A stretch of 38,292 bases of DNA, from assembly GCA_002722595.1 (NCBI GenBank), contig PBMO01000039.1, positions 1 to 38,292 of the forward strand, read 5' to 3'. The notes under the pieces are model-generated. The model saw only the letters and a list, made by a program, of their open reading frames with translations. It did not search any database and was not told the origin of the DNA. This DNA comes from Methanobacteriota archaeon. Its GTDB lineage: Archaea > Thermoplasmatota > Poseidoniia > Poseidoniales > Thalassarchaeaceae. The translations under genes were made by a program, and so were the position numbers. Positions 1-38,292 of the stretch are shown in pieces; positions within the stretch are counted from its first letter, which is position 1, and each line of letters begins with the position of its first letter.

Positions 1-135
1 AAAACTATTGATCAAAAGCTCAGTCAAAATTTTTCTAAATACGCAGAACGGCCAGGATTAGTTTTGGTTTATTTGTCCCTATGGTCGATTTTACCTGCAA
101 TATGGTTAACAGCAATTACTACTCTAATTGGTTAA
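1..135 (+). CDS. C-terminal fragment of a membrane protein truncated by the window edge
   Basis: Frame 1 reads KTIDQKLSQNFSKYAERPGLVLVYLSLWSILPAIWLTAITTLIG* with stop TAA at 133-135; hydrophobic C-terminal helix. Not in the supplied ORF track because the start lies outside the window. Confidence 0.6.
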   Translation, partial: KTIDQKLSQNFSKYAERPGLVLVYLSLWSILPAIWLTAITTLIG

Positions 136-197
136 TTGTACTGTGCAACTAACATCAGAAATGATGCTGGATTTCAAGAGGTAAAGACCAACTATGA

Positions 198-2132
198 GTG
201 GCCCAAGTCAATCTCATGGCTCATGTTTGGGTGGTAGATTCGAATTGCTTCATCCACATAGGATCAATGGCACCAGAAGGATTCGTAGATGATGTCAAGA
301 AGATTCTCGCCAATGAATCGGGAGGACTTCACGTTACCCCCGGAGTTCATGATGAAGTCAGGAACGTCCGTTTTCAGCGTTGGAATGGGAAGCCAAATCT
401 TCTAGAAGAAATGAGTGATGTACTTGTTACAATCTCAATTGGTGAAGATGAGATCCGCGGTTTAGCAGAAAAAATTGGAGAGAATGCTTCTCCTCAAGAT
501 GTTGATTTGTCACTAATGGTTCTTGCAGGTAAAATTTCGCAAGAAGGTCGGAAAGTCACACTTGTGTCTGATGATTTCAAAATGACCACGACGGGAGATC
601 GCGCCAATCTTAATGTCGAAACCTGTCCACCATCTACCTTCATACAGCGACTTGCAGAATCCGGTTCAAAGGCACAGAGAACACGCTTACGGAGTCTTTC
701 TCGAAGAGTACGTGCAGCAGAAATGCGCTATGCCATTAGCCGAGCAGGGCAATATGATGTGCAAGCAAAATTGACATGGATGGTAGACTCACTTCTTTCA
801 TCAAAGGTTGCAATCGCTGAAAGTAGCGATGATTCATCGATATCTGATGAACGCAAATTAATCGCAGCTTTGATTCGTTCAATTCGAGGAGAGAATGTCA
901 AAAAATCGACAATGAATAAACTAGGTCTTTTGCCAGATGTTTGTGCTCCTGTGGCACGTTTGGATGAACACCTCTCGACATTATCTTCGGATGGTAGTTC
1001 AGACGATATTCGACAATCCTATGATTCAACTGTACAGATTCTTAGCGAGGTGCTTGAAATCACAGGACTTGGTCTTGCTCCTTTGGGTGAGGAGATGGCA
1101 GAATTGGCACATCGTGCAATGGCAGGTTACCATTATCGAACCGAATCTGCAATGGGTGTGATGGCAAAGATGTCAGGAGATTTGTACTTAGCACGGTTGC
1201 ATCTTTCTCGCGCCCTACAGCATGCAACTCTAATTGATGATGTGGGCGCCGAAATGCGTGCTATGCATCAATTGGGGATGCTGGCCTTGGCCAATAATCA
1301 GTGGGAACGTGCAGGCGCTCTGTTTGAAACCGCCGATAGGCAGTGTCAAGCAATTGGTGGCAATCGTTTATCCCACCTTGTGTTATCTGGGATATCCCGT
1401 CATCTAAACGATGAGACAGAGCTCGCAGAGTCCCATTTGCGTGCTGCAATCCCAATCGTTCAATCTGACAAGTCAGGTGCAACACAAATTCTAACAGAAG
1501 TGGGCAATGCATTGCTTACAGTTGATTGCCCGGGCCTAGCATTAGAAGTCCTAGATGAAGCGATTGAATGTGCAATCGAATCAGGTCAAGAAGATCGCTT
1601 GGAGATGCTTGCAGATTTGCTTCTTCTTGCAAATACAGCAATCAGCAATAGAGAGCAGAGCCAATATGATGGATTGCGCGAACTCCTTGATAGTTTGAAC
1701 GAAATCCATGAGGATGTAGAAGAAGAATTTCAAGCGCGCATATCTGATATTGATAGTCGTGCAGTTGAGTTGTCTCGCCCCTTGGATGAAACATGGTCTG
1801 AGTGGCAACCTGCAATCAAATTAATTCCTGATGGTTCTATGTTAACTGTTGTTAGGATAGACACAGATGATGAGGGGCGAAGTTTGGTGGTTTCGCACCA
1901 TGGAGAATTGGGTTCGATAGGTCTTTGGTTACCAGATGGGGGTGTGCAAGCAGCACCTGGTAATCTCATTGAAATCAATAATAGTCGAGTCAAAGTTGCA
2001 CCACCAACTGAGTTGCTGCGCGATGTTCACAACATCCGAGGCATCGTTGCGATTGAAGATCCAAATGCACTTTCTTTCATCGTCAATACAGATGATATTC
2101 TTGATGATGAAGATGAACTGAATTTAAGTTGA
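198..2132 (+). CDS. PIN-like nuclease domain fused to TPR-like helical repeats
   Basis: N-terminus VWVVDSNCFIHIG...HDEVRNVRF...SPQDVDLSLMVLAGKISQEGRKVTLVSDDFKMTT has PIN-like spacing of acidic residues; central/C-terminal A/L-rich helical repeats (LYLARLHLSRALQHATLIDDVGAEMRAMHQLGMLALANNQWERAGALFETADRQ) are TPR-like. Start could be the internal ATG at 216. Confidence 0.75.
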   Translation: MAQVNLMAHVWVVDSNCFIHIGSMAPEGFVDDVKKILANESGGLHVTPGVHDEVRNVRFQRWNGKPNLLEEMSDVLVTISIGEDEIRGLAEKIGENASPQDVDLSLMVLAGKISQEGRKVTLVSDDFKMTTTGDRANLNVETCPPSTFIQRLAESGSKAQRTRLRSLSRRVRAAEMRYAISRAGQYDVQAKLTWMVDSLLSSKVAIAESSDDSSISDERKLIAALIRSIRGENVKKSTMNKLGLLPDVCAPVARLDEHLSTLSSDGSSDDIRQSYDSTVQILSEVLEITGLGLAPLGEEMAELAHRAMAGYHYRTESAMGVMAKMSGDLYLARLHLSRALQHATLIDDVGAEMRAMHQLGMLALANNQWERAGALFETADRQCQAIGGNRLSHLVLSGISRHLNDETELAESHLRAAIPIVQSDKSGATQILTEVGNALLTVDCPGLALEVLDEAIECAIESGQEDRLEMLADLLLLANTAISNREQSQYDGLRELLDSLNEIHEDVEEEFQARISDIDSRAVELSRPLDETWSEWQPAIKLIPDGSMLTVVRIDTDDEGRSLVVSHHGELGSIGLWLPDGGVQAAPGNLIEINNSRVKVAPPTELLRDVHNIRGIVAIEDPNALSFIVNTDDILDDEDELNLS

Positions 2133-2135
2133 AAA

Positions 2136-3401
2136 TCAGTACGATAGTGTCTCTTGCAAATATCTTCGTTCACTCGGGAGCATTAGCATCACCCAGACAA
2201 TTCCTGATATTACCTGCAGGATGGCAAATAATTGGATACCTTGCCGCAATGTTATGTCGGTGTATTCCAACATCAGGCTGGCCACCAATGTGGAACAACC
2301 GTTGACCGTAGTCATCAGCAAGAAGTCGGTGCTGAACAGTCGCCCTCGCCACTCATCATCACTGCGTTCTTGCAATAGTACTGTAGAAAGTACCCAATTG
2401 ATTGCACTCGCCGCATGACCCAACACCACGATTACTGCAATCCATGGTGTCCATTTTAGGAATCCGATGATGACGTAGGCCACCCCACATACGCTGACCA
2501 ATGAACCGAGAAGAAAAGGCCAAATGTTTCGATCTTTGAACACATAGCGCGCAAAGATGGGACCCAATCCGGTTCCCAGACCTCTTGCAGCGAAGAGAAC
2601 GCCAATGCCTGCGGCCAGATCCCCAAAGGCAATTTCATCCCCGATGAGGATGAGCATATACACCAATCCTCCTCCAAAAACAGCCCAAAGTGCCTTTGCG
2701 GTGATGATTCGACTCACATGAGGTTTTGAGAATATGATTCTGAAACCATCGACAATATTCCCGCCCGTATTTGCCCATATTCCTCCGGGTTTTGGCACAA
2801 ATGGTTCTTGGGGTATTGTGAGAGTACTGTACATCAATGCACCCAGAACAAAGCAGATTGCATTGATTATGAAGGCTGCTTCAACACCATACGCAGAGAC
2901 CACAAATCCACCAAGACTAGCGCCCAAACACAGTGCTGCACTCCAGGTAGCGCTACTCAACGCATTTGCTGTTAACAGCTCATTGTCCTCGGTAATATTC
3001 GGAATCGATGCTCTTTCAGCCGGAATGAAAACCGCATGTAGCATCATCAGTAATGATGAGATGAAATAAATCATCCACACCTCTCCCTCTTCGTCGACGA
3101 GCAGAAGGGACAGAACTGCCACAGCAGAGAGCAGGTTGGCCCAAATCATCAACCATTTACGACTGAATCGATCGGCCAACATCCCCGTGAAAATTTGTGG
3201 TAATGCTAGCGAAAACATTCGAATGACAAACAACAACCCAATGCCCAATTCTGAGCCAGTGAGAGTGTAGATTAACACAAACAGAGCGACTGTGTTGAAC
3301 CATTCACCGAGCATTGAGATGGCCAGTCCAAACCAAAGCCGACGAAAAGTTGAATTTCGCTTCAGGAGTTCAAGAAAACCAACCTCTCTATGTAACTCCA
3401 T
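2136..3401 (-). CDS. Major facilitator superfamily (MFS) transporter
   Basis: 421 aa, about 10-12 hydrophobic segments; RLWFGLAISMLGEWFNTVALFVLIYTLTGSELGIGLLFVIR...MLADRFSRKWLMIWANLL is a typical MFS N-terminal half and loop 2-3 motif. Confidence 0.9.
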   Translation of the reverse strand: MELHREVGFLELLKRNSTFRRLWFGLAISMLGEWFNTVALFVLIYTLTGSELGIGLLFVIRMFSLALPQIFTGMLADRFSRKWLMIWANLLSAVAVLSLLLVDEEGEVWMIYFISSLLMMLHAVFIPAERASIPNITEDNELLTANALSSATWSAALCLGASLGGFVVSAYGVEAAFIINAICFVLGALMYSTLTIPQEPFVPKPGGIWANTGGNIVDGFRIIFSKPHVSRIITAKALWAVFGGGLVYMLILIGDEIAFGDLAAGIGVLFAARGLGTGLGPIFARYVFKDRNIWPFLLGSLVSVCGVAYVIIGFLKWTPWIAVIVVLGHAASAINWVLSTVLLQERSDDEWRGRLFSTDFLLMTTVNGCSTLVASLMLEYTDITLRQGIQLFAILQVISGIVWVMLMLPSERRYLQETLSY

Positions 3402-3485
3402 GCTGCCATCGCGATGAAGGCAACCTATCAGTCCTCGTACACTTCGAATGCGAATCGCTATGGATGGCCTTCTTCTGGAATGCCC

Positions 3486-4019
3486 ATGGACAGTGAACCA
3501 CTGGTATGGATTGACTTAGAGATGACAGGCCTAGATCCTGATGAAAATGTAATCATAGAAATCGCCACAGTTGTTACGGATGGGGATTTGAATATCCTTG
3601 GGATAGGACCCAACCTCGCTATATTCCAACCAGAAGAAGAATTGGCGAAAATGGATGAGTGGAATATAACTCACCACACTGCGAATGGTCTGATTGATGC
3701 TGTAACTGAAAGTGAAATTACGAATGCAACCGCCGAAGCTCGCACTCTTGAATTCCTGCGAGAGCATTGCGTTGAAGGTAAGTCACCGCTGTGTGGAAAT
3801 ACAATAGGACAAGATCGAAGATTCCTTAGACAGCATATGCCTGAATTGCATGATTTTTTGCATTATCGAAGCATAGATGTAACTAGTGTGAAAGAAATTG
3901 CAAGGCGTTGGTATCCAACCAGTGAACGCTTCAACAAACCAGTTGGTCACCGAGCAATGGATGACATAATGGGCAGTATAGAAGAATTGAACCATTATCG
4001 TACTAATATATTCAAGTAG
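3486..4019 (+). CDS. orn: Oligoribonuclease (DEDDh 3'-5' exoribonuclease)
   Basis: PLVWIDLEMTGLDPDENVIIEIATVVTDGDLNILGIGPNLAIF; LCGNTIGQDRRFLRQHMPEL; YRSIDVTSVKEIARRWYP; HRAMDDIMGSIEELNHYR: all Orn motifs present. The ORF track start (3414) overlaps the divergent promoter region; ATG at 3486 is more plausible. Confidence 0.93.
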   Translation: MDSEPLVWIDLEMTGLDPDENVIIEIATVVTDGDLNILGIGPNLAIFQPEEELAKMDEWNITHHTANGLIDAVTESEITNATAEARTLEFLREHCVEGKSPLCGNTIGQDRRFLRQHMPELHDFLHYRSIDVTSVKEIARRWYPTSERFNKPVGHRAMDDIMGSIEELNHYRTNIFK

Positions 4020-4039
4020 AAAGCAGGTTCCTGATTTAT

Positions 4040-4810
4040 TCAGTAATCAGGTCCTAGGCCATGGGGATTCCCATCATCATCGACTAGAAAGACATTGATT
4101 CCAACACCGGTCCGGTGGAATGCAATAAGTTCCAATCCATGAATGAAATGACCTGTTGGCGCGCGACCTAACACCGGTTTCCTGTTTCGACTTCTCCATG
4201 ACCCCCACCCTTTCTTTTCTTCAATTTCTGTTTTGAGTGGGCGCCTAAATCCCTCCGCATCCTCAAACCAAGGCAAAGGCCCTTCGGGACTAAATTCAAT
4301 CCCAAGAATCATGTCTACACCCTGCGTATATTGGGCAGCATCAGCATCAGCAGCAGAAGGAATGGCAACACAATTTGGGTGTGTATGCATCCAATGTGTG
4401 AACCTGGCACCACGCGAACCGCGATCATTTGAAAATAAATCATCCACCCATTCTTCGGGGACATGATGAACTGAGAAAGAATCTCCACGATTCACGAGAT
4501 GAGGCTCACCAATGAGAAAGACTTGACCTGCGAACAATTCTGGTTGGTGTTCAGAACCACATAGTAAATCGTTCATTTCTTGGCTTATTGGTTTGGATTG
4601 TTCTGGATCAAAACCGATTAAGATTTCATCAGGAAGGGCTTCAAATGCCCATTTCAGAATATTTTCCAAATGACGAATAGGTAGTAGAACAAAAGCAGAA
4701 TATCCATCCCGATTATTCAATGAAGATTGATTGTATTCCGCAACCGAATCAAGCAACCACGGCTCTACCATCATAAGGCCCTCTGCGGCAAGTGTGAATA
4801 AGGGTTGCAC
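4040..4810 (-). CDS. JAMM/MPN+ metalloprotease-like protein
   Basis: HTHPNCVAIPSAAD matches the H-x-H-x(7)-S-x(2)-D JAMM zinc motif. GTG start at 4810, or ATG at 4774 (MMVEPWLLDS). Confidence 0.7.
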   Translation of the reverse strand: MQPLFTLAAEGLMMVEPWLLDSVAEYNQSSLNNRDGYSAFVLLPIRHLENILKWAFEALPDEILIGFDPEQSKPISQEMNDLLCGSEHQPELFAGQVFLIGEPHLVNRGDSFSVHHVPEEWVDDLFSNDRGSRGARFTHWMHTHPNCVAIPSAADADAAQYTQGVDMILGIEFSPEGPLPWFEDAEGFRRPLKTEIEEKKGWGSWRSRNRKPVLGRAPTGHFIHGLELIAFHRTGVGINVFLVDDDGNPHGLGPDY

Positions 4811-4823
4811 TCATCGGTTGCCC

Positions 4824-5513
4824 ATGGCGAAGAGGGGAGGCTTTGGAAAATTTCTCGGTGGTCTTGCAGGTCGACCCTATGACCGTCTCATGAGCCGTCT
4901 TGAAAAAATAGCAAAGGAGCATTCGGGTTCGTCTCTAGCCAGTGAATGCGAAAAGTTCGTCAAGATTGTTCGTCGTACTCTCGATGAAGAGCAAATCGAT
5001 GAAGAAGAACACGATTTGATTATGGAAGAAATCGAAGAAATTCATCCAGAAGGGAAGACTTATCCACGTTTGGGTGACGATTCAGAGGATTTTTACGATG
5101 GCGAAGAATTACCTGATGCTCCAGAACTTGATTTAGGTCGTCGTTCCAATCTTGATGACTTAATGAAGACAAAGGACGGTTCATTCACAGGTTCCTTTGG
5201 ACGAGATGAGTATGAGGAATACCGGCAACGTATGGCACAGGATTTCTTCAAAGAATCAGATGAAGCAATTGCTTCTGGAGATCACCAGAATATGACTTCC
5301 CAAGACCCAGGTCATCGGGTTTTCCATGACGTCGAAGATGAAGCCAAGGATTTGAAACGGCAAATCGCTCAGGAAATGGGTGTGGAAGTTGAAGAGGAAG
5401 AAGATGATACCTATCGTGTTGATGAGGATGGAACCGAATGGTGGCAAGACGATGATGGTGCTTGGTGGTATCGACCACAAGGCGAAGAAGATTGGTATCC
5501 TTACGAAGACTGA
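4824..5513 (+). CDS. Acidic cytosolic protein with Trp-rich C-terminal module, unknown function
   Basis: ATG 4824 (MAKRGGFGKFLGGLAGRPYDRLMSRLEKIAKEHSG); ends VDEDGTEWWQDDDGAWWYRPQGEEDWYPYED. No signal peptide or TM seen. Confidence 0.85.
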   Translation: MAKRGGFGKFLGGLAGRPYDRLMSRLEKIAKEHSGSSLASECEKFVKIVRRTLDEEQIDEEEHDLIMEEIEEIHPEGKTYPRLGDDSEDFYDGEELPDAPELDLGRRSNLDDLMKTKDGSFTGSFGRDEYEEYRQRMAQDFFKESDEAIASGDHQNMTSQDPGHRVFHDVEDEAKDLKRQIAQEMGVEVEEEEDDTYRVDEDGTEWWQDDDGAWWYRPQGEEDWYPYED

Positions 5514-7352
5514 TCACAAACCGACTGCATTGTTCGGATCTTCCCACCAAGGTGGTGAAAGGAACCAACGCTCATCGTCAATCTCGCGGTCGACCAATGG
5601 CAATCCCAAAGTCGAAGAATCATCTAAATTTATACTCAAACCGAACGCAGAACAGGTCGATGGAAGGTAATCTTCTCCGGTTTCGGTCAATTCGATTCGA
5701 ATTGAGTCTCCGGCTTGTAAACGCACATCTAGAGGGTTGAATTCCATCAGCATGGTGTAGGTTTGGAATGGTACAACAACCTCGGCATCATATCCACCAT
5801 CACGATAACGCAAATCCATTGTGGCATGACCTAGTCGTAAATCATCAGCATCAGAATACATCGTCGCGAAAATTTGTCCACCATTGCAATTGCGGGCAGT
5901 TACAGATAGATGCAAAGTTGGTAGTCCAGAGATGTGGATGTCTTCAGTCAATTCAGGCATTATGATGGTAGCAGAAGAGGATGCACTTACAACTCCACCT
6001 TGGGCGGTTGCAGTATCCAGTGTTGCTAGGTCCCAAGTCAAGTCTTCAGGTGGCCATGTATCTTCTACGTGCCACATCCCATCGTGTGTTTGAATCTGTA
6101 CATGCGCTTCAGGTTCTTGTCCGGAATCCTTTAGATAATACTCAAACCAATTCCACAATTCAATGGCCCAATCCATGCGAGTCATTTCTGGATACGCCTC
6201 TCCACCATATCCGCTACCCAGTTCACCATGGCGATCTGGTTGATCGACGTAATTGTGTGCCCATTGACCTGCAATCGCCCTAGTATGAATTCCTGCATCT
6301 CGAAGCATCTGATAAGCAGGGAACGCGTGATATGGGTCTACGTTCCAATCTTGCAGACCCCAAACGAGGTAGACACTTCCGTTGTAATTATCAATCACAT
6401 CTCCAAGGTGATACCTCTCTTCCCAGTAATCTGACCATTCTGCCCCAAAGGCCTCCGCGGCAAGCGATGTGGTTACCGGCATTGCAGGTCCCACGATATC
6501 GTCACTACAAATTCGCAAATCATCTGTGGTCATATCCGATGTTGCCCCTTGATAGGCCAAATCATAACCAACAGCTCTGAATTCACTGCTACCATTTCGA
6601 TAGAACATTTGTTGGACACCAATACTGCCTGAGATTGGAACAATGGTTTTCAAGTGTTCAGAAGGGTTTTGGGCGGCTTCCCAATTAGTGGTACCAGCAT
6701 ATGATTTCCCCATCATACCAACATTCCCATTCGACCATTCCTGCTTACCTAACCAATCGACAGCAGCTTGGATTCCAACTTGTTCCCCAAGACCTTTGAC
6801 ATCTTGGCAATGTGTGGATTTCCCACTTCCAAAGGTCGACACTTGCGCCAGTGCGTATCCATGCGGAACAAATTGTTCCAAGACCCAAGCACCGACGCCT
6901 CCATCCGGAATTGTGTTGGGATTCGAATCACCATTGGCAACCTCGGTCCCGAAGTCATAGTACGGATGAATAGTGGCGATAACAGGTACTTTCGTTCCAG
7001 GTTCGACATCTGGTAACCACAATGCTACATGCATCAATGCAGGTTCTGGATAACCCGCGTCTTGTTCACTGGCAGGGAGGTCAACTTCGACAAAGTATTC
7101 AGTTGGCCCTGTCCAATTGTACATGCCTTCAATAGGCAATTTACTCCTCACGCCTGTATAATCTAAATCCAATTTATGACGTTCTTGCAATGACACTTGC
7201 CACCATGCCCCGTCTTCAACTGTACTTGAATCTTGAACGGCCCCAGAACCCCAAATTGAAGCTAGGACGATGAACAGTGCTACAACTCCTATAGTCAAAC
7301 CAAGCGCAATATTGAGAGTGAGCAATTCTCGCCTCTCTTCGTTGGCCGCCAT
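5514..7352 (-). CDS. Membrane-anchored S15/CocE-NonD family alpha/beta hydrolase (X-Pro dipeptidyl-peptidase-like)
   Basis: Nucleophile motif GMMGKSYAGTTNWEAAQ, acid region WGLQDWNVDPYHAF, His region GQWAHNYVDQ, C-terminal jelly-roll-like domain. ORF track start (7718) overlaps the divergent cyclophilin gene; ATG at 7352 gives MAANEERRELLTLNIALGLTIGVVALFIVLASIWGSG, an N-terminal TM anchor. Confidence 0.88.
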   Translation of the reverse strand: MAANEERRELLTLNIALGLTIGVVALFIVLASIWGSGAVQDSSTVEDGAWWQVSLQERHKLDLDYTGVRSKLPIEGMYNWTGPTEYFVEVDLPASEQDAGYPEPALMHVALWLPDVEPGTKVPVIATIHPYYDFGTEVANGDSNPNTIPDGGVGAWVLEQFVPHGYALAQVSTFGSGKSTHCQDVKGLGEQVGIQAAVDWLGKQEWSNGNVGMMGKSYAGTTNWEAAQNPSEHLKTIVPISGSIGVQQMFYRNGSSEFRAVGYDLAYQGATSDMTTDDLRICSDDIVGPAMPVTTSLAAEAFGAEWSDYWEERYHLGDVIDNYNGSVYLVWGLQDWNVDPYHAFPAYQMLRDAGIHTRAIAGQWAHNYVDQPDRHGELGSGYGGEAYPEMTRMDWAIELWNWFEYYLKDSGQEPEAHVQIQTHDGMWHVEDTWPPEDLTWDLATLDTATAQGGVVSASSSATIIMPELTEDIHISGLPTLHLSVTARNCNGGQIFATMYSDADDLRLGHATMDLRYRDGGYDAEVVVPFQTYTMLMEFNPLDVRLQAGDSIRIELTETGEDYLPSTCSAFGLSINLDDSSTLGLPLVDREIDDERWFLSPPWWEDPNNAVGL

Positions 7353-7353
7353 G

Positions 7354-7373
7354 CACCGCCCTACGGGGCGGTG
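7354..7373. promoter_or_regulatory. GC-rich inverted repeat, 8-bp stem, 4-nt loop
   Basis: CACCGCCC-TACG-GGGCGGTG, 1 nt upstream of the start codon at 7352 (minus strand). Confidence 0.75.
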
Positions 7374-7374
7374 T

Positions 7375-7388
7375 GTCATGAGCATGAC
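7375..7388. promoter_or_regulatory. Inverted repeat GTCATG-AG-CATGAC
   Basis: Perfect 6-bp arms with 2-nt spacer in the 79-bp divergent intergenic region. Confidence 0.6.
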
Positions 7389-7395
7389 GATTAGT

Positions 7396-7425
7396 CGGTG
7401 ACCTCTTGAGTGAGCGATATCACCG
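7396..7425. promoter_or_regulatory. Inverted repeat CGGTGA-N18-TCACCG
   Basis: Perfect 6-bp arms ending 6 nt before ATG 7432. Confidence 0.4.
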
Positions 7426-7431
7426 CCAAAC

Positions 7432-8382
7432 ATGTGCGGGCGTTTTGTACCGGTCGTACTGGTCACCCTCCTCTTCATTTTTCCAATAGCAGGGGCGCAA
7501 GAGGATAACACGGATTGGACTGAAAATGAAATTGATCCAAATACTTGGACAGATGGTCCCGAACTCGAAGGTAGTCCAATGGATATACCCGGTTCAGGGA
7601 ACCCTATTGTGGAATTATCTGTGAGGTATACTCCTTCCTTAGCAGGTTCTGAAGTTGAGGGAAAAATAGTCATTGAATTATTCCCCAATTGGGTGCCAAT
7701 AACAACTGGCAATTTCATTATGCTCGCAGAAGAGAACTTTTGGGATGGAATATTTTTTCATCGAGTGATTGATGATTTTGTTGCTCAGTCAGGGGACCCT
7801 CTTTGCACAACACTGGGCACATACCCTGCAACAAGTCCAGGTTGTGGTTCAGGAGGAAGTGGGCAGACGATTCCTCTTGAGCACAATGAAAATATGAGCC
7901 ATGTTGATGGTGCAATTGGAATGGCGAGAGGCCAGGATCAAGATAGTGCAGAAAGCCAGTTTTACATTTGTGATACTGAACAACATCAGTTGGACCCAGA
8001 AGAAAGAACTGATGGAGGATATGCTACCTTCGGAATAGTTCGAGATGGTATGTCGCATGTCAGATCAATCGCTACAGTTCCAACCTCAAACGACCCATTC
8101 GGTATAGGCAATGTTCCTCCTGGCCCAGATAGACCAATTGAGGAGGTCCACTTGGTATCCATACGTATGATTGGTGTTGTCGCCTCATCTGATGAAACAG
8201 TTGAAAGCAATACATTTGGTGAAAATGTCGAAGAAATTGGAAGCAATGTTTTGTCTATTCTCTACTGGATTTGGGCATTTGCACTTTTGGGTGGCATCGG
8301 TCTAAATCTGAGGAGAGGCGGCCCAATTTCCGACCTAGGGATTGAGTCTGCCGTTGATGCAATGCTAGAATTAGGACCCTAA
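7432..8382 (+). CDS. Exported, C-terminally membrane-anchored cyclophilin-type peptidyl-prolyl isomerase
   Basis: Signal peptide MCGRFVPVVLVTLLFIFPIAGAQ; cyclophilin motifs VIELFPNWVPITTGNFIMLAEENFWDGIFFHRVIDDFVAQSGDP...ESQFYICDTEQHQLD; C-terminal hydrophobic helix ILYWIWAFALLGGIGLNL. Confidence 0.92.
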   Translation: MCGRFVPVVLVTLLFIFPIAGAQEDNTDWTENEIDPNTWTDGPELEGSPMDIPGSGNPIVELSVRYTPSLAGSEVEGKIVIELFPNWVPITTGNFIMLAEENFWDGIFFHRVIDDFVAQSGDPLCTTLGTYPATSPGCGSGGSGQTIPLEHNENMSHVDGAIGMARGQDQDSAESQFYICDTEQHQLDPEERTDGGYATFGIVRDGMSHVRSIATVPTSNDPFGIGNVPPGPDRPIEEVHLVSIRMIGVVASSDETVESNTFGENVEEIGSNVLSILYWIWAFALLGGIGLNLRRGGPISDLGIESAVDAMLELGP

Positions 8383-9342
8383 GAATATCAGGATCCAATA
8401 AGTTGCAGGTGCGACAAGAATAAACGAGTCAATTCGATCTAGCAATCCACCATGTCCGGGTAGCATTTGTGACCAATCCTTGATTCCAAGGTCGCGTTTT
8501 ATGGATGACAGCATCAAGTCACCAGTTGTACCAACAATTGCTAGAATTACCCCTAGAAGGGCTGTGACCATAGCATCAAGTTCAGGAAGTAGTGGTTGTG
8601 CTAAGTATCCAACTATACCGGCTGAAATCACTCCCCCAAAAACACCTTCCCAAGTTTTCTTTGGAGATAGAATTGGTCTGAAAGAATGTTTCCCAATCAA
8701 TCGGCCCCAAATTAGTGCAAATGAATCAGTTATAGCGACATTAACAATCGCAAAAATACACGCACCAGCACCTATTGAATTTAGATGCAATAGGAATATA
8801 CTATGCAGGAAGAACCAGATTAGAACAAATCCGATGAATGCTTGGCCAATATCTCTTGTTATATTCGCACTTCTATCTTGAATAATGGGCACAGCCCATG
8901 TCCCAAATGCACCAATGAATAAGGCCAAACCAAGAAGTCCTGAACCCTCTTCGCCAGCCCAATCGAGATATTGGTTTTCTTTCAATAAAACAGCCGATAT
9001 TATCAATCCAATCAATGTCAAAGAACCTACACGTTGCATCCATTTGTCCTGAAAATCAATGCCTATACAGTACTCTCTGTGTGCAGCAATTGCAAAGAAT
9101 CCAACTAAGATACTCCATGTGATTATTCCAAATTCTAGCATAGAAAATATCAGGATTAGCAATGGTATGGCGACAAAGGTTCTTGTCCACAAATTACGAA
9201 TCGCCTCTTGTGATTTATTCCAACGTATTGCCGTAAACAAAGTTAGCAGGCCTACCATTCCCCCAACAAACCCCATCATGATTGGCGCAGCAAATTCGAG
9301 GGCTTCTGTTTGAATCCCAAGTTCCATGCACGTGGGAATCAA
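8371..9342 (-). CDS. cdsA: Bacterial-type phosphatidate cytidylyltransferase (CdsA family)
   Basis: Polytopic; C-terminal signature SSIKRDLGIKDWSQMLPGHGGLLDRIDS matches the CDP-DAG synthase signature S-x-x-K-R-x4-K-D...P-x-H-G-G-x-x-D-R-x-D. Confidence 0.9.
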   Translation of the reverse strand: MIPTCMELGIQTEALEFAAPIMMGFVGGMVGLLTLFTAIRWNKSQEAIRNLWTRTFVAIPLLILIFSMLEFGIITWSILVGFFAIAAHREYCIGIDFQDKWMQRVGSLTLIGLIISAVLLKENQYLDWAGEEGSGLLGLALFIGAFGTWAVPIIQDRSANITRDIGQAFIGFVLIWFFLHSIFLLHLNSIGAGACIFAIVNVAITDSFALIWGRLIGKHSFRPILSPKKTWEGVFGGVISAGIVGYLAQPLLPELDAMVTALLGVILAIVGTTGDLMLSSIKRDLGIKDWSQMLPGHGGLLDRIDSFILVAPATYWILIFLGS

Positions 9343-9363
9343 AGTCGGTTCTTAACAAGATAC

Positions 9364-10248
9364 TCAGCGTGCGGTGATATCCACAACAATATGTCGTTTA
9401 TGTGGAGCATACCATTTGACATATTCAATATTAGTGACTTCACATTCAAAGTTACCTAGAGAAGTTAATTGTGCAACAATTTCTCGAGCTGTTTTTTCTT
9501 CTTCTCCATCAATTGCCAATCCATGTACATGCAGTGTCCCACCTGTCGGTTTCAGTGCTCCTATTGCCTTGCCATATCCCTCTTCTGCACTGGGTAAAAG
9601 ACCAAGATTTACTCTATCAAATATAGCTTCAAATTTCACATCACGATTATCTCCCTCGATTATCGTGCATTTATCAGCCACACCATTTTGATTCAATGAC
9701 CAACGTAAGCATTCAATTGCAGTTGGATTCCATTCACAGGCAACAACATGTTTTGCAGAACGCCCTTTTCCTCGTTGCCCATTTGGCCCTCTCGTTCCTT
9801 CAGAGAGAAATGGCAATGTATAATATCCAATACCTGCATATAAATCAAGAACGTTTTCTCCGCTAAAATCAGCATTTGCTATTCTACCACGTTCAGTGAC
9901 GTTTCCTGCGCTCCACATACACTTGGTAAAATGGTAGCCAAATTCAATACCATGCTCCCTGCGGACAATCCAATCATCATCTCCTCGCAATAGTTTAACT
10001 CCACTCTCTCGGAATTGGCCGCGCACCTCGCCCATAATTGCAACGCGTTGAACTTGAAGTGCTTCCGCAACTATTGTCCATAATTCTTCACTATGGTGCC
10101 ACAATCTATCAGGAAATGACATTTCAGGGAGTATGACTAGATCTGAAAACTTCTCCCACCTCTTTGGAATTGGTCCTGGTAACTGCCCTTGATGGAAGTC
10201 TAACAATGATTTTTCCAAGCGCTCATGGGGTGAACGAGACTTGGCCAT
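9364..10248 (-). CDS. taw2: Taw2/TYW2-like class I SAM-dependent tRNA-Phe wybutosine biosynthesis transferase
   Basis: FGYHFTKCMWSAGNVTERGRIA, VLDLYAGIGYYTLPFL, VVACEWNPTAIECLRWSLNQNGV, FDRVNLGLLPSAEEGY: Taw2/TYW2 motifs. ATG at 10248 (MAKSRSPHERLEK) preferred over the longer ORF reaching 10311. Confidence 0.85.
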   Translation of the reverse strand: MAKSRSPHERLEKSLLDFHQGQLPGPIPKRWEKFSDLVILPEMSFPDRLWHHSEELWTIVAEALQVQRVAIMGEVRGQFRESGVKLLRGDDDWIVRREHGIEFGYHFTKCMWSAGNVTERGRIANADFSGENVLDLYAGIGYYTLPFLSEGTRGPNGQRGKGRSAKHVVACEWNPTAIECLRWSLNQNGVADKCTIIEGDNRDVKFEAIFDRVNLGLLPSAEEGYGKAIGALKPTGGTLHVHGLAIDGEEEKTAREIVAQLTSLGNFECEVTNIEYVKWYAPHKRHIVVDITAR

Positions 10249-10322
10249 ACTTACTCGTCGAGCCACTACCCAATTAAACCAGCACAATCTCAACCAATTC
10301 GATGCAGGCACATGGGACCCGT

Positions 10323-13313
10323 ATGGCTTGGCTAATTCTGGTCCTTCTATTGTTACCCTGTGGTCTTCAAACAGTTTCTGCTGATCCCGGTGCAGGTAAT
10401 GAAGAAGTAGTCAATACAATTTGTCAAACTTGGAATAGTACATCTGGTATCTGCGACGATTACAATTTTGCTGATGACGAAACAGCGTCACAAGAGTGGA
10501 TTGAAGGACGTTACAATGTGCATATGGCCAATGCAACTACAATGTCTGTCACACTTGAGTGGGCAGTTCACGAAATACGGAGAGACAATGTTCTACTGGA
10601 AGACCTCCCTCTAGGAAATGGTTCTAACTCTGAATCTGATGGCATTCCAGCCGATTATATTCGTAATTATCTTGATTATCCAACACCACAAGGATCTGTC
10701 AGAGACGTACTGTCAGATTCTGTGACCTCGACAGTATCTAGTTTGATTAACAATGGATTTGGCACAACTACTGATGTTCAAACAACTTATGTAAATCAAA
10801 TGACATATGAAGATCAAAATATTGAGTGTACAGATGACAAAGATTTTGACAGTGCAGATGAAGTAGCTGGATTACCAAATGATGCATATAATCCTCCAAT
10901 TTGTCTCCGCTCTACTCTTTCGATTATCATCGACCCTGCGGAGATTGGGTTGGCATCCTCAGGATTTGATATTGAGCGAACATATCAGGGCCTTTTGACT
11001 ATGGGGAGTACGGTTCGAACAGATTTGAATCTGACAGCTCTCCCCGGACATCTAGCATCTTACGAGTTTGTACCACCCACATATGGAACTTTAGTTGATG
11101 TCAGCAATAGTGGTGATTTGATAGCAGCCACATCGGGAGGAAATTCATACAGTTATGGTCGATGGACTGTAAATCACAAGGATGCTGATGACGAACAATG
11201 GCTGAACGAATCAATTTCGATTACAATGGGTCGGCGTTCCACTACAACCGAACCAGTGAATATTGATTTGGATAATGATCGTGGAGTACGATTTGAAATA
11301 CTGGTTGATGCATATGATGAAAGAACAACAATGGTTCAACTTCGCCTTGCTCTCCATTATGTGAGTGGAGAAACTCTCAGTAACTGGGGATGGGATTTCG
11401 GAGATGAAAGGATATCGATTCCTTGGGTTACATCCGATGGATTACGTTTAGCCCATCATTCTGGTTTAGCAGATATTAGTGAGGACTTTGCATCCAGAAT
11501 TCCAGTTGATGAATTGAATAATATCATTATGGAATATAGTCCAACTGACGTTTCATTTGATGAGTTTGAATTTACCATGGCAGACAATTCAGGTGGACTT
11601 GACTTCCAGCATACACCAGGTTCTACTTGTTCAGAACCCTCCTCAAGTTACTGGTGTATTCTTGGTGAGGATGCAATGAATGGAACTTATCCAGTTTATC
11701 TGGAAACAAAATCAAATATTTTTGATATAGAGTTTGGTACATTTATTTCTGCATTGGCTGATAAGTACGATATAGACTTACTAGGTTATGACCCATCAAT
11801 AATTACCCTTGAAGATAGAGAAGCATTACTCAATGGGGTTAGGGTTGGAGGGGATTTTGATTCTCCTGATCTGAATAATTGGATTGATTCAGACTTACCA
11901 AAGGCAGATATCCACTTGGAAATAGTTCTTCCAAGCTATATCCGATCAATGGAGGGCGATTCAAGTCGCATCACAATTGAACACATATTGGGTCAACAGG
12001 ATACACATTCGCTTTCTTTCACCGGACAACAACCATATGATTGGCGTCATTCAATTTGCCGTGAATCTGGTTGTAGTGAGGATAGTGTTGACCTGATTTG
12101 TGGTCCAATGCAAAGTACCTGTATAGGGGTCAACATAGATACCATATTTTCGGATTTAAACATCAATGAGTGGAGTCAAACTGTAGAAATGTCTGCTGAA
12201 GGTAGCGCTGAAATTTTGATTCATAGAATAGGAGTCCCTGACAGCATTCTTGAGGATAATGATAATTTGGAGATAGAAGCGATTCCTTCAGATATGATTC
12301 GCCGAATTGTTCATCTTGGAGATCAAGTAGATGGTGGATTATTGGGTCCGCTAGAGGATTCAATCACAGTCCCTATTGGTGATGAAGATATACCATTTGA
12401 GTTGTCAGCAATAGGCATCAATAGATTTGCAGATGATGTTGCCAGAATAGTAGAGAACAATTTGAATGAAGAGATTCAGGAATCCCTGCAAGAACTTAAC
12501 AGTGACCAAGAGGATATATTGATCGAGAATCCAGGGCATATTTCGATTTCAGTAAAAGTCGATGGACTGGGTTTGGATTCTACCAGTACACTATCTGATT
12601 ATCGTCCAATTCGAATATTAATTGAAATTTCCAAAGTCGATTTCAAGGTTGAATATACTGGTGATTTATTTGGTGGAGAAGAATCCGTAGAATCAACTAT
12701 TGGACTTTGGCAAAAATCAATCTTAGCCTCAAATGGAATGAGTGGTGTCGAAGTGCCACCCGGCGAAGATATTGTCGCGGATGATATTGCGGCAATATTT
12801 ATTGAAACAGAGGATGGGATTATATCACCATCAGTAAGACTTCGAATAACACTCCCATGGGGCATTCGTTTTTCACAATTTGAGAGCGATATGGGCCGTG
12901 GCGAATTATCTGATAGCGATGGTTCTCAAACTTTGACTTACTATGCGCCAATTTGTACGGCAAATACTCACGAGGAATGTGATGAAGTCTCAGATACGGT
13001 TTCATTCCGAATGCTGGTCGGAGTAGATTACATTCTAAGTCAATTAATGGGTTATCTTTCTGTAATTTTTGGCTTATTCGCACTTCTATTTATTTGGCGA
13101 AGAAGTCGTAAAAAACGAAAGCGTGAACGAAAGAAAGCGCGTGAGGAATCTGAGCGAGTGGGCCAAAGAGTATCAGACTTGAACTTCGACCTACCATCTC
13201 CAATATTGAATGAAGAATCCTATGCAGATGGTAGTTTACCTGAGATGAGCGAATTTGGTGGCCTTGATAAAAAAGGGAATATTGCTGGTGAATCTTGGGA
13301 CGATTTCTATTAG
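10323..13313 (+). CDS. Large exported, C-terminally anchored surface protein of unknown function
   Basis: Signal peptide MAWLILVLLLLPCGLQTVSAD; about 900 aa extracellular region; TM LMGYLSVIFGLFALLFIW followed by RRSRKKRKRERKK stop-transfer and a short cytoplasmic tail. The ORF extends to 10302. Confidence 0.85.
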   Translation: MAWLILVLLLLPCGLQTVSADPGAGNEEVVNTICQTWNSTSGICDDYNFADDETASQEWIEGRYNVHMANATTMSVTLEWAVHEIRRDNVLLEDLPLGNGSNSESDGIPADYIRNYLDYPTPQGSVRDVLSDSVTSTVSSLINNGFGTTTDVQTTYVNQMTYEDQNIECTDDKDFDSADEVAGLPNDAYNPPICLRSTLSIIIDPAEIGLASSGFDIERTYQGLLTMGSTVRTDLNLTALPGHLASYEFVPPTYGTLVDVSNSGDLIAATSGGNSYSYGRWTVNHKDADDEQWLNESISITMGRRSTTTEPVNIDLDNDRGVRFEILVDAYDERTTMVQLRLALHYVSGETLSNWGWDFGDERISIPWVTSDGLRLAHHSGLADISEDFASRIPVDELNNIIMEYSPTDVSFDEFEFTMADNSGGLDFQHTPGSTCSEPSSSYWCILGEDAMNGTYPVYLETKSNIFDIEFGTFISALADKYDIDLLGYDPSIITLEDREALLNGVRVGGDFDSPDLNNWIDSDLPKADIHLEIVLPSYIRSMEGDSSRITIEHILGQQDTHSLSFTGQQPYDWRHSICRESGCSEDSVDLICGPMQSTCIGVNIDTIFSDLNINEWSQTVEMSAEGSAEILIHRIGVPDSILEDNDNLEIEAIPSDMIRRIVHLGDQVDGGLLGPLEDSITVPIGDEDIPFELSAIGINRFADDVARIVENNLNEEIQESLQELNSDQEDILIENPGHISISVKVDGLGLDSTSTLSDYRPIRILIEISKVDFKVEYTGDLFGGEESVESTIGLWQKSILASNGMSGVEVPPGEDIVADDIAAIFIETEDGIISPSVRLRITLPWGIRFSQFESDMGRGELSDSDGSQTLTYYAPICTANTHEECDEVSDTVSFRMLVGVDYILSQLMGYLSVIFGLFALLFIWRRSRKKRKRERKKAREESERVGQRVSDLNFDLPSPILNEESYADGSLPEMSEFGGLDKKGNIAGESWDDFY

Positions 13314-15004
13314 TGTAATTCTCGCCATATTCTCTGTGCTAAAGCAGGTCCAATTCCTTTCACATTAGCCAAGTCATCTATGCTAGCATGTTCAATTCCC
13401 TTCCGTCCACCGAAGTGTCGCAATAATTCTTGTAATCGCTTCGCTCCGAGACCTTCCACCGCTTCCAATGGATCAGATAGATTCTTTTTATTCCGTTTCT
13501 TCTTGTGAAAATTATTGACAAATCGATGCGCTTCGTCTCTAGCAAAAATTAACACTCTTCCGTGCCTATCAAGAATTAAGTCTTCATGGTCAATGCGATG
13601 AATCGTTTCATCACGTTTGGCGAGTGCAGCTATAGGTACCAACTCACTCAAATCCATTTTACTCAATAATGAACTGATTTCTTTGAGGTGAATAATACCT
13701 CCATCAATCAATAGTAAATCAGGCCACATTTTTTGTTTCCTTGCCCAACGTTCGACTACATGTCTCATCATCCGCACATCATCCATAGATTGATCCTTGA
13801 CAATATAGGTCCGGTATTCCTTCTTTTCAGGCCTCCCATTTTTCAGACAAATACTAGCTCCAACACGGACATCCCCTTGCAATTGGGCCATATCAAAACA
13901 GACGATGTGATCTAAACTCTTCATTCCGAGGACTTTTGCGCCATCATCGGATGCACGTTGTTCAAGACTACCACTTTCTTTTCTTTGGTACCGAAGCAAT
14001 TGTGCTTCTGCATTTGTATCCGCCATGCGTCTCAATTTAGTCAATTCACCCCGCTGAGGATTCTTAACTACCACTTTTGCTCCACGCCGTTCCGAAAGCC
14101 AGTTTTCCATCCATTCACCTATGGGTGCGGGGACCAATATCGTCTTAGGTGGCCGTCGTTGGGAATAATGCTCAGACAAAACCCTAGATATTGATTCGGA
14201 GATATCTCCTCTATGCATAAGAGGATATTGGGATTGACCTACAACAATACCACCTTCTGTTGAGAGCATAACAACTGTACCCAAGTCCCCTTGATTTGCA
14301 AAACCAACAGCATCACATTCCTGATAGAATCTTGAGTGAATTATTTGTTGCGAGATTGTATGTTGTACAGCAGCAATCATATCTCGTGTTTGAGCTGCTG
14401 CCTCATAGCGCAAGTTATCGCTATGTTCGTCCATTTCTTTCTGTAAACTTTCAATCAGCAATCGCGCATCACCATCAAGCACTGAAATTACAGCATTAAT
14501 TCTCTGCGTGTAATCAAAATTCGAAGATTCAATGTACCCAAATGGGATGTTATTTCTTTTATCTCGTATTCCAAAAAAACGTCTCAGGATTTTGATAACT
14601 TGTTTGGCAGCCTTAGCCTCGGGAAAGGGTCCCCAAAGTTTAGCACCCTTTGGAGGATGACGTGTGTACAATATTCTTGGTTCTTCATCATTTGAAAGTG
14701 CAATGAAAGGAAAACTCTTGTCGTCTTTGAGTAATGAATTGTAACGAGGTTTGTGCTCTCGAATTAATTGCCTTTCCAAGATTAATGCTTCTCCAGGAGT
14801 GCTGGTTACTATGCAATCTATTCGGTCAGCCTTTGTAATCAATATTGGAATCATTTCTCTGTCAGGTTTTTTCGCAAAGTATGCGCGCACACGATCTCTT
14901 AGATGTGTTGCTTTACCCACGTATAGGACTCTTCCCTCCTCTGTTTTGAATAGATATACCCCTGGTTGCGTGGGAAGGTGAAGTGATGACGGATTGACAG
15001 ACAT
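13310..15004 (-). CDS. uvrC: UvrABC excinuclease subunit C
   Basis: GIY-YIG domain LPTQPGVYLFKTEEGRVLYVGKATHLRDRVRAYF; UVR segment LRYEAAAQTRDMIAAV; RNase H-like CFDMAQLQGDVRVGAS...PDLLLIDGG...RDEAHRFVNNFHKKKR; C-terminal HhH GLGAKRLQELLRHFGG...VKGIGPALAQRIW. Start MSVNPSSLHL at 15004 preferred over 15040. Confidence 0.95.
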   Translation of the reverse strand: MSVNPSSLHLPTQPGVYLFKTEEGRVLYVGKATHLRDRVRAYFAKKPDREMIPILITKADRIDCIVTSTPGEALILERQLIREHKPRYNSLLKDDKSFPFIALSNDEEPRILYTRHPPKGAKLWGPFPEAKAAKQVIKILRRFFGIRDKRNNIPFGYIESSNFDYTQRINAVISVLDGDARLLIESLQKEMDEHSDNLRYEAAAQTRDMIAAVQHTISQQIIHSRFYQECDAVGFANQGDLGTVVMLSTEGGIVVGQSQYPLMHRGDISESISRVLSEHYSQRRPPKTILVPAPIGEWMENWLSERRGAKVVVKNPQRGELTKLRRMADTNAEAQLLRYQRKESGSLEQRASDDGAKVLGMKSLDHIVCFDMAQLQGDVRVGASICLKNGRPEKKEYRTYIVKDQSMDDVRMMRHVVERWARKQKMWPDLLLIDGGIIHLKEISSLLSKMDLSELVPIAALAKRDETIHRIDHEDLILDRHGRVLIFARDEAHRFVNNFHKKKRNKKNLSDPLEAVEGLGAKRLQELLRHFGGRKGIEHASIDDLANVKGIGPALAQRIWRELH

Positions 15005-15060
15005 CAATGCACCCAAACTACCCGAAAACGCCACCATCAATCAATCCTCGCTTGCTGGAC

Positions 15061-15076
15061 AGTATGTTCGCATACT
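15061..15076. promoter_or_regulatory. Inverted repeat AGTATG-TTCG-CATACT
   Basis: Perfect 6-bp arms, TTCG loop, in the uvrC/STAND divergent intergenic region. Confidence 0.5.
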
Positions 15077-15134
15077 CGAAAACTAAGCACAATATGGGTG
15101 AAGTGTCTTGTGCAAGAGAGGTTCCGGGACTTCC

Positions 15135-17234
15135 ATGCTGCCCGAGTCAATGGCACGAATTCTTCGTCTTTTGGCTCGTTTTCCTGATGAGATGTTAACT
15201 GCATGGGATGTGCCTAGAGACCTTTCCTTACCAGGTTTATCGGATTCCTTAGGGTTGGTTCGTAGTGCTCTGCATGAACCGCTAAAGAGTCTTGAGGAAA
15301 AAGGATTGATTGAAACTCGTCAGGCTCATGTGATTGGAGGTGGGTCTCGTAAAAGGACGGTAATTCACATCACAAGTTTAGGGCGAAAGGAAATTTCTCA
15401 ATTGATGCCACTTAATGGGCCTCAAAAGGAAAGAAACCTAGTTGAGGGATTGTATGGTCGCGAATCAGAAATACAACAAATAGAATCGATGTTGAGTAAA
15501 GGTTCTGTAGTGTTGACTGGGATTCCTGGAATTGGTAAATCTGCACTACTAAAAGCAATTTCTTTCAAAACAAAGCACGTCACCATGAATTCAACAATGG
15601 ATGTCCAAGGACTTGTTGCAGAGTGGCTCGCCACCTCGGATCCACCAAACGATTTGGAAACACAAGTAGAGATGCTTTCTACTTGTGGCTATGTTGTTGT
15701 TGATGAAGTTCAAGAAGTCCATTCAAGGCATAGAAAAGGAGTGTATGACTTGTTGCAGAAATTGATTGATTCAGATGTGACAGTAGCCATCGGAGTGAGA
15801 GCCCCAAGCCCATTCAAAGCTGACATTACATTGGAAGGAATCAGTTTGGACGCGGCTCAAAAGTTGCTTGGAAATGAAATTGATAGTGATATCACTGCGG
15901 ATGTGTGTGCGGCTCTAGATGGTCACCCACTTGCCTTACATCTTTGGTCTCCAAATGACTGTTTACCTGAGGCTAGTAATGCAGTTCAAGAATTTGTAGA
16001 GAACACAATTCTCGCTAATCTATCCAAGCATGTTCGGAGTGATCTTGACTCACTAAGTTTTGAGCCACGGCCAGTGTCTGGCGAACATCTTCATGACTTT
16101 GAGATTTCAATTCTTGATGATGCGGCTCTACTGAGATGGCCAAATGGCCAAGTCGAAGTTCAGCATCTGGTTAGAAATGTACGTCGTGTAGCATCAGAAA
16201 ATCCGGAATTAATCCATCGCGAAGCAGTAAAACGCTGGGTTCGTATTCAAGATGTGGAGGCACGTTGGTTTGAGGCTTACCATCGAACTATGAGTGGAGA
16301 AGATACCACTGATTTTATTATTGAAAATCAGGAATCTCTTATGCATTCCAGTTCAGCAACAGCAAGTCTCCTAGATGATGCCTTGAACCTCCTACCAGAT
16401 TCTCATGAATTACGAAGAATGGCTGCCAACTTGGCTCTAGAGAGGGGTGAATTTAATATCGCCTCAGAATATCTTGATGATCTTCCTGAGCCAGATTATT
16501 TACTACTAGCTAGGTTATATCGTAGTCAAGGTAACAAAAGAGCTGCTGATGAGGCAGAAAATCAAGCAATGAACTCACTTTCAAAGTCAGATGCTGCACG
16601 TATGAAACTATCAAGAATAGTGGCTCTAATTGATGATAGACTTCCAGATGAGATTAATGATGTATCCATTGCTCAGAAAGAAATATCGGAACTGAATCTA
16701 GCAGAATTTAACCCTAAAGAGAAAAAATCAGCGATTGTATTAATTGCAATATTGAAACACAGAATAGCCTTGTTAAATGACACTCACCAGATTGCCATAT
16801 CAGTAAGAGAAAATTTATCTAAAATTGCAGGAAATAGTGATCCAATAATTGAAAGAATGTTGCATATTGAGAACCATCACTTTGCTACCAATGAAAGCTC
16901 AAAACAATTTGAGGCGGAAGCAGCAATGCGTCGATTGGTTGGTCGCACAACAGATCCGATACAACGGGTGTCTCTTGGGTTGAACCTAGTTCAAGCACAA
17001 GCCCGAACTAATTCTCTTGGCGCGCTCACAACATTAGAAAATTTACATAAGATTCCATTGCCATTGGATAGGGCTGCAGGCCGTCGTTTAGATGCAATCA
17101 TTTGGTTTTGGAAAGGTTATTTGAGTACCGATCAAAAGTTGACTTTTTGGAGGGAATCAATTTTTCGATTCAGACGAGCAGAATGTCCCAATGCCGCGGC
17201 ATCTTTGACTGCTCGAATGCATCGAGAATTGTGA
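15135..17234 (+). CDS. wHTH-STAND-type P-loop ATPase with C-terminal helical repeats
   Basis: N-terminal winged-helix-like region (VRSALHEPLKSLEEKGLIETRQAHVIGGGSRKRTVIHITSLGRKEI); Walker A VLTGIPGIGKSALLKAI; Walker B YVVVDEVQEVHS; DGHPLALHLW as in STAND ATPases; helical-repeat C-terminus. The ORF track start at 15108 is TTG; ATG 15135 preferred. Confidence 0.85.
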   Translation: MLPESMARILRLLARFPDEMLTAWDVPRDLSLPGLSDSLGLVRSALHEPLKSLEEKGLIETRQAHVIGGGSRKRTVIHITSLGRKEISQLMPLNGPQKERNLVEGLYGRESEIQQIESMLSKGSVVLTGIPGIGKSALLKAISFKTKHVTMNSTMDVQGLVAEWLATSDPPNDLETQVEMLSTCGYVVVDEVQEVHSRHRKGVYDLLQKLIDSDVTVAIGVRAPSPFKADITLEGISLDAAQKLLGNEIDSDITADVCAALDGHPLALHLWSPNDCLPEASNAVQEFVENTILANLSKHVRSDLDSLSFEPRPVSGEHLHDFEISILDDAALLRWPNGQVEVQHLVRNVRRVASENPELIHREAVKRWVRIQDVEARWFEAYHRTMSGEDTTDFIIENQESLMHSSSATASLLDDALNLLPDSHELRRMAANLALERGEFNIASEYLDDLPEPDYLLLARLYRSQGNKRAADEAENQAMNSLSKSDAARMKLSRIVALIDDRLPDEINDVSIAQKEISELNLAEFNPKEKKSAIVLIAILKHRIALLNDTHQIAISVRENLSKIAGNSDPIIERMLHIENHHFATNESSKQFEAEAAMRRLVGRTTDPIQRVSLGLNLVQAQARTNSLGALTTLENLHKIPLPLDRAAGRRLDAIIWFWKGYLSTDQKLTFWRESIFRFRRAECPNAAASLTARMHREL

Positions 17235-17301
17235 CACAGTTCTTTTGAAGGACGAACTTAAGACCGAAAGCATTCAATGGGATGTTCGCTAGCATTGAGA
17301 C

Positions 17302-20300
17302 ATGGTAGGGCAGACTAAGGCTGCAAACCTCATGGTTTTGCTGCTTCTGATTGTCAGTTTGTCTCCTCTATTTACCCCCCCTCTTGAATCAAGTAATGAA
17401 ATCAGTAATGCCTCAAAAGCAACCATAACATGGTCGGGTTCCATGACCCTCTCTAGTGATTTTACAGTGGCAGCTGGCGACACATTGGTTATCACAGCAG
17501 GAACCACTGTTGCATTTGGTGAAGGAGTTCGACTTTACGTTGAAGGGGAACTTGATGCAACTGGAACAGCAACAAATCCAGTATTGATAACGAAATCAAC
17601 AGATGCAGTTTATCATGACGGAATTCGGTTCAATGCGACTAGTAGGGGGCGCGGTAGCGTTCTCAATCATGTAGTCGTAGAGCATGCTCAGTGGGCTATT
17701 TCAATTTATGACAGCAACCCTTCTCTCAATGATGTCACAATAAATAATGCGGATTATGTGGGCATAGATATGTTTGATAATGCAGACCCAACAATCCAAC
17801 GGCTAGTTATCAATGGCGGAGGTCAAGATGTCGCTACTCTTTGTAACAACAATCAATGGCGGTGTGGAATCGGACTTTCAATTGGGGCTAGTAGTAACCC
17901 ATTGGTGCTCGGCGCGACGTTTGAAAATTTGACATCTCGTGCAGTTAACATGTGGGGTTCATCATCAGGTTTCCTAAGGGATTTGAGCATTAGTAATGTA
18001 TCAACAGTAGGCTCTGGTTCAGGATGGATTCCCGCAGGTATTTGGGTGGAAAATAGTGTTGCTTTATTCGACAATGTTTCTATCGACAGATCAGATAATG
18101 GGATTTGGATTCAGCACAATGATCCAACTGTCAGTACCCGTCCAACATTTTGGGATACAACCGTAACCAACAGTATGTACCGAGGAGTTTTTGTTGAGCA
18201 ATATAACAAAAGTAATTTCAATACTCCATTGAATGCAGTTTTCGATAACCTTGAGGTTAGCAATTCAGGACAAATCGGTGCAAAAACTCCAGGACTCTGT
18301 TTATTTGGAATTGGAGTTAACACTAGTGGTATTGATTTACGTAATTCACGTTCTTTGAACAATGACTGTAATGGCTTCAAAGGGTATATGATTGATTCAG
18401 CTACTATTATTGATAACCTAACTTTGAGTAATAACGGTGCTACAACATCGTTCTCTCAAAACGACAGATCCGGGATGTTCATTCGAAGTGCAAATTGGGC
18501 ACCTTTGATTAGAAATCTCAGCGTTTCCAACAGTGTTGGACATGGAATTTACCTTTCTAAAGCCAGTTTACAGGGTTCGAATTGGTCCTCATCAAGTAAT
18601 AGTGGGCATGGAATTTATTTACGCGAATCACACCCAGATGTAACAGAAATTTCAGTAACGAACAACGGCCTAAATGGGTTGTATGTTTATGATTGTAGCA
18701 ACGTTGAATTGTTCGATTTATCGAGTAGTCAGAATGGCAATCAAGCCACCATACCAAAGAATGGTTTTGGTTTATATTTTGAAAAGGCAAATGATGCAAT
18801 TTCAGGTTCAAAGAATGTATCATGCACTCGTTGTTCATCTAGTAACGATGCATGGGGCGGGATATACATCAAGGATAGTATAGATTTACAATTACATGAT
18901 ATTCAAATTACTGATCCAGGCAATAGTGGCTTGGCGGTTGAGGCCGATAATGGTGGATTAACATTCACAGGCTGGATAGATTTCCATGGCTTACAGGTGC
19001 AGGCAAATCGCACAGGTCCTGTTGTCCAATTAACTGACACAGAGGCACGCATTTCTAATCTGTCATTGGGTGGTTCTCATAGCGGACTCGCATGGAATGG
19101 TGACAGTAATCAAATTACAAGTTCCCTGCAAGATTCAGTTCTTTCAGGGACAAATTGTCTTGAATTTTCAGATCTGCATTTGGTTATCGCAGATAATGTT
19201 GACATGTCGGGATGTACTGGTCAAATCAATTTCCGCGACTCTGTAGTCAACATGTCTCATTCTGTACAAGGTTCAGCAGTAACTTTCGATATGACTGGCC
19301 AACCTAGTACTCTCCGTTGGATCGATTCAGCTCCTTTGCAGAATCTGAATGTTGGCGTTGGGAGTTTGATTGATGAAATGTGGACAATGCATGTATGGGC
19401 CACTAATCAGCAGAATCATGGATTACCAAATGCAGTGGTAAATCTCTCATTCACTCAACATGAATCCAGTCAAACTCACACAATGCCCTATAGTGGGCAC
19501 ACTATATTGGGTCCATTCTCAACCCAAAAAACAGATTGGACAGGGTCAAGTTCATGGACGGATTACTGGATTGGTTGTGAATATGATGGGCAGCGTTTTG
19601 ATTCCCAATCACCTATCCCGATTCCAACTAATACAGTACCTAATTTCTCGTCTCCAGTAGTCATTTGTCAAATTCAACTATCCAATCAACCACCACTAAT
19701 TGTTTGGGACACTCCTCTGGATGAGGATTTGTTTGGTAGTGGTGCAATTGTTCATTTCAATGCAAGTCAAACATGGGATTTGGATGATGACCCTATGACA
19801 TTCACTTGGTCATCCAATATCGATGGTACAGTTGCTTCAGAGTCAATATTTTCAGTCAACGATGGAGCCGGCTTGACATTATCGGATGGCCAACATATCA
19901 TCACCCTACAAGTATGTGACAATAATGGAAATTGTGCAAACGAAAGTCGAGATATTGAGTTGCGTAATTTACCTCCAGTCATTGATATATCAACCGACCC
20001 AGAGGTCGACTTTGATGGCACCCTTCGTTTATTCAGAACTTCAGAACTACACATCAATATGACCGGAAGCACCGACCCTGAAGGAGATACAATTCTATGT
20101 GGAATAGATGTTTCATATCGTTCGGATGATGGTGCTATTGAAACGTGCCCAATGGAATGGAATTCAACCTTCCTTGATGCACCAGAAACGCTTAGTTCGT
20201 TTACTTATACAATCACAGTCACAGATGGGGTAAATACTCCAGTTGATTTGTTTTATGAAATTGAACTCGTCAATGAATTACCTCACCCGATATTTTCGAT

Positions 20301-22038
20301 AAATCGGCTTGGAAACACATCAGCATTTACAGTTCAATTAGATGCATTTGGCACATTTGATCCAGAAGGTGACAGCATCATTTACTCATGGTCCAGTAGC
20401 CTCATAGGCACTCTTGAAGATGATGGTGATGGTGTTTGGAGCGGCCGGCTACCAACTGGCACACATGAAATCCAATTGTCGGTAAGTGATGATAGGGTTG
20501 AACATCTTGGAGTTTGGGAAACAACTTCGGCAGTATTGATTGTTGAAAATTCCCCTACAACAGCAATGATTTCCAGTCACAGTGATTTCCAAACAGATTC
20601 TAGTCAATTGATTCACTTTGAGTCTGAAGGTAGTGGTGACTGGGACATTCCTTGTTCAGAGTTTGATTCAGATTGGGCCGTTGGACACATTTGTGAATCG
20701 GGACCAGTGGTTAACCCCGACAGTGTCTCTGTTCGTTGGGATTCAAGTTTGATTAATGGGGCATTGAGTACTGGTTGGGGCTTTACAACAAGATTGCCTG
20801 CGGGTAGTCAAACCATTTCATTTACAGTAGATGACGGATTTAACCCTCCATCAGTATCTAGCATTGAGGTTGATGTTTCAGAAAGTGCACCAGTACTTGT
20901 ACTGACTAGCCCAATTCAAGGTGTCGAGGTTGATAGCGACGGCCCAGTTTTGTTTGATTTCCGCGAATCTTTTGATTCAGACGGAGATAATTTTTGGGTC
21001 AATATATCCAGTGATTTAATTTCTGAAAACATAATCGAAAATGGTACTAATGAGTATTGGTATAACAGCCATCTGCCTGCTGGTGTCCATAATCTAACAT
21101 TCACACTTACAGATTCTACAGGTCTATCAAGAACTCAATACCAGACCTTGCATGTACGCCCAACTGGTCCCCATGCAGTAATATCATCTTTAGAAGAGGG
21201 TGATTACATAATCCCCGGCCAAGAAGTGGTTCTCGATGGCACACAATCGTGGGATGCCGACGATGATATCATGCAGTATCTCTGGCATGAAGTGACTTCC
21301 GAGGGTCCAACAGAGATTGCTAATGACAATTTAACAACAGATTGGTTTTCTCCAGGTCCGCATACATTCACTCTAACTGTACGCGATAAACGTGGTGTTA
21401 TTGATATGGCTTGGGTGAATATTACAGTCGGTTCATCAAATCCAATTCTCACACAGTTAGAAACCAACATACAGGAATTAGAAGGCGACGTTTCGAACAC
21501 TCTTGTTGTATCGGTTGTTCTTCAAGATCCAGATGGTACAACACAGGCAAATGGTATTGTTCAAGGGCGGATTGATTATGTTTCTAAAGAAGTTGAGTTC
21601 GAGTTGTATGATGATGGTGGTGGAGCAGATGAGTTCCCTGGAGATGGAATATTCACAGGCACAATCAAAACAAATCCTGGTTCGGAAGAAATAGCAGTAA
21701 TCAAGGTCTGGGCAATGGATGGAGATACATCTTCAACAGTTGTTCAAAAGCAACTCAATGTCAACCACGCGGCTGGTCTGCCAGGAATATTTGGGTTGAT
21801 GGAATCAACTGGCGTTATCGCTCTCGTGGCGATAATTCTGATCCTAATTCTGCTTGGTGGATTTTACAGACTAAGCAGCCAGAGAAGGTTGGCTGCAGAT
21901 TTGGAGTTAATTGAATCCTGGGGCAGTGGACTTAATTCAATTGGGGATGTTGAATTGGGCGAGGAAGAAACTGCACCTAGTGAACCAAATATGGACGCTG
22001 AAGCTCCACCTGCATTGAGCGATTTTGGAGATTCTTAA
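17302..22038 (+). CDS. 1578-aa exported surface protein: right-handed beta-helix, PKD/Ig-like domains, TM anchor
   Basis: Signal peptide MVGQTKAANLMVLLLLIVSLSPLF; beta-helix-type repeats (VGHGIYLSKASLQGSNWSSSSNSGHGIYLRESHPDVTEISVTNNGLNGLYVYDCSNVELFDLSSSQNG); PKD-like repeats (FDPEGDSIIYSWSSSLIG; WDADDDIMQYLWHEV); TM VIALVAIILILILLGGFY. Confidence 0.9.
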   Translation: MVGQTKAANLMVLLLLIVSLSPLFTPPLESSNEISNASKATITWSGSMTLSSDFTVAAGDTLVITAGTTVAFGEGVRLYVEGELDATGTATNPVLITKSTDAVYHDGIRFNATSRGRGSVLNHVVVEHAQWAISIYDSNPSLNDVTINNADYVGIDMFDNADPTIQRLVINGGGQDVATLCNNNQWRCGIGLSIGASSNPLVLGATFENLTSRAVNMWGSSSGFLRDLSISNVSTVGSGSGWIPAGIWVENSVALFDNVSIDRSDNGIWIQHNDPTVSTRPTFWDTTVTNSMYRGVFVEQYNKSNFNTPLNAVFDNLEVSNSGQIGAKTPGLCLFGIGVNTSGIDLRNSRSLNNDCNGFKGYMIDSATIIDNLTLSNNGATTSFSQNDRSGMFIRSANWAPLIRNLSVSNSVGHGIYLSKASLQGSNWSSSSNSGHGIYLRESHPDVTEISVTNNGLNGLYVYDCSNVELFDLSSSQNGNQATIPKNGFGLYFEKANDAISGSKNVSCTRCSSSNDAWGGIYIKDSIDLQLHDIQITDPGNSGLAVEADNGGLTFTGWIDFHGLQVQANRTGPVVQLTDTEARISNLSLGGSHSGLAWNGDSNQITSSLQDSVLSGTNCLEFSDLHLVIADNVDMSGCTGQINFRDSVVNMSHSVQGSAVTFDMTGQPSTLRWIDSAPLQNLNVGVGSLIDEMWTMHVWATNQQNHGLPNAVVNLSFTQHESSQTHTMPYSGHTILGPFSTQKTDWTGSSSWTDYWIGCEYDGQRFDSQSPIPIPTNTVPNFSSPVVICQIQLSNQPPLIVWDTPLDEDLFGSGAIVHFNASQTWDLDDDPMTFTWSSNIDGTVASESIFSVNDGAGLTLSDGQHIITLQVCDNNGNCANESRDIELRNLPPVIDISTDPEVDFDGTLRLFRTSELHINMTGSTDPEGDTILCGIDVSYRSDDGAIETCPMEWNSTFLDAPETLSSFTYTITVTDGVNTPVDLFYEIELVNELPHPIFSINRLGNTSAFTVQLDAFGTFDPEGDSIIYSWSSSLIGTLEDDGDGVWSGRLPTGTHEIQLSVSDDRVEHLGVWETTSAVLIVENSPTTAMISSHSDFQTDSSQLIHFESEGSGDWDIPCSEFDSDWAVGHICESGPVVNPDSVSVRWDSSLINGALSTGWGFTTRLPAGSQTISFTVDDGFNPPSVSSIEVDVSESAPVLVLTSPIQGVEVDSDGPVLFDFRESFDSDGDNFWVNISSDLISENIIENGTNEYWYNSHLPAGVHNLTFTLTDSTGLSRTQYQTLHVRPTGPHAVISSLEEGDYIIPGQEVVLDGTQSWDADDDIMQYLWHEVTSEGPTEIANDNLTTDWFSPGPHTFTLTVRDKRGVIDMAWVNITVGSSNPILTQLETNIQELEGDVSNTLVVSVVLQDPDGTTQANGIVQGRIDYVSKEVEFELYDDGGGADEFPGDGIFTGTIKTNPGSEEIAVIKVWAMDGDTSSTVVQKQLNVNHAAGLPGIFGLMESTGVIALVAIILILILLGGFYRLSSQRRLAADLELIESWGSGLNSIGDVELGEEETAPSEPNMDAEAPPALSDFGDS

Positions 22039-23312
22039 ATCCCAGTAGAATAGAATTCAGAATAACGTTCTGCGTTCAGAGCATAGGTATACTCATCCAG
22101 CACCCGCCTTCTCCCATTTTCGGCCATACTTTCCCTTGCCTCGGAATCACTCAGAATTTCATTAATTGCATTTGCTAGACTTTCTGGTTTGTTAATATCA
22201 AACAGCGCTCCAACAGTATCATCGACCATTTCGGGCAATGGTCCATCATTTACAGTTAGTACTGGTGTACCACTAGCCATGGCTTCTAGTGGTATCAATC
22301 CTTGTCCCTCATAGTATGAGGGGTAGGCGACTAAATCTGCACTTCTGAACAATTGTGCGAGTTGTTCAAATGGAAGCCCAGATTCAATAGTTACGGATTC
22401 TGAAACACCCAGTTTTTTCGCTTGACGCAATAGAGTTCTTCTCATATGCCCACGGCCCACAATTACAAGATGCGCATTTGGATTATTTTCTAACACCTTA
22501 GGCATTGCTTTCAACAAAGTTCGGTACCCTTTCCTCGCCACTAATCGTCCAACTGCAAGAATTAGTGGAGTACTTGTATTTGCAAGCCCTCCAAGAGCAT
22601 TTTCATCTGGCGCACCATACCTTTGGCGCATTTCTTCGTGTGCCAACATAGTGTCCTCATGATCTCGATCAAGAGGCACGAACATGTTTGTATCAACTCC
22701 CCATCTGACGACTTCACATTTCCAATTCTCTGGGGGGTCATACCTTGCCCTAAAATCCTCTCTAGTGGCCTCTGAATTTGCAACACAGATACTTGATTCT
22801 TGGATTGCAGCTCTCTCATATTTTGCATAATGTTTAGCAGTTAGAAGTATTGCTAAATCATTCGGATTTTTCCATACAGCGGCTTCACCATATTTTGCAG
22901 CCCTAACCATGCCATCTCTTTCTCCAAGCCATGATCCATGCAGACTCGTGACAATTGGCCCAACTGTTTCACGGACCAAGCGATATTGCTTTTCTTTCCA
23001 AGAAATCATAGGAGCATGAATGTGTACAGCATCAAATGGATCTCTCTTGTGAATTCTAAGCAATTTACGAAGTGCCCATTTCCCATAAGATACTGTGAAT
23101 GCCATAGGCAATGGCGCCCATTTCACGGAAAGAACCGATACCCCTTCTTGTTGTGGGATTCGTTTGGGATTTTTTTCAACACTTTTGTCACGACGAGTAA
23201 TCACAGTTACTCTATGCCCTTGTTTTACCAATGCCCCTGCTAAATGGAACACTGTGGACCCCATACCCCCCCATCTAGGCGGGTATTCCCCAGATAACAT
23301 TGCGATATGCAA
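22035..23312 (-). CDS. GT4-family (GT-B) glycosyltransferase
   Basis: MHIAMLSGEYPPRWGGMGSTVFHLAGALVKQGHRVTVITRR; ILAVGRLVARKGYRTLLKAMPKVLENNPNAHLVIVGRG; PSYYEGQGLIPLEAMASGTPVLT (E-x7-E motif). Translation appears to start at TTG 23312. Confidence 0.93.
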   Translation of the reverse strand: MHIAMLSGEYPPRWGGMGSTVFHLAGALVKQGHRVTVITRRDKSVEKNPKRIPQQEGVSVLSVKWAPLPMAFTVSYGKWALRKLLRIHKRDPFDAVHIHAPMISWKEKQYRLVRETVGPIVTSLHGSWLGERDGMVRAAKYGEAAVWKNPNDLAILLTAKHYAKYERAAIQESSICVANSEATREDFRARYDPPENWKCEVVRWGVDTNMFVPLDRDHEDTMLAHEEMRQRYGAPDENALGGLANTSTPLILAVGRLVARKGYRTLLKAMPKVLENNPNAHLVIVGRGHMRRTLLRQAKKLGVSESVTIESGLPFEQLAQLFRSADLVAYPSYYEGQGLIPLEAMASGTPVLTVNDGPLPEMVDDTVGALFDINKPESLANAINEILSDSEARESMAENGRRRVLDEYTYALNAERYSEFYSTGI

Positions 23313-23316
23313 GATG

Positions 23317-23330
23317 CACCCTCAGGGGTG
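23317..23330. promoter_or_regulatory. Inverted repeat CACCC-TCAG-GGGTG
   Basis: Perfect 5-bp arms, 4 nt upstream of the GT4 start codon. Confidence 0.5.
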
Positions 23331-23420
23331 GCTGGAGGCCCCTTCCTTTCAAATAATCCGCTTTAACTTCGAAACGGTTGATTCAAATCGTGGTCCCTTT
23401 TCCGCCATAGTGGGGATGCT

Positions 23421-24167
23421 ATGTCAGGGAAGCTTCCAGTACATGTTACGGTTGTAATTCCAACACGTAACGAAGAAGCCGCAATTGTGGATACAATTCG
23501 TTCAATACCGAACGATGGATGGTGTGAAAAACTCGATTTTCTAGTGGTAGACGGCAATTCAAGTGATCGCACTCGTGAATTGGCTTCAGAAGAAGGTGCA
23601 TGGGTTGTTTTGGAACCAAGAAAGGGGTATGGTCGCGCATATCGAACTGGTTTTGCATTGGCACCTGGTGAAATTATAGTAACGTTGGATGCAGATTGCA
23701 CTTATCCCGGTGAAGAAGTACCTGGTTTGGTCAGAAAGTTGGTTGAAGAGGATCTCAAATTCATCACCTGTGATCGATTGCGTCGTGCAGAGGAAGGTGC
23801 AATGTCCGGTTTACATGGTTTTGGAAATTGGGGATTGTCAGTCACAGCTCGCATGCTATTTTGGTATGGCATACATGATTCTCAGAGTGGAATGTGGGTC
23901 TTCTGGAAAGACATTATGGAAAACAAGAAAATGCGCCCTACACATGATGGGATGCCATTATCTGAGGAGATGAAAATCAATGCCCGTCGCTGTTTTGGGA
24001 AAAAGAAAGCAGTTGAGGTGAGCGTACCTTACCGTATACGAGTTGGCGATGCAGAAATCAATACTTGGGGCGATGGTTGGCTCAATTTCAGATTCCTTTT
24101 TGCAAAGCGCCTCGGTTTGAATAGAACTCGAAGTGAATGGGGTCCAGATGATAATACCCAAATGTGA
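23421..24167 (+). CDS. GT2-family glycosyltransferase (dolichyl-phosphate mannosyl/glucosyltransferase-like)
   Basis: VTVVIPTRNEEAAIVDTIRSIP...FLVVDGNSSDRTRELA...GYGRAYRTGFALAPGEIIVTLDADCTYPGEEVP: GT2/DPM1-like motifs. Confidence 0.92.
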   Translation: MSGKLPVHVTVVIPTRNEEAAIVDTIRSIPNDGWCEKLDFLVVDGNSSDRTRELASEEGAWVVLEPRKGYGRAYRTGFALAPGEIIVTLDADCTYPGEEVPGLVRKLVEEDLKFITCDRLRRAEEGAMSGLHGFGNWGLSVTARMLFWYGIHDSQSGMWVFWKDIMENKKMRPTHDGMPLSEEMKINARRCFGKKKAVEVSVPYRIRVGDAEINTWGDGWLNFRFLFAKRLGLNRTRSEWGPDDNTQM

Positions 24168-24217
24168 CAAAATGTCGCAAAATTCGTTATTGCATTAGGG
24201 CAACAGCCTTACGTGTG

Positions 24218-24236
24218 CGGGTGCCTCCGGCACCCG
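24218..24236 (+). promoter_or_regulatory. GC-rich hairpin, 8-bp stem, directly abutting a start codon
   Basis: CGGGTGCC-TCC-GGCACCCG followed immediately by ATG 24237. Confidence 0.75.
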
Positions 24237-26675
24237 ATGTCAGTCCATGGTATGGTTGTGAAGCGCGCCGCCGCCGCCTTTGTCATGCTCAGCCTTTTGC
24301 TCGCATGTATGCCTTCAGTGATTGCAGATGATGACATGGCATCTGCGACTGTTTTGACAGATGGAAGTAGTGGTACTGGTACAGTAAATGCCGACGGCGA
24401 TCAAGATGACTATTGGCGTGTTGATTTGATTAATGGTGACAAAGTATCAATCAGTGTAGATGCGACATGGGGCGCAGGTACAGGTGACGACTGTGGTTGG
24501 TGGATTTTTGGAGATACCGACCATTGGGAAGGCAAGGTTAAATTCCGCAATTCTGCAGGTGATGAATTACTAGAACGCACCATCAAAAGTGATGGTGGAC
24601 CAACATCAACATCGGTAGATATCGACCCAGCATCTACAGCTTGGGGTGGAACAGGGACTCCGAATGGAAACACCTCTTGGTACATTCAGATTCGCTCCTC
24701 TGGTACAGATTGCGAAGATGATTACGATTACACAATAACTGCAAATATCGATACAGACGACAGGGATCGAGATCAGGATACATTTCCTGATGGAAATGAT
24801 GACTGTCCCGATACCCCTGGAACATCAACCCAAGATAGAGACGGATGCATTGATGGTGATGGTGATGGTTGGTCAGATTGGGGTGACGCATTCCCAAATG
24901 AACCAACTCAGTATGCTGATCTAGACCTTGATGGTTATGGCGATAATCCAAATGGAGTCAATGGCGACCAATGCCCAATTCAGTTTGGCGATTCTCTAGA
25001 GGATCGCTTTGGTTGTCCTGATAGAGATAATGATGGTTGGTCCGATCCAGATAATTGGGGGGAATGGGGTCCAGTTTGGACAACTAACGACGGGGCAGAT
25101 GCCTTCTGGGAAGATGACACTCAGTGGTCTGATTACGATGTCGATGGTTATGGAGATAACTGGGCTAATTGGGAATGGAATGAATCACATGAGGCAATGG
25201 GTGTAGGACAATTTGTTGAAAATGCAACAACACCTGATTATTGTCCACTAGATACAGGATTTTCTTCCGAAGACAGAATGGGTTGCCCAGATACTGATTC
25301 AGATGGTTGGTCTGATCCCAGTGGTAACTGGACATGGCAATTTGATGGAGCGGATGCATTCATTGAAGATCCAACCCAACATGCAGACCGTGACCGTGAT
25401 GGCTACGGTGACAATGCAACCGGTTTGAATCCAGATCATTTCCCAGACAACCCAACACAATGGAAGGATACTGATGGCGATGGCTACGGTGATAACAACG
25501 GCCAAGGCGACTGGCAAGCCGATAATTTCACTGATGATGCGACCCAATGGGCTGACTATGACCGTGATGGCTACGGCGATAATTTGAGTGGAAATGAACC
25601 AGATTATTGCTACGATAAGCCGGGTTCCTCCATGCATGACAGGTATGGTTGTCCAGATACAGATGGTGATGGATATTCGAATCCTGATCTCGAATGGCCG
25701 GCTCACCCACAAGGATTTGCTGACGCTTTCCCTGGTGGCTTGAATGCTGATTGTGGCAATCTATGCAATACGCAATGGCATGATATTGATGGAGATGGTT
25801 ATGGGGACAATCAGGGCGATGGAGTTTGGAGACCAGATTCATGTGTCACTACATCGGGAACCAGTACCTTGGATAGGTGGGGTTGTCCAGATACAGATGG
25901 TGATGGGGCAAGCAATCCAAATATCGAGCTAGGTTGGCTACCTCACCCTGCAGGGATTGCAGATGCTTTCCCCGATGAACCCACACAATGGGAGGACACA
26001 GACGGTGATGGATTCGGTGACGAACAAACTGGATTTGAGGGTGATCGCTGCCGAGAAACCCCTGGTACAAGTCGAGGTGATAGATTTGGTTGTACAGATA
26101 CAGATGGTGACAGTTGGTCTGACCAGGGTGACAAATTCCCGCAAGACGCAACACAGTGGCAAGATGCAGACGGAGATCAATTCGGTGATAATCCTGAAGG
26201 CCACCAACCCGATAGTTGTCCAAACGCACAACCTGGACTTGGTGTATCAATTATCGATAGATTTGGTTGTCCGGATACAGATGGTGATGGATATTCTGAC
26301 GCGGATGATTTGTGGTTAGCTTCTCCAGATGGTCCAGCGGATGCGTTCCCAACAAATCGTGTCCAGTGGTCTGATATAGATGGAGATGGCTATGGTGACA
26401 ATTCAATTGGTGGGATGAGAGATGATTGTCCACAGGTTCCAGGGACCTCAACAATCGATGTCCAGGGTTGTGCTGATAGCAATGGAGATGGCTACTCTGA
26501 TGGCTATGGTGCTGTCCGTAGTCAACTGGCCCTTATGGGATCTAACCCAACATCAAGCCTACTCACTTTCGCTTGGCCTTTGTTCATTTTCTTAGTCACT
26601 TTGTTCACTGTTAAAGCATCAAAGAAAAGGGAAATTAATTCGCAATCAACGTTACTAGATGGAGGTGAATATTGA
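24237..26675 (+). CDS. Exported Ca-binding surface protein with TSP3-like DxDGDGxxD repeats and C-terminal TM
   Basis: Signal peptide MVVKRAAAAFVMLSLLLACMPSVIADD; about nine DAFPxxPTQWxDxDGDGYGDN / GCPDTDGDGxSDP units; TM LLTFAWPLFIFLVTLFTV. ORF track start 24213 is GTG inside the hairpin; ATG 24237 preferred. Confidence 0.9.
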   Translation: MSVHGMVVKRAAAAFVMLSLLLACMPSVIADDDMASATVLTDGSSGTGTVNADGDQDDYWRVDLINGDKVSISVDATWGAGTGDDCGWWIFGDTDHWEGKVKFRNSAGDELLERTIKSDGGPTSTSVDIDPASTAWGGTGTPNGNTSWYIQIRSSGTDCEDDYDYTITANIDTDDRDRDQDTFPDGNDDCPDTPGTSTQDRDGCIDGDGDGWSDWGDAFPNEPTQYADLDLDGYGDNPNGVNGDQCPIQFGDSLEDRFGCPDRDNDGWSDPDNWGEWGPVWTTNDGADAFWEDDTQWSDYDVDGYGDNWANWEWNESHEAMGVGQFVENATTPDYCPLDTGFSSEDRMGCPDTDSDGWSDPSGNWTWQFDGADAFIEDPTQHADRDRDGYGDNATGLNPDHFPDNPTQWKDTDGDGYGDNNGQGDWQADNFTDDATQWADYDRDGYGDNLSGNEPDYCYDKPGSSMHDRYGCPDTDGDGYSNPDLEWPAHPQGFADAFPGGLNADCGNLCNTQWHDIDGDGYGDNQGDGVWRPDSCVTTSGTSTLDRWGCPDTDGDGASNPNIELGWLPHPAGIADAFPDEPTQWEDTDGDGFGDEQTGFEGDRCRETPGTSRGDRFGCTDTDGDSWSDQGDKFPQDATQWQDADGDQFGDNPEGHQPDSCPNAQPGLGVSIIDRFGCPDTDGDGYSDADDLWLASPDGPADAFPTNRVQWSDIDGDGYGDNSIGGMRDDCPQVPGTSTIDVQGCADSNGDGYSDGYGAVRSQLALMGSNPTSSLLTFAWPLFIFLVTLFTVKASKKREINSQSTLLDGGEY
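24760..26510 (+). repeat. Tandem TSP3-like super-repeat coding region
   Basis: Recurrent (W)xDxDGDGYGDN...PDxCPxxxGTSxxDRxGCPDTDGDGxS...DAFPxxPTQW units, about 40-75 aa each. Confidence 0.85.
26661..26668 (+). promoter_or_regulatory. Strong Shine-Dalgarno-like sequence GGAGGTGA
   Basis: 6 nt upstream of ATG 26675, inside the 3' end of the preceding CDS; ATG overlaps the upstream TGA (TGATG). Confidence 0.75.
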
Positions 26676-27991
26676 TGAGAAAGCAGATACTCACGCTATT
26701 GACGGTAATCATGTTACTTCCTATGATTACAACCATCGTTTCTGCTCAAGATGATAGTCACATCACGGTGGCAGCATCTGGTGCATTTGAAATCGATGAG
26801 AATTATGATGGTGAACTGGATTTGGTGCGTGTAATAGCATCTATTGGAACAAATGCACCCTATGCCATGGTTGCAGCAGAAGTAATTGCTCTGAACGATG
26901 ATGTATCCCTCTCGTTTTGGAACAATACAACTCTTGAGAGTGGTGAATCTATGCTGCTGAATACTACAATCAAGGCATGGGCAGATGGTGATTTCCAGAT
27001 TTGGTTGAGAGTTTGGGATGCAGAATCTGGTTTACTTGTTCATGATGAAGAACTTGGAACATACGAATTGATTGCTAGTTTGACACCCCCTCAATTGTCT
27101 ATGGATTTAGAATCTGAAGAGTGGATATTCACCGGAGACACATGTTTAATTCATAGAGTCTCCACTGATTTAGTTGGAGCATATTATGAAGAAATGGGCA
27201 CGGTTTCAATTCAGGGCGTCCCATGGTTGGTAGGTGAATATGAGACTCCTTTGGATTGTAGTCGGTGGCCGGCTGGTCAATATACGATTGTCGAGCACTA
27301 TCGAAATGGATTAGGCATGACCGCTACAGAGACAATCTCCTTTGAGATTCTAGTACATCCTCCACCCTCATTCACCATTAACTACACTGGAAGAAGTACT
27401 GAAACAGGGACCCCTTGTGATTTAGAGATATTGCCGCAGGAAGACACTGAAATTGCAGAGATGTCAATTTCTTGGGAAGTTATCAATCCAAAACAAGAAG
27501 TGACCTATTTTGAAGATGCAGAGAGCCTTGATTGTATTATGTGGGGCCCAGGTGTTCACAAAATACGAACTACACTAACCAGCCCTCAAGGAAGGACAAC
27601 TACTGTGGCTCTGAATGTAATCAGATTGCCTCCAGCTCCCGATGCCAGCCTCGATGTTCTGAATGCAAGTGGAGATCCGGAGCGTTGGCCGTCAGTATCT
27701 GAAGGGGATGGATACGAACCGACTCCAATGTTGTACAGCCTATCGGCAACGATTGCCATGGTTGGCTCAGGTGGTTTTATTGTGGCTCTAATCCTTGGAT
27801 TACTTGCTGGTTCTCGATTTACCGGTGAAAAGAGGGAGCAGGACTTGTGGGACTCAATACCCATCGCACCGGACAGCGAAGGTATGCCCACCTATGTTGA
27901 TGAGTCAGGAGTTCATTGGCGCCAACAGCCAGATGGTAGCGTTGACTGGTGGGACTCTTCCCAGAACGTTTGGCAACCTTTTGAGGAATGA
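26675..27991 (+). CDS. Exported/TM-anchored protein with cytoplasmic Trp-rich C-terminal module
   Basis: Signal peptide MRKQILTLLTVIMLLPMITTIVSAQ; TM ATIAMVGSGGFIVALILGLLAGSRF; tail VDESGVHWRQQPDGSVDWWDSSQNVWQPFEE. Confidence 0.88.
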   Translation: MRKQILTLLTVIMLLPMITTIVSAQDDSHITVAASGAFEIDENYDGELDLVRVIASIGTNAPYAMVAAEVIALNDDVSLSFWNNTTLESGESMLLNTTIKAWADGDFQIWLRVWDAESGLLVHDEELGTYELIASLTPPQLSMDLESEEWIFTGDTCLIHRVSTDLVGAYYEEMGTVSIQGVPWLVGEYETPLDCSRWPAGQYTIVEHYRNGLGMTATETISFEILVHPPPSFTINYTGRSTETGTPCDLEILPQEDTEIAEMSISWEVINPKQEVTYFEDAESLDCIMWGPGVHKIRTTLTSPQGRTTTVALNVIRLPPAPDASLDVLNASGDPERWPSVSEGDGYEPTPMLYSLSATIAMVGSGGFIVALILGLLAGSRFTGEKREQDLWDSIPIAPDSEGMPTYVDESGVHWRQQPDGSVDWWDSSQNVWQPFEE

Positions 27992-29106
27992 GAAACACCC
28001 GATTGAATATTAGTTCAAAGGGTCCATTTCAAACGTGTAACGAGTGTCCAGAAAGCATGGGGATGTTTTCCACTAAATTCGGCAACCGACTTCGGACACT
28101 ATCGCATGGTGCTATTTTCCTGACGATTCTAGTCCTTGCATTGATACATCTACGACCTGTAATCGAGCCGTTCATCATTGCTGTATTCATCTACTTCCTT
28201 CTCGCGCCAGGTGCACATTGGCTTAATGATCGAGGCATGCCTTTGTTCCCTGCATACGCACTCGTTGTCACAGGTCTTGCCAGTGTATTCATTTTGATTG
28301 GGATGTGGTTGTATCAAGATATGTCAACGTTCCTAGAAGGGATCCCTGAATATTCAGAGAAGTTGAATGATTTCCTCGCAAAATGGGAAGGAACCGTCAT
28401 TTTGGGATTCACAATTTCATTTGAGGGGTTGAGTATTTCCAGTTCTCAACTTGAGAGCACAGTTCTATCCTTGTTTGGTGAAATTAGCAGTTTTGCCACT
28501 CTGATGCTGACCGTGTTTGTTTTCCTCATTTTCATCATCCTTGAGGCCGAAACTTTGCCCAAGCGTCTCGCTGCAGCATACCCTTCAGATGTCGAAGAGA
28601 ACCTCAAGGTGATTCTCAATGATATTGGCGAGGGTGTGTATCGCTATGTCATCTTGAAAACAATCGTTAGTTTTGGTGCGGGTGTTGTGACTGCAATGAT
28701 TTTGATTCCCATGGGAATTCCTGGGTGGTTGTTGTGGAGCATGCTCACCTTCCTGCTGAGTTATGTCCCTTACATTGGTAGTTTGGTGGCATTGGTTCCA
28801 CCAGCAATTCTCGGCTTCCTGTTGCTTGAACCAACTTCAGCGGTTCTTTTGGTCGTCCTTTTGGTTGTCAAAGAACAGATTTGGGGTCAATTCGTTGAGA
28901 ATAAATTGTTTGGTTCTAGTCTTGACATTTCACCAATTGTCCTGCTCTTAGTCACCGCATTCTGGTTCTGGATGTGGGGGATTATGGGTATGATTCTGGC
29001 CGTTCCAATGGCCGTGATAGTCAAGATTATTCTCAGCAACATCCCTGAAACTCGACCGATTTCAATTCTGCTTTCTGAAAGGGCACCGCGGGTAGAAGAG
29101 GAGTAA
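27988..29106 (+). CDS. AI-2E/PerM (UPF0118) family permease
   Basis: LRPVIEPFIIAVFIYFLLAPGAHWLNDRGMP; GIPGWLLWSMLTFLLSYVPYIGSLVALVPPAILGFLLLEP; VVKEQIWGQFVENKLFGSSLDISPIVLLLVTAFWFWMWGIMGMILAVPMAVIVKIIL. Start overlaps the upstream stop by ATGA; an internal start at 28057 or 28063 is possible. Confidence 0.9.
   Translation: MRNTRLNISSKGPFQTCNECPESMGMFSTKFGNRLRTLSHGAIFLTILVLALIHLRPVIEPFIIAVFIYFLLAPGAHWLNDRGMPLFPAYALVVTGLASVFILIGMWLYQDMSTFLEGIPEYSEKLNDFLAKWEGTVILGFTISFEGLSISSSQLESTVLSLFGEISSFATLMLTVFVFLIFIILEAETLPKRLAAAYPSDVEENLKVILNDIGEGVYRYVILKTIVSFGAGVVTAMILIPMGIPGWLLWSMLTFLLSYVPYIGSLVALVPPAILGFLLLEPTSAVLLVVLLVVKEQIWGQFVENKLFGSSLDISPIVLLLVTAFWFWMWGIMGMILAVPMAVIVKIILSNIPETRPISILLSERAPRVEEE
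29098..29104 (+). promoter_or_regulatory. Shine-Dalgarno-like GAGGAGT
   Basis: 4 nt upstream of ATG 29109. Confidence 0.55.
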
Positions 29107-29108
29107 TC

Positions 29109-29945
29109 ATGGAGTTGTGGGTTGTTGTTTTTCTCGGTGCCGCAATTTTTGTATTCAGCATCAATTTCTGGCTACTGACTGCAGGACAAAAGAAGGCTAG
29201 AAGCGATAGAGATTGGGCAATTGATTGTTCTAAAAATGCGCGATTTGAGATAGATGGTGACAATGTAATATTGCATAATCGTAGAGATTTCACATGGAGG
29301 ACAACTAGGGACTTTGATGAGAACTGGGATTCTTGGTCATTCAAGATTAGTGAGCTAAAAGGGATATGGTATGTTGTCGATTATTTCCACAAAATAAGAG
29401 GAATGGCTCATACGATGGTTGGCTTTGAATTTTCCGATGAAAGATATCTCATGGCTTCCTTTGAAGTACGTAGAGAAAAAGGTGAGAAATATCATCCTTG
29501 GACGGGGTTGTGGAATGAATTTGAACTCATACTGATATGGGCTACTGAAAGAGATTTACTCGGAGTAAGAACCAATGCTCGAGGAAATGAAGTCCAACTC
29601 TACCCTTGTGATGTATTGCCTGAAAAGAAAGTAGCCATGCTCCAAGCAATGATGCAAAGGACAAATCAATTAGCAGACAAACCAGAGTGGTATAACACAT
29701 TGACAGCAACTTGCACGACTTCAATAACGAAGGTTGTTAATCGTGTTACTCCTGGCAGAGTTCCATTTACATGGCGTGCATTACTACCAGGGTATTCTCC
29801 ATGGACGGCATGGAAGAGGGGCATTCTCATCAAGCGAGGTTCATTCAAAGAAACCGTTGCCTCCGCTGCAATCACTGAGAAAGCCAAGGCTTCCGGTTTG
29901 GGTGATCCTGGAACTCATGATTATTCTGTCAACGTGCGGAAATGA
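29109..29945 (+). CDS. Conserved-looking protein of unknown function with N-terminal TM helix
   Basis: MELWVVVFLGAAIFVFSINFWLLTAGQKK hydrophobic N-terminus; coding-like composition; tightly linked (2 bp) to the permease gene. Confidence 0.8.
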   Translation: MELWVVVFLGAAIFVFSINFWLLTAGQKKARSDRDWAIDCSKNARFEIDGDNVILHNRRDFTWRTTRDFDENWDSWSFKISELKGIWYVVDYFHKIRGMAHTMVGFEFSDERYLMASFEVRREKGEKYHPWTGLWNEFELILIWATERDLLGVRTNARGNEVQLYPCDVLPEKKVAMLQAMMQRTNQLADKPEWYNTLTATCTTSITKVVNRVTPGRVPFTWRALLPGYSPWTAWKRGILIKRGSFKETVASAAITEKAKASGLGDPGTHDYSVNVRK

Positions 29946-30534
29946 CGACCACTAAGGCTCCATCGCTTTCGATGAGAACTGGGCCACCAAGTGCCACATT
30001 GTGCAATCCACGAGTTGAGAACGCGAGTGGTTCGCAATCTAACGGATATTCAACCCCAGAAATGCTGACATTTACACATGATGTGAAGGCAAACAGACTC
30101 AACTGTGTCCCCTCATTCAAGATTAGTTCCAAGTCCTCCAAACAGCGCATCACGACATGCTCGGACATATGCATGTAAATTTCCAGTTCTGAAGGGGCCT
30201 CAATCAAAGCTGCAAACACTCCGAGTTGGTGATCAATTTCTCCCCCTTCAACTCCGATTATATCTACGACATCTGCCCCATTCTTAGCTGCATAATTCAG
30301 GGTTTTGTCTAAGTCTGAGGCATTCTGATCGGGCAAAGAAACCCGTTTAATCTGTGAATCTGTGATGGAATCAAAATCTCCAGTGGCGAGGTTGACAGAG
30401 ATTTTCCGAGAAAGTGCAGCGTCGGTTCCTCCATCAACGCCCACGATGGTTTCACATGCTTGAGAAAGTGGCTCCCACACGCTCGCAGGTGGCCATTCAC
30501 CATCGGCACAAAGCAGCCATCTGGACTCGCCCAT
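29929..30534 (-). CDS. Thiamine pyrophosphokinase
   Basis: VGVDGGTDAAL, LATGDFDSI, PDQNASDLDKTLNYA, GVEGGEIDHQLGVFAAL, STRGLHN: TPK motifs. ATG at 30534 (MGESRWLLCADGEW) preferred; the upstream ORF extension to 30639 overlaps the divergent gene. Confidence 0.9.
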   Translation of the reverse strand: MGESRWLLCADGEWPPASVWEPLSQACETIVGVDGGTDAALSRKISVNLATGDFDSITDSQIKRVSLPDQNASDLDKTLNYAAKNGADVVDIIGVEGGEIDHQLGVFAALIEAPSELEIYMHMSEHVVMRCLEDLELILNEGTQLSLFAFTSCVNVSISGVEYPLDCEPLAFSTRGLHNVALGGPVLIESDGALVVVISAR

Positions 30535-30599
30535 AACCACGGCTTGGGCCAGAAGTTGAAATGGACTTCTAATCGGTTGTCTGAAGAACCTTGACTTCT

Positions 30600-30617
30600 T
30601 CGACCCTTTAGGGTCGA
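30600..30617. promoter_or_regulatory. Hairpin TCGACCC-TTTA-GGGTCGA
   Basis: Perfect 7-bp arms, 4-nt loop, 4 nt upstream of ATG 30622. Confidence 0.7.
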
Positions 30618-30621
30618 GTTC

Positions 30622-33600
30622 ATGCGCAGCAGCAAACAATACACAAGTATCCTACTTTCTCTGCTGATGATTCTCTTGCCTTTGGCAGCAACATCACCAT
30701 CATTTTTGCAAGAAGAGACTGATTATGAGCAATACACTGACAGTTTTTCTGGCCCCTCTTCTGGGTGGGGAGAATCAGCTTCAGGTTCCGTGTTTACAGA
30801 CGGCGGTTCCGACTGGGAAATGACGTCGACACGCGGTGTAGATGATTGGATGGAATATTTGGTCAGCAATGATACAATCGGCCATTTTGATATTGCCATC
30901 GGTCCTGATGGAACTGCCAAAGCCTGCGGGCACAATACGGCCAATGGCTCATTGGATTTCTTCACACTTTCACCAGATGGAGAGATCACTCGACAGACTA
31001 TCGATGGCCCCTACTCCGCGAACCAAGGCCTATTTGGTCGACAATGTTCAATCGTCATTGACTATCGTGGACTTGCTCGGATTGCTTACTTGTCAGGGTC
31101 TCCTGAGAATTCTCTCCATATCGCAAGGGAAAATGATGACACCCCACAAGTAGGCGATGACTGGTTGAAGCGAACCTTAGTCGATGATGTCGAAATTCTC
31201 GACCAACCACAGATTGCAATGTACAGCAATGGCTCGATTGCGATAGCTTACAAAGAGGTGTATGGCGATATCCATTTGGTCCGATTCTTTGGTTCATGGT
31301 GGCATCACCGCGTTCTTGCAGGGACATCTAATTCAGGAACAGATTTCGTCCTGAATATCGACTCAGATGATATTCTTCACCTCGCTTACTTAGATCAGGA
31401 AACAGATCGTCTTGGAGTCATTTCATTGGATGGTGACCAAAGAACGTACTCAGTGGTTGATGAAGGCGCAGGAATTGGACAACCCTTGGGGCATCACCTT
31501 GATTCATCTTCTCGGGCCCAATTAGTCTATGGAATTGATGATAGCACTGGGTTGCGCATTGTTCGAGACTTAACAGGCCGAGATAGTGGCCGAATTTCTC
31601 CCGAACCTGTCTTGTTGCTGGAAACTAGTGAATCAACAGATTTTGGGACCGATGCAAACGCAGATGCAGATTACAATCAGGATGGATTCAGTGATTTGAC
31701 TTATGGTGAACCAGGATACGCAAACGATACGGGCGCAGTGCATATTCACTATGGTTCGATTACAGGATATGCCTCATCGTCGAATGTAACACTCCTCGGC
31801 CCACATGAAGGGGCACGATTCGGGGCCTCTTTGGCGGTTGTTGGGAATTCAACCGGTACAGGCTATGACAACTTGCTGGTTGGTTCTCCTTTGGCAACTA
31901 ATTCGTCAGGAAATACAACTGGCGCGGTGTTTCTGTACACAGGTTCTGCTCTTGGTTTGATTTCAAATCCAACTTGGGTTGGAACCAGTGATACAATCGA
32001 TTCCCATTTCGGTTCACGGGTTGAACACGCTGGTGACATCAATGGTGATGGATATTCAGACATGCTCGTCACCGAGCTGGGCTGGTCCAATTCAGACAAC
32101 GACAAGGGTCGAGTGCATGTGATTGAGGGTGGTAGTATCATCCAGGGAATTTCAACAACAATTACTGGTGATACAACAGATGTCATACTTGGATTTGCCA
32201 TTGCAGGCATTGGTGACGCCAATGGTGATGGATTCGACGACATTGCAATTGGTAGTTCAGATGATGTGACTGCGGTTTCTGGACGCGGCCAAGCACAGAT
32301 TCACCTTGGCAGTGCAAACGGGATTTCGAATATTGCCAATACCACTTGGTCTCGTATCGATCAATGGACCCTATTCGGGCATTCAGTCAGCGCTTTGGGT
32401 GATGTGAACGATGATGGATACACAGATATTGCCATTTCAGAAATGGCCGTCAACAAAATTTGGATTTACCATGGTGGCGCTTCAGGATTCCCGCAGCAGG
32501 CCAATTATTCGATGACATCAGAGAATGGTTGGGGCTTGAATATCCAACCTGCTGGTGACATTAATGACGATGGAGTGATTGATTTCCTCATTGGGGACCG
32601 CCAGGGGCGAACTGAAATTTTGCAAGGCCAACACTCCGGTGATTTTGTTGATCGAAGTGCGGACCATCTATTCTTGCAAGTATCAAACGCCAACTCCGGA
32701 TTCGGCAAAATTTTGTCCGCAGGAGGGGACTCTGATCGTGATGGAGTACACGAGTTCATTTACGCGAGTACTGAAACAGGTACTAATGCCTCAACTTTTG
32801 GTGGTGGGGGTACAATTATCGTCATGGAAACCCGCGATTGGGAATTGAGTGACATTCCTATCGCACAATTGTTAGGAGTCACGCCAGAGATGACTTGGTA
32901 TATTGAGGGCATCGATTTGTCCGTTGATGCGCAAGGTCGAACACATGTGCTCTTACACGAATATGGAGATATTTTCGTCCACCTTGAGCGTCCAAATGAA
33001 TTGCAGACCTCAGCAGACCCTTGGAGTTTGACACATCTCGCAGGGACCTTTGTTGATGCAGCCATGGCGGTGAATCCTGCAGGCCAACCAATCTTTGTGA
33101 CAGATGGTCTAAACTTCGACCAAACCTCCCGGGAAGTTAATTTCTTACGCCCTGGAGGTGGAACTTTTGTCGAAAGTGAATCCCTTTTCCCTGTTGGAGA
33201 TCACTATGGTAGTATCGCTATTCCTTCCACTGGCCGCTCAGCGATTGCACATTCTTCAGTAGTCTCAAGTGGTACTCAATATGTGGCGTATACCAATCAG
33301 ACTGGACTCCAAGTAGGCAACACATATGCGGCTGGTTTTGAGTCCGAAATCGTCGCATCAGGAGCCCACATTGAGCAAGATATTCAGTTGTTATTCGATT
33401 CAACTTCAACCCCACATATTGTTTGGCGAGATTCAGAACTTCATGAAATCCACCTAGCTATTCAGACTAGTTCGACATGGGACCAATCGATTCTGGCAAC
33501 CGAAGCGAATGGCAACCAATTTGGTGCAATCATGGCCGAAAATGGTAGCATCGTGTTGATGTATAGACACAACACCTCTGGTTTGGTCACCGAATGGCAC

Positions 33601-36600
33601 GATGGCACAGGAGAAGATTGGTCTTCATCATCCATGACAGTCATCTCAAATGCGACTGACGAAACAGGAAGGGCCATCTTCAGACAGAATACTGCTAGTA
33701 ATCTAGAGATTTTGTTTGAGGACAATCAGTCCACTTGGCAACATCGATACAACGAGAACGGAACAGTTTCTGTTGGATTAAGCCCTCTTGATTCAAGTAA
33801 TCAAACTGGCACCCCTCATTTCACATCGAATGGATTTGTGTATCCATATGAACCAGATGTTGGTGAGTGGAACGGGCATTATGTATTGATTAATGGCAAC
33901 TCGGCAAGTGACCTTCGGATATCGTGTCCAGATCCCGAACTAGTTGTAATTTTGACAGACTCCCACTCGACATACAATAGAGCCCCTTTCAGTAATACAC
34001 CTTCTCCAGATCGCTACATATGTTCAACCAGTAATGGAATCATCACCGATTATCTTGCAGATCTACCTTTCCACAACCCAATTCAGTTGATGGGTACATC
34101 GAGTTCTGGAAATTATCCATTTACACAATTCCCAATGGACGCTGTTGTCGAAGACAATGGCAGTTGGCATTTGTTGTTTTCAGTACCATCTTCGAATAGT
34201 GGTGATTTGTTTATTCAGCGTCGCCTAATCGATTCAGATCGAGATTTCATCCCAAACCATCTCGATGAATTACCAAATCTTGGAGGCCAATGGGACGACG
34301 GAGACGGCGACGGATTTGGAGACAACCCGAATGGGCCGAGTGTTGACAAATGCCCTTCAATTGAGGGCTACAGTGAATATGGTCACTATGGCTGTGCTGA
34401 TGCAGATGGAGATGGTTTTGCAAATGCAGTTGATGATTGTGTAGCTTTTGGTAAATCTTGGAGAGATGCAATCGGATGTGGTGATAATGATGGTGATGGG
34501 TGGTCGGATCCGACGGGGGAACCCGGCTGGAACGGCGATCGCGAACCAACCAATTGGATGCAAGCAATAGATACAGACGGTGATGGGTATTACGATAATT
34601 CTGGACCAGATTGTTGTGGTGTGAATACATACAATGATGAATTCCCCCTCGATGCACAACAATGGGAAGATGTAGATGGTGATGGTTGGGGCGATAATTC
34701 AAGTGCCCCAGATGGCGACAAATGCCCTGGTTTAGATGGTAGTTCTTATCAAGATAGAAATGGCTGTTTAGATAGTGATGGCGATGGCTGGTCGGACCCT
34801 GTAAATCCTTCCACACAGAATCCAGAAGGTTGGTTATACAATCGAACAGAATGTGCAGCCACTGGCTTACATTGCGCAGATCTTTACCCTTGGGCTCCTG
34901 ATGATGAATCCGAGGAGAACATTTGTGGCCAAAATTGTTACCAACAATGGGCAGATAGTGATGGAGATGGATATGGTGACAACGACTCTGTAGATGCTTG
35001 GAATCGAGATGCCTTCCCATTTGACTGGACTCAACATATGGATACTGACAATGATGGATATGGTGACAACATTAGTGGCAACAATGCCGATGATTGTCCA
35101 ACTATATGGGGCAATTCAACGGTTGACAAGAGTGGTTGTACTGATACTGATGGAGATGGCCATTCAAACATTTATAGTTACGATATTGATGAAAACACTG
35201 GCCTAAGGATTAACGAAATGGGTGACGCTCTACCCGATGATCCTAACCAATGGAGAGATGAAGATGGTGATGGATTTGGTGAAAATCCTGTTGGCGATTG
35301 GGACCGTTGTCCAAAGGTTGCAGGTGCCCTTCTTGGGGTACCTGGTCCCGGTTGTCCTATGCCACAAGGCGATGAAGATGGTGACAATATTCCTGATGAA
35401 GATGATTTGTGTTCTGAAACACCAGAAAATGAAATCGCGAATGCGGAGGGATGTTCTCCTTCTCAAATTGATTCAGATTCAGATGGTGTCAAAGACAATC
35501 TCGACATTTGCCCTGAAACACCAGAAAATGAAACAGTCAATGAGGTTGGTTGCTCCCTTACACAGACAGATATCGATACCGATGGTGATGGGGTAAACGA
35601 TGTTGATACAAATGGAGATTTGTGGGACTCTTGCCCCAATACCCAACCAGAGGATCATGCTTTAGTTGACGCTAATGGATGTGCCCCCTCACAACGAGAT
35701 ACTGATAGTGATGGAGTTACAGACGATATGGATCTTTGTCCAGATACAACAGAGGGAGCCGCCGTAACAAGCGATGGCTGTATCGTTGTTGGTGCAGATA
35801 CCGATTCCGATGGGGTTGAAGATGCTGTAGATGCTTTCCCATCAGACCCAACACAATGGACTGACACAGATGGCGATGGATTCGGTGATAATTGGGCCGA
35901 TGCGGAATGGAACTCCTCTAGGGAAGGTACCGTAGGACAGTGGTTCCTTGATGCAAGTTGGCCAGACTCTTGTCCAGAAGTAGTAGGCACATCGAATAAT
36001 TCAGCATCAGAGGATTCTGGTGTGGAAATTATTCTTGGTTGCCCCGATGCAGATGGCGATGGGTGGGCTGACCAGATTGATTGGGCAGTTGATGACTCAT
36101 CTCAATGGATAGATGTAGATAATGATGGATTTGGAGATAATTCGGCCGGAACTCTTGGAGATCAATGTGTGGGTCAACCTGGAGTCTTAGAAGGAGAAGG
36201 GGGCGCTGGTTGCCCGGAACCATATGTTCCGCCACCAGATGAAGATGATGATGGTGTACCTGATGAAATCGACGACTGTTTGGGAACAAGCTGGCGTGAT
36301 ACTGATTTGGTAGATGAAAATGGATGCAGTCCAGCCCAATCTGAGGATTCTCAGAAAGATGACTCAGGAGCCATGAAGGATTCTGTGAAATTAATTGTTT
36401 ACGGTTCAGTCGCCTTATTGATTGGTCTCCTCCTCTTCGTAGTTGTTAGCAGGATTAGAAATGGCAACATAGATTGGGATGAGGATGATTATGATATGTA
36501 TGATGATGACGAAGACGAGGATGATTGGAATCCCTTTGGTTCATCAATGGCAACAACGCCGACTAGGTCATTTACTGCAGAACGTTCATCTCAATCGAAT

Positions 36601-37134
36601 CAGGAAAGCAATGTAGCAAGGGGCCCACCCACTCGTGGAAGGGGTCCCCCTGCCCAGAGGAGAGGCCCCCCCGGTAGATCATCTGAAAGAGGCCCTCCAT
36701 CATCGGCTTCGCGTCCTGCTGGACCATCAAGAAATACCACCAAGTCACCGCCATCAAAAACTCGGGTAACTCCCACACCATCTACTGATCCAGTCCCGAC
36801 ACGGAAGGCGCGTGTAACAAATGTGTCAGCAAATGACAGTGGAAAGCCTGTTCGAAGGACAAGAAAAACCGCTGCAACATCAGAATCTGTACCCGCAGTT
36901 CGAAAAACAAAGCGCACACCGGCACCCAAACAAAAGAGCCGCCGACGTAAAGCAAGTGATTCATTTGATGATCTATTTGGGCCTGATGAAAAGGCAGATT
37001 TCGAGAAAGAGGTAGCGGCATCCAAAGAGCGCTTGATTGTTGGCGATTCCGAACAAAGTGTTCTAGCAAGACTGCAGGCAGATGGTTGGAGTGTGAAGCA
37101 ATCAAAGTTCATACTTGGTCATGCCCGGCGTTAA
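30622..37134 (+). CDS. 2170-aa giant surface protein: FG-GAP/integrin-alpha-like propeller, TSP3-like repeats, TM, long charged cytoplasmic tail
   Basis: Signal peptide MRSSKQYTSILLSLLMILLPLAAT; FG-GAP units GDINGDGYSDMLV, GDANGDGFDDIAIG, GDVNDDGYTDIAIS, GDINDDGVIDFLIGD; TSP3-like DGDGDGFGDN units; TM VKLIVYGSVALLIGLLLFVVVSRI; tail with RGPP repeats. Confidence 0.93.
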   Translation: MRSSKQYTSILLSLLMILLPLAATSPSFLQEETDYEQYTDSFSGPSSGWGESASGSVFTDGGSDWEMTSTRGVDDWMEYLVSNDTIGHFDIAIGPDGTAKACGHNTANGSLDFFTLSPDGEITRQTIDGPYSANQGLFGRQCSIVIDYRGLARIAYLSGSPENSLHIARENDDTPQVGDDWLKRTLVDDVEILDQPQIAMYSNGSIAIAYKEVYGDIHLVRFFGSWWHHRVLAGTSNSGTDFVLNIDSDDILHLAYLDQETDRLGVISLDGDQRTYSVVDEGAGIGQPLGHHLDSSSRAQLVYGIDDSTGLRIVRDLTGRDSGRISPEPVLLLETSESTDFGTDANADADYNQDGFSDLTYGEPGYANDTGAVHIHYGSITGYASSSNVTLLGPHEGARFGASLAVVGNSTGTGYDNLLVGSPLATNSSGNTTGAVFLYTGSALGLISNPTWVGTSDTIDSHFGSRVEHAGDINGDGYSDMLVTELGWSNSDNDKGRVHVIEGGSIIQGISTTITGDTTDVILGFAIAGIGDANGDGFDDIAIGSSDDVTAVSGRGQAQIHLGSANGISNIANTTWSRIDQWTLFGHSVSALGDVNDDGYTDIAISEMAVNKIWIYHGGASGFPQQANYSMTSENGWGLNIQPAGDINDDGVIDFLIGDRQGRTEILQGQHSGDFVDRSADHLFLQVSNANSGFGKILSAGGDSDRDGVHEFIYASTETGTNASTFGGGGTIIVMETRDWELSDIPIAQLLGVTPEMTWYIEGIDLSVDAQGRTHVLLHEYGDIFVHLERPNELQTSADPWSLTHLAGTFVDAAMAVNPAGQPIFVTDGLNFDQTSREVNFLRPGGGTFVESESLFPVGDHYGSIAIPSTGRSAIAHSSVVSSGTQYVAYTNQTGLQVGNTYAAGFESEIVASGAHIEQDIQLLFDSTSTPHIVWRDSELHEIHLAIQTSSTWDQSILATEANGNQFGAIMAENGSIVLMYRHNTSGLVTEWHDGTGEDWSSSSMTVISNATDETGRAIFRQNTASNLEILFEDNQSTWQHRYNENGTVSVGLSPLDSSNQTGTPHFTSNGFVYPYEPDVGEWNGHYVLINGNSASDLRISCPDPELVVILTDSHSTYNRAPFSNTPSPDRYICSTSNGIITDYLADLPFHNPIQLMGTSSSGNYPFTQFPMDAVVEDNGSWHLLFSVPSSNSGDLFIQRRLIDSDRDFIPNHLDELPNLGGQWDDGDGDGFGDNPNGPSVDKCPSIEGYSEYGHYGCADADGDGFANAVDDCVAFGKSWRDAIGCGDNDGDGWSDPTGEPGWNGDREPTNWMQAIDTDGDGYYDNSGPDCCGVNTYNDEFPLDAQQWEDVDGDGWGDNSSAPDGDKCPGLDGSSYQDRNGCLDSDGDGWSDPVNPSTQNPEGWLYNRTECAATGLHCADLYPWAPDDESEENICGQNCYQQWADSDGDGYGDNDSVDAWNRDAFPFDWTQHMDTDNDGYGDNISGNNADDCPTIWGNSTVDKSGCTDTDGDGHSNIYSYDIDENTGLRINEMGDALPDDPNQWRDEDGDGFGENPVGDWDRCPKVAGALLGVPGPGCPMPQGDEDGDNIPDEDDLCSETPENEIANAEGCSPSQIDSDSDGVKDNLDICPETPENETVNEVGCSLTQTDIDTDGDGVNDVDTNGDLWDSCPNTQPEDHALVDANGCAPSQRDTDSDGVTDDMDLCPDTTEGAAVTSDGCIVVGADTDSDGVEDAVDAFPSDPTQWTDTDGDGFGDNWADAEWNSSREGTVGQWFLDASWPDSCPEVVGTSNNSASEDSGVEIILGCPDADGDGWADQIDWAVDDSSQWIDVDNDGFGDNSAGTLGDQCVGQPGVLEGEGGAGCPEPYVPPPDEDDDGVPDEIDDCLGTSWRDTDLVDENGCSPAQSEDSQKDDSGAMKDSVKLIVYGSVALLIGLLLFVVVSRIRNGNIDWDEDDYDMYDDDEDEDDWNPFGSSMATTPTRSFTAERSSQSNQESNVARGPPTRGRGPPAQRRGPPGRSSERGPPSSASRPAGPSRNTTKSPPSKTRVTPTPSTDPVPTRKARVTNVSANDSGKPVRRTRKTAATSESVPAVRKTKRTPAPKQKSRRRKASDSFDDLFGPDEKADFEKEVAASKERLIVGDSEQSVLARLQADGWSVKQSKFILGHARR
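31636..32850 (+). repeat. FG-GAP/integrin-alpha-like beta-propeller coding repeats
   Basis: GD[IAV]N[GD]DG[YFV]xD motifs spaced about 60-75 aa. Confidence 0.8.
34240..36350 (+). repeat. TSP3-like Ca-binding repeat coding region
   Basis: Repeated DxDGDGxGDN / DxCPxxxGxSxxDxxGCxDxDGDGWSDP motifs. Confidence 0.85.
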
Positions 37135-37186
37135 CGTGCGTCAACCTATTAATGGCCATCGTTGCGCTTAGTATAAGGCGGCCACG

Positions 37187-38164
<978 letters not shown>

Positions 38165-38292
38165 GGCAGTTCTAACCACTTTCTAGTGATTTTATCGACA
38201 TCGATATTAAAGCGTGAACGTCTACGGAGGGTTGACGATATCCCAGCGAACGCCTCGAGAGATGATTTGAATGAAGGCAGCACCATATGTTA

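Follow-up and report, generated by a model that had tools for sequence, protein, structure and literature searches.

Short terminal modules shared by otherwise unrelated proteins are known as a kind. PEP-CTERM, PGF-CTERM and the T9SS C-terminal domains (CTDs) are each one short C-terminal unit common to many unrelated surface proteins of a single lineage; the PEP-CTERM and PGF-CTERM motifs lie directly before a C-terminal transmembrane (TM) helix that is followed by a short basic end, and the T9SS CTD is an Ig-like domain of about 70-80 residues on secreted Bacteroidota proteins. Small aromatic beta folds are also well represented. The WW domain, which occurs in modular proteins and binds Pro-rich peptides, is a beta-meander of about 30-35 residues that has at least two conserved aromatics and a turn with DG; DUF2510 is a short domain with the pattern W..DPdG..RyWDG..W; the choline-binding and cell-wall-binding repeats (PF01473, PF19127, PF21540) have a short aromatic beta-hairpin pattern; and a single blade of the NHL/PknD or designed nvPizza propellers is a four-stranded antiparallel meander of ~30 residues. 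The archaeal module described here resembles the sorting units in being one short C-terminal element of many surface proteins, but it is 31 residues long, comes after the TM helix in the carriers examined, where a tether separates the two, and is also present on a soluble protein. Its predicted intracellular position and its occurrence on a soluble protein make it unusual among shared terminal modules.

The module came to light in a 38,292-nucleotide stretch of a Thalassarchaeaceae contig (hereafter the window), in which two genes, P0001 and P0002, were noted in a sequence-only reading to end in related Trp-rich tails (Table 1). On re-reading the sequence, both ORFs, both tails and their coordinates proved correct: the tails align ungapped over 31 residues with exactly 11 identities (BLOSUM62 score 63), and a stop codon directly follows each. 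When the second tail was shuffled 200,000 times, a score of 63 was never reached and 11 identities were reached three times. The regions upstream are indeed unrelated, P0001 being helical in the AlphaFold model and acidic in net charge, whereas P0002 consists of a signal peptide, Ig-like beta domains, whose structural neighbours are adhesin/receptor beta-sandwich arrays such as SiiE, and a TM helix. P0001 reaches a maximum 19-residue Kyte-Doolittle average of only 0.02. Pfam gave no match of note for either protein. The P0002 module was placed in the cytoplasm by the earlier reading, a topology that the prediction bears out, but it does not directly adjoin the helix, as a poorly conserved linker of 26 residues intervenes. 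Downstream of P0002 lies a gene with an Lnb_N domain (29109-29945, + strand; PF13387, E 9e-29), which in both MGII families is kept immediately after the P0002 orthologues or close behind them (most of 29 loci examined).

Table 1. Positions of the two founding carriers, their tails and the neighbouring JAMM-like gene in the window.
Feature	Position	Strand	Remarks
JAMM/Prok-JAB-like metalloprotease gene, divergent neighbour of P0001	4040..4810	-	HTHP-x6-SxxD motif; Pfam PF14464 E 2.2e-4, below cut-off
P0001 gene, 229-aa soluble acidic protein with A-type module	4824..5513	+	no TM segment
P0001 N-terminus MAKRGGFGKFLGGLAGR, conserved, polybasic, Gly/Phe/Leu-rich, net +4	4824..4874	+	low model confidence for residues 1-14
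A-type C-terminal module VDEDGTEWWQDDDGAWWYRPQGEEDWYPYED	5418..5510	+	conservation and AlphaFold strands
P0002 gene, 438-aa predicted type I surface protein with B-type module	26675..27991	+	
P0002 TM helix, residues 356-381, basic residues C-terminal of the helix	27740..27817	+	
B-type C-terminal module VDESGVHWRQQPDGSVDWWDSSQNVWQPFEE	27896..27988	+	conservation and AlphaFold strands

The two-tail observation was correct but understated the extent of the family, for the tails belong to a recurrent module of ~31 residues. When P0001 was compared with 40 relatives, full-length orthologues were recovered together with matches to the last ~31-70 residues alone; most of these partial matches lay in ORFs whose length ranged from several hundred to 3260 aa, and nearly all of them covered the final 31 residues of the ORF. 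A profile of P0001-type tails (A1; consensus VDEDGxEWWxDDDGxWWYRxPxxxDWxxxxx, with D2, E7, W8, W16, R19 and W26 invariant) found, for most relatives, about 4-8 copies in each genome. The P0002-type tails (A2) have the consensus xDxxGxxWRQHPDGxVDWWDxxxxxWxxx, and the two profiles aligned by hhalign over 28 columns with P 1.2e-4 and a probability of 55%, column-shuffled controls giving P 0.047-0.56. E-values with the main-subfamily profiles were about 1e-11 to 1e-16 per genome, and A1 and A2 each also reached C-terminal tails of greater divergence, at per-genome E-values of about 1e-6 to 1e-3. The divergent matches that were fetched were likewise the final ~30 residues of large proteins, and a combined alignment that includes them (A6) was used for the wider counts given below. 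In 179 of 181 distinct complete ORFs the module lay no more than four residues from the end of the protein, against about five expected from uniform placement; one of the two exceptions reflected an assembly gap and the other a tandem pair of which the second copy ends at the stop codon. The sole carrier seen with two tandem C-terminal copies was L235:645-2615 (G020:C14). Aromatics were kept at several positions, but the final residue varied (E, D, Q, S, W, G and others), so that recognition of the free carboxylate is unlikely.

Besides the soluble P0001, the carriers comprised at least ten types of surface protein, 440-3160 aa in length, that are predicted to cross the membrane once. These are predicted to consist of a long ectodomain, a single strongly hydrophobic TM helix, a tether and the module, and many of the complete ORFs also have a hydrophobic segment at the N-terminus. 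Their ectodomains were unrelated, including Ig-like domains (P0002), five fasciclin domains, CBM96/DNRLRE, WD40, FG-GAP/fn3, CARDB, TSP3 and CUB. In the large carriers the last TM helix, commonly followed by R/K, was about 40-160 aa upstream of the module, which, being beyond both helix and tether, is predicted to lie inside the cell. Tethers varied, many being acidic without prolines and others Pro-rich. Module identity was 0.75, 0.71 and 0.61 within carrier families and 0.53-0.61 between them. A divergent subfamily (EDGHEYLEHPAGSGSWYYRNQATNQWEKW) was seen at the C-termini of L245, L246 and L248; between membrane segment and module its carriers have another kind of cytoplasmic region, ~140 residues long and helical as judged by eye.

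The tails of both founding proteins were conserved among orthologues, and selection distinguished them from their surroundings. With the further C-terminal copies found by profile, this leaves both refuting conditions named in the earlier reading contradicted by the data. Among close P0001 orthologues pN/pS was 0.074 for the module, 0.156 for the body and 0.356 for the linker, making the module the best-conserved portion of the protein; among close P0002 orthologues the values were 0.195 for the module, 0.210 for the ectodomain and 0.351 for the linker. That selection is stronger on the tail than on the flanking linker counts in favour of a docking function, as developed below.

The family was restricted to the Poseidoniales (MGII), with none clearly outside. 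With A6 it was found in 192 of 245 Poseidoniia genomes. Genomes of family f2 and, within family f1, of genera g1, g2, g4 and g7 typically have 4-14 copies, and those of g3, g5, g6, g8, g15, g16 and g17 have 0-2; we infer that f2 corresponds to Poseidoniaceae and f1 to Thalassarchaeaceae. A scan of the phylum (287 genomes requested at ≥90% completeness) placed every strong match within the order, and two matches outside it, at E about 0.003 per genome, are at chance level over 287 genomes. Three listed genomes of another family of the same class had no module. A1 alone matched 84 of 394 genomes of the phylum, all of them Poseidoniales, and a search for viral copies found none. The records in a GTDB-wide contig scan were labelled Poseidoniales, Thalassarchaeaceae, Poseidonia or euryarchaeote except for two contigs with bacterial labels; these (L155 and L161, labelled Deltaproteobacteria and Rhodobiaceae) carry P0001 and the JAMM gene in the MGII gene order and are probably mislabelled or from mixed bins. 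As A-type tails occur in both families, the spread of the module over its carriers looks old and would since then have been mainly vertical. The modules are acidic and rich in aromatics, and such tails might resemble one another by chance or composition; however, the shuffles, the profile E-values, the strict position, the low pN/pS and the confinement to one order lead us to reject this explanation, whose probability we consider negligible, since chance accounts for neither position nor conservation.

Structure prediction, one of the checks proposed in the earlier reading, returned a small antiparallel beta-meander of four short strands in both tails. In the P0001 model these are residues 205-208, 214-217 and 225-226 with a preceding strand at 197-199 (block pLDDT about 80-87), and in P0002 residues 406-408, 414-417, 423-427 and 432-435 (about 72-82). 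Foldseek with the P0001 model gave as best matches single blades of the PknD and nvPizza propellers (30-32 residues, 1.1-1.2 A, prob 0.8-0.95), at an E of about 1.3 that is not significant, and one module member matched Kelch_1 at E 0.19. The Foldseek result would thus point to a small beta-meander and not to homology. Nevertheless, the four strands of both models and the conserved aromatics would suit an arrangement in which every module contributes one blade of propeller type and the tails of different surface proteins, that of P0001 included, stack to form hetero-oligomeric beta-propellers or sheets. Such blades would, however, be matched by any four-stranded meander, and the module corresponds to one blade only. 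We consider tail-to-tail stacking improbable, having lowered it because isolated single WD40 blades did not fold, mixed constructs giving homo-oligomers only (PMC6805158).

The likeness to WW or OCRE aromatic repeats proposed from the two tails held only in part. The meander and a W...DG..[WY]Y...W pattern agree with it, and the most diverse module alignment weakly resembled WW sequences in hhalign (P 7e-4, probability 27%; column-shuffled controls 0.2 or worse), a comparison that is a lead only; with the same sequences the two main subfamily profiles showed no likeness (P 0.12 and 0.28). A putative WW-like domain might bind Pro-rich tether segments in some of the same proteins, and repeats such as GPSGPAPGPSGPAP and PPSGPPAPPSGPP are present in several tethers. 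However, the module is strictly C-terminal, it has four predicted strands where WW has three, it lacks the conserved WW proline, and many tethers contain no proline to bind. The Pfam profiles for WW (PF00397) and for DUF2510 (PF10708), a family that shares the short length and W/DG/W pattern, had no match in the genome at E<=10 and none from 20 diverse modules, and membership of either was rejected; a WW-like peptide-binding role is accordingly judged unlikely. OCRE was covered by the Pfam scan only. Choline- and cell-wall-binding repeats matched weakly, in 2 of 20 modules, both divergent members (best E 0.0035), a match that is not significant, and they differ in being tandem and extracellular where the module is single (with the one tandem exception), predicted to be intracellular, and C-terminal. 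PDB sequence searches gave no useful match with P0001 or the A module, and with the B module only short de novo trefoil repeats and autolysin stretches. The family has no entry in Pfam or NCBIfam and no convincing match in these libraries or in the PDB, and the open-access literature searched, which covers only part of the journals, gave no prior description. The suggestion of an undescribed small aromatic C-terminal module was thereby upheld, at a far larger scale than two proteins.

A C-terminal unit on many exported proteins could also be a sorting, secretion or processing signal, used in a manner comparable to PEP-CTERM, PGF-CTERM or the T9SS CTDs. However, the module follows the TM helix and tether instead of containing a helix, the NCBIfam sorting-signal models did not match it, many surface proteins do without it, and P0001 carries it without a TM segment. 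This soluble carrier speaks against the module serving secretion alone and would be left unexplained by a secretion signal, and we give that reading little weight. A docking or assembly handle, on the other hand, would explain a terminal, intracellular, folded-looking module, its unrelated carriers, its soluble carrier and selection that is weaker on the tether. We therefore favour, at a probability of about 0.5, the interpretation that the tail is an autonomous microdomain through which a chosen set of surface proteins, together with P0001, would dock to a shared partner in the cytosol or to one another. The absence of the module from most surface proteins of the window counts against it.

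According to this docking model, the 31-residue tail would fold autonomously as a Trp-rich beta-meander and be attached to the cytoplasmic end of chosen surface proteins through a flexible tether that is acidic or Pro-rich, so that diverse ectodomains (adhesive, carbohydrate-binding, integrin-like) would share one intracellular adaptor surface. The common partner would gather, retain or sense the handle-bearing proteins at the inner face of the membrane. P0001 would be a helical, soluble body equipped with this handle, and its basic, Gly/hydrophobic N-terminus, a possible membrane-peripheral anchor, may lie on the membrane; the protein is probably membrane-peripheral. As the soluble member of the system it would either co-assemble with the tails or compete with them for the partner. 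A tentative extension, possible but on balance doubtful, is a common cytoplasmic tail system in which the shared microdomain assembles surface proteins and membrane-peripheral P0001 into a submembrane complex, an archaeal counterpart, in use, of the coupling of eukaryotic adhesion-receptor tails to adaptors.

Among planktonic archaea, the uncultured MGII are described as the most abundant group in the surface ocean, and their cell-surface organisation and particle attachment are an open question (PMC6461757, PMC6336850). A single intracellular handle common to adhesin-like proteins would offer a concrete entry point to this organisation: a 31-mer could serve to capture the partner, the tail marks out surface proteins that annotation otherwise lists just as hypothetical, and the module adds a protein family absent from Pfam and NCBIfam.

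The gene context of P0001 was also compared between genomes. The JAMM-like gene, whose start is 13 bp from that of P0001, was its divergent upstream neighbour in 65 loci of both families while other neighbours changed, and it was adjacent to P0001 orthologues wherever there was enough flanking sequence. It is regarded as a genetic neighbour of P0001 only. JAMM as an obligate partner was unsupported, as in module-poor genera P0001 is missing but JAMM is retained beside its other usual neighbours (G019, G021 and G024). Genera g1, g2, g4 and g7 have P0001, as does a single g5 genome that is 6% contaminated, which makes five of 11 genera, with no match in the remaining ones; genera without it keep 0-2 divergent module copies. 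The presence of P0001 thus coincides with the module-rich state, and one loss event may account for the pattern. This co-loss, perhaps a single event in a small-genome Thalassarchaeaceae clade that lost much else, is weak evidence of a functional link. A connection with the archaellum was rejected, because archaellin (PF01917) is present in the module-poor g5 and g6 and was not found in the module-rich g2 or in most g4 genomes. Oligosaccharide degradation has been assigned to MGIIa and, within MGIIb, to the most basal subclades (PMC6336850), a division that may be the same as that between module-rich and module-poor genera.

A 2170-aa surface protein of the window (30622-37134, + strand) has a Pro-rich cytoplasmic tail ending in LARLQADGWSVKQSKFILGHARR, and an ORF of L173 ends in LPDGWTMEQWQFYGEDYLNRNR; these endings are possibly a second recurrent tail type. 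The ORF at 37187-38164 (+ strand) has a long unbroken PEPEPE... repeat ahead of its C-terminus.
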